A model generated the notes under the pieces. It ran no database searches and had not been told where the DNA came from. It saw nothing but the letters and a program-made list of their open reading frames with translations. The translations under genes were made by a program, and so were the position numbers. A DNA stretch of 49,664 bases from Halorubrum sp. (GTDB lineage Archaea; Halobacteriota; Halobacteria; Halobacteriales; Haloferacaceae). The stretch spans positions 1 to 49,664 of the forward strand of contig JAQCNI010000018.1 of assembly GCA_028275105.1 (NCBI GenBank), written 5' to 3'. Of this stretch, positions 1-49,664 are shown in pieces. Each line of letters begins with the position of its first letter. Within the stretch, counting starts at the first letter, position 1.

Positions 1-42
1 TACTGGGACGCCGCCGGCGGCGACCCGCCGCGGCCGTACTGA
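1..42 (+). CDS. C-terminal end of a TumE-family toxin-like protein (partial)
   Basis: Only the last 13 codons and the TGA at 40-42 are inside the window. The frame is open to the left edge and reads YWDAAGGDPPRPY. The assignment rests on position: in haloarchaea, genes for the HVO_A0114-type DNA-binding protein commonly follow a TumE-family (DUF6516) toxin-like gene, and the next start codon is only 27 nt downstream. The visible residues alone do not identify the family. Confidence 0.4.
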   Translation, partial: YWDAAGGDPPRPY

Positions 43-69
43 CTGCACACCGACCACCGACACACGACC

Positions 70-486
70 ATGACCACGCTCCATATCACCGTTGGCGACC
101 GAGCACAGCTTCGCGAGGACGCCCTTGAGTTCGTCCAGGCCGCTGAGGCTGACAACACCGACGACCGGGACGGAAAGGCGGTACTGCAGTTCGGGACCTA
201 CGACGACCTCGTCGACAGCCTCACACCGCTCCGCCTAGAGCTTATCCAGGCGGTAGCCGAACGCGCTCCCGAGAGTATGCGTGAAGCCGCCCGGCTCGTT
301 GACCGCGACATCTCCGACGTTCACTCGGATTTAAAGCAGCTGGAAGTCCTCGGCATCCTCGAACTCGAAGAGGGCGGCCCCGGCGGCGCGATGCAGCCTG
401 TCGTCCCGTTCGACCGCATCGAGATGTACATCGACTACCCCCTCATCGACGATGTCGATGCCGACAGCACGCCCGCCAGTGCGTAG
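70..486 (+). CDS. HVO_A0114-family putative DNA-binding (antitoxin-like) protein
   Basis: A 138-aa acidic protein. The N-terminal part (about 1-55) matches haloarchaeal HVO_A0114-type proteins (MTTLHITVGDR, then LQFGTYDDLVDSLTPLRLEL). Residues about 60-105 form a winged-helix-like segment (LIQAVAERAPESMREAARLV, then DIHSDLKQL-type recognition helix) followed by a wing and the PVVPFDRIEMYIDYPL tail typical of the family. These proteins are usually encoded next to TumE-like toxins and are thought to act as the antitoxin and autorepressor. Here it starts 27 nt after the end of an upstream partial gene, so the two are probably co-transcribed. The family call is by recognition; the toxin-antitoxin role is inferred from context. 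Confidence 0.75.
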   Translation: MTTLHITVGDRAQLREDALEFVQAAEADNTDDRDGKAVLQFGTYDDLVDSLTPLRLELIQAVAERAPESMREAARLVDRDISDVHSDLKQLEVLGILELEEGGPGGAMQPVVPFDRIEMYIDYPLIDDVDADSTPASA

Positions 487-500
487 CCGGCCCGGTTCGA

Positions 501-827
501 TTACTCGGAACCGTTCCCGAACAACCGACTCCACACGGACGATGTCGCTGACCCGTTCTCGTCGTCACGTGCGGCCACAGTGTGCTCGTCCCGGGTCCGA
601 GTGGTTTCCCGGTCGCGGGCTGCGAGTGCATCGGTGAGCCGCTCGACCTCTGCCTCCAGTGTCTCGATCCGCTCGCTTTTCCGTTCGAGCGCCGCCTCGA
701 GTTCGTCAACCCGCTCAGTCAACAGCCGATTCTTCTCGGTCAGATACGCGCGACTCCGCTCCGAGTCGGCACGACTGACGTCGGCAGACGATACACCCGT
801 ACTGGTAGCTACATGCGTGGATGCCAT
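501..827 (-). CDS. Small coiled-coil protein of unknown function, start codon inside an IS terminal repeat
   Basis: A 108-aa acidic protein. Residues about 18-70 are a continuous heptad-like helix rich in Glu, Arg and Leu (NRLLTERVDELEAALERKSE and onward), so a coiled coil is likely. The C-terminus is a disordered linker ending in SVWSRLFGNGSE. No catalytic motif, signal peptide or membrane segment is seen. It converges on the HVO_A0114-type gene with a 14-nt gap. Its ATG is formed by the terminal CAT (825-827) of the left inverted repeat of the adjacent IS element, so either the element landed exactly at the start or the original N-terminus and promoter were removed. Expression would then depend on sequence in the IS end. 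Function unknown. Confidence 0.5.
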   Translation of the reverse strand: MASTHVATSTGVSSADVSRADSERSRAYLTEKNRLLTERVDELEAALERKSERIETLEAEVERLTDALAARDRETTRTRDEHTVAARDDENGSATSSVWSRLFGNGSE

Positions 828-840
828 CCGTTCTAGTTTA
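825..840 (+). repeat. Left terminal inverted repeat of the IS element
   Basis: These 16 bases are the exact reverse complement of 2442-2457. Homology does not extend inward past 840 or outward past 825. Bases 825-827 (CAT) also serve as the start codon of the minus-strand coiled-coil gene. Confidence 0.85.
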
Positions 841-903
841 ACGCTTCGAGAGCTCTCGCGAGCGCGAACTAAAATTGTCAGTAACTAGGAATGTGAGAAC
901 CCG

Positions 904-2236
904 GTGGAGAGTGTGTACACCCCACCGGATTCAGTCGTTGTACAGCGAATTCAAAGAGCCTTTGCCTCTGATGAGTTGCGCGAGCGCGCTCGCGCAACGA
1001 ATCTCGCACAACGAGAGCGGAAATTCGATGTCGTCGCGCTGTTCTACACGCTCTCACTCGGGTTCGCCGCTGGATCAGACCGCTCCATCCAGGCGTTTCT
1101 CGAACGCTACGTCGAGATGGCTGACTGTGACGAACTCTCCTATCCGAGTTTCCACGGCTGGTTCGAACCCGGATTCGTTGCGCTGCTTCGAGAAATTCTC
1201 GATGACGCCATCGAGAATCTCGACACGGGCCGAACCGACCTTAGCGGACGTCTCGAACGCATTCGAGACGTCCTCATTGTCGACGCTACAGCCATCTCAC
1301 TGTATCAAGACGCCAAAGCCGTCTACGCTCTCGATGAAGACCGAGCTGGCGCGAAACTTCATGTCACCGAATCGCTCTCGACTGCGCTTCCAACACGATT
1401 CCAGACCACCGACGGCAAAACACACGAACGCAGCCAGCTACCCACCGGCGAGTGGGTAGCTGGCGCCCTCGTCTTGTTCGATCTCGGTTACTACGATTTC
1501 TGGCTGTTCGACCGCATCGACACCAACGGCGGCTGGTTCGTCTGCCGTGTCAAAGACGACGCAAACTTCGACATCGTCGAGGAACTCCGCACATAGCGAG
1601 GCAACAGTATCCCACTCGAAGGCCAGTCGCTGCAGGCCGTCCTCGACGACCTGCAGCGACGGGAAATCGACGTTCGGATCACTCTCTCGTTCGACCGCAA
1701 GCGAGGGTCGTGCGCCAGCACGACCCGAACGTTTCGCCTAGTGGGTGTTCGAAATGAGGACAGTGGCGAGTACCACCTGTTCCTGACGAATCTCGACAGA
1801 GACAACTACAGCGCGCCCGATATCGCACAGCTCTATCGGGCGCGCTGGGAGATCGAACTCCTGTTCAAAGAACTCAAATCACGGTTTGGTCTCGAGGAGA
1901 TCGAGACCACCGACGCCTACATCATCGAGGCATTGATCATCACGGCTGTAATCTCGTTGTTGATGAGCCGCGTTATCGTCGATGAACTGCGGAAACTGGA
2001 CGCGAAACAGCGTGAAAGCGCCGACGACGCCGTGGCGTCGTCGCCGCCTCTCTCTCTCTCGTCGACGGTGCTCACACGCTGTGGAACGGCATGCACACCT
2101 GATCCAGTTGTACCTGATGCTCGATTTGGGGTATGACCTGCCGGATCTCGATGAGTTGTTGCTGTGGGCGTCACGTGATCCAAATCCACACCGCCCGAGG
2201 TTGCGCGAGCAGGTGGAGTCAGGCGAGTTCTGGTAA
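904..2236 (+). pseudogene. IS4-family ISH8-group transposase, inactivated
   Basis: The GTG start gives MESVYTPPDS. The DDE catalytic motifs remain recognisable: first Asp in VLIVDATAISLYQ (about residue 127), second Asp in VLFDLGYYDF, and the Glu in the IS4-type YRARWEIELLFKELK motif. An in-frame TAG at 1594-1596 interrupts codon 231, and the same frame then reads on to 2136. Around 2048-2060 a CT-dinucleotide run coincides with a switch to the +2 frame, where the conserved C-terminus (AVERHAHLIQLYLMLDLGYD ... QVESGEFW) continues to the stop at 2234-2236. Loss of one CT unit would explain the frameshift. Full-length product would be about 443 aa. It is not expected to be active. Confidence 0.85.
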
Positions 2237-2250
2237 CGAACTCGCCTGAC
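2218..2250 (+). terminator. Perfect 13-bp hairpin over the transposase stop codon
   Basis: Arms 2218-2230 and 2238-2250 are exact reverse complements with a 7-nt loop containing the TAA stop (2234-2236). It could act as a terminator or mRNA-end structure, but no U-run follows directly, and it is one of about eleven such hairpins in the element, so a specific terminator role is uncertain. Confidence 0.35.
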
Positions 2251-2441
2251 GAGACGGCTGAATATGCCCGACTGAACAGCGACGGCTCTAGAACGGCGGC
2301 GCACTCAGGACCGCGAGTGCGCCGCCTCCGAAGAGTTCCACCAGTGACCATCGGCTGATTTACCGAGGCAACAGACATCCCAACTTAATTTTGGTCCGAT
2401 TCAACAGGATATTTTGATCAGACCCTGCCTCACCCCGCCAC

Positions 2442-2457
2442 TAAACTAGAACGGATG
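2442..2457 (-). repeat. Right terminal inverted repeat of the IS element
   Basis: Exact 16-bp reverse complement of 825-840. It defines the right boundary of the IS4-family element. Confidence 0.85.
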
Positions 2458-2459
2458 AT

Positions 2460-2777
2460 GTGTCGGTAGAGTTCATCGCGCCATGGCGACTGTCAAACTC
2501 CGATGTTGGTATTCACTTTCTTGATCCACAGGGCGTCGGAGGCCTCAGACTACTCGGCGAACTCGTCAAAAAGGCGTATTATGTTATGACGAATCCGTGG
2601 GATGTCACGGGATACGAGATTCCGGAACATAAGCAAAAGTAGGTTGCAGATCTCCGTGAGCGGATTACACGAGTTAGTGACACACGCGAATATCCGGCGA
2701 CGTTCAGTATCTGGTCGCAACTGCTTGTGAGTATTGCACTCCCGAAAGCGCTACAACTGTTTCTTCGTGGCGTGTAG
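2460..2777 (+). pseudogene. Broken ORF of unknown family
   Basis: One frame reads from the IS edge to TAG at 2775-2777 with a single internal stop (TAG, 2640-2642). The two parts are PWRLSNSDVGIHFLDPQGVG ... YEIPEHKQK, then VADLRERITRVSDTREYPAT ... ALQLFLRGV. Codon use is less GC-rich than in the neighbours, and the reading begins 3 bp after the IS end. It looks like the remains of a horizontally acquired gene. I do not recognise the family, and the 5' part may be missing. Confidence 0.4.
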
Positions 2778-3794
2778 CACGAACCGAAATCATGACCGAG
2801 ACACCAATTCATATCAGCTAAATACAATAGATCGCGTATTCGAAGGACTGTGGCCGGCGGCTACACCCGTTATATTCAGCAGTCGGAGGTGAATAATATA
2901 GGATGATAAATATTTATTTCACCGGATTAACTAAGAGTCACGGAGTAGTCGTGGACTCCGATCCACTCGGCAAGTCGTTCGATTGAGAGGATCAAACGCG
3001 GGGAAGTGGGCGGTCCTCCGGCGGGTTGGGATCGGACGACCGACCGCGTACGAAACTGAGCGTCCGTGACTGGTTCTTATCGAAACTTCTATTATTAAGT
3101 AATATGATTATTCTACTGTTCTACTACTATAATTATGTTTCTCGTGGCGGGATCGTACGCGCGAGATATGCGTTAGAGACGGCGTCAACGCTTCGACGGA
3201 CGATCCGTGGACACGACATGTCGTCGTGCCGGGTAGCGTCGTGGAACGCCTTTCGCGGAACCGATCGAGGAATGCCAAGCGGCCGTTGTTGTCGGATACT
3301 ATCGAAGAAACCCGTTTCTAGCCCGGCGAGGCGTGCGGCCGACGACGGTTAGCGTCGAAACGAGCCGCGGTCCCGGCGATCGCAGGTTGATCCGGGCAGC
3401 ACCATCCGTCGACCGCAGAATCGTTTTCGTGCGTGCCGACGTTCCAACTTTCAACGGGGATCGACGGCAATAGTATCAAATATATGTTATATATAGAAGA
3501 GTTATAGCTTGGGCAAACTGAACGGCGTTCCTGCCGGCGAGAGTGGCGCTTTTTTCGATGAATGTGCTTTGATACTCCGCCGTCGCTGCCGGGACGGTCG
3601 AAATCGACTGGAGACGAGATACGGGGTGACCGACGGTCAGGATCCGAAATTTTTCAACGGTCGGATGACGTAGTTATCGGCGGGCCGGTTCGGTCAAAAT
3701 CGGGCGCGGAGTCATGGGTAGGAAAGGGCGGAGGCGGAGTCGAGAGCGCCGGATGGAAGCGGGGACCCGGATCGGACCCGAGATGAAGGGGACC
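2778..3794. other. About 1 kb non-coding, AT-richer stretch
   Basis: No ORF here has convincing codon use or a recognisable product. Short AT-rich islands lie at about 2895-2935, 3085-3140 and 3470-3505. A weak hairpin (6-bp stem) lies at 2941-2960. The stretch looks like degraded accessory DNA between the IS region and the aldehyde dehydrogenase. Confidence 0.5.
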
Positions 3795-5231
3795 TCAGTT
3801 CAGGTGGAGGTCCTCGTTCGGGCGGAAGCAGATGACCCGTTCCTCCGACAGCTCCTCGATGGCGTACTTTGGTCCCTCACGGCCGATGCCGCTCTCCTTT
3901 GATCCCCCGTAGGGCTGTTGGTCGGCCCGGAACGTCGGGATGTCGTTGATCATGACGCCTCCGCACTCGATGTTCATCGCGGCCGTGAGACCGACTTGAT
4001 GGCTCTCGGTGAAGATCCCGGCCTGAAGGCCGTAGGGCGTATCGTCGGCCAGTTCGATCGCCTCCGAGAGGGTTTCGTAGGTCTGGACCGCGACGATCGG
4101 CGCGAACGCCTCCTGACAGACGACGTCCATGTCCTGGCTCGTGTCGTCGATGACGGTCGGCTCGACGAGCGCCCCGTCGCGGCCGCCACCGAGTTCGACC
4201 GTCGCACCGTCCGCCTTCGCGGACTCGACCCACTCTTCGATCCGCTCGGCGTCGTCCTCCGAGATGAGGGGGCCGACGTCGGTATTTTCGTCGAGCGGAT
4301 CGCCGAGGGTGAGTGCCGACGCCTGCGAGATGAGTTCGTCGAGCAGCTCCTCGTGGCGGGACTCGTGGACTAGTATGCGCTGCGTGCTGATACACATCTG
4401 GCCCCCGTAGGTGTAGGCACCGTCGATGATACGGCTCGCCGCGTCCGCGACGTCCGGGGCGTCCTCGTGGACGATCGCCGGCGAGTTGTTGCCGAGTTCC
4501 AGCGACACGCCGGCGAGCTCCGAGCGTTCCTTGATTCGCTTGCCGACCGCGCGGCTGCCGGTGAACGAGTAGTGGTCGATATCGTCGCTGTTCAGGAGGG
4601 CCTCGCCGACGGTTGACCCGCTTCCGACGACGAGGTTGAGGGCGTCACGCGGAAGTCCGGCGTCGAACAGCGTCTCGGCGAGCTTGACCGCGGTCAGCGG
4701 CGTCGACGTCGCCGGCTTGTGGACCACCGTGTTGCCGGCCGCGAACGCCGGACCGAACTTGTGGGCGACCAGGTTGAGCGGGAAGTTGAACGGCGTGATC
4801 GCGGCGACAACGCCGACGGGGAACCGCTTGGTGAACGCGATCCGGTTCCCGTTGCCGGGCTGGGCGTCGATGGGAACCTCCTCGCCGGAGTGCCGTTCGG
4901 CCTCGCCGGCCGAGAGCTGGAACGTGCTCACCGCGCGCTCAACCTCGCCGCGGGCGGTTTTGATCGGCTTGCCGGCCTCCGCCGCCATCACTTCGGCGAA
5001 CTCCTCCTTCCGCTCCGAGATCAGCCGACTCGTCTCGCGGAGTATCTCGGCCCGCTCGTGGGCCGGCATCATCGCCATCGTGTCTTTTGCCCCGTTCGCG
5101 GCCTCGATCGCCCGCTCGGCGTCCGCCGGGGTCGCCTCCGTTACCTCGTCGATGATCCGTCCGTCGTACTTGTTTCGAACCGAGATGGTCTTGTCCCGCT
5201 GTATCCACTCGGATGCGACATGAATTGACAT
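3795..5231 (-). CDS. NAD(P)-dependent aldehyde dehydrogenase (lactaldehyde/GAPN-like class)
   Basis: A 478-aa aldehyde dehydrogenase, normal length for the superfamily. It has the PFNFPLN oxyanion/cofactor segment with the catalytic Asn, the FTGS nucleotide-binding motif, general-base Glu at about 245 (LELGNNSP) and nucleophile Cys at about 280 (GGQMCIS). The late QPYGGSKESGIGREG motif is also present. The overall pattern resembles archaeal lactaldehyde or non-phosphorylating glyceraldehyde-3-phosphate-type enzymes; the substrate is not determinable. ATG at 5231 is preferred over an in-frame TTG 15 nt upstream, because a TATA-like TTTTGTAC lies about 30 nt before it (minus strand, about 5260-5268). 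It stands alone next to deletion-scarred DNA and may be a remnant of the same catabolic island. Confidence 0.85.
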   Translation of the reverse strand: MSIHVASEWIQRDKTISVRNKYDGRIIDEVTEATPADAERAIEAANGAKDTMAMMPAHERAEILRETSRLISERKEEFAEVMAAEAGKPIKTARGEVERAVSTFQLSAGEAERHSGEEVPIDAQPGNGNRIAFTKRFPVGVVAAITPFNFPLNLVAHKFGPAFAAGNTVVHKPATSTPLTAVKLAETLFDAGLPRDALNLVVGSGSTVGEALLNSDDIDHYSFTGSRAVGKRIKERSELAGVSLELGNNSPAIVHEDAPDVADAASRIIDGAYTYGGQMCISTQRILVHESRHEELLDELISQASALTLGDPLDENTDVGPLISEDDAERIEEWVESAKADGATVELGGGRDGALVEPTVIDDTSQDMDVVCQEAFAPIVAVQTYETLSEAIELADDTPYGLQAGIFTESHQVGLTAAMNIECGGVMINDIPTFRADQQPYGGSKESGIGREGPKYAIEELSEERVICFRPNEDLHLN

Positions 5232-5384
5232 TGTAGTCTTCAGCAAGTAGACCCACGATGTACAAAATTCTATCGGGAAGGCGGCTCAGGCCGGGGACAC
5301 GGTGAACGGGGACGGCATCCCGGCCACTGGACGGTCGCGGGCCGCGTCCCGCCTCCTCGGAGTGCTTCCACTCCTTGAACCACC

Positions 5385-5520
5385 CTACTCCTCGGACACG
5401 CAGAACACGACGGGGACCGGCGAGTTCTGGAGAATCTGCTGTGCCGTGCTACCAAACAGCGCCTTCCCGGTCGGGGACCGCTTCCGTCCGCTGATGACGA
5501 CGAAGTCGACGTCGAAGTGC
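5385..5520 (-). pseudogene. 3' fragment of a UspA-family universal stress protein gene
   Basis: The minus strand encodes about 43 C-terminal residues of a UspA protein: VVISGRKRSPTGKALFGS, the ATP-binding G-2x-G-9x-G(S/T) signature, followed by TAQQILQNSPVPVVF and a TAG at 5385-5387. It closely resembles the end of the intact UspA gene at 42665-43117. Upstream of about 5520 the homology stops and the sequence passes into an unrelated plus-strand gene fragment, so the first two thirds are deleted. Confidence 0.75.
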
Positions 5521-5529
5521 CCCGCCGAG

Positions 5530-5975
5530 TCGACGACGGGAACCCGCAACACAGCGAGGTGTTCAACGGCGCGGCCCTGCTCGACGACCTCGGGATCGGC
5601 ATCCCGCCGTTCAACAACTTCATCGCGACTCAGGGGTTCATGCACGAGAACGAGGCTGCCGCCGAGGCGCTTCTTCAGGCGTGGTATCAGGGTATGTCGT
5701 GGCTCGACGCGGACCCGATGGGGCGGGTGATGGAGGACCGGGAGACCCACTTCGAGCAGATCGGCGTCGAGACCGAGGCGCAGGCGCAGTACGTTATCGA
5801 CTGGGGGGTCAACCTGTCGATGGACAACGACTACCCCTACAACTACGTCGACGTCGAGTACACGGAGGAGCGCGCGGAAAGCGAGCGGAACTTCCTCTCG
5901 GAGGCCGCCGACCGCGGGTTCGTCCCGGACGGCTGGGAGGACCATCTCACTCACCACCAACTTCCGCAGGAGTAG
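5530..5975 (+). pseudogene. 3' fragment of an NMT1/THI5-like ABC solute-binding protein gene
   Basis: A plus-strand frame (open from 5517) encodes about 140 residues that look like the C-terminal lobe of a nitrate/sulfonate/pyrimidine-precursor-type substrate-binding protein: IGIPPFNNFIATQGFMHENE, AEALLQAWYQGMSWLDADP, then a helical tail ending QLPQE. The signal peptide, lipobox and N-terminal lobe are absent. The left edge abuts the truncated UspA fragment at about 5520-5533. An ATG-like start at 5517 lies in the junction and is probably accidental. Confidence 0.6.
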
Positions 5976-6138
5976 TGGTTCGACGACGACGCACTCGGGG
6001 CATTCCGAGGTGGTCGTTGTCCGGCGACGGTTTCGGTCGTTGCCCGATGACGCCTTCGGTCGGGCGGTTTGGGGCGACTCACGGCTTGGATGCGACGGTT
6101 TCGGCGGGCAACGCCTTTTGTGCTGACGGTGCCAAATC

Positions 6139-6147
6139 CATATATAC
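6139..6147 (+). promoter_or_regulatory. TATA box of the Lrp/AsnC gene
   Basis: CATATATAC lies 22-30 nt upstream of the ATG at 6169, a spacing that places the transcription start at or beside the start codon (leaderless mRNA). Confidence 0.6.
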
Positions 6148-6168
6148 CGTCCGACATGAGGTTCTACC

Positions 6169-6633
6169 ATGGAAACGATCGACCTCGACGCGACCGACGA
6201 AAAGCTCCTCTCGGCGCTGAACGACGACGCCCGTCGTTCGGACGAGGAGATAGCCGACGTACTCGACGTTCCCTCCGAAGAAGTCGGCGACCGGATCGAG
6301 CGACTCCAAGAGAGCGGGGTAATCACGAAGTTCACGTCGATGATAGACACCTCAAAGCTCGGGTACATCTCCGTCGCGTTCGGGTTCTCGGTCGAACCCG
6401 GCAAGGCGGACGGGATCGCCGAGTCACTCAGCGGCTACGACAACATCTACAAGCTCTGGATCCTCTCAGGCCGCCACAACGTAATCGCCCACGCGAACTT
6501 CGAGGACATCACCGAGTTCCAGGAGTTCAGCTCGGAGGTTCTCCACGAAATCAACGGTATCGCCAGCTACGAGACCTCCATCGCGACGAGCTCCGTCATC
6601 AACGAGGGCGGCGTCGTGCTGACCGACGAGTGA
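6169..6633 (+). CDS. Lrp/AsnC-family transcriptional regulator
   Basis: A 154-aa protein. Residues about 5-55 form the winged helix-turn-helix (DATDEKLLSALNDDARRSDE, then IADVLDVPSEEVGDRIERLQ and VITKFTSMID). Residues about 65-145 form the RAM/ligand-sensing domain (GYISVAFGFSVEPGKADGIA, then the KLWILSGRHNVIAHANFEDI strand and helix). Such regulators usually sense an amino acid or related metabolite and act as dimers or octamers. It is monocistronic, and convergent with the ASRP gene. Regulation of the nearby catabolic genes is plausible but not shown. Confidence 0.88.
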   Translation: METIDLDATDEKLLSALNDDARRSDEEIADVLDVPSEEVGDRIERLQESGVITKFTSMIDTSKLGYISVAFGFSVEPGKADGIAESLSGYDNIYKLWILSGRHNVIAHANFEDITEFQEFSSEVLHEINGIASYETSIATSSVINEGGVVLTDE

Positions 6634-6755
6634 GACGGCGGGCGGAACGGGTCGACCAATGGACCGGCGGAGCTGTACACCCGCGGAGTGACCGACAGAC
6701 GAACGGCAACGCAGTCAGTCGTCCCATAATCGGTTCCGGGGATCGGACCCCCCGC

Positions 6756-8522
6756 TCAGGCGCTCGAGTGAGCCTGTCGGATCACCGTCCAGTCGGCCGG
6801 GTCGATCCGATTCTCGCCGAACGACGTGTTCTCCGGATACGCCGTTAGGATCAGGATCCGGGTGAGGTCATCGAGGTAGTCCGCGAGCGTCTCGAGGGTT
6901 CCGTCCGACAACCCGCCGAGTTGGTCGAGGAGCACGACGGGAGTGACGTCGGCGACGTCGTACGCCTCGAACCCGGCGACGGCGGTGACCAGACCCAACA
7001 GTTCGACCTCCCCTTCGCTGAGCGCGTCCAGCCCGACCTCGCGGCCGTCCCGGGCGACCACGAGTTCGAATTCCGACGTGAGACGGGCGGTCTCAAAGCT
7101 GGTCTCGAACCGCGAGACCGTCGTCCGGATCGCGTCGTCGAACTCGGTTCGAATCCGATTCCGGACCTTCTCCTTCCGGGTCCGGAGTTCGGTTATCTCG
7201 TCGGTGAGCGACTCCGTTTCCTCCCGCAACGTTTCGACCCGGCCCGCGGCCGTCTCCGCCTCCTCGATATCGTCAGCAAGGTCCTCGAGTTCGGCCTCCT
7301 TGTACTTGATCTCGCTCCGGACGTCCGAGACCTCCTCGTCGGCGCCGTCAACCTCGGCTTCAAGCCGGTCGATCTCGTCATCGACGCTGTTGAGCCGGTC
7401 CCGGGCGCTCGAAAGGTTCCCCTCGCGTTCGGAGATCGTCTCCTCGAGTTTGGTGATCCGCGACTCGAGGTCCGCCTTCCGTTGGCGTTTCCGCTCGACC
7501 GCGTCGCGCTCGCTTTCCAGCCGTTCCATTCGCTCCTCGTACTCGTCGACCGCCTCCCGGAGTTCGAGAACCTCGTCGCCGATCGCCTCGAGTTGAGCCC
7601 CGAGCACGTCGGCCGTCGTGTCGTTGCCACAGAGCCAACAGGAGTGCGTGTCCTCGAGCAATCCCCGGTCGACGTCGGCGAGCAGGTCGAGCCGGTCCTC
7701 CTCGACCAGCCGCTTGTTGGCGGAGTATACCGACTGGAGCAGTTCCTCGTCCTCCCGGGCGCGTTCGTACTCCTCGCGGACCGCGACGAGTTCATCCTCG
7801 ATGTCGTCCGTGTCCGTGGTCTCGATGGCCTCGTACTCCTCGTACGCCGCCGTCAACTTCTCACGGGATCGGGACAGCGTCCGTTCGAGTCGCTCGATGA
7901 GGTCCGTCACGCGCTCCCGTTCCGCCCGGTGGTCGCTCAACTGTTCGCGCATCTCGGACGGCATTGCGTCCTCGAATTTGGTTTCGCGCTCCCGGAGCTC
8001 CTCGAGTTCGGACTCGAGTTCGTTCCGCCGTTGCGTCAGGGAGACGAGCCGGTCGGCCCGTTCTTCCGCCCGCTGGAGCTCTATCTCGACCGAGTCACGT
8101 TCGTCGCGCAGCTCCCCGATCCGTCCGTCGATGTCGGCGACGTCGAGCGGGCGGGTCAACACCTCCGCCAAATCCCTGCCGTCGCGGACGGCGCTCCGGA
8201 CCTCGTTGTCCTCGTCGAGGAAGGCGAAGAGGTCGACGAGCAGGCGGTCGTACTCGTCGTCCAGTACCGGGTCGCCGTCGCTGACGACGTTGGGGCCGTT
8301 GCGGTCAAGCCGAACGGTATGAGTGTCTCCGTCGAGTTCGACGACAACCTCGCCGGCCTCCTTTCCCTCGGTAAGCGGCGCTCGGACGCCGAACGCCGTT
8401 TCGACGGCGCGGACGAAGCTCGATTTTCCCTGCCAGTTCGACGCCTGTACGGTGTTGATCCCCGGATCGATGTCAGCATGTCCTTCCAGAATGCCCGCGA
8501 TGTTCGTTATTCGCACGTCCAT
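6756..8522 (-). CDS. Archaea-specific SMC-related protein (ASRP), Rad50-like coiled-coil ATPase
   Basis: A 588-aa protein with split ABC-ATPase halves around a long antiparallel coiled coil. The Walker A region is ASNWQGKSSF (residues 27-36), lacking the usual first Gly. A coiled coil runs from about 125 to 275, then a zinc-hook-like Cys-Trp-Leu-Cys with Cys295 and Cys298, and a second coiled coil about 320-460. The signature-like motif is LSEGEVELLGLV and Walker B is PVVLLDQLGG, where the usual catalytic Glu is Gln. It is smaller than Rad50. In haloarchaea ASRP genes sit next to rdfA; here rdfA ends 135 nt upstream on the same strand. DNA or chromosome organisation is the family expectation; the role with RdfA is unresolved. 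Confidence 0.85.
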   Translation of the reverse strand: MDVRITNIAGILEGHADIDPGINTVQASNWQGKSSFVRAVETAFGVRAPLTEGKEAGEVVVELDGDTHTVRLDRNGPNVVSDGDPVLDDEYDRLLVDLFAFLDEDNEVRSAVRDGRDLAEVLTRPLDVADIDGRIGELRDERDSVEIELQRAEERADRLVSLTQRRNELESELEELRERETKFEDAMPSEMREQLSDHRAERERVTDLIERLERTLSRSREKLTAAYEEYEAIETTDTDDIEDELVAVREEYERAREDEELLQSVYSANKRLVEEDRLDLLADVDRGLLEDTHSCWLCGNDTTADVLGAQLEAIGDEVLELREAVDEYEERMERLESERDAVERKRQRKADLESRITKLEETISEREGNLSSARDRLNSVDDEIDRLEAEVDGADEEVSDVRSEIKYKEAELEDLADDIEEAETAAGRVETLREETESLTDEITELRTRKEKVRNRIRTEFDDAIRTTVSRFETSFETARLTSEFELVVARDGREVGLDALSEGEVELLGLVTAVAGFEAYDVADVTPVVLLDQLGGLSDGTLETLADYLDDLTRILILTAYPENTSFGENRIDPADWTVIRQAHSSA

Positions 8523-8657
8523 TTATTGATCTGATCTAATGGGTAGGGTAAAGAAATTGACGATCGATTCAATTCGATCGTCAGAAAGGGGACGTGAGCG
8601 CACCGGGAAACAAATTGGAGGCGGTTCGGTCGACCCGGAGTCGGTACCGGGGCGGGC

Positions 8658-9287
8658 CTACCCGTCCACGCCGAGATGCGCCTCACAGACGTATCCGAGC
8701 CGCAGCGTCTCGTTCAGCGTCCGTCTGGTCGGACACTCGGGACACGATAGCTGGACCCGAACGGAGACGTCGGCGTCGGTCGCCCCCTCGATCCGTCCCT
8801 TCGTTTCGTGCGAGGAGAGCGCCTTTTCGACCTTCTCCACGAGACGATCCGACGCGATTTCGACGCTCGTCCGTTCCCAGTCGGTTTCGGCCTCCCGCGT
8901 CTCCTTTTCGTCGCCCAAGCAGTCGGTGAGGTGCCGTCGGAGGGTGCTAAACGAGATCATATCCTTGTGGAGCCGCTCGCCGTCGATCCCGTCCTGTGTT
9001 AAGTCGTCGAGGAGTTCGTCACGGGCAATATCGTTGTCGCCGGTCAGCGTCTCGAACTCGTCGTCGAGGCGCGTGCCGAGGGTCAGTCGGTCGTTCGCCT
9101 CGTACGCGCTCCGTAGCAGGCGCTTGTTGAACCACGTTGAGAGCGACCGATAGCCCCGTTCCTCGAACCGTCCCTCACCCTTCCAGAGGGCGGTCAGTTC
9201 GCGATCGAGGTCGTCGAAGTCGTCGTGGTCCGCCTCGACGTCGTATCGATCGGCCACCCGCCCGACCTTACACCGTTCGGAACTCAT
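8658..9287 (-). CDS. rdfA: Rod-determining factor RdfA-family protein
   Basis: A 209-aa protein beginning MSSERCKVGRVADRYDVE, the N-terminal hallmark of RdfA. The middle holds the LTALWKGEGRFEERGYRSLS, then TWFNKRLL and SFSTLRRHLTDCLG segments shared by the family. The C-terminus has a Cys-Pro-Glu-Cys pair and a later Cys-Glu-Ala-His, which could bind zinc. RdfA was described as a factor needed for rod-shaped cells in Haloferax volcanii, and halophiles carry many paralogues. It precedes the ASRP gene on the same strand, forming a likely two-gene operon. Whether this paralogue affects shape is not known. Confidence 0.85.
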   Translation of the reverse strand: MSSERCKVGRVADRYDVEADHDDFDDLDRELTALWKGEGRFEERGYRSLSTWFNKRLLRSAYEANDRLTLGTRLDDEFETLTGDNDIARDELLDDLTQDGIDGERLHKDMISFSTLRRHLTDCLGDEKETREAETDWERTSVEIASDRLVEKVEKALSSHETKGRIEGATDADVSVRVQLSCPECPTRRTLNETLRLGYVCEAHLGVDG

Positions 9288-9398
9288 CGGCGGATCGACT
9301 CTCGCAAGCGGTTTAGGCTTACTGGAAGGGCCCGATGCGGATTGCCGTGAGCGCCCGCGACCGGAACGGCGCGGAAGCCCGTCCCGGTACCCGGCGGA

Positions 9399-10499
9399 TT
9401 AGTACAGTCGTTCGGTGAGCCAGTCGGCGGCCATCGGCCGATACTTGTACGGGATGTTGTTACAGACGTGATTCCCCTCCTCGTACAGGACGAACTCGCC
9501 GTTCGCCGCGCCCTCGACGATACGCTCCGTCTGTGCGGGCGGGATGATGTGATCATTCGTTCCGGTGACCATCAGCGAGGGGGCGGTGAGCTCGTCGATG
9601 TCGTCGCGGAGCGACATCGCGTCCGTAATCTCGTCGACCTCGACGAGTGACTCGCTTTGACACGCCCACATGAACTGCTCTTTCACCAGATCGGACCCCC
9701 GACCGCTCACGGAGCCGACGGTGAACGGGCCGGAGATGCCGACGCACGCGTCGAACCGGGGCTCGTTGGCGGCGACGTACGGCGCATAAAACCCGCCGAG
9801 TGAGACGCCGTAGACGCCGACGCGGTCGACGTCGACGCCGTCCGGATCGAGCTCCTCAACGCGGTCAAGCACGGCCGAGATGAGTTCCGGGTAGTCGGGG
9901 GTCATCCCCTGTTCGTACCACGTTTCACCCTGTGCGGCGCCGTCGACGGCCACGGTCGCGACCCCGCGGTCATGGAAGTCCGGGTCGTACGCCGAGAGCT
10001 CCTCCTTGATCGAGTCCAGGCCGGGCAGGAGAACGACGAGCGGCGAGTCGCCGGTCCCGTCCGGACTCGCCTCCGGAACCCGGAGGTTCCCGGGGACATC
10101 GAAGTCGCGGTACGGCGCCTCGATGCGCTGGACCGGCGGGTCGAGGTACTCGCCGGCGCGGCTGAACAGGTCCACCGCGGTCAGGTGCGCGTCGTCCCGC
10201 TCGTCCTCGTCGACGTGCCAGACGTGCGACCCGAAGTGATAGTACATCGAGGCCTGCTTGAGGTGGCGGCCGGCGGCCCGCTCGTCCCCGCGGTCGAGGG
10301 CGTTCTCGCCGAGTTCGGCGTGTTCGTCGCCCATCGCGGCGAACTCCGAACACCAGTCGGCCCAGCCGTCGATGCGCTCCGCCAGTCGGGTAAGGTCGTT
10401 GTGATCGATGCCGTTCGCGACGAACCGCGGCGTCCACTTCTCCAGCGACTCGGTCGCGAAGTTCTCCCCACGGTCCGCATGCTCCTCGGACTCGGACAT
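9399..10499 (-). CDS. Alpha/beta hydrolase, dihydropseudooxynicotine-hydrolase/FrsA-like (C-C or ester hydrolase)
   Basis: A 366-aa protein with an N-terminal helical region (1-130) and an alpha/beta-hydrolase core. The core shows PLVVLLPGLDSIKEELSAYD (oxyanion loop), nucleophile Ser233 in GVSLGGF, Asp316 in TGTNDHIIP and His344 in EGNHVCNN, so the triad is complete. The N-terminal cap plus this core matches the family containing 2,6-dihydropseudooxynicotine hydrolase and DUF1100-type esterases. The frame is open much further upstream, but the ATG at 10499 gives a normal N-terminus. The reaction probably cleaves a C-C or ester bond in a catabolic intermediate; substrate unknown. Confidence 0.8.
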   Translation of the reverse strand: MSESEEHADRGENFATESLEKWTPRFVANGIDHNDLTRLAERIDGWADWCSEFAAMGDEHAELGENALDRGDERAAGRHLKQASMYYHFGSHVWHVDEDERDDAHLTAVDLFSRAGEYLDPPVQRIEAPYRDFDVPGNLRVPEASPDGTGDSPLVVLLPGLDSIKEELSAYDPDFHDRGVATVAVDGAAQGETWYEQGMTPDYPELISAVLDRVEELDPDGVDVDRVGVYGVSLGGFYAPYVAANEPRFDACVGISGPFTVGSVSGRGSDLVKEQFMWACQSESLVEVDEITDAMSLRDDIDELTAPSLMVTGTNDHIIPPAQTERIVEGAANGEFVLYEEGNHVCNNIPYKYRPMAADWLTERLY

Positions 10500-10731
10500 A
10501 CGAGCTTTGACTCCCCCGAGTAACAAAACGTTTGCCACGACGGCAGCGGTACCGGTCGGACCCGAGAACACGGTTGAGCGAAGGGACCACCTCGAAGGCC
10601 CTCCTGCCGTCGGCTCCCGTAACTCGCGGTGATCCTCGGCTCGCTTCGCTCGCCAGCGACGTCGATCGGCCGGCGGAGCCGGCGAGAGCGATATCGGCCG
10701 ACCGACCGGCCGGGTCGTCGGCGCCGCTCGG

Positions 10732-11754
10732 TCACTCCGGGCGCATCGCGGCCCGGCCCACGACGCCCCCGTCACAGACGTCGCCGAGGAGATCCGGGGT
10801 GCCGTCGAACCCGGCGACCGCCGAAACGATCGGCTCGATGGTCCCGTCGGCGACCAGTTCGGCCGCCCGCTGGAGCTCGTGTTTCGAACAGTACCGGCTC
10901 CCGACGACGGCCACCTCGTTCATCACTTCCGCCCGCGGCGAGAGTGACATCTCGTTCCCGGGGAAGGTCGTCAGGTTGACCAGCGTCCCGCGCGGACCCA
11001 ACAGATCCACGGACGCCTCCAGAAGGTCGGTCACGCCGGTGAAATCGATGACCGCGTCGTACGGCTCGTCCGCGAGCGCGGTCAGGTCGTTCTCCTCGCC
11101 CGGGTCGTGGACGCGCTCCGCGCCGACGGCGGCACACCGGTCGAGTTTGTGGCTCGCGGCGTCGACCGCCGTCACGTCGGCGCCGAAGTGGTCGGCGACC
11201 TGAACCATGTGGATCCCCACGCCCCCACCCGCACCCAGGACCAGGACCCGGTCGCCACGCTCGACGTTCGCGCGCTGGTTCGCCACGTGATACGGCGTTG
11301 CGACGGCGTCGGGGATGACCGTCGCGTCCACCGGATCGATCCCGTCGGGGATCCCGATGACGTTGCGGCCGGGGAGACACGCGTACTCCGCGAATCCGCC
11401 GTCCGTGTTCACGCTGATCCATCCCTCGTGGTTCTCACAGAGCGAGTCGTGACCCGACCGGCACGCTCGGCAGTGACCACAGACGATGTGGAAGTACGCC
11501 GTCACGGGATCACCCTCCTCGACGTGGGTGACGCCGTCGCCGACCGCGTCGACCCGTCCGACGAGTTCGTGACCGGGAACACGCGGGAGGTCGTCGGGGT
11601 CGTCCCCGAGGTTCCCGTCCATGACGTTTCGGACCGTCCGGCCAATCCCGGTTGCCTCCACGGCGATCCGCACCGCCGTCGCCGACGGCTCCGGCTTCGG
11701 TCGTTCGGCCCGCGCGAGCGTTTCGCCCCACTCGGCTATCTCAAGACAGTCCAT
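10732..11754 (-). CDS. Medium-chain zinc-type dehydrogenase with altered catalytic zinc site
   Basis: A 340-aa medium-chain dehydrogenase/reductase. The structural zinc loop is complete (CGHCRACRSGHDSLC) and the Rossmann motif is VLGAGGGVG. The GHE motif is present (VPGHELVGRV). The usual catalytic ligand motif GICG(S/T)D reads GIGRTVRN, so the ligand Cys is Gly. The frame is open far upstream in the antisense of the next gene; ATG at 11754 is chosen because homology to MDR proteins begins at MDCLEIAEW. A TTTTATTA element lies about 30-38 nt before it. It follows the M24 gene by 79 nt on the same strand. Confidence 0.82.
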   Translation of the reverse strand: MDCLEIAEWGETLARAERPKPEPSATAVRIAVEATGIGRTVRNVMDGNLGDDPDDLPRVPGHELVGRVDAVGDGVTHVEEGDPVTAYFHIVCGHCRACRSGHDSLCENHEGWISVNTDGGFAEYACLPGRNVIGIPDGIDPVDATVIPDAVATPYHVANQRANVERGDRVLVLGAGGGVGIHMVQVADHFGADVTAVDAASHKLDRCAAVGAERVHDPGEENDLTALADEPYDAVIDFTGVTDLLEASVDLLGPRGTLVNLTTFPGNEMSLSPRAEVMNEVAVVGSRYCSKHELQRAAELVADGTIEPIVSAVAGFDGTPDLLGDVCDGGVVGRAAMRPE

Positions 11755-11833
11755 GCGAACGCCCGTACCGAGCGCGCCGACCGTAATAAAACTCGGTTCC
11801 TCGTCCGTTGATTTCCGGGAGCGCCGTCGCCGC

Positions 11834-13060
11834 TCAGACGCGGACGAACTCCAGCGGGTGCTCCTGGATGACTTCGGGACCGTCCGACCGAACGACGACG
11901 AGGTTGCCGGTCTGGACCCCGTACCGCTCGTCTCTGGTGATCGGGTTCGGCTGGACGACGACGGCCATCCCCTCCCGGATCTCGATCGGGTCCTCGCTAC
12001 CGTAATCGCCGTCCTTGGCCGCCTCGATGTCCGCCCGGCCGATCGTGGGGGGAACGATGTCGACGCCGAACCCGTGGACCAACCCGTCGTAGATGGTGTA
12101 CGGCGACTCAACGAGCGGTTCGGCCGCGTGGAGGACGTCCTCGGTCGTGTTACCGGGTTCGAGGACGTCGAGGATGTTCTCGTAGGTCCGCTCGGCGACG
12201 TCGTGGAGGTCCCGATACCGTTCGGGCGGCTCCGCGCCGACGGCAAACGTTCGCTGAGTCTGGCCGGTGTAGCCCCAGTACCCCGCCCCGAGTTCCGCGT
12301 TGACGACGTCGCCCTCACGGATCGTCCGGTTCGACGCCTGCTTCCAGTGGAGACACTTGCCCGGTTCGGGGTCGTCCATGGGCGTCGAGGAGATGAACGT
12401 GATGTACTGGTCGCCGCCGTCGGCGAGGTACGACTCCTCGACGGCAGCCTTGAGTTCCATCTCGGTGATCCCGGGCTCGAGGGCTTCTTCGAGCGCCCGG
12501 GTCGCCGTGTCGGTGTGTGCCGCGCCGCCCTTGAGCCACTCGATCTCCGCCTCGCTCTTCTCGACCCGGACGTCCTCATAGGGCGCCGAAAAGTCGACGA
12601 GGGCGGCATCGAGACCGGCGTCGATCGTCTCGTGGTGGTCGTGCGGGAGCGTGATCCCATGGCTGGCACGCGGACCGGCGAGGCCGACGGTGCCGTCGGC
12701 CGCGGCCGTCCCCTCGAGGCGGTCGACGACGTTGCCCGCGGGGTCGATCCCGCCGTCGACGACGTCGTCGATCTCGCTCCATGCCACCGCCGTCGGAACG
12801 TGGCTGCCCAGCCCGATGAGCAGTTGGGACGGCTCCGCGGGGTCCGCAAAGAACACGAGGTAGTTGTGGTGGTGGTCGAGGTAGTTGGCCAGGTAATGAA
12901 TGTTCGCCTGATACCGGCGCGCAATGCCGGAGTTGCCGTACATCACGAGGGCGTCGACCCCCGCCTCGCGCATGGTCTCACGGACGGCCGTGCGGCGACG
13001 GTCGAACTCGGACTCGGAGAATCGCGGGAAATGCTCCGCCGACGGGTGCTGGCTCGCCAT
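11834..13060 (-). CDS. M24 (pita-bread) family protein without metal ligands; creatinase-like
   Basis: A 408-aa protein with an N-terminal creatinase/prolidase-type domain (about 15-165) and a C-terminal pita-bread domain. The five metal-ligand positions of canonical M24 peptidases are mostly changed. VNAELGAGYWGYTGQTQRTF has Glu and Gln where the two Asp should be. The His of VHGFGVDI is kept. VVVQPNP has Gln instead of Glu, and GVQTGNLVVV has Gly instead of the last Glu. Creatinase is a known M24 member without metal. A metal-dependent aminopeptidase is therefore unlikely; a creatinase-like amidinohydrolase, or another metal-free C-N hydrolase or lyase, fits better. A paralogue with the same substitutions is at 18651-19883. 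Confidence 0.82.
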   Translation of the reverse strand: MASQHPSAEHFPRFSESEFDRRRTAVRETMREAGVDALVMYGNSGIARRYQANIHYLANYLDHHHNYLVFFADPAEPSQLLIGLGSHVPTAVAWSEIDDVVDGGIDPAGNVVDRLEGTAAADGTVGLAGPRASHGITLPHDHHETIDAGLDAALVDFSAPYEDVRVEKSEAEIEWLKGGAAHTDTATRALEEALEPGITEMELKAAVEESYLADGGDQYITFISSTPMDDPEPGKCLHWKQASNRTIREGDVVNAELGAGYWGYTGQTQRTFAVGAEPPERYRDLHDVAERTYENILDVLEPGNTTEDVLHAAEPLVESPYTIYDGLVHGFGVDIVPPTIGRADIEAAKDGDYGSEDPIEIREGMAVVVQPNPITRDERYGVQTGNLVVVRSDGPEVIQEHPLEFVRV

Positions 13061-13174
13061 ACACTCGCGGCGGTCGCCGCGGGCTTAGTGGTTTGGGTGA
13101 CGACAAGCGGTAGTGTTCGGAGAAGCGGCTACGGCCGACGACGGCGACGTCACCGCCCGAAACTCCTCGGCGAT

Positions 13175-13250
13175 GACCGGAGCCGAGGGCGACGACCGGA
13201 ACCGAAGGCGACGACCGGAACCGAAGGCGACGACCGGAACCGAAGGCGAC
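13175..13250. repeat. Four tandem copies of a 19-bp unit
   Basis: The unit GACCGGAACCGAAGGCGAC is repeated head to tail at 13175, 13194, 13213 and 13232; the first copy differs at two positions and a partial GACC follows. It lies in the 314-bp gap between the M24 gene (start 13060) and the dehydrogenase end (13375). Nothing else is visible in this gap except a possible promoter for the M24 gene. Confidence 0.85.
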
Positions 13251-13374
13251 GACCGACCGTGGATCGAAGGTGACGGAGAGCCGCGGACCGACGTCGCGGG
13301 CGCTAGCGGGACGCCGGTCGAAAAGTATGGACATAAAAGCGGTCGAAGGATGATCGACCAGCCGAGGCGGTACG

Positions 13375-14457
13375 TTAGAACCTACAGACGACCTTGATCG
13401 CGCCGTCTTCGCGGTTCTTGAACGTATTGAACGCGTCCTCGAACGCCTCGAACTCGAACTCGTGGGTGATGAGCGAGTCGACGTCGCTCTGCCCGTTCTT
13501 CACCATCCGAGCGCTGGCCTCGGCCTTGTTCGCGTGGGCGCGCGCTCCGCGGAAGTCGATCTCCTCCTTGACGAGGTCCGCCATCGGGATTTCGAGGAGG
13601 TTCGTATTGGGAATCCCGTCCAGGCTGACCGTGCCACCCTTCCGAGTCATCCACACCGCCTGCTGGAAGCCCGCCTCGCTCCCGGCGGCCTCGAGTGTCA
13701 CGTCGACGCCGGTGCCATCGGTCAGGTCACGCACTTGCTCGACGACGTCGTCCTCGCGGTACGAGATGGTGTGTTCGGCGCCGAGCTCCTCGGCCAGCTC
13801 GTTCCGGCTCGGGCTCCCGATCCCGATGACGCTTCCGGCTCCCATCGCGACCGCGTGCTGGACGAGGAGGAGGCCGACGGTGCCCGTTCCGATGACGGCG
13901 ACGTCGTCGCCGGGTTCGATGTTCCCACGAACCGAACACTGGAGCGCGATCGCGTTCACGTCCAGCAGCGCGCCCTCGGACCAGGAGACGCTCTCGTCGA
14001 ACTCGTAGAGGCTGTCGGCCGGGATGGTGACGTACTCGGCAAAGGCGCCGTCCATCGTGTGGCCGATCTGTCGGTGGCCGGTGTCGAAGTCGCCGTAGTT
14101 GTGACAGAGGTTATACCGGCCCTTCCGGCACATTTCACAGTGGCCACAGCCGGAGTGGGTCTCGCTGAACACGCGGTCGCCCGGCTCGAACCGGTCGACG
14201 TTGTCGTGGACGTCAACGATCTCGCCGGACCACTCGTGGCCCGGGATGAAGGGATAGCCCGGGGGCCATCCATCGACGTCGCTGCTGAAGATCTTGGGGT
14301 CGGTGCCGCAGATCGAGGCCGCCTCAACCCGACAGAGCACGTTCTCCACGTCGTCGACTTCGGGCGTATCGATGGTGTCCATCGACCAGTCGTCGGGACC
14401 GTGGAGTACGACGGCTTTCATACTGTTCGGGATGGCCTCGCCTATTTCTACTGCCAT
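13375..14457 (-). CDS. Zinc-dependent alcohol/sorbitol-type dehydrogenase (MDR)
   Basis: A 360-aa MDR. Catalytic zinc motifs are ICGTDPK and PGHEWSGEI, the structural zinc loop is GCGHCEMCRKGRYNLC, and the Rossmann motif is VIGTGTVGLL. Family reaction: NAD(P)-linked oxidation of a secondary alcohol or polyol. The start at 14457 is supported by the paralogue at 34306-35379, whose N-terminal extension (SVEANAIPNRM) aligns with AVEIGEAIPNSM here; an internal ATG at 14421 is an alternative because an AATAATATA element is only about 6 nt upstream of 14457. Substrate unknown. Confidence 0.88.
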   Translation of the reverse strand: MAVEIGEAIPNSMKAVVLHGPDDWSMDTIDTPEVDDVENVLCRVEAASICGTDPKIFSSDVDGWPPGYPFIPGHEWSGEIVDVHDNVDRFEPGDRVFSETHSGCGHCEMCRKGRYNLCHNYGDFDTGHRQIGHTMDGAFAEYVTIPADSLYEFDESVSWSEGALLDVNAIALQCSVRGNIEPGDDVAVIGTGTVGLLLVQHAVAMGAGSVIGIGSPSRNELAEELGAEHTISYREDDVVEQVRDLTDGTGVDVTLEAAGSEAGFQQAVWMTRKGGTVSLDGIPNTNLLEIPMADLVKEEIDFRGARAHANKAEASARMVKNGQSDVDSLITHEFEFEAFEDAFNTFKNREDGAIKVVCRF

Positions 14458-14630
14458 GAACTATATTATTCGGAACTGCCTCATAGGTGTTACGCTCTTT
14501 CCCATAGGGTCCGGAGAACCACCTCGACTGTTCGGTCCGCGTCGATACGCCCGTTCGGGTTCGGTCCGGGACAGTCCGAACCGGCCCGGATTGACCCGAT
14601 TGGACCGAAGGGCGGTCCCGACGGTCGAGC

Positions 14631-16034
14631 CTACGAGTCCGACGAGGAACTCCCACGCTCGGCCATCATGGACGACGCCCGCGCCTGCCAGTCTCCCCGG
14701 AGGTACCAGAACGTCGCCAACGAGAGCATCCAGAGGTACGACAGCACGAGCACCGCGTACACGGCGACCACGCCGACGTCGAGCAGTTCGCCGGCGACGT
14801 ACGTGCCGCCCAACATGATCACCCACGCGCCGATCATCCGCGCGAGGAAGGGGATCCGCGTCTCGCCGGCGCCCCGAAGCGCGCCCGCGACGACGAAGAA
14901 CATCCCGAAGAAGACCCCGCCGACGCCGAAGACGCGCGCAAAGTCGACCGCGTAACCGAGCGTGGCCGGATCGCTCGTGAACACTCTGGCGAGCGGCTCG
15001 GCCGCGACGAACAGCGTCCCGCCGGACAGCGAGAGGACGCCGAACGCCAGCCCGATGACCGCGGCGCCGTTGAACCGCGCCGCCTCGGGGTCGTCGCTGC
15101 CGAGCGTCTGGCCGACGATGACGCTCGACGCGGTGCTGAACGACCGATAGAACGGGCCGGTTACCTGTTGACGCATTCGGCGACCGATGTGGAACGCGGC
15201 CACGACCTCGGTCCCGAACCCCAACAGCAGCGCGTTGAACGGGAACGAAGCCAGCGTCGCCGACATCCCCTCGGCGAACTGTGGGGTCCCGATGACGATG
15301 AGCTGGCGCGTGATCGTCGGGTCCCCCGGCCGGGCGAACGAGAGCCCGACGTGCGAGGTCGACATGGCGGCGAGGATACAGCCCGCGGTAAACGTGTTCG
15401 CGATCGCCGTCGCGAGGCCGACGCCGAAGATGCCCAGCCGCGGGGAGGGACCCAGACCCAGCCCGAGCACGACCGAACAGCCGATGTTGATGACGTTCGC
15501 CCCGATGTTGATCATCATCGGCGTCCGGGTGTCTCCGGTCCCTTGAAGCGCACGGACGCCGATGATGGCGACGTGTCGCGCCGGACTGGCCACGAGGATG
15601 ACCGCCAGATACGTCCCACCCAACTCGATCACTTCGGGGGCCGCACCCAGCACGTCGATCGCGAGCGACCCGAACGCCACGCCGGCGCCCGCCAGCGGGA
15701 CCCCGATTAACGCCCCGAGGATCAACGCCTGCGTGACCGCCTCGTCGCGGTTGGCGGTCGCCCCCGCGCCGGTGTCCTGACTCGACAGCGAGATCGCGGC
15801 GCCGCCGAGCCCCTGGCCGAGCCGGAGGGGGATCTGCGCGTAGAGGTCGGCGAGCCCGATCGCGGCGACGGCGACCGGGGAAAACAGCCCGGTGACGATG
15901 ATGTCAGTCGTCCGCATCAGGGTCCGGAACACCTGCTGTACCATCACCGGCCAGGAGAGTTCGGCGGTCCATCGCCAGACCGCCTTCGCCCGCTCCAGCC
16001 GACTCCCGCCGGACCCCGGGATCTCCGCGTTCAC
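14631..16034 (-). CDS. MATE-family multidrug/metabolite efflux transporter
   Basis: A 467-aa integral membrane protein with about 12 hydrophobic segments. The two MATE halves are visible: WRWTAELSWPVMVQQVFRTL at the N-terminus with the TDIIVTGLFSPVAVAAIGLA segment, and the second half beginning LIVIGTPQFAEGMSATLASF. It would exchange Na+ or H+ for a drug or organic cation. The start is GTG at 16034. It is followed by an EamA-type exporter gene upstream on the same strand. Efflux of a toxic substrate or intermediate of the neighbouring pathway is plausible. Confidence 0.88.
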   Translation of the reverse strand: MNAEIPGSGGSRLERAKAVWRWTAELSWPVMVQQVFRTLMRTTDIIVTGLFSPVAVAAIGLADLYAQIPLRLGQGLGGAAISLSSQDTGAGATANRDEAVTQALILGALIGVPLAGAGVAFGSLAIDVLGAAPEVIELGGTYLAVILVASPARHVAIIGVRALQGTGDTRTPMMINIGANVINIGCSVVLGLGLGPSPRLGIFGVGLATAIANTFTAGCILAAMSTSHVGLSFARPGDPTITRQLIVIGTPQFAEGMSATLASFPFNALLLGFGTEVVAAFHIGRRMRQQVTGPFYRSFSTASSVIVGQTLGSDDPEAARFNGAAVIGLAFGVLSLSGGTLFVAAEPLARVFTSDPATLGYAVDFARVFGVGGVFFGMFFVVAGALRGAGETRIPFLARMIGAWVIMLGGTYVAGELLDVGVVAVYAVLVLSYLWMLSLATFWYLRGDWQARASSMMAERGSSSSDS

Positions 16035-16155
16035 GTCTGTGGGACCCGGACCCTGTCTGTTATGTCTTTCTGATCCACCGTCTATGGCCGTGATGGCGCC
16101 CGCACGTTTACCGGCCTTCCGATCCGCGCCGAAAGCGTCGTCCCGAGCCGTCCGC

Positions 16156-17058
16156 CTACAGCGTGAGAACCTGCGGTCCGGTGATGAGGACGACCCCGGT
16201 GACGACCAGTACCGCGCCGCCGATCAGCTTTTTCGTTACGGTCTCGACCTCCCTGAGGAACAGGAACGTGAACAGGATCGCGAACAATGACGTCGGGCTG
16301 GAGAGGGGGTCGACGACCACGACGGTCCCGCGGCTGAGCGCCTCGAACAGGGCGAGCAACGACAGCGCGCTGAGGACGCCACAGCCGACGAAGTACGCGT
16401 ACGCCCTCCGGGGCGCCACGAGGAACCCGCCGATGTCGCGTCCGTGCCGGAACAGGAGGTAGGCGAGCAACCCGACGAGCCCGGCGGCCTCGTTGATCGC
16501 GACGCCCTCGAGCGAGCTCACCTCACTCGCGGTGAACGCGTACCGGCGCGCGACGTTTCCGGCCGCGAACGTCAGCGCGGCCGCGAGCGGGAAGATGAGA
16601 TCCCGGAGATTCCACCCCGAAATATCGCCGCCGCCCGAGAACGCCACCATGACGAGCCCGACCACGACGACGACGATCCCGAGAACGCCCTGAAGCGTGA
16701 CGACCTCGCCGAGGAAGACGACCGCAAACAGGGTGGCCCAGACCGGTCGCGTATTGAGCGTCGCGCTGCTGATGCTCGCGCCTACGCGCTGGACCCCGGT
16801 GTAGCTCAGCACCCGCGCCAGCGCCGTCGCGCCCAGCCCGGTGAGCACGAACAGGCCGAGCACCCAGCCGGGAATCGCGAGCACGTTGCTCCCGCGGATC
16901 AACAATGCGCTCCAGTACATCGCGAGACTCACGAGAACCACCGTCAATGACACCTGAAACGGCGTTCCGCCGTGTCGCATTCCGGACTTGGCGAGCGGGT
17001 CCGATGCCCCCCACCCGGCCGCAGTCAACAGCGCGAGAACGACGACATCGTGTTGCAT
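16156..17058 (-). CDS. EamA/DMT-superfamily transporter
   Basis: A 300-aa protein with ten hydrophobic segments in two EamA repeats. It starts VVVLALLTAAGWGASDPLAK and has the paired SSATLNTRPVWATLFAVVFL and VVVVDPLSSPTSLFAILFTF segments that end each repeat, followed by a LGEVV or LREVE motif. Such proteins export amino acids, nucleobases or drugs. ATG at 17058. It is transcribed toward the MATE gene, 121 nt apart. Confidence 0.88.
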   Translation of the reverse strand: MQHDVVVLALLTAAGWGASDPLAKSGMRHGGTPFQVSLTVVLVSLAMYWSALLIRGSNVLAIPGWVLGLFVLTGLGATALARVLSYTGVQRVGASISSATLNTRPVWATLFAVVFLGEVVTLQGVLGIVVVVVGLVMVAFSGGGDISGWNLRDLIFPLAAALTFAAGNVARRYAFTASEVSSLEGVAINEAAGLVGLLAYLLFRHGRDIGGFLVAPRRAYAYFVGCGVLSALSLLALFEALSRGTVVVVDPLSSPTSLFAILFTFLFLREVETVTKKLIGGAVLVVTGVVLITGPQVLTL

Positions 17059-17299
17059 TCACCCCTCGATTCGACGGACCGTGGCATAATTATTGGGGGT
17101 TGTCAACGATGGTTTTTATCCGGGACTATCGATCGAGGGATTTTGGGGAACACGTCGACCGCATGTCGGATCCCGACGTCGTCGCCGGCAGATCGTCGAT
17201 CGCGGCGGAAGTCGCCGCCGCCCGTGGCGGTTTGATCACTCGCATATCATAAATCCGATAGGCGTAGAGTATTAGCCACGTTACGCCGTTAGTGAGCGT

Positions 17300-17440
17300 A
17301 TGAACGTCCCGATCCGGGTGCTCGTCCTCATCGTCGGACTCGTGAGCATGGTGCTCCTCTTTTACCTGAATTTGTACGTCGCCGAAGCGTACTGGTATCG
17401 GGGAATTTCGGACGGCGAGGACGGCGACCCCCCCGAGTAA
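17300..17440 (+). CDS. 46-aa single-pass membrane protein (small ORF)
   Basis: ATG at 17300 opens a 46-codon frame ending TAA at 17438-17440. Residues 5-27 are a hydrophobic helix (IRVLVLIVGLVSMVLLFYLN), followed by YVAEAYWYRG and an acidic tail ISDGEDGDPPE. The composition (membrane helix plus acidic cytoplasmic or external tail) is typical of a real haloarchaeal small protein, and the codon third positions are GC-rich. It stands between the EamA gene and the amidohydrolase. Function unknown. Confidence 0.6.
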   Translation: MNVPIRVLVLIVGLVSMVLLFYLNLYVAEAYWYRGISDGEDGDPPE

Positions 17441-17507
17441 CGAGGCGGCCGGCCTTCCGACGAGAGGGAGGTTTACGGTCCCCAAGGATCCATGGACGTA
17501 CGAGAGC

Positions 17508-18494
17508 ATGAGAGTCGACGTACATACGCACTTCGTACCCGAACGGTACCGCGACCGATTGGCGGAGATCGGGGCGGCGGTCCGCGTCGAGGACCGCGAT
17601 GGGACGCCACACGCGGTATATCACGATACCGTCCGAGAGATCGCCCCCGGGTTCCGCGACCTGGACGCTCGGGCCGCCTGGATGGCCGAGCAGAACGTCG
17701 ACCTGACGCTGGCGTCCATCTCGAACCCGAGCCCACACGACGAGGCGTTCACGGCCGCGGAATCGACCGAACTCGTCCGCGCGATCAACGACGGCTTCGC
17801 GGAAGCCAGCGACGAGCGACCCGACGAGTTCGCGGGCCTGGGGGCGATCCCGTTCCGCGATCCGGCGGCGGCCGTGGACGAGATCGATCGGATCGCGACG
17901 GCCCTGGACCTGTCCGGGGTCGCCGTGCCGACCGCGGTCAACGGACGGCCCCTCTCACGGCCGGAGTTCGAACCCATATTCGACAGGGTGGCCGCCCACG
18001 ACCTGCCGGTGTTTCTCCACCCGACGCGCAACGTGGTGAGTGACACGCTGTCGGAGTCCGAGGGCGGCCTCGATCCGACCGTCGTCTTTCCGGTCGACAC
18101 GACCGTCGAGGTGACGCGGCTCATCTGGAGCGGCTTTTTCGACGCGCACGACCTCGACGTGCTGATCGCACACATGGGCGGGGCGCTCCCCTACCTCGTC
18201 GGTCGACTCGAGCGGGGTCGCCGGCGGTTCCGTGACGACCCGGACACGCCGCCCGAACGGTCGATGATCGAGTACGTCCGGGAGTTCCACTACGACGCCA
18301 TCTCGTTCCACGGCCCTGCGGTCGGCGCGGCCCTGGAGACCGTCGGGGCGGACCACCTCCTGTTCGGCACCGACTACCCGTTCAACATGGAGAACGCGCC
18401 GGCGACCGTCGCGGACGTCGAGGCCCGCACCGCCGATACGGCCGCCGAACGGCGCGTCATGGGGGCTAACGCGGCGGAGGTTTTCGACCTCTGA
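17508..18494 (+). CDS. ACMSD-type amidohydrolase (amidohydrolase family 2)
   Basis: A 328-aa TIM-barrel metal hydrolase or decarboxylase. Metal ligands are the N-terminal His-x-His (MRVDVHTHF), the His of VFLHPTR, the His of LIAHMGGALPYLVGR and the Asp of LFGTDYPF. The family includes 2-amino-3-carboxymuconate semialdehyde decarboxylase, gamma-resorcylate decarboxylase and related enzymes. A close paralogue is at 32778-33761. The ATG at 17508 places the HxH motif at residues 6-8, as usual. Decarboxylation or hydrolysis of a cyclic acid is the likely reaction; substrate unknown. Confidence 0.85.
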   Translation: MRVDVHTHFVPERYRDRLAEIGAAVRVEDRDGTPHAVYHDTVREIAPGFRDLDARAAWMAEQNVDLTLASISNPSPHDEAFTAAESTELVRAINDGFAEASDERPDEFAGLGAIPFRDPAAAVDEIDRIATALDLSGVAVPTAVNGRPLSRPEFEPIFDRVAAHDLPVFLHPTRNVVSDTLSESEGGLDPTVVFPVDTTVEVTRLIWSGFFDAHDLDVLIAHMGGALPYLVGRLERGRRRFRDDPDTPPERSMIEYVREFHYDAISFHGPAVGAALETVGADHLLFGTDYPFNMENAPATVADVEARTADTAAERRVMGANAAEVFDL

Positions 18495-18650
18495 GTGGGA
18501 TTCGATCGCCGAGACGGGGGGCGTTCGTGCGCGAACCGTCGTGACGGAGCGGGTGGCGGATCCCGACTCGCGACGACGTAGCGTGGCGAAATCGCTGGCA
18601 CCGATACCCGGGTTTTATTCGCGTCATCGACGATCGGTCGTGTGAGACAT

Positions 18651-19883
18651 ATGCCGGATACCCGTCTCGGAAAACGGAATCGGCGCCGGGAGTACTACGA
18701 CCGCTTCGACGGAGCGGAGATGGAACGGCGCTGGTCCGCCGTTCGTGAGCGCATGCGCGCGGAGGAGCTTGGCGCGCTCGTCGTCGCCGGCGATGCGGGG
18801 TTCGGACGGACCCACATCGGCTATCTCACGAACTACCACCCCCCGTTCGTGAGTTACTTCGTCTTCTTCGCCGACCCGGACCGGCCCTCGCTGTTGCTGG
18901 CCGGACTCAGCAATCACAAGCAGTACGTCCGCGAGGTGGCCGAGGCCGACGACGTCGAGATCATGCTGCCCGATCCGATGGGGCAGGTCGCGGACAGGCT
19001 GGAGGCCGGGGGAGCCGCGGCCGGGCGAGTGGGTATCGTCGGCCACCATCCCCGATACGACCAGGGGCTCTCGCACGAGCATTACGAAGCACTCTCCGGA
19101 GCGATCCGGGGAGAACTCGTGGACGCGACCCGGACGGTCATCGAGGTCGGGAGCGTCAAGAGCGAGGCGGAACTCGAACGGATCCGGCGGGCCGCCGAAC
19201 TGACCGACCTGGGCCTCGAGACGATCGCCGAGACGGCCGAGCCCGGAGTCACCGAGCGCGAGCTTCAGGACGCGCTCACGAGGCGGTATCTCGACACGGA
19301 CGGCGGCCTCGGGGTCGCGTTCATCACGTCGGCCCCGATGGACGGCGCGGAGTCCGGGGAACCCCTCCCCTGGCACAAGCCCTCCGGTCGGGAACTTCGG
19401 GCGGGCGACGTCATCACGACCGAGATGAGCGCCGCCCACCGCGGCTATCGAAGTCAGGTACACCGGACGTTCGTCGTCGGAGCGGACCCCAGCGACGTCT
19501 ACGAGGATCTGTGGGAGACCGCCCGATCGGCGTACGATCGCATGCTCGACGCGATCCGGCCGGGGAACACGGCCCGGGACGTCCACGAAGCGCTCGGCGT
19601 CATCGAGGAGTCGCCCTACCGGTTGTACGACGTCGGCCTCCACGGCTACGGGAACGGGTATTTGCCACCCTACGTCGGCACCGAGTCGGCGAACTACTGG
19701 CCGGCGGAAGCCGACCCGGTCACCGACGGCTGGACGTTTCGGGAGAATCAGGTCGTGGTCGTCCAGCCGAACGTCGTCACCGAGTCGGAGCGTCACGGGC
19801 TCCAGCTCGGTTCGGCCGTCGTCGTGCGCGAGGACGGCCCGGAGGTCCTCCAGGAGTATCCGCTCCCGATCGTCGAGGTGTAG
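18651..19883 (+). CDS. M24 (pita-bread) family protein without metal ligands; second paralogue
   Basis: A 410-aa protein starting MPDTRLGKRN (ATG 18651; a GTG nine nt upstream is also in frame). It has the same two-domain layout as the minus-strand gene at 11834-13060. Ligand positions are changed in the same way: ITTEMSAAHRGYRSQVHRTF has Glu and Gln for the two Asp, VVVVQPNVV has Gln for Glu, and GLQLGSAVVV has Gly for the final Glu; the His of LHGYGNGY remains. Both proteins also share the ITSAPMDG/ISSTPMDD segment. It follows the amidohydrolase gene by about 150 nt. It is probably a metal-free creatinase-like enzyme. Confidence 0.82.
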   Translation: MPDTRLGKRNRRREYYDRFDGAEMERRWSAVRERMRAEELGALVVAGDAGFGRTHIGYLTNYHPPFVSYFVFFADPDRPSLLLAGLSNHKQYVREVAEADDVEIMLPDPMGQVADRLEAGGAAAGRVGIVGHHPRYDQGLSHEHYEALSGAIRGELVDATRTVIEVGSVKSEAELERIRRAAELTDLGLETIAETAEPGVTERELQDALTRRYLDTDGGLGVAFITSAPMDGAESGEPLPWHKPSGRELRAGDVITTEMSAAHRGYRSQVHRTFVVGADPSDVYEDLWETARSAYDRMLDAIRPGNTARDVHEALGVIEESPYRLYDVGLHGYGNGYLPPYVGTESANYWPAEADPVTDGWTFRENQVVVVQPNVVTESERHGLQLGSAVVVREDGPEVLQEYPLPIVEV

Positions 19884-20070
19884 TGTGTCACGGGCGTGAG
19901 ACGGCCTTAGTCCGTATCGGACTGCCGGCCGTTCGGATACGGGACCCTCCAACCCGCGAATGATCGGGTGCGAGACCCTGTGGCCCGCGAACCCGTTATC
20001 CACCCACAGATCGGGCCCCGTCGCCGGCGGGTACTGTAACCACACACGGTGGCTGGAATAAACATTAACA

Positions 20071-20077
20071 TTTATAA
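20071..20077 (+). promoter_or_regulatory. TATA box for the solute-binding protein gene
   Basis: TTTATAA at 20071-20077 lies 24-30 nt before the ATG at 20101. This argues for 20101 as the start, because an in-frame ATG at 20077 would lie inside the box. Confidence 0.6.
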
Positions 20078-20100
20078 TGTATAGGAGCAAGACACGTGAT

Positions 20101-21912
20101 ATGCCATTTGGCAACACGGCATCGGAAGACGAGAGGGAAGACACGAGTAAATCGACCATGCACCGGCGTGCGGTCCTCGGATCGATCGGCGCGACGGGGT
20201 CGGTACTCGTCGCCGGATGTGGCGGCGATAGCGGGGGCGACGGCGGCGGCGGTGGCGGCGGCGACGGCAGCGGCGGCGACGGCAGCGGCGGCGACGGCGG
20301 CGGCGGCGGCGACGGTGGCGGGGGCGGCGGCGAGCAACCGAATTATCTGGTCGCGGACCTCAACGGCAATCCGGGAAGCCTTGACCCCCACACCGTCGGG
20401 GCGACGGCGAACAACGCCAAGATGGTCTGGCCGGACAACGCGTACGAGACCCTGGTCTTCTACCAGGAGGACAGCCCGGAGATCGAGCCGCGACTCGCAA
20501 CGGAGGTCCCGACAGTCGAGAACGGACTCATCACCAACGACGGGCAGACGTTCGAGTTCCCGCTTCGGGAGGGCGTTATGTTCCACACCGGCGACGAGAT
20601 GACGGCCGAGGACGTCGCCTTCACCATCGATCGCGCCACTACGATGAACCTGGCCGGCAACGCAGGGGACATCGATCAAGCGGTCGAGGAGGTTGAGGTC
20701 GTCGACGACTACACGATCCGCATCACGACGAATCAGCCCCGGCCCGCGTTCCTCACGGCGACGATTCCCTCGAAGACGTTGGGCATCATGAGCAAGGAGG
20801 CCGTCGAATCGCACGGCGGCGTCTCCGAGGGACAGCAAAACCGGTGGGTGGCACAGAACACCGCGGGAACCGGCCCGTACTACCTCGCGCAGTGGAACAG
20901 CGGGTCGAACATCCGGTGGGACCTCCACGAGGACTACTGGGCCCCCGACACGGTCGGCCCGGACGGCGTCTTCCAACGCGTTCACAGCGCCGTGTCCTCC
21001 TCGGTCGCATCGATATCCGCCAGCGAGATCCACTTCTCCGGTCGGGAGGCGGCAAGCCTCTCGGAGTTCGAGGGCAGCGGCGCCGACACCACGTTCTTCC
21101 AGTCGCTGGCACAGCTGTTCTTCTTTTTCAACTACGAGATCCCGTACGACCGCGACAACATGCCCGACGACGACACCGTTCCGTCGGACTTCTTCCAGGA
21201 CCCGAACGTCCGGAAGGCGTTCGCGTACGCCATCCCGTACGAGGACTACATCGAGACCGTCTGGGACGGTGCGGGCTACAACTCGAACCAGCCGTGCCAC
21301 ACCAACGCGCTCATCCACTACGACAACAGCGCCCCCAACTTCACGCAGGACCTCGAGCGGGCCGAGGAGCTGTTCCGTAAGGCCGGCTACTGGGACGAGG
21401 GGTTCACCTTTACCCTGATGTCCGAGAACTTCGCCGAGGCGGCCGACACCCAACTGTACATCAAGGACCAACTCGAGGCACTAAGCGACAACTTCAACAT
21501 CAACACGATGACGATGCCGGAGTCACAGTACGTCAGCCGGCGGTCGGAGGACCCGTGGTCGTTCACCTGTGACGCCGGTGGCTTCCCCGCGTTCGGTCCC
21601 GACCCGGCCCCGTACTACCAAGCGCTCTACGACGGCCCGCCGGGGACGGGAACGCGGATGGCCGACTACATCCCGCAGGAGCAGATCGATCTGGCCAACG
21701 AAGCCGGAGCGACGCTGGACGCCGAGCGGCGGAGCGAGATCTACGCCGATCTCCAGCGCCAGACCGTCGAGAACCCGCCACACATCTCGCTGCTCACCGA
21801 ACAGCTGGTCAAGATCCACCTCCCCTGTGCGGAGCCGCACGTGAACCCGGCAGCGGGGAAGGACATCTCCAAGTACTGGGACATCTCGAACTGCGAGCGG
21901 ATCCAGTTCTAA
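20101..21912 (+). CDS. dppA: Peptide/nickel-type ABC transporter substrate-binding lipoprotein
   Basis: A 603-aa DppA/OppA-type (SBP_bac_5) protein. A Tat signal (MHRRAVLGSI) precedes a lipobox VLVAGC, so it is a lipid-anchored extracellular binder. It is followed by a low-complexity Gly/Asp/Ser linker of about 45 residues. The binding domain shows the usual landmarks: GNPGSLDPHTVG, FPLREGVMFHTGDEMTAEDV, and the PNVRKAFAYAIPYEDYIETV segment. It brings di- or oligopeptides or similar solutes to the membrane. Two ATPase genes follow on the same strand, but the permease genes lie convergently at 26637-28579. Confidence 0.88.
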   Translation: MPFGNTASEDEREDTSKSTMHRRAVLGSIGATGSVLVAGCGGDSGGDGGGGGGGDGSGGDGSGGDGGGGGDGGGGGGEQPNYLVADLNGNPGSLDPHTVGATANNAKMVWPDNAYETLVFYQEDSPEIEPRLATEVPTVENGLITNDGQTFEFPLREGVMFHTGDEMTAEDVAFTIDRATTMNLAGNAGDIDQAVEEVEVVDDYTIRITTNQPRPAFLTATIPSKTLGIMSKEAVESHGGVSEGQQNRWVAQNTAGTGPYYLAQWNSGSNIRWDLHEDYWAPDTVGPDGVFQRVHSAVSSSVASISASEIHFSGREAASLSEFEGSGADTTFFQSLAQLFFFFNYEIPYDRDNMPDDDTVPSDFFQDPNVRKAFAYAIPYEDYIETVWDGAGYNSNQPCHTNALIHYDNSAPNFTQDLERAEELFRKAGYWDEGFTFTLMSENFAEAADTQLYIKDQLEALSDNFNINTMTMPESQYVSRRSEDPWSFTCDAGGFPAFGPDPAPYYQALYDGPPGTGTRMADYIPQEQIDLANEAGATLDAERRSEIYADLQRQTVENPPHISLLTEQLVKIHLPCAEPHVNPAAGKDISKYWDISNCERIQF

Positions 21913-22014
21913 CCCGGTCCGCCGCCGGCATCCTCCTTCGGCGAACGGTATCTTCGCGTCGTTATATAACTGAGAGAGACAAAAAGCCTAATTGACCACG
22001 TAGAATCATAACGC

Positions 22015-23310
22015 ATGATGAATGATCCACCGGCCGAAAAAACACGAACGACGGACGGCGGTACCGTGATACGACAGGGAACGGAGGGAGACGCCTCGAC
22101 CGGTTCGAGCGAGTTGCTCGCCGAGGTCAGAGACCTCAGACTCTACTTCGACACCGACCGGGGCGTCGTCAAGGCCCTCGACGGCGTCGACTTCGACCTC
22201 TACTCCGGCGAGATATTTGCGTTGGTCGGCGAGACGGGGTGCGGAAAATCGATCACGGCCCGGTCGTTCATGCAGCTCGTGCCGACCCCACCTGGTCGGT
22301 ATCCGAGCGGTCGGATACAGATGCGCTCGAGAGACACGTGCGACGCGTGCGGTGGATCGGGATGTTCCGAGTGTCGCGACACGGGGAACGCCTTCCGGGA
22401 CCTGCTGTCGGTTACGGCCAGCGAGATGGAGCACATCCGGGGCGATCGCATCGCGATGATCTTCCAGGACCCCGAAGAGACGCTCAACCCGTCGCTCACG
22501 CTCCGATCACATCTGGCGGAGGCGATCCTCGCCCATCAGGGTGAGGAGGTCATGCGGGAGGCCGGGGTGCCGGTCGACGATCTGAACGGCATCTCCAAGC
22601 GGATGGTCCGGCGGTACGCCTCGGCGGAGCGGTCACCGCTGCTCACGTACATCTGTTCGCTTCCGCCGCTGCGCAAGCACAAGTCGGCCATCCGGGACGC
22701 CGTCAGGGAACGGAGCCTCGAACTCCTCGGGCAGACCCAGTTGCCCAATCCGAAAGCCGCGCTGTCGAACTATCCACACGAGATGTCCGGCGGACAGCTC
22801 CAGCGCGTGATGATCGCGATGGCGCTGGCCGCGCGACCCGACCTCCTCGTCGCGGACGAGGCGACGACCGCCCTCGACGTGACCACGCAGGCGCGCATCA
22901 TCGAACTCGTCGGCGAACTCCAGTCGGAGTACAACACCGGGATCCTCTACATCACGCACGACCTGGAACTCGTGAGCGACATCGCGGACCGCGTCGGCGT
23001 GATGTACGCCGGCAGCATGGCCGAGATCGGAACCGTCGACCACGTGTACAACGACCCGCTCCATCCGTACACGAAGGGGCTCCTCAACTCGGTCCCGTCG
23101 GAGAAGACCGTCGGCGGGCGCCTCCAGGGCATCGACGGCTCCATCCCCGATCTGACGAACCCACCCAAGGGGTGCCGATTCTGTACGCGGTGTCCGGACG
23201 TGATGGACCACTGTTCCGACGTGGAGCCGGCGATCACCGACGAGGGCGACGGACACGAGGTGGCGTGTCACCTCTACACGGACCAGCGCGACGACGGATC
23301 ACTCACATAG
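22015..23310 (+). CDS. dppD: Dpp/Opp-type ABC transporter ATPase, DppD-like
   Basis: A 431-aa ATPase. Walker A is GETGCGKS, signature LSGGQ-type MSGGQLQRV, Walker [13 protein letters not shown], and the H-loop ITHD is present. The C-terminus carries the oligo_HPY motif [13 protein letters not shown], then a Cys cluster ([10 protein letters not shown]) typical of peptide-transporter ATPases. An insertion between Walker A and the Q-loop has Cys-x2-Cys-x4-Cys-x2-Cys ([12 protein letters not shown]). It energises import with the partner ATPase. It starts 102 nt after the binding-protein gene; a TTATATAA element at about 21961-21969 may give it a separate promoter. The second of two adjacent ATGs (22018) is also possible. 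Confidence 0.88.
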
Positions 23311-23331
23311 CAGCAGTACCACGCCAAATCA

Positions 23332-24732
23332 ATGTCTCAATCAGAGAATCCAGACAACGTAACGGACGTCGGCACCGCGCTGAGCAGCGAGACGAAAAAC
23401 GAAATCATTCTTCAGTGTACCGGGCTCAAGAAGTACTATCCGGTGACGGGCGGGGTGTTCCAACGCAAGATAAGCGACGTCAAGGCCGTCGACAGCGTGG
23501 ACTTCCGGATACAACGCGGTGACATCCAGGGGATCGTGGGGGAGAGCGGGTGCGGGAAGTCAACCCTCGCGCGCGTGCTGGTGAACCTCAACGAACCGAC
23601 GGACGGGAACATCTACTTCGACGTCCCCGGGGATATCGCCGACGAGATCGCCGAAATCGAGAACAAGACCGACGACGAGCGCACCTCGGCGGAGGATGAC
23701 CGGCTCGAAGAACTCAAATCGGAGTACGAGATCAACACGGTGACTGGCAAGCGGGCGAAACACTACCGGGAGAACGTCCAGTTCGTCTTCCAGAACCCGT
23801 CGAACTCGCTCAATCCCCGAAAGCTCATCCACCAGACGGTGTCACAGCCGCTCAAGGTTCACACGGACCTCCAGACGGTGGAGCGCGAGGAGCGTGTCCG
23901 CGAACTCCTCAACCAAGTCGGGCTCGGCGAGGACTTCATGTACCGCTACCCGCACCAGCTCTCGGGCGGGCAGAAACAGCGCGTGGCCATCGCCCGCGCG
24001 ATCGCCACGAACCCTGACTTCATCGTTCTCGACGAGCCGACGAGCGCGCTCGACGTCAGCGTCCAGGCCCAGATCCTGAACCTGCTTCAGGACCTCCGTG
24101 AGGAGCTCGATCTCACGTACCTGTTCATCACCCACGACCTCGGCGTGATCCGGCACGTCGCGACGAACGTGGCCGTGATGTACCTCGGAAAGGTCGTCGA
24201 GAACGCCTCGCGATCGGAGCTCTTCCAGGAGCCGGAACACCCCTACACGGAGGCGTTGATCTCGTCGAGTCCGGCCATCGAGACGGGCGGGGACCGTATC
24301 CGTCTCAGCGGCGACGTCCCGGACCCGGAGGATCGACCGACGGGCTGCTACTTCCATCCGCGGTGTCACAAGTCGGAATCGTTCTGTGGCTGGAACGGCA
24401 CGGACGTCCTCTCGATACTACAGGTCAACGTCACCAAGGACGAACGCGTCGAGACGTTGTTCGACGAACTCAACGACACGGAGATCGACGGATATCATGC
24501 CGAATTCGAATTCACCAACCGGGTCGACATCCAGCGGGTCAAAGGGGAGCTGTCGGGCGAGGAGGACACGTTGCGGAGCCACAACGACGAACTGTTCGAT
24601 GCGGTGACGGACGTCGACGTCGAGGGCCAGACCGTCGTCCTCAGCTTCCGGGACATCGAGACGCCGGAGCTCATCGAATCGGAGTCCGGCCGGGACGTCG
24701 CCTGCCACCTCTACGACGACGACTACGAGTAA
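23332..24732 (+). CDS. dppF: Dpp/Opp-type ABC transporter ATPase, DppF-like
   Basis: A 466-aa ATPase. Walker A is GESGCGKS, signature LSGGQKQRV, Walker [14 protein letters not shown]-loop ITHD. There is an acidic insertion at about 105-145 and, within the C-terminal peptide-transporter domain, a long extension of about 100 residues between [15 protein letters not shown] and VACHLYD. Haloarchaeal DppF proteins commonly carry such an extended C-terminal region. It starts 21 nt after the dppD-like stop, so the two ATPases are co-transcribed. Function: ATP hydrolysis for peptide-type solute import. Confidence 0.88.
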
Positions 24733-25091
24733 CGTTCCCGGGCACCCCCGCCCGAATCGGTCCGTCCGCATCGATCCTTCGAGGCGTTCCGGCAACCAGC
24801 GTCCGGCACGGACACTGCTCGGTCGGGCAAATCACTCACTGGATATCGGACGGACAGTACGAGATACTGAGGATAAACTCGGTGATTCCATGTCCGAACG
24901 TCCGACTCTACCCATCCCGTCCGTATCCTTCGAGACGCGGACCGGAGATGCGTGGGATGCGTTCACCGACTTGGTACACCAGTCCACAGAGGCATGCGTC
25001 TCTCGCCCATTCATCTTATTATGAGAAAAATGGTTCCGCGGCGGTCACTACGATCACCCCTGACCATGGCGTTCCCGCACGGTGAAACCGC
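24733..25091. other. Gap between the ATPase genes and a lipoprotein gene
   Basis: No convincing gene is visible. A TCTTATTATGAG element at about 25010-25022 could be the promoter of the downstream lipoprotein gene. Three candidate start codons for that gene (ATG 25066, GTG 25082, TGA/CTG region 25083-25092) are out of frame or non-standard. Confidence 0.4.
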
Positions 25092-25820
25092 CTGAGACGA
25101 CGGTCTCTCATCAAGGCTACCGCCGGGCTTGGAACCGTCTCCCTTGCCGGCTGTTCCGGCAGTGACGGTGGTTCTACTGACGGCGGTACGGCACGCGGGA
25201 GCTTCCGGCTGTTGATTAGCGATCAGCCGGTGGGCATCGAGGAGTTTGACTCACTGGATGTCACTCTCTCGGCCGCTCGCGTTTTTCGGGCCGATGAGAA
25301 CGAAGAGATCACTTCCGGAGTCGTCAACGGCACCGAAAATGGGACCACCACGTCACCGTCGGATAACACGACCGAGCATGATGCTGACGGTTCCGAAGAC
25401 GGCGATGGGGGCCCCGTCGAATTCGCCCTCGGTGGCGTGGCCGTCGATCTCACTCAACTGAAAGGCGATCGAGCCGTTTCGGTGCTCGAAGGCGAGCTTG
25501 ATGAGGGGCGCTACTCAGGGATCGAACTCCAAGTCGCCGGCGCCGAGGGAGTCGTTGACGGTGAGGCCGTCGACGTGATGGTGCCAAGTAATCGACTCCG
25601 TATCATCAAGCCGTTTGAGGTCGGGGGCGAAGCGGAACTGAACTTCGTCTTCGACATTAACGTCATTCAGAAGGGGCCGGGGGGCAGCTACAATCTGCTC
25701 CCGGTTCTTGCCAAGAGCGGCGTCGCGGGCGACGACGTCGAACTTGAGGAGGTCGACGGCGAAACCCCCGACGCGACGGGGGGGCCGAACGGCACTGACG
25801 CAGCAAGCGAAGGCGAATGA
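25092..25820 (+). CDS. DUF4382-type Tat lipoprotein with a missing or non-standard start codon
   Basis: The frame from 25086 encodes a clear Tat lipoprotein leader (RRRSLIKATAGLGTVSLAGC, the Cys being the lipid site), then a low-complexity linker and a DUF4382-like beta domain (GSFRLLISDQPVGIEEFDSL, later VAVDLTQLKGDRAVSVLEGE and GRYSGIELQVAGAEGVVDG). No ATG, GTG or TTG precedes the leader in frame: a TGA is at 25083-25085 and the first plausible codon is CTG at 25092. A one-base indel near GTGAAACCG would restore GTG-AAC-CGC in frame. TTG at 25212 would remove the leader. It may be a pseudogene, use CTG, or carry a sequencing error. Cell-surface location; function unknown. Confidence 0.6.
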   Translation: MRRRSLIKATAGLGTVSLAGCSGSDGGSTDGGTARGSFRLLISDQPVGIEEFDSLDVTLSAARVFRADENEEITSGVVNGTENGTTTSPSDNTTEHDADGSEDGDGGPVEFALGGVAVDLTQLKGDRAVSVLEGELDEGRYSGIELQVAGAEGVVDGEAVDVMVPSNRLRIIKPFEVGGEAELNFVFDINVIQKGPGGSYNLLPVLAKSGVAGDDVELEEVDGETPDATGGPNGTDAASEGE

Positions 25821-25953
25821 TGGGCTCCGAGCAGCCGACTCCGGTCCGGTCCGCCGAGCGCGGGCCGACGGGTCCCTGCTCCGGCCCGTGTGCGACGGGA
25901 TTGTCGTCGAAGACGAGGATGATGACGGATAGTGCCCGGAGCGTGACCGTCCA

Positions 25954-26484
25954 ATGAACGGAAAATACGTCCCCGGCGGCGTCCTCGTTGTGGTCGTACT
26001 CGCCGCCGCGGTCGGAGCAATGGTGTACACCGGTGCGGGCCCCGCACCCGGCGGCGATTCGGGCGAGCCCATCGAGGATTTCCCCACGGAGGAGTCGGCA
26101 GACGACGGGGCAGAAACGGGGTCGTCTACTGACGTGGACCCGTTCAGGTTCAGGGTGGACGAGATCGAAGACTGTGGGGCGACCTGTCGTGACGTCACCG
26201 CAACGCTGACCAATCAACGGAACGAAACCGCGACCGGTATCACCACGTACATCCGGATCTACGCCGGCGAGAACAACACCGACACGGACGACATCGTCTG
26301 GGAGGGGACCGTGGACGTCGGGACGCTTGACGCTGGCACCTCTCACACGACGACCGAACGTGTCGAGCTCTCGCTACAGGACGCACGGAAGATCGACCGG
26401 AACGATGGCCGGATCACCATTCGAACCACCGTGGAATCGGACGAAGCGACTGCCACGTTCCAAGACAGTAAACGGGTGGCGTGA
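25954..26484 (+). CDS. Membrane-anchored extracellular protein of unknown function
   Basis: A 176-aa protein with an N-terminal hydrophobic helix (GGVLVVVVLAAAVGAMVYTG), an acidic linker about 35-65, and a beta-rich domain about 66-175 (FRFRVDEIEDCGATCRDVTA, then NETATGITTYIRIYAGENNT) that looks like an immunoglobulin-like or FxLYD-type fold. Two Cys in CGATC could pair. It lies 133 nt after the DUF4382 lipoprotein gene, and the two together separate the ATPase and permease halves of the transporter. No enzymatic motif is seen. Confidence 0.65.
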   Translation: MNGKYVPGGVLVVVVLAAAVGAMVYTGAGPAPGGDSGEPIEDFPTEESADDGAETGSSTDVDPFRFRVDEIEDCGATCRDVTATLTNQRNETATGITTYIRIYAGENNTDTDDIVWEGTVDVGTLDAGTSHTTTERVELSLQDARKIDRNDGRITIRTTVESDEATATFQDSKRVA

Positions 26485-26636
26485 AGGGCTGCTGAACGGG
26501 AGATTTGAGACTTTCTCGGTATACTTTCGAACACAATGGAAGAACGTGTGACCCGAGTGACAGTGGTCCCGCGAGATCGATGACGGCGACGTTCTCCGCG
26601 GGGCCGTGAAAGGAAATTCTGACGGGGCCGCCGTCC

Positions 26637-27560
26637 TCAGCCTTCGTTCCGCTCCGGGTCGAGGACGTCGCGGAGGCCATCGCCGATCATGTTCCAGGCG
26701 AACGCCCACAGGAAGATGGCGGCGCCAGGGATGACCGAGGTCCACCACAGGCCCCGCAGGAGGTCGGGCTGCCCCTGTGCCGTGAGCCGACCCCACTCGG
26801 CGAGGCCGGGTTCGGCCAGACCGAGGAACGCGAGCCCCGACGCGATGATGACGACGCTTCCCATCTCCAGGGTCGCCTGGATAAAGATGGGCTGAATGGC
26901 GTTCGGTAGCACTTCCTTGACGACGACGCCGAACTTGCTGACGCCCGTGACCCTCGCCGCGTCCACGTACTCCTCGTTTTTGACGTGCATCACCTCGCCG
27001 CGGATGATGCGTGCGTACGTTCCCCACAACATCACCGCGAGTGCGACGCCGATGTTGAAGTACGACGGACCGAGTGCGACTACCAGTGCCAGCGCGAGGA
27101 CGATGGCGGGGATGGCGATCATCCCGTCAACGACACGCATGAGGATTTCGTCGACGCTCCCGCCGGCGTAGCCCGCGACGGTGCCGACGGTGGTCCCGAT
27201 CAGGACGGAGACCGTGACGACGCTCAGCGAGATGCTGATTGAGAGTCGCGAGCCCCAGACGATGCCGTACAGGATGTTCCCGCCGGTGCTCGTCGTCCCG
27301 AAGATTCCTTCACCACTGAGGGGCGCGGCGAGCGGGTCGCCCCAGTTTCGCGGCATTTGGAAGGGCTCGCCACCCGTCTCGGGGGCAAGAACCGGCGCGA
27401 GGAGCGCCATCATAACGAAGGAAGCCACGATGACGAATCCGGTAGCCGTTAGCGGGTTCGCGATCATCTCCCGTAACAGGCCCTTCGCCTGCTCCCATCG
27501 ACGCTCCAGGGATTTCCAATCGACGGTACGTCCGGTGACGACGGAAAGGATGCTTAGCAT
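26637..27560 (-). CDS. dppC: Peptide-type ABC transporter permease, DppC-like
   Basis: A 307-aa permease with about six hydrophobic segments. The N-terminal segment and PLTATGFVIVASFVMMALLA are typical of DppC, and the EAA loop reads YVDAARVTGVSKFGVVVKEV, followed by LPNAIQPIFIQ. The end is the usual FAWNMIGDGLRDVLDPERN. It starts 5 nt after the stop of the dppB-like gene, so the two permeases are co-transcribed. They converge on the ATPase and binding-protein genes, with two unrelated genes in between. Confidence 0.9.
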   Translation of the reverse strand: MLSILSVVTGRTVDWKSLERRWEQAKGLLREMIANPLTATGFVIVASFVMMALLAPVLAPETGGEPFQMPRNWGDPLAAPLSGEGIFGTTSTGGNILYGIVWGSRLSISISLSVVTVSVLIGTTVGTVAGYAGGSVDEILMRVVDGMIAIPAIVLALALVVALGPSYFNIGVALAVMLWGTYARIIRGEVMHVKNEEYVDAARVTGVSKFGVVVKEVLPNAIQPIFIQATLEMGSVVIIASGLAFLGLAEPGLAEWGRLTAQGQPDLLRGLWWTSVIPGAAIFLWAFAWNMIGDGLRDVLDPERNEG

Positions 27561-27565
27561 CGTTG

Positions 27566-28579
27566 TTACTCACCGAGTTCGATCCGTGGATCCAGGTACG
27601 CGTACAGGATGTCCACGACGAGGTTGACTGTGATCGTTGCGATCGCGGTGACGATGATGAACCCCATCAACGCCGCGAAATCGTTTCCGGTGGCCGCGTT
27701 GGCCACCCATTGACCCAGCCCCGGGTAGTTGAACACCACCTCGACGAGGATCGCGCCTCGAAGCAGGAACGCGAAACTGAGCCCGGCGATGGTCAACGTC
27801 GGGATCAGGGAGTTCCGACGGACGTGCCGCTTGTACACCATATCGTTGCTGACGCCACGAGCGCGCGCGGCCGTGACGTAATCCTCGTTTTTCTTTTCGA
27901 CCATCTCGCCCCGGAGGTGGCGCATGATGAGGGCCGCGTTCGTGTATCCGAGCACGAGCGCGGGCATGGCGATGTGCCGGAGCGCGTCGACGAGCGCTCT
28001 CGTATCCGTCGCCAAGACCGCGTCAAGCGTGTAGATCCCCGTCGGATGCGGAATCGACATGTAGATCGTCTGTGTCGCCCGACCGAGCGGGAACCAGCCC
28101 AGCGTGACGAAGAAGATCCACACCATGATCAGGGCCGACCAGAACTGCGGGGTCGACAGGCCACCGACGGCCAGTCCCCGGGAGACGTGGTCGATCCACG
28201 TGTCCTGGTACTTCCCCGCGAGCGTTCCGAGAGTGAAACTAACTATTAGCGCGACGACAAGTCCGGAGAGCGCCAGTTCGACCGTCGGCGGACCGAACTG
28301 GACGAGCGCGTTCGTAACGCTCGTCCCCGCCGTCGGCGACCAGCCCAGGTCTCCCTGGAACACTCCCTGCATCCAGTATAAGTACTGAACCCAAATGGGG
28401 TCGTTGAGATGGTATACTTCCCTGAGCTGGGCGATCTGTTCGTCGCTGGTGAATCGACCGACGTACAGTGCGATCGGAGAGCCTGCGAGCCTCGTCAGAA
28501 CGAAGAGTGCGACCGTGACCCCTATGAGTGTGGGGATGGCCCAGAGGCCGCGGCGTATCGCATAATCCTTTGGTTCCAT
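27566..28579 (-). CDS. dppB: Peptide-type ABC transporter permease, DppB-like
   Basis: A 337-aa permease. The start MEPKDYAIRRGLWAIPTLIG (ATG 28579) gives the family-typical N-terminal segment; the reading frame stays open far upstream but that part is unlike any DppB. Landmarks are GDLGWSPTAGTSVTNALVQF, LPALVLG-type MPALVLGYTNAALIMRHLRG, the EAA loop YVTAARARGVSNDMVYKRHV, and VVFNYPGLGQWV near the end. With the DppC-like partner it forms the membrane channel for the importer. Confidence 0.9.
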   Translation of the reverse strand: MEPKDYAIRRGLWAIPTLIGVTVALFVLTRLAGSPIALYVGRFTSDEQIAQLREVYHLNDPIWVQYLYWMQGVFQGDLGWSPTAGTSVTNALVQFGPPTVELALSGLVVALIVSFTLGTLAGKYQDTWIDHVSRGLAVGGLSTPQFWSALIMVWIFFVTLGWFPLGRATQTIYMSIPHPTGIYTLDAVLATDTRALVDALRHIAMPALVLGYTNAALIMRHLRGEMVEKKNEDYVTAARARGVSNDMVYKRHVRRNSLIPTLTIAGLSFAFLLRGAILVEVVFNYPGLGQWVANAATGNDFAALMGFIIVTAIATITVNLVVDILYAYLDPRIELGE

Positions 28580-28633
28580 GCTATAGACCGGGTTGTGATT
28601 GAATCCACTTATACTTGCGGCATCCCACAGGAA

Positions 28634-28696
28634 CGTCGATGATAGTATCGACGCCGGATCCGCCGGGGGCGACGCCGGATCCGTCGGGGCGACGCC
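28634..28696. repeat. Short hairpin and 14-bp direct repeats in the dppB/dehydrogenase gap
   Basis: A 7-bp perfect stem (28634-28640 with 28647-28653, loop 6) overlaps two copies of CGACGCCGGATCCG at 28649-28662 and 28670-28683, with a third partial copy at 28690. They lie 55-115 nt upstream of the dppB-like start in a 345-bp divergent gap (28580-28924). This could be an operator array for the permease operon; no other gene is visible in the gap. Confidence 0.45.
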
Positions 28697-28892
28697 ACAA
28701 TCGCCCCGATCATTCGGGGCATCGGATGAAACACACTGAGTATGTACTACAAGGCGTGGGCGATCCGGCAGCGTCGACCGGGCAAAGGGACGTGTCGACG
28801 GAACGGACTGACGGGCCGAAACCGGCCAATTCGGTCGGGACAGCGGGCAGTCGGTCGAGCGAGGACCGGCCCGATCGGAAGGGGTTCCCCTG

Positions 28893-28900
28893 AATTTATG
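28893..28900 (+). promoter_or_regulatory. TATA box of the dehydrogenase gene
   Basis: AATTTATG lies 25-32 nt upstream of the ATG at 28925, consistent with a leaderless transcript. Confidence 0.55.
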
Positions 28901-28924
28901 TAGACACGTGCGCTGGCTCAGATC

Positions 28925-30016
28925 ATGGAAGCAGTCGTATTCCCCGAACCGGACCAAGTGGAGTTGCGGGAGGTCGATCGACCGGACCCCGGTGCCGGCG
29001 AGGCGCTGGTGAAGGTCCGATCGTCGACGATCTGCGGAAGCGACGTCAAGATCCTCCACGGCGAGTACGCCGCGACCGACTACCCTCACATCCCCGGCCA
29101 CGAATGGTCGGGCGAAGTCGTCGAGGTCGGCGACGGGGTCGAGCGCCTTGAGGCGGGCGACGGGGTCGCGGCGGAACCGCACGTCGGCTGTGGCGAGTGT
29201 CCCCGCTGTATGGAGGGGTTGTACAACCTCTGTGAGCACTACGGCGAGGACGAGCACGGTCACGCCCACATCGGCTTCACCTCCAACGGCGGGCTTGCCG
29301 AGTACGTCGCCGTCGACACGCGTGCGCTTCACACGCTCGAGACGATGACGTACGATCAGGGCGCGTTCTGTGAGGCGGCGGGCGTTGCCCTCCACGCCGT
29401 CGAGCGGGCGGGGATCGACGGCGACGACGACGTCGTCGTCATCGGCCCCGGCGCGATCGGACTGTGTGCCGTCCAGATCGCCCGTAATGGCGGCGCCGAC
29501 AACGTCGTCCTGACCGGGACGCGCGAGGAGCGGCTGGCGCCCGCGACCGACCTCGGCGCGGATCACACCGTCAACGTGTACGAGGTCGACGACGTCGTCG
29601 ACCACGTGACCGACCTGCTCGGGGGGAAGCGCGCCGACCTCGTGGTCGAGTTGGCCGGAACCGAGACGGCGTCCAAGCAGGCCGTCGAGATGGCTCGCCG
29701 CGGGGGCGACGTCGTGCTCGCCGGATCGACGAGCGCCGGTCGCGAGCTGAACGTCGACCTTCGCGAGATCGTGGTCGGTCACAAGAACATCTACGGGAGC
29801 GTCGCCAACCCCGAATGGATCTGCGAACGAGGGCTATCGATGGTCGAGCGGGGTACGATAGACGTCGACCCGCTGTTGACACACCGGTTCGCACTCGCCG
29901 AGTTCGAGGACGCCCTCGACGCGTTCCAGGAGCGGGAGGGCGGCGCGTTCCGCGTGATGTTGTATCCGGGACAGGAGCCCTCCGAGATCGATCGGACGGC
30001 GGTCCAGCGGGAGTAG
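28925..30016 (+). CDS. Zinc-dependent alcohol/sorbitol-type dehydrogenase (MDR)
   Basis: A 363-aa MDR. Catalytic zinc site TICGSDVKI and PGHEWSGEVV, structural zinc loop GCGECPRCMEGLYNLC, Rossmann motif VIGPGAIGLC. The C-terminal half has the LAEFEDALDAFQEREGGAFR pattern of threonine/sorbitol dehydrogenases. NAD(P)-linked oxidation of a secondary alcohol is expected; substrate unknown. It precedes the E1 alpha/beta pair by about 210 nt on the same strand but has its own TATA element. Confidence 0.88.
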   Translation: MEAVVFPEPDQVELREVDRPDPGAGEALVKVRSSTICGSDVKILHGEYAATDYPHIPGHEWSGEVVEVGDGVERLEAGDGVAAEPHVGCGECPRCMEGLYNLCEHYGEDEHGHAHIGFTSNGGLAEYVAVDTRALHTLETMTYDQGAFCEAAGVALHAVERAGIDGDDDVVVIGPGAIGLCAVQIARNGGADNVVLTGTREERLAPATDLGADHTVNVYEVDDVVDHVTDLLGGKRADLVVELAGTETASKQAVEMARRGGDVVLAGSTSAGRELNVDLREIVVGHKNIYGSVANPEWICERGLSMVERGTIDVDPLLTHRFALAEFEDALDAFQEREGGAFRVMLYPGQEPSEIDRTAVQRE

Positions 30017-30196
30017 TCGACGGTACAACAGGGGTAGCCGACGGGTTCGACGGGAGAAGCCGACGGGGCTCGGACGACCGACTGCGGGCGTCGGCGGTCC
30101 ACGCCCGATACGTCGATCTTTCGATCACATCGACGATCCGACGGGGGCCGACCGGGGGGATCGACCCCACGGCCGAACGCGAATTTCATAGTCGTG

Positions 30197-30206
30197 AATT
30201 ATATTA
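30197..30206 (+). promoter_or_regulatory. TATA box of the E1 alpha/beta operon
   Basis: AATTATATTA lies 24-33 nt upstream of the ATG at 30230; this favours 30230 over a start near 30194, which is inside the box. Confidence 0.6.
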
Positions 30207-30229
30207 CAGAGGGGAGTGTCCTTTCCGGC

Positions 30230-31204
30230 ATGGCAGAAACACCAGCCGAAGCTACCCGGGTCGAACTCCTGCGACGGATGGAGCGTATCCGTCGATTCGA
30301 GACCCGTGTCGGTGAACTGTTCGCGGACAACGAACTCCCGGGGTTCGTCCATCTCTACTTGGGCACGGAAGGGGTCGCCGCCGGCACCTGTGAGCCGCTG
30401 AGCGAGGACGACTACATCACGAGCACCCACCGGGGACACGGCCACTGTATCGCGAAGGGGCTGGAGTTCAAACCCATGGTGGCCGAACTGTACGGAAAGG
30501 AAACGGGATACTGTGGCGGGAAGGGCGGGAGCATGCACATCGCGGACGTCACGCAGGGGATGCTCGGCGCGAACGGGATCACCGCCTCCTCGACTCCCAT
30601 CGGCGGCGGGGCGGCACTGGCCTCCCAGATTCGGGGTAACGACAACGTGGCAGTGTCGTACCTCGGGGACGGCGCGACGGCACAGGGGCCGTATCACGAG
30701 GCGCTTCACCTGGCGGCGACGTGGGAACTCCCGCAGATATACGTCATCGAGAACAACCACTACGGCGAGATGACGAACACGGAGGTCCAGCACCCGGTCA
30801 CCGACCTCGTCAAGCAGGCCGACGCGTACGACCTCCCCGGCGTGATCGTGAACGGGCAGGACGTCGAGGAGGTCCGGGAGGCGACCGTCGAGGCGATCGA
30901 ACGCGCCCGGAACGGTGGGGGCCCGACGGTGATTGAGGCGAAGACGTACCGGTACGAGGGCCACTACGAGGGAGACCCGCAGTGGTACAAGGACGACGAG
31001 GACCTCCCCGCGTGGCGGACCGCGGACCCGGTCGAGAACTACCGCGACGAGCTGCTCGACGACGGGGTTCTCACCGAGGACGAGTACGGGGAGATAACCG
31101 ACGAGATCGACGCGAACCTTGAGGAGGCGGTCGCGTTCGGGCGCGACTCGCCGTACCCGGACCCCGAAGCCGCTTACGAGGGTGTGTACGCGGAGGAGAT
31201 CTGA
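30230..31204 (+). CDS. TPP-dependent 2-oxoacid/acetoin dehydrogenase E1, alpha subunit
   Basis: A 324-aa protein with the thiamine-diphosphate binding motif GDGATAQGPYHEALHLAATW ending in ENN. It also has the conserved THRGHGHCIAKG and GKGGSMHIAD segments around the active site. The subunit length and GGKGGSMH match the acetoin dehydrogenase/branched-chain E1 alpha group. With the beta subunit it would decarboxylate a 2-oxo acid or cleave acetoin and pass the acyl group to a lipoyl E2. No E2 or E3 gene is in this window. The beta gene starts 2 nt after its stop, so translation is coupled. Confidence 0.88.
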   Translation: MAETPAEATRVELLRRMERIRRFETRVGELFADNELPGFVHLYLGTEGVAAGTCEPLSEDDYITSTHRGHGHCIAKGLEFKPMVAELYGKETGYCGGKGGSMHIADVTQGMLGANGITASSTPIGGGAALASQIRGNDNVAVSYLGDGATAQGPYHEALHLAATWELPQIYVIENNHYGEMTNTEVQHPVTDLVKQADAYDLPGVIVNGQDVEEVREATVEAIERARNGGGPTVIEAKTYRYEGHYEGDPQWYKDDEDLPAWRTADPVENYRDELLDDGVLTEDEYGEITDEIDANLEEAVAFGRDSPYPDPEAAYEGVYAEEI

Positions 31205-31205
31205 A

Positions 31206-32210
31206 ATGGCGACGACACTAACCCCACAGACGACCGGCGAGACCGAGGAGATCAGTGTCACCGAAGCGCTCCAGCAGGCCATGCACGAGGAGATGGGCCG
31301 CGACGAGGACGTCTTCCTTCAGGGGATCGACGTCGCGGATCGGGGCGGGAGCTTCAGCGTCTCCGAGGGCCTCTTGGACGAGTTTGGACCCGAGCGCGTC
31401 CGGGACACGCCCATCAGCGAGGCGGCGATCGTCGGGACCGGGCTCGGCGCCGCCGCCGCCGGGATGCGCCCCATCGTCGAGATCATGTACTCCGACTTCA
31501 TGGGGATCGCCTTCGACCAGATCATGAACAACGTCGGGCTGATGCGGTACATGTTCGGCGGGAAACTCGACCTGCCGTTGACGATCCGGACGGTCGACGG
31601 CGGCGGGTTCTCGGCGGCCGCCCAGCACTCGAAGACGCTCCACTCGCTGGCGATGCATCTCCCGGGGATCCGCGTCGTCTGCGTCTCGACCCCGTACGAC
31701 GCCAAGGGACTGCTAAAGTCCTCGATCCGCCACGACGACCCCGTCTTCTTTTTTGAGCACGCGAACGTGTTCAACCGCAAGGGCGAGGTCCCGGTCGAGG
31801 AGTACACGGTCCCGATCGGCGAGGCGGCCGTCGTCCGCGAGGGCTCCGACGTGACCGTCGTCGCAACGCAGGCGATGTTGTACGAGGCGTTCGACGCGGC
31901 CGAGGAGCTCGCGGGCGAGATCGACGTCGAGATCATCAGTCCGCGGACGCTCGACCCGCTCGACATCGACACGATCGCCGACAGCGTCGACAAGACCGGG
32001 CGGGCGGTCGTCGTCGACGAGCCGACCCTCAGCGCCAGCGCACAGTCGGAGATGGTCGCACAGATCAACGAGGAGGCGTTCTGGCGGCTCGACGCGCCGA
32101 TCAAGCGACTCGGCGTCGACAACGTCCCGATCCCGTTCAGCCCCCCGCTCGAGCAGGAGGTTATCCCGGACGCCGACGACATCGTGGCCGAGGTCCGGAC
32201 GCTGTTCTGA
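31206..32210 (+). CDS. TPP-dependent 2-oxoacid/acetoin dehydrogenase E1, beta subunit
   Basis: A 334-aa transketolase-like protein. N-terminal half: ISVTEALQQAMHEEMGRDED, then FLQGIDVADRGGSFSVSEGL and RDTPISEAAIVGTGLGAAAA. Central YSDFMGIAFDQIMNN segment and QHSKTLHSLAMHLPG, then the C-terminal transketolase domain with ISPRTLDPLDIDTI. ATG at 31206 overlaps the end of the alpha gene region by spacing only 1 nt. It forms the heterotetramer with the alpha subunit. It closely resembles acetoin dehydrogenase E1 beta. Confidence 0.88.
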   Translation: MATTLTPQTTGETEEISVTEALQQAMHEEMGRDEDVFLQGIDVADRGGSFSVSEGLLDEFGPERVRDTPISEAAIVGTGLGAAAAGMRPIVEIMYSDFMGIAFDQIMNNVGLMRYMFGGKLDLPLTIRTVDGGGFSAAAQHSKTLHSLAMHLPGIRVVCVSTPYDAKGLLKSSIRHDDPVFFFEHANVFNRKGEVPVEEYTVPIGEAAVVREGSDVTVVATQAMLYEAFDAAEELAGEIDVEIISPRTLDPLDIDTIADSVDKTGRAVVVDEPTLSASAQSEMVAQINEEAFWRLDAPIKRLGVDNVPIPFSPPLEQEVIPDADDIVAEVRTLF

Positions 32211-32259
32211 TCGCTCCGACTCGGGCCGGCTAACCCCTCGGCCGCCCGACCGCCGATCG

Positions 32260-32700
32260 AAATATTGAGCTTGTCATGGAAGCCTCCCCACACCCACACA
32301 GGACTCACCCAGTACAGCCGAAGGACCGGTTGATCCGGCGTGAGGTGCGGTCGCGGTGCTGTGTGGGATGAGGTGGGGCTCAAAGGGGCAGCCGCGAGGG
32401 CGACGCGTGAGGACGCAAGCACCACAGTGAGCGAGTAACACGAGCGAACGAGGAGCGCAGCGAGTCACGCGAGTCGTGCGAGGGCGACTGAAGGGAGCCC
32501 TCGACTGGCGAACGGCGAAGCCGTGAGCCGTCGCGGCTGGGGCTTTGTGGCTGTTCTCTGCGTCAGCAACGACATCGTACCGAGCGGCTGGGGCGTTAGA
32601 GAAGTTCTCCGCGCGAGTAATGACCCCGCAGAGAACGGGTCTCCCATATTTAGCACGATCGACCTATTCGCACGCAAGCTCTCACGGTTGATTCACTAAA
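32260..32700 (+). mobile_element. Possible transposon/interspersed repeat remnant with RNA-like hairpins
   Basis: The 567-bp gap 32211-32777 has no intact gene. It contains a hairpin with arms 32286-32301 and 32359-32378 (6- and 9-bp perfect stem segments), then the GAGCGAACGAGGAGCGCAGC-type repeat (about 32410-32470) that recurs in haloarchaeal intergenic DNA. A plus frame 32439-32699 reads ANGEAVSRRGWGFVAVLCVS before its stop. These are reminiscent of the 3' end and downstream RNA region of IS200/IS605-type tnpB genes, but no TnpB catalytic motif is visible. Confidence 0.3.
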
Positions 32701-32747
32701 CGGTAAGCGAAATCACATCCAGGTGAATGGTTCCGTGATACCCGCTG

Positions 32748-32756
32748 TTTTTTGTA
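32748..32756 (+). promoter_or_regulatory. TATA-like element of the second amidohydrolase gene
   Basis: TTTTTTGTA lies 22-30 nt before the ATG at 32778 and only about 7 nt before an alternative ATG at 32763, favouring 32778. Confidence 0.5.
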
Positions 32757-32777
32757 CCCTGGATGCGACTTCTCGGT

Positions 32778-33761
32778 ATGCGCGTCGACGTACACACCCA
32801 CTACCTGCCGGAGCCGTTCCGCCGCCGACTGCGCGAGTGGGAAGAAGAGGTTCGCATCGAGGACCGCGACGGACAGCCGTTCGTCGTCCACACCACCGGG
32901 TCGTTTCCGCTGTTCGCCGGGTTTCGTGACCCGGAGGCACGGGCCGAGTGGATGGCTGAAAACGACGTCGACTACACGCTCGCGTCGCCATCGACGCCGA
33001 ATCCGAACGAGGGGCCGTTCAGCGTCGAGCAGTCGACGGAGCTCGTCCTGGCGATCAACGACGGCTACGCCGACGTTCAGGCCGAGCATCCCGACAGCTT
33101 CGGCGGGATCGGGCCGCTCCCCCTCCGCGACCCCGAGGCTGCGGTCGCGGAGATTGACCGGATCGAAGAACTCGGACTGAAGGGCGTCATGCTGCCGACG
33201 ACGGTCCGCGGACGGAAGCTGTCACATCCCGACCTCGAACCGGTGTTCGACCGGCTCGACGAGTCGGATCTCCCGGCGTTCCTCCACCCGGGTCGGAACC
33301 CGCTCAGCCACGATCTCAACGACGACGAGTGGATGTTCACGCCCCTCACCGTGTTCCCGACGGAGACGACCCACCAGATCGGCCGGCTGATCTTCGACGG
33401 GTTCTTCGACCGACACGACTTCGACCTCGTCCTCTCGCACATGGGCGGCGCGCTCCCGTACCTCGTCGGGCGGCTGGAGCGTGGCCGCGAGCAGTTCCGA
33501 TCGGACGACGGCCAGACGCCGGAACGGACGATCCGGGAGTACGCCGAGGAGTTCTACTACGACACGATCTCCTTCCACCCGCCGGCGATGGAGGCCGCAA
33601 TCGACACCGCAGGTCTCGATCAGTTCCTGTTCGGCACCGACTACCCGTTCGGGATGGAGAACGTCGACGACACCCTCGAGAGCATCGACGCGCTCGAACT
33701 CTCCGACGCCGACCGTGAGGCCGTGATGGGCGGGAACGTCGCCGAACTGTTCGACCTATAG
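32778..33761 (+). CDS. ACMSD-type amidohydrolase (amidohydrolase family 2), second paralogue
   Basis: A 327-aa protein starting MRVDVHTHYLPEPFRRR, with the same architecture as the gene at 17508-18494. Metal ligands: HxH at residues 6-8, His of AFLHPGR, His of VLSHMGGALPYLVGRLERGR, and Asp of LFGTDYPFGM. Shared landmarks include the DRDG segment and the EEFYYDTISFHPPAMEAAID stretch. A metal-dependent decarboxylase or hydrolase is expected. It faces the cupin and dehydrogenase genes on the opposite strand, tail to tail. Confidence 0.85.
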   Translation: MRVDVHTHYLPEPFRRRLREWEEEVRIEDRDGQPFVVHTTGSFPLFAGFRDPEARAEWMAENDVDYTLASPSTPNPNEGPFSVEQSTELVLAINDGYADVQAEHPDSFGGIGPLPLRDPEAAVAEIDRIEELGLKGVMLPTTVRGRKLSHPDLEPVFDRLDESDLPAFLHPGRNPLSHDLNDDEWMFTPLTVFPTETTHQIGRLIFDGFFDRHDFDLVLSHMGGALPYLVGRLERGREQFRSDDGQTPERTIREYAEEFYYDTISFHPPAMEAAIDTAGLDQFLFGTDYPFGMENVDDTLESIDALELSDADREAVMGGNVAELFDL

Positions 33762-33838
33762 GAGGGTGTCATAGAACTGTTCACATGGGTTTGATTTCGT
33801 CGTCAGTTTTATCATGACCCTCCAACGGCCGCCCCCGG

Positions 33839-34243
33839 CTATGCCTCCCACTCCTCGTGTCGGACGGAGCCGCCAACGAACGACGTGAAGATCACACAGC
33901 CGTCGGGGTACTCCATCGGGCCGTGGTCGACCGCGTGCCCGTACAGATAGTCGCCCGGGGTGAGTTCGTGGCCGTGGACGAGCATCCGACCGTCCAAAAT
34001 GAACGACGCGTGGGCCCCCTTGTGGGTGTGCTCCGGTTCGACGTAGCCGGGCGGAAACTTGACGAGGAAGTCGAGCCGATGCTCCGGCTCGTTCTCGTTG
34101 AGAACGTGGACCAGCACGCCCTCCGGCAGGGTCAGGACGTCGCCGCGCTCCCAGTCGACCGACTCCGAGTCCAGCGTGATCTCGACGTCGCTCTCGACGA
34201 TGACCGGCTCCTGTGGCTCGATGTCGGGAAACTGTGATGCCAT
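33839..34243 (-). CDS. Cupin-domain protein
   Basis: A 134-aa single-domain cupin. The first cupin motif reads VEPEHTHKGAHASFILDG, with two His separated by one residue and a later His in place of the usual Glu; the second motif is the GDYLYGHAVDHGPMEYPDG region. Single-domain cupins of this size include small dioxygenases, isomerases and ligand sensors. It is followed by a dehydrogenase gene on the same strand (upstream by 62 nt). The function is not assignable from sequence alone. Confidence 0.75.
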   Translation of the reverse strand: MASQFPDIEPQEPVIVESDVEITLDSESVDWERGDVLTLPEGVLVHVLNENEPEHRLDFLVKFPPGYVEPEHTHKGAHASFILDGRMLVHGHELTPGDYLYGHAVDHGPMEYPDGCVIFTSFVGGSVRHEEWEA

Positions 34244-34305
34244 CCACTGTCGATCCGCCGCGGGCGGACTTAATACCGTACGCTCGGCAATTCCGCTCTC
34301 GCCGT

Positions 34306-35379
34306 CTACTCGTTGCGGAGGACGACCCGGATCGTCCCGTCGTCCTCGGTAAACGTCTCGTAGGCGGTCTCGAACGCCTCGAGGGGGAATTCCTCGGAGA
34401 CCAGCGACCCGACGTCGACCTGGCCGTTCGAGACGAGTTCCGCGCTGTCGGTCGCCCGGTTCGCGTGGGCGCGAGCGCCACGGAAGTCGAGTTCCTTCCG
34501 AACGATCTCGCGCGTCGGGATCGAGTGGTCCGGGTCGGCCGGCATCCCGTCTGCGGCGACCGTGCCGCCCTTGCGAGTGACCTCGATCGCCTGTCGCATC
34601 GTGTCCTCGACGCCGACCGCCTCAAGGGCGACGTCGACCCCCTGGCCGTCGGTGAGGTCGTCGATACGCTCGGTGACGTCCGCGTCGTAGGGGATAACGT
34701 GGTCGGCGCCGAGTTCGACGGCCGTCTCGTTGTTCGTCGGGTTGCCCGTGGCGATCACCGTACCGGCCCCGAACACCCGCGCGTGCTGGACCATACAGAG
34801 TCCGATGATCCCCGTCCCGAGGACCGCGACGGCGTCGCCGGCGTCGACGTTCCCGCGAGCCGCACAGTGGAGCGCGATGGCGTTAGTGTCGAGCAGCGCA
34901 CCCTCCGGATAGGAGATGTCGTCGTCGAGATGATACAGCAGGTCCGACGGGACGGCGACGTACTCGGCGAACGCGCCCGCCAGCGTGTGGCCGACCTGCC
35001 GGTGGCCCGCCTCGAAGTCGCCGAAGTTCTCACAGAGCTGGTACCGTCCCTTGCGACACAGCTCACAGAATCCGCATCCCGAGTGGCTCTCGGCGAAGAT
35101 GCGGTCGCCGGGGGCGAACCGGTCGACGTCGTCGCCGACGGCGACCACCTCGCCGGCCCACTCGTGGCCCGGAACGAACGGGTGACGCGGCGGCCAGTCG
35201 AGTTTTCCCTCCATCATCTTCGGGTCCGATCCGCAGATCGCGGAGGCACGGACCTTACAGACGACGTTCTCCACGTCGGTCAGTTCCGGCGTCTCGACCG
35301 TTTCCATCGACCAGTCGCCGGGCGCGTGTAACACCACCGCCCGCATCCGGTTCGGGATCGCATTGGCTTCGACTGACAT
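34306..35379 (-). CDS. Zinc-dependent alcohol/sorbitol-type dehydrogenase (MDR)
   Basis: A 357-aa MDR closely related to the gene at 13375-14457. Motifs: AICGSDPKM, PGHEWAGEVV, structural zinc loop GCGFCELCRKGRYQLC, Rossmann VLGTGIIGLC. Start at 35379 gives the N-terminal extension conserved in the paralogue; a TTTATGCT element (35401-35408, minus) lies 22-29 nt upstream. It shares a 123-bp divergent promoter region with the nitrilase gene. Oxidation of a secondary alcohol or polyol is expected. Confidence 0.88.
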   Translation of the reverse strand: MSVEANAIPNRMRAVVLHAPGDWSMETVETPELTDVENVVCKVRASAICGSDPKMMEGKLDWPPRHPFVPGHEWAGEVVAVGDDVDRFAPGDRIFAESHSGCGFCELCRKGRYQLCENFGDFEAGHRQVGHTLAGAFAEYVAVPSDLLYHLDDDISYPEGALLDTNAIALHCAARGNVDAGDAVAVLGTGIIGLCMVQHARVFGAGTVIATGNPTNNETAVELGADHVIPYDADVTERIDDLTDGQGVDVALEAVGVEDTMRQAIEVTRKGGTVAADGMPADPDHSIPTREIVRKELDFRGARAHANRATDSAELVSNGQVDVGSLVSEEFPLEAFETAYETFTEDDGTIRVVLRNE

Positions 35380-35400
35380 GGTAATCGATCGACGAAGGGA

Positions 35401-35408
35401 AGCATAAA
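35401..35408 (-). promoter_or_regulatory. TATA box of the minus-strand dehydrogenase
   Basis: TTTATGCT on the minus strand, 22-29 nt upstream of the start at 35379. It shares the intergenic region with the nitrilase promoter. Confidence 0.5.
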
Positions 35409-35470
35409 CATTCGTGCGAACGGGGGTCGTCGCCCCGATTGGTAACCGGATCGTCGCCCTCGCCGCCGAA

Positions 35471-35480
35471 GTTTTATTTA
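35471..35480 (+). promoter_or_regulatory. TATA box of the nitrilase gene
   Basis: GTTTTATTTA lies 23-32 nt before the ATG at 35503, consistent with leaderless transcription. Confidence 0.6.
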
Positions 35481-35502
35481 CCGATCCGCCGTCGGCGTTG
35501 GC

Positions 35503-36672
35503 ATGGGCGACGAATACGAGACCATCACCGCGGCGGCCGTCCAGGCGGCACCGGTGTTTCTGGACAGGGAAGCCTCGGTCGAGAAGGGCTGTGAGCTGAT
35601 CGCGGAGGCCGGCGAGAACGGGGCCGACGTGATCGTGTTCCCCGAGGGGTTCGTCCCCGCACACCCGCTGTGGTTCCATTTCCACCCGGCGACGGGCGAC
35701 GTCGCCCGGCGTCTCAGCGTGGAGCTGTTTAAGAACGCCGTGGAGGTGCCCGGCCCCGCGACGGAGCGGTTCGCCCGGGCGGCCGACGCCGCCGACGCGT
35801 ACGTCGTGATGGGCGTCTGCGAGAAGGAACCGAACACCACCGGGACGATGTACAACTCACAGCTGTTCTTCTCGCCCGACGGCGAACTGATCGGCACCCA
35901 CGAGAAGCTCAAGCCGACCGTCGGCGAACAGCTGGTCCACGCGGAAGGACGTAACGAGTCGTTCGGGACGGTCGACACCGAGCACGGCCCGATGAGCGGG
36001 CTGATCTGCGGCGAGAACTCGAATCCGCTGGCCGTGTTCGCTCTGACGGCGGAGTACAGCCGCATCCACGGGATGAGCTGGCCGCCGTACATCCCGTCGG
36101 AGTTGAACCCGCTCCCCGATCGGTCGCTCGACGACGCCAAGGCGTTCGCCCAGATGTCGAAGGCGCACGTGATCAGCGCCGTCGGCGTCGTCGACGACCG
36201 GACCGTCGAGATGCTCGAACTCGACGAGGCGACGGCACGGACGGTGACGAGCGCGGAGTACTCCGGCGGCTCGGCCATCGTCGGCCCCGGCCGGAGCGTC
36301 ATCGCCGGACCGCTCGACGACGAGGAGGGGATCCTCTACGGCGACCTCGACGTCGAGCGGTCGATCGAACGGAAGCTGTTCCACGATTTCGCCGGCCACT
36401 ACAACCGGCCGGACCTGTTCGAGTTGCGGGTGAATCGTAACTCACAGCGACTGTACGCGGACGCGGCGGACGCGGCGACCGCAGCAAACGCCGTGAGCAC
36501 GGCGGACGCGACCGAACGGACGTCCGAGGGACGGGAGGCGGTCGACGACGCGGTCGCGGACGTCGACGGACGGAAGGATCCCGTCAGCGACGGGATCACG
36601 GACGGAGCCGAAGCGACCGACGAATCGGGGGTTGACACGGTCCCCGACGGGGCGACCGGCGATCTCGACTGA
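35503..36672 (+). CDS. Nitrilase-family C-N hydrolase with an acidic C-terminal tail
   Basis: A 389-aa protein. The catalytic triad of the nitrilase superfamily is in place: Glu48 (VFPEGFVP), Lys135 (HEKLKPT) and Cys169 (LICGENSNP). The GENSNP motif and the WPPY segment resemble true nitrilases (nitrile to acid plus ammonia) more than amidases. The family usually ends near residue 315; here about 70 further residues rich in Ala, Asp, Thr and Glu follow (DAADAATAANAV onward) and look disordered. It has its own TATA element. It would release ammonia from a nitrile intermediate or substrate. Confidence 0.85.
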   Translation: MGDEYETITAAAVQAAPVFLDREASVEKGCELIAEAGENGADVIVFPEGFVPAHPLWFHFHPATGDVARRLSVELFKNAVEVPGPATERFARAADAADAYVVMGVCEKEPNTTGTMYNSQLFFSPDGELIGTHEKLKPTVGEQLVHAEGRNESFGTVDTEHGPMSGLICGENSNPLAVFALTAEYSRIHGMSWPPYIPSELNPLPDRSLDDAKAFAQMSKAHVISAVGVVDDRTVEMLELDEATARTVTSAEYSGGSAIVGPGRSVIAGPLDDEEGILYGDLDVERSIERKLFHDFAGHYNRPDLFELRVNRNSQRLYADAADAATAANAVSTADATERTSEGREAVDDAVADVDGRKDPVSDGITDGAEATDESGVDTVPDGATGDLD

Positions 36673-36766
36673 CCCTCCGGGGCGACCTCGACTGACCTTC
36701 CGGGGCGCCGTCGACGGCGGGCCGCCGGCATCGGGCCCGCACCAACGGTGGGTCCTTCGACGGCGG

Positions 36767-36774
36767 TTTTATGT
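36767..36774 (+). promoter_or_regulatory. TATA box of the quinone-oxidoreductase gene
   Basis: TTTTATGT lies 24-31 nt upstream of the ATG at 36798; it overlaps an in-frame ATG at 36771, which is therefore not the start. Confidence 0.6.
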
Positions 36775-36797
36775 ACCGATACCGTACATGTCGCACC

Positions 36798-37790
36798 ATG
36801 AGAGCCGTTCGGATCCACGAGCATGGCGACGAGAGTGTCCTCCGGACGGAGGAGGTCGACCGGCCGACGCCGGCGCCGGACGAGGTGGTACTGGCGGTTC
36901 ACACGGCCGCGGTCAACCCCTTCGACACGTACATTCGCGAGGGGATCGTACCGCCGGAGGACGGGGGGCTCCCGCACGTCCTCGGCGGTGATGCCGCCGG
37001 CGAAATCGCGGCCGTCGGCGACGACGTGGTCGCCTTCGAACCCGGGGACCGGGCGTTCGTCACCGGGCTTGGCCTCGACGGGCCGGGAACCTACGCCGAG
37101 TACGTGGCCGTCCCGGACCACCGCGTCGCCCACCTGCCGGCGGCGGTCCCGTTCGAGGCGGGCGCGGCCGCGGCCGAGACGGTGACCACGAGTCTCATGG
37201 CGCTCGATCGCGGCGGGGTCGACGCGGGCGACGTCGTGCTCGTTCAGGGGGCCGCGGGCGGCGTCGGCCACGCGGCGGTCCAAGTCGCGGCACACGAGGG
37301 CGCGTTCGTCGTCGGGACCAGTAGCCCGGGATCGATGGACGGCGTTCGCGACCTCGGGGTCGACGCCGTGGTCGACTACGCGACCGAGGACCTCGCGGCC
37401 GCCGTTCTCGACGCGACCGGCGGCCGGCCGGTCGACGTCGTCGTCGAGACCCACGCCGCCGCGAACGTCGCCGCCGACGTCGGCACGCTGGCGACGGGCG
37501 GGACGATCGCGGTCCTCGGCGAGGACGACGACATCACGCTTGCGGGGCCCACGGCGGGGCTGGCCAAGGGGAAGCGGGCGACCCTCGCGTTCGCCTCACA
37601 TATGCGATCGACCGAGCACCACGGCGAGGCACTCGCGGCGGCGGCTCGGCTGCTCCGACGGAACGCGGTCGAGGTGACGGTCGATGCGACGTTCCCGCTC
37701 GAGGAGGCAGGGGCCGCCCAGCGGCACTGCCTGTCGTCCGGCGGGTTCGGCAAGACGCTGCTCGACGTGTCGGGCGAGGGGTCGGCGTAG
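36798..37790 (+). CDS. NADPH:quinone oxidoreductase-type zinc-less MDR
   Basis: A 330-aa QOR-type MDR. No catalytic zinc motif is present at the usual site (VNPFDTYIREG), as in quinone oxidoreductases. Landmarks are PHVLGGDAAGEIAAVGDDV, the Rossmann segment VQGAAGGVGHAAVQ, and the FGKTLLDVSG C-terminus. It would reduce an enone or quinone with NADPH. A truncated paralogue is at 45776-46260. It precedes the RidA-like gene by 72 nt on the same strand. Confidence 0.85.
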   Translation: MRAVRIHEHGDESVLRTEEVDRPTPAPDEVVLAVHTAAVNPFDTYIREGIVPPEDGGLPHVLGGDAAGEIAAVGDDVVAFEPGDRAFVTGLGLDGPGTYAEYVAVPDHRVAHLPAAVPFEAGAAAAETVTTSLMALDRGGVDAGDVVLVQGAAGGVGHAAVQVAAHEGAFVVGTSSPGSMDGVRDLGVDAVVDYATEDLAAAVLDATGGRPVDVVVETHAAANVAADVGTLATGGTIAVLGEDDDITLAGPTAGLAKGKRATLAFASHMRSTEHHGEALAAAARLLRRNAVEVTVDATFPLEEAGAAQRHCLSSGGFGKTLLDVSGEGSA

Positions 37791-37862
37791 GGGCGTCCCG
37801 GCGGTCGAGACGACCGGGATCCCGGGGGCAGGTTTTAGTTGGCGCCGCGTCACCGGAATGGC

Positions 37863-38255
37863 ATGGCAGAACGACGGGTGATCGACGTTCCGGAACTGGA
37901 GGAGTCGAAGTCACGGTCCTACGAGCAGTGTATCAGGGTCGGCGACCGGGTGTTCGTCGCCGGGCAGACCGGGTGGGGCGAGGACCGGATCGTCTCCCGC
38001 GAGTTCGAACCGCAGGCGCGACGCTGTTTCGAGCGCATCGAGTACGCCCTCGAGGCGGCCGGCGCCTCGATGGCGGACCTCGTTCAGATGACGGTGTTCA
38101 TCACGGACATGCGTTACGCGCGGGAGTTCAAGGACGTCCGCGGCGACGTCCTCGGCGAGAACCTGACGACCAGCGCGCTGATCGGCGTCGACCAACTGGC
38201 ACAGCCGGAGATGCTCGTCGAGATCGAATCGGAGGCGGTGATCACCGACGACTGA
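37863..38255 (+). CDS. RidA/YjgF-family protein without the archetypal Arg
   Basis: A 130-aa RidA-fold protein (FVAGQTGWGEDRIVSREFEP, then QARRCFERIEYALEAAGASM and QMTVFITDMR). The position of the substrate-binding Arg of archetypal RidA (PTRS in bacterial RidA) reads LTTSALIGV here, with Thr. It is thus more likely a divergent Rid subgroup, some of which sit in catabolic operons and include 2-aminomuconate deaminase-like proteins. ATG at 37863 is preceded by TTTTAGTT about 23-30 nt upstream. It probably processes an enamine, imine or similar intermediate, but this is inference. Confidence 0.82.
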   Translation: MAERRVIDVPELEESKSRSYEQCIRVGDRVFVAGQTGWGEDRIVSREFEPQARRCFERIEYALEAAGASMADLVQMTVFITDMRYAREFKDVRGDVLGENLTTSALIGVDQLAQPEMLVEIESEAVITDD

Positions 38256-38331
38256 CGCTGGACGCCGGTCTGAACCGGGGCGGGGGAGCCCGGCGCCCGG
38301 GAACTAAGTCCGGCGCGGTCGACCGTCCGAC

Positions 38332-39111
38332 ATGGGGATCGAACTCGACCTGTCGGGACGGACCGCGATCGTGACCGGCGCCGGCCGCGGGATCGGCGAG
38401 CGGATAGCGACCCACGTCGCCGCGGCCGGGGCGGACGTCATCCTCGCCGCCCGGACCAAATCTGAGATCGAAGCGACGGCCGAGGACGTCGAGGCGGAGG
38501 GCGTCTCCGCGTTGGCCGTCCCGACCGACCTCGGCGATCCGGACGACATCGACCGTCTCGTCGAGGCGACGGTCGGAACGTTCGGCGCGCCCGAGATTCT
38601 GATAAACAACGCGGCCGCGAACCTCGAGAACGACCCGATGGAGCAGTCGATCGACGAAGTCGATACGATGCTGGATGTGAACCTCCGGGGCGTCTTCGTA
38701 CTCTCACAGCGAGTCGCCAACGCGATGCTCGACGGCGACGTCGACGCGGGGCGGATCGTCAACGTCGCCAGCGTCGCCGGCCACGTCGGGATCCCGGCGA
38801 TGACCGTCTACAGCGGGACGAAGGCGGGGCTGTACGGGATCACCCGCGGGCTCGCCGCGGAGCTCTCCTCGCACGGCATCACCGTCAACAGCGTCAGTCC
38901 GGGGATGATCCGGGTCGACCGGATCGAGCAGCTCATGGCTGAGAAGGGGGATCTGTACGACCTCGACCGGATCCCGGTCGGTCGTCTGGGCGATCCGGAG
39001 GAGATCGCCGACGCCTGCGTCTTCCTCGCCTCCGACCGCGCCGGATACGTCAGCGGCGAGGACCTCCGCGTCGACGGCGGGGTCGCCATCACGGCCGGGC
39101 TGTATCGGTGA
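38332..39111 (+). CDS. Short-chain dehydrogenase/reductase (classical SDR)
   Basis: A 259-aa SDR. Cofactor motif TGAGRGIG, NNAA motif INNAAAN, and catalytic Ser147 (NVASVAG), Tyr160 and Lys164 (VYSGTKAG). The C-terminus has the FLASDRAGYVSGEDLRVDGG pattern of FabG-like enzymes. It would oxidise or reduce a carbonyl or hydroxyl group of a pathway intermediate. A weak AACTAAG element lies about 25-32 nt before the start. Confidence 0.88.
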   Translation: MGIELDLSGRTAIVTGAGRGIGERIATHVAAAGADVILAARTKSEIEATAEDVEAEGVSALAVPTDLGDPDDIDRLVEATVGTFGAPEILINNAAANLENDPMEQSIDEVDTMLDVNLRGVFVLSQRVANAMLDGDVDAGRIVNVASVAGHVGIPAMTVYSGTKAGLYGITRGLAAELSSHGITVNSVSPGMIRVDRIEQLMAEKGDLYDLDRIPVGRLGDPEEIADACVFLASDRAGYVSGEDLRVDGGVAITAGLYR

Positions 39112-39155
39112 GGGGTCCGGCTACCTCGTCGTGGGCTCGCCCCGCCCCCCGTGCG

Positions 39156-39165
39156 TAGTATTAAG
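39156..39165 (+). promoter_or_regulatory. TATA box of the fourth intact dehydrogenase on this arm
   Basis: TAGTATTAAG lies 25-34 nt upstream of the ATG at 39190. Confidence 0.5.
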
Positions 39166-39189
39166 TGACGGGTCGGCGATCCGAAGGCC

Positions 39190-40257
39190 ATGTCCACGCC
39201 TGAGACGATGCGCGCGGCGGTCCTCGACGAACCGGGCGCGTTCGAACTGCGGGACGTTCCCGTACCGGACCCGGAGCCGGGCGAAGTGCTCGTACGCATC
39301 CGTGCCTGCGGCATCTGTGGGTCTGACCTGGAGATCCGGGACCACGGCTGGCTTCAGGACGGGACCGAATACCCCCTGATACCGGGCCACGAGTGGACCG
39401 GCGAAGTCGTCGAAACGGGGCCGGAAACGTATCACTTCGAACCGGGCGACCGCGTCGCCGACGAGACGCACGGCGGGTGCGGGTACTGCCGCAACTGTAA
39501 GCGCGGCCGGTACACGGCATGTCTCAACTACGGCGAGCGCGAGAAGGGACACAAACACTACGGGTTCACCGTCGACGGCGGCTACGCGACGTACTGTGCG
39601 ATCCGCGAACGGAACCTCCATCACCTCCCCGAGGTGCTCTCCTTTCGAGCCGGGACGCTGGTCACGACCGCCGCCTGTTCGCTGTACGGCGTCGAACGGG
39701 CCGACGTCGAGGCGGGCGATACGGTCGCGATTCTCGGCCCCGGGCCGATCGGCTTGACCGCCGTCCAGTGTGCCAAGCTCCGCGGCGCGAAGGACGTCGT
39801 CGTCACGGGAACCCGCGAGTCACGTCTCCGGGTCGCCCGCGAGGTCGGCGCGGACCACACCGTGAACGTCCACGAGTCGGATCCCGTCGAAGCGGTACGG
39901 GAGCTGACCGACGGCGTCGGCCCGGACGTCGTCATCGAGACGGCAGGCGTCCACGAGACGGTCAGTCAGGCCGTGGAGATGGTCCGCCCCGCGGGCCGCG
40001 TCGGAATAATCGGCAACCCCGGTGAGGGGGAGACGCCGATATCGACGCAGGCGATCGTCAACGGCGACCTCGACGTGTACGGCGTGAAAGCGCAGGGGCA
40101 GAACGCCGCCGAGCGCGTCACGAAACTCATGACGCGACCGGAGTTTCGAACGGATCCGATCATCACCCACGAGTTCGACTTCGAGGACCTCCACACGGCG
40201 ATGGACGCCTTCGAGAACCGCGAGGACGGTGCGGTGAAGGTCGTCGTCACGATGTGA
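39190..40257 (+). CDS. Zinc-dependent alcohol/sorbitol-type dehydrogenase (MDR)
   Basis: A 355-aa MDR. Catalytic zinc site ACGICGSDLEI and PGHEWTGEVV, structural zinc loop GCGYCRNCKRGRYTAC, Rossmann VLGPGPIGLT. It shares the ending FEDLHTAMDAFENREDGAVK with threonine/sorbitol dehydrogenases. It is the fourth MDR with complete zinc sites in the window. NAD(P)-linked oxidation of an alcohol is expected; which one is unknown. Confidence 0.88.
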   Translation: MSTPETMRAAVLDEPGAFELRDVPVPDPEPGEVLVRIRACGICGSDLEIRDHGWLQDGTEYPLIPGHEWTGEVVETGPETYHFEPGDRVADETHGGCGYCRNCKRGRYTACLNYGEREKGHKHYGFTVDGGYATYCAIRERNLHHLPEVLSFRAGTLVTTAACSLYGVERADVEAGDTVAILGPGPIGLTAVQCAKLRGAKDVVVTGTRESRLRVAREVGADHTVNVHESDPVEAVRELTDGVGPDVVIETAGVHETVSQAVEMVRPAGRVGIIGNPGEGETPISTQAIVNGDLDVYGVKAQGQNAAERVTKLMTRPEFRTDPIITHEFDFEDLHTAMDAFENREDGAVKVVVTM

Positions 40258-40390
40258 GTTCGAGGGCGACGTCGCCTCCGGGGATCCGGACTAAACCGCC
40301 CGACTCAGCTTCGGTTGGCGGGGCGAAGCCGAGCAGGCGATCCGACCAAAAACGGGGCTTCGACCGGGCGAAACCGCCGGAGAGCGACAA

Positions 40391-40399
40391 TTTTTAATA
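40391..40399 (+). promoter_or_regulatory. TATA box of the cyclase-family gene
   Basis: TTTTTAATA lies 24-32 nt before the ATG at 40423, which supports that start against a frame that stays open upstream to 40315. Confidence 0.65.
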
Positions 40400-40422
40400 T
40401 CGGCCCGGGGTGTCTCTTAGGC

Positions 40423-41205
40423 ATGGTCGAATTATATGACCTAAACCAGCCTTGGGGAGCGAACACGTGGCCGTGGCCGTACTTCGACGACCCGGAAGTA
40501 CAGGCCGTCCATCGCTTCAGCAAGGACGTGAACCACTCGCTAAAGATCAACACCGCGATGCATATCGGGACCCACATCGACGCCCCGCTCCACTTCGCGC
40601 CGGAGGGGTGGGACATCTCCGAGATCCCGCTCGACCGCCTGTTCGGGGAGGGGCTCGTCCTCGACATCTCCGACAAGGTCGACGAGTACGGCATCATCAA
40701 GCCCGAACACTGTACGGAGGCCGCCGACGAGGCCGACCTCGAGATCAAGAAGGGTGACTTCCTCGTGCTGTACACCGGCTGGAAGGAGTACTTCCAGACG
40801 GGCGAGGAGGCCAACGAGCTCAAATACTTCGCGAAACATCCCGGCCCGCACAAGGAGTTCACCGACTGGTGGATCGAGATGGACTTCCCGTGGGTCGGCA
40901 ACGACACGCCTGCGATCGAACACCCGCTCAACACCGCGATCCGCAACTACCGTCAGGACCTCGACCTGCCCGGCGAGATGGAAGCGGAGCTCGGCGAGCC
41001 CATCGAGGAAGTCCTGCCCGACGACGAGTGGCTCTACTGTCACAAGAACGCGCTGCCGGAGAACCTCATGATGGTCGAGAACCTCGGCGGCGACATCGAC
41101 CACCCGGAGGTCCTCAACGAGCGCCTCCACCTCGCCTCGTTCCCCTGGAAGTGGGACAACGGCGAAGCCGCGTTCTGCCGCACCGTCGCGTTCAAGGACC
41201 TGTAA
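40423..41205 (+). CDS. Cyclase-family metal hydrolase (kynurenine formamidase/isatin hydrolase-like)
   Basis: A 260-aa protein with the cyclase-family metal motif His-x-Gly-Thr-His-x-Asp-x-Pro-x-His at residues 47-57 (HIGTHIDAPLH). The last part has MMVENLGGDIDHPEVLNERL, typical of the family. Members hydrolyse cyclic or formyl amides (kynurenine formamidase, isatin hydrolase) or cyclise. It has its own TATA element. In this setting it may open an amide or lactam ring. Substrate not determinable. Confidence 0.85.
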   Translation: MVELYDLNQPWGANTWPWPYFDDPEVQAVHRFSKDVNHSLKINTAMHIGTHIDAPLHFAPEGWDISEIPLDRLFGEGLVLDISDKVDEYGIIKPEHCTEAADEADLEIKKGDFLVLYTGWKEYFQTGEEANELKYFAKHPGPHKEFTDWWIEMDFPWVGNDTPAIEHPLNTAIRNYRQDLDLPGEMEAELGEPIEEVLPDDEWLYCHKNALPENLMMVENLGGDIDHPEVLNERLHLASFPWKWDNGEAAFCRTVAFKDL

Positions 41206-41249
41206 CAACGGCACGTCGCCGGCGCGTCGCTGCGCCCGACCGCACCCGG

Positions 41250-41258
41250 TTTTTTGTA
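41250..41258 (+). promoter_or_regulatory. TATA-like element of the LVIVD-repeat gene
   Basis: TTTTTTGTA lies 22-30 nt upstream of the ATG at 41280. Confidence 0.55.
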
Positions 41259-41279
41259 TCCACGTTGCCATCGGCGGGT

Positions 41280-42566
41280 ATGGTTGGCGACCCGATCGAA
41301 CGGCGGGACGTGTCGCTCGTCGGCTTCCACGATCTCGAGGGACGTCCCGCGTTCAAGATCGCGCTTCAGGAGTCCGACGGGCGATGGTACCTCTATCTGG
41401 CCGATTTCTGGCGGAGCGGTTGGACCGTGTTGGACGTAACGGAGCCGTCGACTCCCGAGTTCGTCACCCACATCGACGGCCCGGACAACACGTTCACGCT
41501 TCAGGTCCAGGTCGCGGACGGGCTGATGGTGACCTCGCTCGAACAACCGCGGATCCGCGACCCCGCGAACCCGACCGAATACGGGCTCCCGGCGTATGAC
41601 CCGGACGGGTCGTACGCGGCGGGCGCGTCCGTCTGGGACGTCGAGAGCGACCCGGAGAACCCCGAACTCCTCGGGCAGTACGAGAGCGGTGGAACGGGGA
41701 CCCACCGGAATTTCTACAACGGCGGCGACTACGCCTACATGTGTAGCGGCCCCGAGGGGTTCGACGGCAAGTGCCTGACCGTCGTCGACCTCTCTGATCC
41801 GGAGTCGCCGGAGGAGGTCGCACGCTGGTGGTGGCCAGGGCAGGCCCCCGACGAGGAGGCCGACGAGCGGTACTACTGTCACGGGCCCGCGTACCGCCGA
41901 GGCGACCGGATCTATCTGAGCTACGGGAGCGTCGGCGCGCTGATCCTCGATATCGAGGACGAGACGGACCCGACGCTGCTGTCCCGCGTCGAGTTCGGCG
42001 ACCTCGGGAGCTGGCTCGGTACCCACTCCGCAATTCCGATCCCCGACCGGGACCTGATGACGGTCAACACCGAGGCGATCAACGAAGGGGGACCGCTCGA
42101 CGACGACGGCGAGCCGCTGAACTACACCGTCATCGTCGACGTCTCCGAGGTCGACGGCCCGCGGTTCGACGGTCAGCGACAGGTCCGCCCCCGGATCATC
42201 GGGTCGGTGCCGATGCCGACGCCCGAGGCGAACGCCCCCTACGACACGTACTACGACCGGCCGGGGCGCTTCGGGCCGCACAACCAACACCATCATCGAG
42301 GGGAGTCGACGCGGTTCAAAACCGATGACCGGCTGATCATGACGTACTTCAACGCCGGGTTGCGGATCTTCGACATCTCCGACCCGCGCCATCCGGTACC
42401 CGCCGGCCACTACGTCCCGGAAAACCCGGACGAGCGCGTCGGGTCGCCGCGACCGGGGTCCGACCTCGTCTCGACGCTGGAGGACGTCGTCGTCGACGAC
42501 CGGGGGTACATCTACACGACGGACCCACAACAGGGGCTGTTCGTTCTGGAGTCGGATCGACTCTGA
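41280..42566 (+). CDS. LVIVD-repeat (beta-propeller) protein
   Basis: A 428-aa protein made of repeated units with LTVVDLSDPESPEEVARWWW, LILDIEDETDPTLLSRVEFG and LRIFDISDPRHPVPAGHYVP, the LVIVD-type pattern of beta-propeller proteins. No signal peptide is visible. Conserved His-rich stretch NQHHHRGESTRFK near residue 340 might bind metal. The start at 41280 is set by the TATA spacing; the frame remains open upstream in the cyclase gene, antisense-free but without homology. Function in the cluster unknown; some propellers act as lactonases or binding proteins. Confidence 0.75.
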   Translation: MVGDPIERRDVSLVGFHDLEGRPAFKIALQESDGRWYLYLADFWRSGWTVLDVTEPSTPEFVTHIDGPDNTFTLQVQVADGLMVTSLEQPRIRDPANPTEYGLPAYDPDGSYAAGASVWDVESDPENPELLGQYESGGTGTHRNFYNGGDYAYMCSGPEGFDGKCLTVVDLSDPESPEEVARWWWPGQAPDEEADERYYCHGPAYRRGDRIYLSYGSVGALILDIEDETDPTLLSRVEFGDLGSWLGTHSAIPIPDRDLMTVNTEAINEGGPLDDDGEPLNYTVIVDVSEVDGPRFDGQRQVRPRIIGSVPMPTPEANAPYDTYYDRPGRFGPHNQHHHRGESTRFKTDDRLIMTYFNAGLRIFDISDPRHPVPAGHYVPENPDERVGSPRPGSDLVSTLEDVVVDDRGYIYTTDPQQGLFVLESDRL

Positions 42567-42664
42567 ATCGGCGAGGGTCGAACTGCGTTAGGAAGGTAAG
42601 GTCGACCGGAGCAAAACGGTGAGAGACCGCCCGCCGGTTCCACACCCGTGTTCCGGCGTCGAGA

Positions 42665-43117
42665 CTACTCCTTCGTCAGGACCGTGACCGGGTCATCGAA
42701 GTTGAGGATCACCTGCTGTGCGGTGTCACCGAACAGTGCCTTCCCGCTCGGCGAGCGGCGGCGGCCGGCGATGAAGACGTGGTCGCAGTCGTGGTCCGCG
42801 GCCGTCTGGATGATCTGTTCGTACTCGTCGCCGACCGCGCCGACCGCCTCGTAGTCGACGTCGACGTTCCGGAGCACCTGCTCGCCGACGTCATGGGCGA
42901 ACTCTCTCGCGCCCTCGGACGCCTGCGAGACGTTGTAGTTGCCGCCCTCGATGGCCGCGACGTCGCGCATCGCCTGCCGGTCCTCCTCGTACTCCTCGTT
43001 CGACGTGACGTGTAACAACACGAGCGAGGCATCCACGCCCGCGGCAAGTTCGCCGGCTTCCAACGTTATCCTATCGACACCTTCGGCGGCGTTGGCAACC
43101 ACGAGTGCTTTACGCAT
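42665..43117 (-). CDS. UspA-family universal stress protein
   Basis: A 150-aa UspA protein. It starts MRKALVVANAAEGVDRITLE and ends with the ATP-binding signature FIAGRRRSPSGKALFGDTAQ. A longer frame with eight more codons exists, but ATG at 43117 gives the family-normal N-terminus. It is convergent with the LVIVD gene. A truncated relative lies at 5385-5520. Role: nucleotide-binding stress response; specific partner unknown. Confidence 0.88.
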   Translation of the reverse strand: MRKALVVANAAEGVDRITLEAGELAAGVDASLVLLHVTSNEEYEEDRQAMRDVAAIEGGNYNVSQASEGAREFAHDVGEQVLRNVDVDYEAVGAVGDEYEQIIQTAADHDCDHVFIAGRRRSPSGKALFGDTAQQVILNFDDPVTVLTKE

Positions 43118-43305
43118 GATCGGTGATTCCCCGGCAATCAATAAAAACTCTCGGGTACGGCGACCCCGTGAGCGCGGTCGACGCGGGGATCGACGGTCAT
43201 CAATCGGGGGCCGACGGCCGCGTATGCAAAAGCGGATCGGTCGGTTGAACGCCGCCCGCGGGCCGGACCATCAAAGTTAACACGAACTCATACGGTTGTT
43301 CCCGT

Positions 43306-44781
43306 ATGCGGTCACAGTTCGATTTCGATAGGGAGTGGCGGATGTTCGTCGGCGGGACGTTCCAGGAGGCCGACGGCGGGGAGCGACTCGACGTCGAGGA
43401 CCCGGCGACCGGGGCGGCGTTCGCGACGGCCCCCGACGGGACGGTCGCCGACGTCGACGCCGCCGTCGACGCGGCGACCCGGGCCGCGGACGAGTGGGGC
43501 TGGACCGACGCGAGCGACCGGGCCGGGATGCTGTTCGAAGTCGCGAACCGAATCGAGGCGCACCGGGAGGAGATGGTGGCGCTCGAAACGCGGGAGAACG
43601 GGAAGCCGCTCGACCAGTCGGACAACGACGTCGTCGCGGCCGCCGAGACGTTCCGGTTTTACGCCGGCGGGGCGGACAAGTTTTACAGCGACACCGTCGA
43701 ACATAGCCCGGAGCAGGTCCGGCAGAAGGTGTTCGAGCCGTACGGGGTCGTCGGGATCGTCATCCCGTGGAACTGGCCGCCGATGCACACGGCCGACTTC
43801 GTTGCGGTCGCGTTAGCAACCGGCAACACGGTCGTGCTCAAACCTGCGCCGGAGACGCCGCTGTCGTCGATCCGGATCGCCGAACTCGCGGCCGACGTTC
43901 TCCCGGACGGCGTGCTCAACGTCGTTACCGGCGGCGTCGACCCCGGCGTCCGCTTGACGAGCCACGAGGGCGTCGACATGCTCGCGTTCACCGGCAACGA
44001 CGACACCGGCGAGAAGGTGCTGGAGGCCGCCGCCGGGAACATCACGCCGGCGATGATGGAGCTCGGCGGGAAGAACCCGGCCATCGTGTTCGACGACGCG
44101 AACATGGACCGAACGGTGAGCGGCGTCGTCGCGAGCACGTTCTACAACAGCGGACAGGCGTGTTCCGACGCCGAGCGGATCCTCGTCCACGAGGACGTGT
44201 ACGACGAGTTCACCGCGGCGCTCGCCGAGGAGGTTCGCTCGCTCACGGTCGACGACGGGTTCGACGAGGCGAGCCAGATCGGGCCGATGGCGACGAGGGC
44301 ACAGGTCGAGAAGTTTGATCGATACCTCGACATCGCCAAGGACGACGGGGCGAGCGTCCTCGCACGGGCCGAGCCCCCGGACGACCCGGAGTACGCCGAC
44401 GGTCACTGGGTCGCCCCGACGATCCTGGACGACGTGTTGCCCGAATCCCGGTTCGCCTGTGAGGAAGTGTTCGGTCCCATCGCGGGGCTTATTCCCTTCG
44501 GCGATGAGTCGGAGGCCATCGATATCGCCAACGGCGTCGACTACGGGCTCACGGCGACGATATGGACCGAGAACGTCGGGCGCGCGCACCGCGTCGCGAG
44601 CCGCGTCGAGGCCGGGCAGGTCGCGGTCAACGGCACCGGCGGGGGCGGGCTCGGGCTCCCGTTCGGCGGCTACAAGCGCTCGGGCGTCGGGCGGAAGAAG
44701 GACTTCACCGAGACGATGCGGGAGTTCTCGACGATGAAGGCGATCCGCATCGACACCAGCGAGGAAACGCCGTCGCTGTGA
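43306..44781 (+). CDS. NAD(P)-dependent aldehyde dehydrogenase (betaine-aldehyde/aminomuconate-semialdehyde-like class)
   Basis: A 491-aa aldehyde dehydrogenase of usual length. Motifs: VIPWNWPPMHTADFVAVALA, general base Glu252 (MELGGKNP), nucleophile Cys286 (NSGQACSDAE), EEVFGPI, and the GLPFGGYKRSGVGRKK tail. This class includes betaine-aldehyde, succinate-semialdehyde and aminomuconate-semialdehyde dehydrogenases. With the ACMSD-type amidohydrolases and RidA-like gene nearby, a semialdehyde in an amino-aromatic route is one possibility, not proven. It is the second ALDH in the window and only about 30% similar by eye to the first. Confidence 0.85.
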   Translation: MRSQFDFDREWRMFVGGTFQEADGGERLDVEDPATGAAFATAPDGTVADVDAAVDAATRAADEWGWTDASDRAGMLFEVANRIEAHREEMVALETRENGKPLDQSDNDVVAAAETFRFYAGGADKFYSDTVEHSPEQVRQKVFEPYGVVGIVIPWNWPPMHTADFVAVALATGNTVVLKPAPETPLSSIRIAELAADVLPDGVLNVVTGGVDPGVRLTSHEGVDMLAFTGNDDTGEKVLEAAAGNITPAMMELGGKNPAIVFDDANMDRTVSGVVASTFYNSGQACSDAERILVHEDVYDEFTAALAEEVRSLTVDDGFDEASQIGPMATRAQVEKFDRYLDIAKDDGASVLARAEPPDDPEYADGHWVAPTILDDVLPESRFACEEVFGPIAGLIPFGDESEAIDIANGVDYGLTATIWTENVGRAHRVASRVEAGQVAVNGTGGGGLGLPFGGYKRSGVGRKKDFTETMREFSTMKAIRIDTSEETPSL

Positions 44782-44889
44782 TCGGCGGCGGCGCGGGACG
44801 GTAGCGGATCGGAGTGGTCGTCGCGGTATCCGCGTTGCGGGGCCAACGCTGCGTATCGGTTGGATAATACCGGAATTAAGGAGGAGTAC

Positions 44890-45372
44890 CTACTCGTCCG
44901 CGCCCGGCGCCCAGCTACACTCGTTGCCGTCGAACACGGTCTCGTGGTCGCCGTTCGAGAAGTACTCGAACACCCGCATGGACTGCCCTTCGCGGGCGAA
45001 CAGCCGGTGACGGTCGCCCTCGCCGATCCACGCGACGGAGCCCTGCGAAAGCTCGAGTTCCTCGCCCTCGACCTCGAGGACGCCCTCCCCTTCGAGGATG
45101 TAGAAGAAGTGGTCGGTCCCCTCGTGGTGATGGACGGGACAGGAGACCCCGGGGCCGTAGTCGACGACGTCGATGAGAAGGTCGCCGGCGGCCGGGGCCA
45201 GTCCCTTGTTGACCAGCACCGTCTTGCTCCGACCGTCGTGGAGGCTGTCCATGCCGCCGACGGCGGACTCGTGGTAGACGCGCGTTCCCTCGCCGCCGAG
45301 CGCAACGTCCTCGGCGTCAAGATCCGACTCGGACAGGTCGCTGTGAGCGATCACGTCGTTAGCTTCGGACAT
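44890..45372 (-). CDS. Cupin-domain protein (single domain)
   Basis: A 160-aa cupin. Metal motif region VSCPVHHHEGTDHFFYILEG has three adjacent His and a further His where the usual Glu stands, then GSVAWIGEGDRHRLFAREGQ with the second-motif His. Single-domain cupins of this class include small oxygenases and sensors of sugar or amino acid derivatives. The N-terminus (about 1-40) is acidic and family-variable. It lies between the aldehyde dehydrogenase and a deletion scar. Function unknown. Confidence 0.75.
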   Translation of the reverse strand: MSEANDVIAHSDLSESDLDAEDVALGGEGTRVYHESAVGGMDSLHDGRSKTVLVNKGLAPAAGDLLIDVVDYGPGVSCPVHHHEGTDHFFYILEGEGVLEVEGEELELSQGSVAWIGEGDRHRLFAREGQSMRVFEYFSNGDHETVFDGNECSWAPGADE

Positions 45373-45471
45373 ACGCCGTCATCAACGCGGAGTACGTACT
45401 TAAAACCACTCCGCGGCCCCGACGCCGACTGGGGGCCACGACGGAACGGCGCCGGTCGGCGGCCACAACAC

Positions 45472-45480
45472 AATATTCAA
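45472..45480 (+). promoter_or_regulatory. TATA box of the truncated transporter gene
   Basis: AATATTCAA lies 26-34 nt upstream of the GTG at 45506. Confidence 0.45.
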
Positions 45481-45505
45481 GCCGCTTGCGGTTGCGTTCG
45501 TCCAC

Positions 45506-45781
45506 GTGTCGACCGAAAGCGCGGCCGGAACCCTGGAGGACCATCCGCGCGGGTACGCGCGTCGGATGTTGCTCGTCATCTCGCTCGGAACGATGCTGAT
45601 GATGACCGCCCGGATGGCACTCTCACCGCTTTTACCGCGGATCATCGGTGATATCGGGGTGACGACGGCACAGGCCGGCGGCGCGTTGACGCTTATGTGG
45701 GCGCTCGTGGCCCTCGCACAGTATCCGGGCGGCGTGCTTTCGGACGAACTCTCCCGGAAAACGGTGCTGGTGGCGAGTTGA
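45506..45781 (+). pseudogene. MFS transporter, truncated after two membrane segments
   Basis: GTG at 45506 opens a frame for MSTESAAGTLEDHPRGYARR, then a first membrane segment (RMLLVISLGTMLMMTARMAL) and a second with the MFS loop motif YPGGVLSDELSRKTVLVAS. It stops at 45779-45781 after 91 residues, whereas MFS carriers have about 400. The rest is replaced by the truncated quinone-oxidoreductase gene in the opposite orientation, which meets it at about 45775-45781. Confidence 0.7.
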
Positions 45782-46260
45782 ACGGCCGCGTGGCCGACGC
45801 CGCCCGCGCCGCCGTGGATGAGACAACGGTCGGTCGGCCCGAGTTCCGCGATGTCGAACAGGGCGGTCCACGCGGTCGCCCCGACGTTCGGGATCGCCGC
45901 GCCTTCCTCGAAGGAAACCGACTCCGGGAGGTGTGCGGCCTTGATCGTCGGGATCGCGACGTACTCCGCGGCGGTCCCGCGCTCCACCTGCCCGACGCCG
46001 CCGAGGAACACCTGATCCCCCACCGCGAACGACTCGACGTCCTCGCCGACGGCCGCGACCTCCCCGGCCGCGTCGCCGCCGGGGATCGCCGGCAGCGACA
46101 GGGATCCGAACAGCCCCTCCCGGAGCGTCGTGTCGACGGGATTGACGCTCGCGGCCCGAATCTCGACCAGGAGTTCGTCCGGTTCGGGATCGGGTCGGTC
46201 GATGTCGTCGATTCGCAGTACCTCCGGGCCACCGTGTTCGTGGTATCTGACGGCCTTCAT
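45775..46260 (-). pseudogene. Quinone oxidoreductase, 3'-truncated
   Basis: ATG at 46260 gives a QOR-type MDR N-terminus (MKAVRYHEHGGPEVLRIDDI) with the landmarks of the intact paralogue at 36798-37790: PAIPGGDAAGEVAAVGEDVE and the Rossmann entry IHGGAGGVGHAAVQLA. Homology ends right there at about 45775, and the remaining half including most of the NADP domain is absent, replaced by the MFS fragment. A TTTTGTACC element (46281-46290, minus) lies 21-30 nt upstream. A short fusion peptide might be made but should be inactive. Confidence 0.75.
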
Positions 46261-46280
46261 GTGCGCCGGATCGTCGCACC

Positions 46281-46290
46281 GGTACAAAAG
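46281..46290 (-). promoter_or_regulatory. TATA box of the truncated quinone oxidoreductase gene
   Basis: CTTTTGTACC on the minus strand, 21-30 nt before the ATG at 46260. Confidence 0.45.
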
Positions 46291-46334
46291 ATCGATGGAC
46301 GAACGCGGCGAGCCGGCGGAGAGACACCACGACG

Positions 46335-47909
46335 CTACTCCGACGCGATGCCGGCCTCGATCCCCGGGCCGAGGTCCTCGAGCAGGACGGTCGCACAGTT
46401 GCGGCCGGGGGCGGCGCTCACGCTCCCGCCGGGCCACGTACACGCCCCGGTCACGTACAGATCTTCGACCGGACCGCGATAGTTCGCGTACCCGCGCACC
46501 GGGCGGTTCGCGCCGTACTGGTCCGGCGTGTAGTCCCCGCCGTGGTAGCTTCCCCGGTAGGAGTGGTCGTTACGCCGTTCGAGGTCGACCGGACTGTTGA
46601 TGTCGACGTCGACGATGGTGTCCTCGGTCAGGTTCGGCGCGAAGTCGCGCACCCGGTCGAGCAGCCGCTCGGTGACGTCCGCCTTGATCTCGTCCCACGA
46701 CTCGTCGCCCTCGTAGTCGTACGGGAGCTTCCCGACCAGCTTGTACGAGTGGAGGCCGTCGACCCGGCGCGTCTCGTCGGCGACGGTCGGACACAACGAG
46801 AGGATGAACGGGTCGTCGAGATACAGCTCCCCCCGGTGGAACGCCCGCGTTATCTCCACGAGGTTCTCGACGCTAGAGGCGGTCCCCATCGCGACGGACT
46901 CAAGCGGCCCGTCCTCCGTCTCGTATCGCGGCGGCTCCTCGGTGGCGAAGTGCGCGGCGAAAAGGGTCACGCCCGTCTTCCAGTCCTCGAGGCCGCGGGC
47001 GAACGCCTCGGGCACCGCGTCGTCGGGCAGCATTTCCACGAGGTGTTTGACGTGGATCGTCGAGACGACGGCCTCCTCGGCGGTGAATCGCATCCCGTCG
47101 ACCGACCGGACGCCGGTCGTCCGACCGTCGTCGACGAGGACTTCGTCGACCGGATGGCCGGCGTATATCGACCCGCCGTGGTCCTCGATACAGTCGACGA
47201 GCGCTCGCGGCAGTTGGCCGGACCCGCCCTTCGGCAGGACCCACGAGTTCTGCTGGCGGCCGTACGCGAGCGAGAACGCGCGCATCCCGCCCTCGACCCG
47301 GTCGATGGGCTGGACGGTCAGGATCGCGAGGTAGGCCATGAACGCCCGCGATTTGGGGTGGTCGAACCGTCGCTCGATGATCTCCTTGGGGCTCTCCAGG
47401 CTCCGGCGGACCCACTCGTCGCCGTTGGGTGCCTTCGCGAGTTCCGCCTGAACGGTGCCCTCCTTCGGGGGTTGATATCGGGCCTTCGTGTAGTGGGGAG
47501 CGACCGCCGCGTAGTCGTCGAGCAGCTGCCGGTACGCGTCGGCGTCGGCCTCGGAGAACTTGGCGAACTCCTCGGCGGTCCGCTCACGGTCCTGCCACAT
47601 CGTGAGGCTCGTGCCGTCGTCGAACGGGACCGTCACGACCGGGTCCGGGTGGAGGTACGTCAGCCCGTACTCGGAGAGGAGTCCGAGTTCGTCGTTCCGC
47701 AGGGTCGGGCTCGCCTGGATGAGGTTGTGGGCGGTCGAGCAGGTGTCCTGTTTGAGCCCGTCGACCGTGTGCTCCTGTGTCCGGGTGTTGCCGCCGACGA
47801 CCTCGTTTGCCTCGACGACGCCGACGTCGTATCCGGCGCGCGCCGCGTACGCCGCGGTCGTGAGGCTGTTGTGCCCGGCACCCGCCACGATGACGTCGTG
47901 TGTTGGCAT
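46335..47909 (-). CDS. FAD-dependent amine-oxidase/phytoene-desaturase-type oxidoreductase
   Basis: A 524-aa flavoprotein. The N-terminal dinucleotide motif reads IVAGAGHNSLTTAAYAARAG, then EANEVVGGNTRTQEHTVDGL, as in PYROXD2- and CrtI-like proteins. Near the C-terminus the FAD-contact motif is YVTGACTWPGGSVSAAPGRN. Length fits the family. It would oxidise a C-N or C-C bond with FAD; catabolic amine or carotenoid-type substrates are possible. It converges with the truncated oxidoreductase gene and stands upstream of the creatininase-family gene, which is 108 nt away on the same strand. Confidence 0.82.
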   Translation of the reverse strand: MPTHDVIVAGAGHNSLTTAAYAARAGYDVGVVEANEVVGGNTRTQEHTVDGLKQDTCSTAHNLIQASPTLRNDELGLLSEYGLTYLHPDPVVTVPFDDGTSLTMWQDRERTAEEFAKFSEADADAYRQLLDDYAAVAPHYTKARYQPPKEGTVQAELAKAPNGDEWVRRSLESPKEIIERRFDHPKSRAFMAYLAILTVQPIDRVEGGMRAFSLAYGRQQNSWVLPKGGSGQLPRALVDCIEDHGGSIYAGHPVDEVLVDDGRTTGVRSVDGMRFTAEEAVVSTIHVKHLVEMLPDDAVPEAFARGLEDWKTGVTLFAAHFATEEPPRYETEDGPLESVAMGTASSVENLVEITRAFHRGELYLDDPFILSLCPTVADETRRVDGLHSYKLVGKLPYDYEGDESWDEIKADVTERLLDRVRDFAPNLTEDTIVDVDINSPVDLERRNDHSYRGSYHGGDYTPDQYGANRPVRGYANYRGPVEDLYVTGACTWPGGSVSAAPGRNCATVLLEDLGPGIEAGIASE

Positions 47910-48016
47910 GGGTAAACCGGGTCCGTCAACACCACACTACTTAAACTCCGGGTCGACGGGGACCGATGCGGTCGGACGTCCCGAGGGGCCGGGAGCCTCG
48001 CGACGGTCGAGACCCC

Positions 48017-48850
48017 TCACTCCACCTCGGAGGCGGTGTCGACGTCCGACTCGCCGATCCGGTAGTCGAGGTCCTCGAGGACATCCAGGGTCTCGGCGAT
48101 GTCGCCGGCGCACGTACCGGCCACGCGTTCGACGAACTCCTCGGCCATCGCCTCGTCGACGTCGCTGACGTCGCCGTACCACCCCGACTCGTACATGATC
48201 CGCACGTCCGGGATGATCGGATACGCCTCCCGGTTCCGGCGCAGATCGTCCATCATCGAGGCGTGCTCCGGGTCCGCCCCGTCAGTCGCCCGGTCGAGAT
48301 GGACCAGTTCCGGGTGGTCGGCCAACACGGGTAACACCTCCAGGGGCCCGCCGTGCGTGAGGTCGTGGTAGTCCTCGTACAGCTCCTGGGCCGCGTACGA
48401 CGCCTGCGAGATCACGAACCGGACGTCCGGATGTTCCGCCTGGAGTCGTCCGGCCGCCGTCTCGATCGACGACGTCGACCCCTCGTGCCAGTTCACCACG
48501 ACGATCTCGTCAACGCCGTGCCGGATCAGACTCTCCGACACGTCCCGGAACAGCGCCATGAACGTCTCCGAGGAGAGGTGGATCGCCCCCGGCATGTCCG
48601 CGTGGAACGGCGTCACCCCGAGTGACCCGAACGGGACCATCATTCCGTCGAGCCGTGCCGTGACCCGCCGCGTTATCGTCTCGATCGCGTACGCGTCCGT
48701 GCCCACCGGCAGGTGGGGGCCATGCTGTTCGACGCTCCCGGTGGGGATGACCGCCGGGGCGCCGTCGTCGATCCGATCCTCGATCTCGTACCGGGTCAGC
48801 GCCTCGAAGTCGTTCTCCCGGGAGAACTCCGGAGACTCGTCCGTACTCAT
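48017..48850 (-). CDS. Creatininase-family amidohydrolase
   Basis: A 277-aa protein. The metal-site motif GSVEQHGPHLPVGTDA keeps the Glu, His and Asp ligands of creatininase-type enzymes. VVVNWHEGST has the His of the family's NGH motif, and THGGPLEVLPVLADHPELVH has the later Glu. Family members open cyclic amides or cleave formamides (creatininase, mycofactocin-type, and 3-dehydro compounds). An acidic C-terminus follows. Its presence close to two creatinase-like M24 proteins is suggestive. The next gene upstream on the same strand is an EamA transporter. Confidence 0.85.
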   Translation of the reverse strand: MSTDESPEFSRENDFEALTRYEIEDRIDDGAPAVIPTGSVEQHGPHLPVGTDAYAIETITRRVTARLDGMMVPFGSLGVTPFHADMPGAIHLSSETFMALFRDVSESLIRHGVDEIVVVNWHEGSTSSIETAAGRLQAEHPDVRFVISQASYAAQELYEDYHDLTHGGPLEVLPVLADHPELVHLDRATDGADPEHASMMDDLRRNREAYPIIPDVRIMYESGWYGDVSDVDEAMAEEFVERVAGTCAGDIAETLDVLEDLDYRIGESDVDTASEVE

Positions 48851-48985
48851 GTGTCGATCCCTCGGGTGCGCTCCGCGTCGATCATCGCTCGGGTCCCGCC
48901 GGCAGTCGGGTACACTCTGCTTGCTGTCATCTACCGACCGATCGACCCTTCGGATAAAAAGTCTGACTCTGCTCGACGCGGGGAG

Positions 48986-49664
48986 TCAGCCGAGCTGGAT
49001 GAGGACGACCCCGGCGACGACGGCAACCAAGGCGACGAGCACACGGGGGGACCGCGGGAGTTCCCGACGCCGCGCGTACGAGATGGCGACGACGAACAGC
49101 GGCGCCGAACTCACGAGCGGGATGACGGTGACGACCGACCCGACCTCGAGCGCGAAGAACTGCGCGAGCCAGAACGCGGCGACGGCGACGCCCGCGGCGG
49201 CGAACGCCAAGTACGCGGGCCGCGAAACCGTCCCGAGCTCCCGGCGCCAGCCCGGGGACGCCGCGAGCATGCCGAGGAACGCGGTCAGTGCGGTCGTCTG
49301 TCCGGTCGTCGTGGCGACGGCCGGAGCCGGCATCCGACCCAGGCCGAAGTCGACGATCACGTACGACACGCCGAGAATGACGGCGGCGGCGACCGGATAG
49401 CCGAGGTCGCGGACGTCGACGGCGGCGAGTTCTCGGGCGATCAGGTCGGTCGCCCGGGCCCCCTCGTCGACCGACGCGGTGTTCCTGACGAACTGGAGGA
49501 GCCCGCCGCCAACGACGACCAACAGGATCCCCGCCCCGGTGTAGAGCGTCAGCGTGTCGCCGAGGGCGGTGACCGCGAGCAGCGTCGCAACCGCCGGGTA
49601 GGTGGACTGGATGGTCGCGGCGATGCGTGCGCCGACCAGATCGATCCCCTCGAAATACAGCAGC
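48986..49664 (-). CDS. EamA/DMT-superfamily transporter (partial at window edge)
   Basis: The minus-strand frame is open to the right edge, so the N-terminus is missing. About 226 residues are visible, with six or seven hydrophobic segments, including LVGARIAATIQSTYPAVATL, then the second repeat SVVTVIPLVSSAPLFVVAIS and the end VALVAVVAGVVLIQLG. It would export an amino acid-like compound or a metabolite. It is a second EamA protein in the window, diverged from the one at 16156-17058. Confidence 0.82.
   Translation of the reverse strand, partial: LLYFEGIDLVGARIAATIQSTYPAVATLLAVTALGDTLTLYTGAGILLVVVGGGLLQFVRNTASVDEGARATDLIARELAAVDVRDLGYPVAAAVILGVSYVIVDFGLGRMPAPAVATTTGQTTALTAFLGMLAASPGWRRELGTVSRPAYLAFAAAGVAVAAFWLAQFFALEVGSVVTVIPLVSSAPLFVVAISYARRRELPRSPRVLVALVAVVAGVVLIQLG

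What the first reader, a model, noticed from the sequence alone, without database searches (positions are those of the whole stretch)
976..2326. At least eleven perfect inverted repeats (9-13 bp stems) inside one IS4-family element
Within about 1.35 kb of the ISH8-group element, exact hairpins occur at 976-997 (11-bp arms, no loop), 1195-1218 (10, loop 4), 1246-1273 (12, loop 4), 1433-1464 (13, loop 6), 1626-1660 (11, loop 13), 1705-1726 (9, loop 4), 1810-1846 (13, loop 11), 1887-1909 (9, loop 5), 2022-2043 (10, loop 2), 2218-2250 (13, loop 7) and 2295-2326 (12, loop 8). Several 12-13 bp perfect stems in this length are not expected by chance, and nine of the eleven overlap protein-coding motifs such as the YRARWEIELL region, so synonymous choice seems bent toward self-complementarity. 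Possible causes are selection for mRNA or single-strand DNA structure that controls transposase expression or transposition, or repeated template-switch correction of quasi-palindromes. I know of no description of such a distributed hairpin series in this IS group.
Basis: partly seen in the sequence, partly recalled or inferred. Interest (0 to 1): 0.75.

Follow-up and report, generated by a model that had tools for sequence, protein, structure and literature searches.

The report
Conserved hairpin series in haloarchaeal transposons
Transposase genes of salt-loving archaea carry a string of perfect self-complementary hairpins, placed differently in each transposon family and kept perfect by evolution even when protein letters must change, which points to an undescribed layer of selection on these jumping genes.

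Summary
All eleven inverted repeats exist; 11 in 1.6 kb compares with 0.10 in shuffles. The element (825-2457, 16-bp TIRs) is a broken IS4-family copy of the ISH5/ISH30/ISH32 type. Relatives 75-87% identical carry the series at the same places: on 28 copies 98% of cells pair, against 28-42% when slid, with 8 pairs changed on both sides. Only 1887-1909 is private to the window.

Nearly every haloarchaeal DDE transposase gene tested (IS4, ISH3, IS5, IS66, IS1595, weakly IS6) has its own series. Host genes, TnpB, ISH7, and E. coli, rhizobial and methanogen transposases lack it. Deinococcus IS4 elements have a weaker version.

In five families, synonymous divergence in stems is 4-6 times below the rest, and non-coding hairpins are equally conserved. 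G·T is tolerated no better than A·C, so sense-mRNA folding alone is unlikely to be the target. Loop inversions show template switching, apparently too rare to maintain the stems. Best reading: purifying selection on Watson-Crick hairpins of both strands. The function, probably restraint of transposition, is inferred.

The parts
825..2457 (+). IS4-family element of the ISH5/ISH30/ISH32 type, complete from TIR to TIR, transposase gene broken
   Evidence: 16-bp perfect TIRs; NF033592 IS4_1 transposase; relatives 75-87% identical in DNA
825..840 (+). left terminal inverted repeat CATCCGTTCTAGTTTA
2442..2457 (-). right terminal inverted repeat TAAACTAGAACGGATG
904..1596 (+). transposase N-terminal part, ended by an in-frame TAG (1594-1596); relatives read TGG there
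1741..2136 (+). transposase C-terminal part in the same frame, with the YRARWEIELLFKELK motif; leaves the relatives' frame near the CT run at about 2045-2062
1982..2236 (+). frame that carries the C-terminus of the relatives (...REQVESGEFW stop)
975..998 (.). hairpin 1, 12-bp arms, no loop; family-wide, two co-varying pairs
1192..1221 (.). hairpin 2, 13-bp family stem, loop 4, one A·C mismatch in this copy; one co-varying pair
1246..1273 (.). hairpin 3, 12 bp, loop 4; family-wide, no double change seen
1433..1464 (.). hairpin 4, 13 bp, loop 6; family-wide, co-varying; loop inverted in L047
1626..1660 (.). hairpin 5, 11 bp, loop 13; family-wide, two co-varying pairs
1705..1726 (.). hairpin 6, 9 bp, loop 4; perfect in some relatives, one mismatch in many
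1809..1847 (.). hairpin 7, 14 bp, loop 11, over SAPDIAQLYRARW; family-wide, two co-varying pairs; loop inverted in L029
1887..1909 (.). 9-bp repeat found only in the window copy, probably chance
2022..2043 (.). hairpin 8, 10 bp, loop 2; conserved in about half of the group
2218..2250 (.). hairpin 9, 13 bp, stop codon in the loop; non-coding arm diverges 0.010 against 0.149 for neighbouring non-coding DNA
2295..2326 (.). hairpin 10, 12 bp, both arms non-coding; arms 0.03-0.04, loop 0.257, flanks 0.149 and 0.26

Best explanation
The element carries a family-specific series of about ten short perfect inverted repeats (9-14 bp arms, 0-13 nt loops), spread through the transposase gene and its 3' flank. 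Shown: they are conserved, co-vary, and are kept far more strictly than neighbouring synonymous or non-coding sites; wobble on the sense strand is not favoured. Shown: some copies have an exactly inverted loop, the footprint of template switching between the arms, so the repeats do fold as DNA at times. Inferred: purifying selection acts on Watson-Crick self-complementarity of both strands, either as hairpins in the element's DNA or in transcripts of both strands. Inferred, and least certain: the benefit is restraint of transposition, because hairpins mostly every 50-300 nt impede expression of the transposase or strand exchange between copies, so that active copies stay tolerable to their hosts. 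Rough odds: selection on both-strand hairpins 0.6; within the functions, restraint of transposase expression 0.35, restraint of ectopic recombination 0.15, other or unknown the rest.
For: Excess: 11 against 0.10 in shuffles; 12 distinct H. salinarum DDE transposase genes (eight IS names, several being close variants of ISH8 or ISH27) hold 68 repeats in 13.8 kb, against 8 in 67 kb of 50 other CDS. Co-variation: 98.1% of cells paired against 28-42% slid; 33 double-change cells against 7.0 +/- 2.3; score 0.078 against 0.043 +/- 0.002. Constraint: with stems taken from a single reference, third-position synonymous divergence in stems against outside is 0.044/0.280 (ISH27), 0.062/0.224 (ISH11), 0.068/0.356 (ISH10), 0.047-0.080/0.352 (ISH32) and 0.045-0.061/0.243 (ISH8). 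Non-coding hairpins hold as well. No wobble: sites with a G·T-making synonymous transition 24 of 97 expected, A·C-making 22 of 81; from A-T pairs 2 of 15.9 and 3 of 18.3. Both strands of the IS genes fold equally well relative to codon shuffles, z -3 to -10; TnpB shows a sense-strand excess. Broken copies have more mismatched pairs, odds ratio 2, p = 0.002. Context: in H. salinarum transposase mRNAs are abundant but few transposase proteins other than TnpB are seen, and loss of SmAP1 lowers IS4 and ISH3 transposition, the authors pointing to its hairpin-melting potential (PMC10134880).
Against: No experiment shows a function. DDE transposases of methanogens and other relatives in the phylum lack the feature, and ISH7 lacks it too, so it is not simply what transposons need. 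The odds ratio for broken copies is modest and not corrected for relatedness. In the ISH32 group taken alone there is a slight G·U excess. The SmAP1 data concern RNA, whereas the wobble test points to DNA or to both strands. Two of eight control genes (an MFS transporter, z -4.5/-2.8, and kdpA, -2.9/-2.5) also fold better than shuffles, so the folding z-scores alone are weak evidence.
Confidence: 0.5

Rival explanations
1. Neutral template switching: polymerase switching between arms makes the repeats and keeps copying one arm onto the other; double changes are then removed because they alter the protein. No function of the hairpins is needed. It would be concentrated in IS elements if transposition or gap repair re-synthesises them often.
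For: Exact loop inversions, the known footprint of such switching (PMC8604942, PMC8794818): 3 events among intact copies plus one each in L047 and L029. Mismatches of either kind are equally rare. Coding stems evolve at about the non-synonymous rate, as this model predicts. A precedent was argued for coding palindromes of Nematomorpha mitochondria (PMC6649704).
Against: Hairpins with both arms non-coding should drift freely in double steps, but their arms are far more conserved than loop and flanks. Only 3 inversions against 108 loop substitutions over 19 hairpins, so switching looks too slow to mend stems, although conversions that leave the loop unturned would escape this count. Host genes of the same genomes lack the repeats.
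Confidence: 0.15
2. The hairpins are selected in the transposase mRNA (sense strand), to slow ribosomes, sequester signals, or be processed, thereby limiting transposase synthesis; SmAP1 melts them when transposition is allowed.
For: IS4 and ISH3 mRNAs are abundant without detectable protein, and SmAP1 loss reduces IS4 and ISH3 transposition (PMC10134880). Three of the four mobilome proteins detected there are TnpB, and the one TnpB gene tested here has no such hairpins. One hairpin holds the stop codon in its loop; ISH10 has a conserved leader hairpin just before the CDS.
Against: A-U to G·U changes, nearly harmless in an RNA helix, are as strongly suppressed as A-U to A·C (2 of 15.9 and 3 of 18.3 expected). 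The sense strand folds no better than the antisense relative to shuffles, while TnpB shows that such an excess would be visible.
Confidence: 0.2
3. The hairpins break up homology: folded single strands hinder RadA filaments and strand exchange, so multi-copy elements recombine less with each other in hosts with many genome copies and strong recombination.
For: Needs hairpins on both strands, as the wobble test suggests; intervals mostly 50-300 nt; also seen in IS4 elements of Deinococcus, by general knowledge another strong recombiner.
Against: Not tested. The TnpB gene tested and ISH7 lack hairpins; transposases of methanogens, many of them polyploid by general knowledge, lack them.
Confidence: 0.12
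4. Coincidence of a conserved protein with GC-rich codon use.
For: Arms overlap conserved protein motifs.
Against: Codon shuffles preserve protein and codon use and give 0.03-0.05 repeats where 3-4 are seen; co-variation with amino-acid change on both arms; conserved hairpins in non-coding DNA.
Confidence: 0.01

Closest known systems
IS4 family, ISH8 group (ISH5, ISH8, ISH30, ISH32)
   Same: Transposase family, DDE-type signature, TIRs, DNA 75-87% identical to ISH5/ISH30/ISH32-type copies
   Different: The hairpin series is not in any paper found in eight searches; this copy is broken and no flanking target duplication was recognised
Coding palindromes of Nematomorpha mitochondrial genes (PMC6649704)
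   Same: Perfect inverted repeats inside conserved protein-coding sequence, both arms coding, few imperfect ones, codon-phase effects
   Different: There the arms are far longer (mean 43 bp, up to 142), in one animal phylum's mitochondria; here 9-16 bp, in several unrelated transposon families, also in untranslated DNA, with constraint beyond what conversion explains
Template-switch mutations at short inverted repeats (PMC8604942 yeast genes; PMC8794818 RNA genes)
   Same: Arm homogenisation and exact loop inversion
   Different: Here inversions are rare and the stems seem to be maintained by something else
mRNA-structure control of bacterial transposases (e.g. IS200, ISPpu9, IS10)
   Same: Structure in the transposase transcript limits expression
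   Different: From general knowledge those are one or two structures at the 5' end, sense strand; here about ten across the whole gene, without wobble

Membership tests
IS4 family, ISH8 group | IS4-type DDE transposase | tested here: met
   NF033592 1.1e-46 and 4.8e-23 on the two pieces
IS4 family, ISH8 group | Y-(2)-R-(3)-E-(6)-K signature | tested here: met
   YRARWEIELLFKELK in 1741-2136
IS4 family, ISH8 group | terminal inverted repeats | tested here: met
   16 bp perfect, 825-840 and 2442-2457
IS4 family, ISH8 group | target site duplication | tested here: not met
   no matching bases seen beside the TIRs; may be lost in a rearrangement and concerns this copy, not the family
IS4 family, ISH8 group | intact transposase | tested here: not met
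   TAG at 1594-1596 and a frameshift near 2045-2062; intact relatives exist, so this copy is a broken member
RNA-level structured element (sense mRNA) | co-variation keeps base pairs | tested here: met
RNA-level structured element (sense mRNA) | G·U tolerated over A·C | tested here: not met
   slight G·U excess only in the ISH32 group alone
Neutral template-switch palindrome | loop inversions | tested here: met
Neutral template-switch palindrome | neutral drift of paired non-coding arms | tested here: not met
   three hairpins in three families
Neutral template-switch palindrome | present in other genes of the same genome | tested here: not met
   50 other pNRC200 CDS and 13 pNATPE01 host CDS
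DNA cruciform or hairpin selected as such | extrudes in vivo | not testable with these tools
   loop inversions only show that folding occurs at times

The most novel reading that the evidence does not exclude
Most DDE transposon families of haloarchaea, and some of Deinococcus, independently evolved a gene-long series of DNA hairpins under selection on both strands, a general layer of transposon self-control or recombination control written into synonymous sites.
Probability: 0.4. Interest if true: 0.9.

Novelty: new variant of a known kind. Interest (0 to 1): 0.78.

Why it matters
Transposase genes in a whole class of archaea appear to evolve under a second constraint that slows synonymous sites 4-6 fold in the stems and sometimes overrides the protein. 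It gives a sequence-level handle on why transposase mRNA of Halobacterium is abundant without detectable protein and why SmAP1 affects IS4 and ISH3 but not all families. It also offers natural contrasts (hairpin-rich DDE genes against hairpin-free TnpB or ISH7) to test how structure limits transposition or recombination. It is a caution for codon-based evolutionary rates in these genes.

Tried and rejected
Chance and codon use: rejected by dinucleotide and synonymous shuffles. General repetitiveness: direct and mirror repeats are not in excess. A shared protein-binding motif: by eye the arms have no common sequence; only complementarity and size recur (stems mode 12-13, loops mostly 0-20 with a peak at 6-8). 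Constitutive genome-wide correction: not favoured, since host genes lack the repeats and broken copies decay faster. Polyploidy as sole cause: 20 transposase genes from other classes of the phylum, methanogens among them by inference, hold only 2 repeats, though ploidy and identity of those genomes were not checked. GC content alone: a Thermus plasmid (70% GC) and the rhizobial plasmid show no such clustering. The Haloquadratum plasmid fetched had no annotated IS and no repeats, so it is only background. 3-3 codon-register pairs were too few to test neutral conversion. A first family collection mixed ISH8 and ISH32 members and gave misleading stem rates for those two; it was redone with a 72% identity limit.

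Full report
1. Observation. All eleven repeats are exact. The element spans 825-2457 with 16-bp perfect TIRs and encodes an IS4-family transposase broken by a TAG at 1594-1596 and a frameshift near the CT run at 2045-2062. It is the only full copy in its genome assembly. Dinucleotide shuffles of the element give 0.10 repeats (max 2 of 300) against 11, and 0.01 with stem >=11 against 7; the 47.2 kb after it have 12 and 0.

2. Relatives. DNA searches found many copies in haloarchaeal genomes and plasmids, including records annotated ISH32, ISH30 and ISH5. Thirty-five distinct copies at least about 75% identical carry a series at the same positions and loop sizes (haplotypes). On 28 of them, six helices (73 pairs) are paired in 98.1% of cells against 28-42% when slid by 1-3 columns; 8 pairs have changes on both sides (3.3 +/- 1.2 in shuffles, 1 of 500 as high); 33 cells with double changes (7.0 +/- 2.3); co-variation score 0.078 (0.043 +/- 0.002). 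The shuffles do not correct for relatedness, the slid controls do. Several double changes alter amino acids on both arms, e.g. GCCAGCTACCC/GGGTAGCTGGC to GCCAGATGCCC/GGGCATCTGGC, which turns QLPTGEWVAG into QMPTGEWASG (codons read by hand).

3. Not one group but many. In H. salinarum pNRC200, synonymous shuffles predict 0.0-0.6 repeats per gene. Observed: ISH3B 10, ISH27 8, ISH32 8, ISH8 4-6, ISH10 (IS66) 6, ISH11 (IS5) 5, ISH28 (IS5) 2, ISH29 (IS6) 1; 50 other genes have 0 or 1; ISH7 and TnpB 0. In Natrinema pNATPE01, seven of seven transposases tested (IS1595, IS66, IS4, IS5, one unnamed) have 3-8 while 13 host genes have 0-2. ISH8 and ISH32, both IS4 family, have their hairpins mostly at different protein positions, so the series look independently acquired. 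E. coli IS1, IS5, IS30 and IS186, rhizobial IS21, IS5, IS110 and ISNCY, and Thermus IS630 have none. Twenty DDE transposase ORFs from other classes of the phylum have 2 in all. Deinococcus ISDra1 and ISDra7 have 2 and 4, and three of the four ISDra7 repeats stay perfect in a 90% identical D. wulumuqiensis copy.

4. Constraint. Stems were defined from one reference per family and tested in the others. Third-position synonymous divergence, stem against outside: ISH27 0.044/0.280, ISH11 0.062/0.224, ISH10 0.068/0.356; with members limited to 72% identity, ISH32 0.047-0.080/0.352 and ISH8 0.045-0.061/0.243. Hairpins with both arms in non-coding DNA behave alike: 2295-2326 arms 0.03-0.04, loop 0.257, flanks 0.149 and 0.26; the ISH27 3' hairpin and the ISH10 leader hairpin have arms near 0-0.1 with flanks mostly 0.5-0.7, and show compensatory states.

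5. DNA or RNA. If the sense mRNA were the selected molecule, G·U should be tolerated. Among third-position sites, single transitions making G·T were seen at 24 sites (97 expected from outside), those making A·C at 22 (81 expected). Starting from A-T pairs, 2 of 15.9 and 3 of 18.3. Numbers are modest and a mild preference cannot be excluded; the ISH32 group alone leans to G·T. Windowed folding is stronger than in codon shuffles on both strands of the IS genes (z -3 to -10) with no sense excess, whereas TnpB shows one; two of eight control genes (MFS, kdpA) also fold somewhat better than their shuffles. So pairing is kept as strict Watson-Crick on both strands: DNA, or transcripts of both strands.

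6. Template switching. Exact loop inversions mark polymerase switching between arms: 1433 loop in L047 and 1809 loop in L029, and three events in intact ISH27 and ISH8 copies by a parsimony count (one of the three, ACAGCTG to CAGCTGT, is nearly palindromic and ambiguous). Against 108 loop substitutions this is rare. Coding stems alone could be explained by switching plus protein constraint, since their rate matches the non-synonymous rate, but non-coding arms could not. Broken copies have about twice the mismatched pairs of intact ones (34 of 655 against about 50 of 1,900; odds ratio 2.0, p = 0.002, not corrected for relatedness), which fits selection on active elements.

7. Function. Unproven. 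In H. salinarum 33 mobilome transcripts were followed; their mRNAs are abundant, only 4 proteins were detected (three TnpB), SmAP1 binds 24, and its loss lowers transposition of IS4 and ISH3 families; the authors mention its hairpin-melting potential (PMC10134880). Antisense RNAs cover many transposase genes (PMC6523106). Those facts fit hairpins as a brake on expression. Suppression of recombination between copies is an alternative that needs both strands. I put 0.35 and 0.15 on them; the rest is other or unknown.

8. Novelty. Eight literature searches in an open-access library found no description; subscription papers were not searchable. The nearest phenomenon is coding palindromes in Nematomorpha mitochondria (PMC6649704).

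Noticed in passing
L186:6322-6359 and L186:22795-22832: A 19-bp perfect palindrome (no loop) lies just upstream of both ISDra1 transposase genes on Deinococcus MP1.
   Followed up: partly
L047, L050, L051, L055: Tandem duplications of roughly 85-105 bp inside the element, each spanning one or two of the conserved hairpins (overlapping hits, doubled hairpins), suggesting slippage at them.
   Followed up: partly
window 501-827 (-): A 108-aa ORF on the minus strand begins exactly at the left TIR: its ATG is the terminal CAT of the element (825-827), so the insertion may supply or replace its start.
   Followed up: no
L092:361-1506: The TnpB gene shows better folding on the sense strand only, relative to codon shuffles, as expected from a 3' guide RNA; it served as a positive control.
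   Followed up: no
G000 contigs C50, C22, C36, C23: Fragments of further IS4-like and ISH11-like transposases in the same genome, some with stop codons.
   Followed up: no
window 28300-29603: A small cluster of five 9-10 bp perfect inverted repeats outside the element, in a region with long ORFs on both strands.
   Followed up: no
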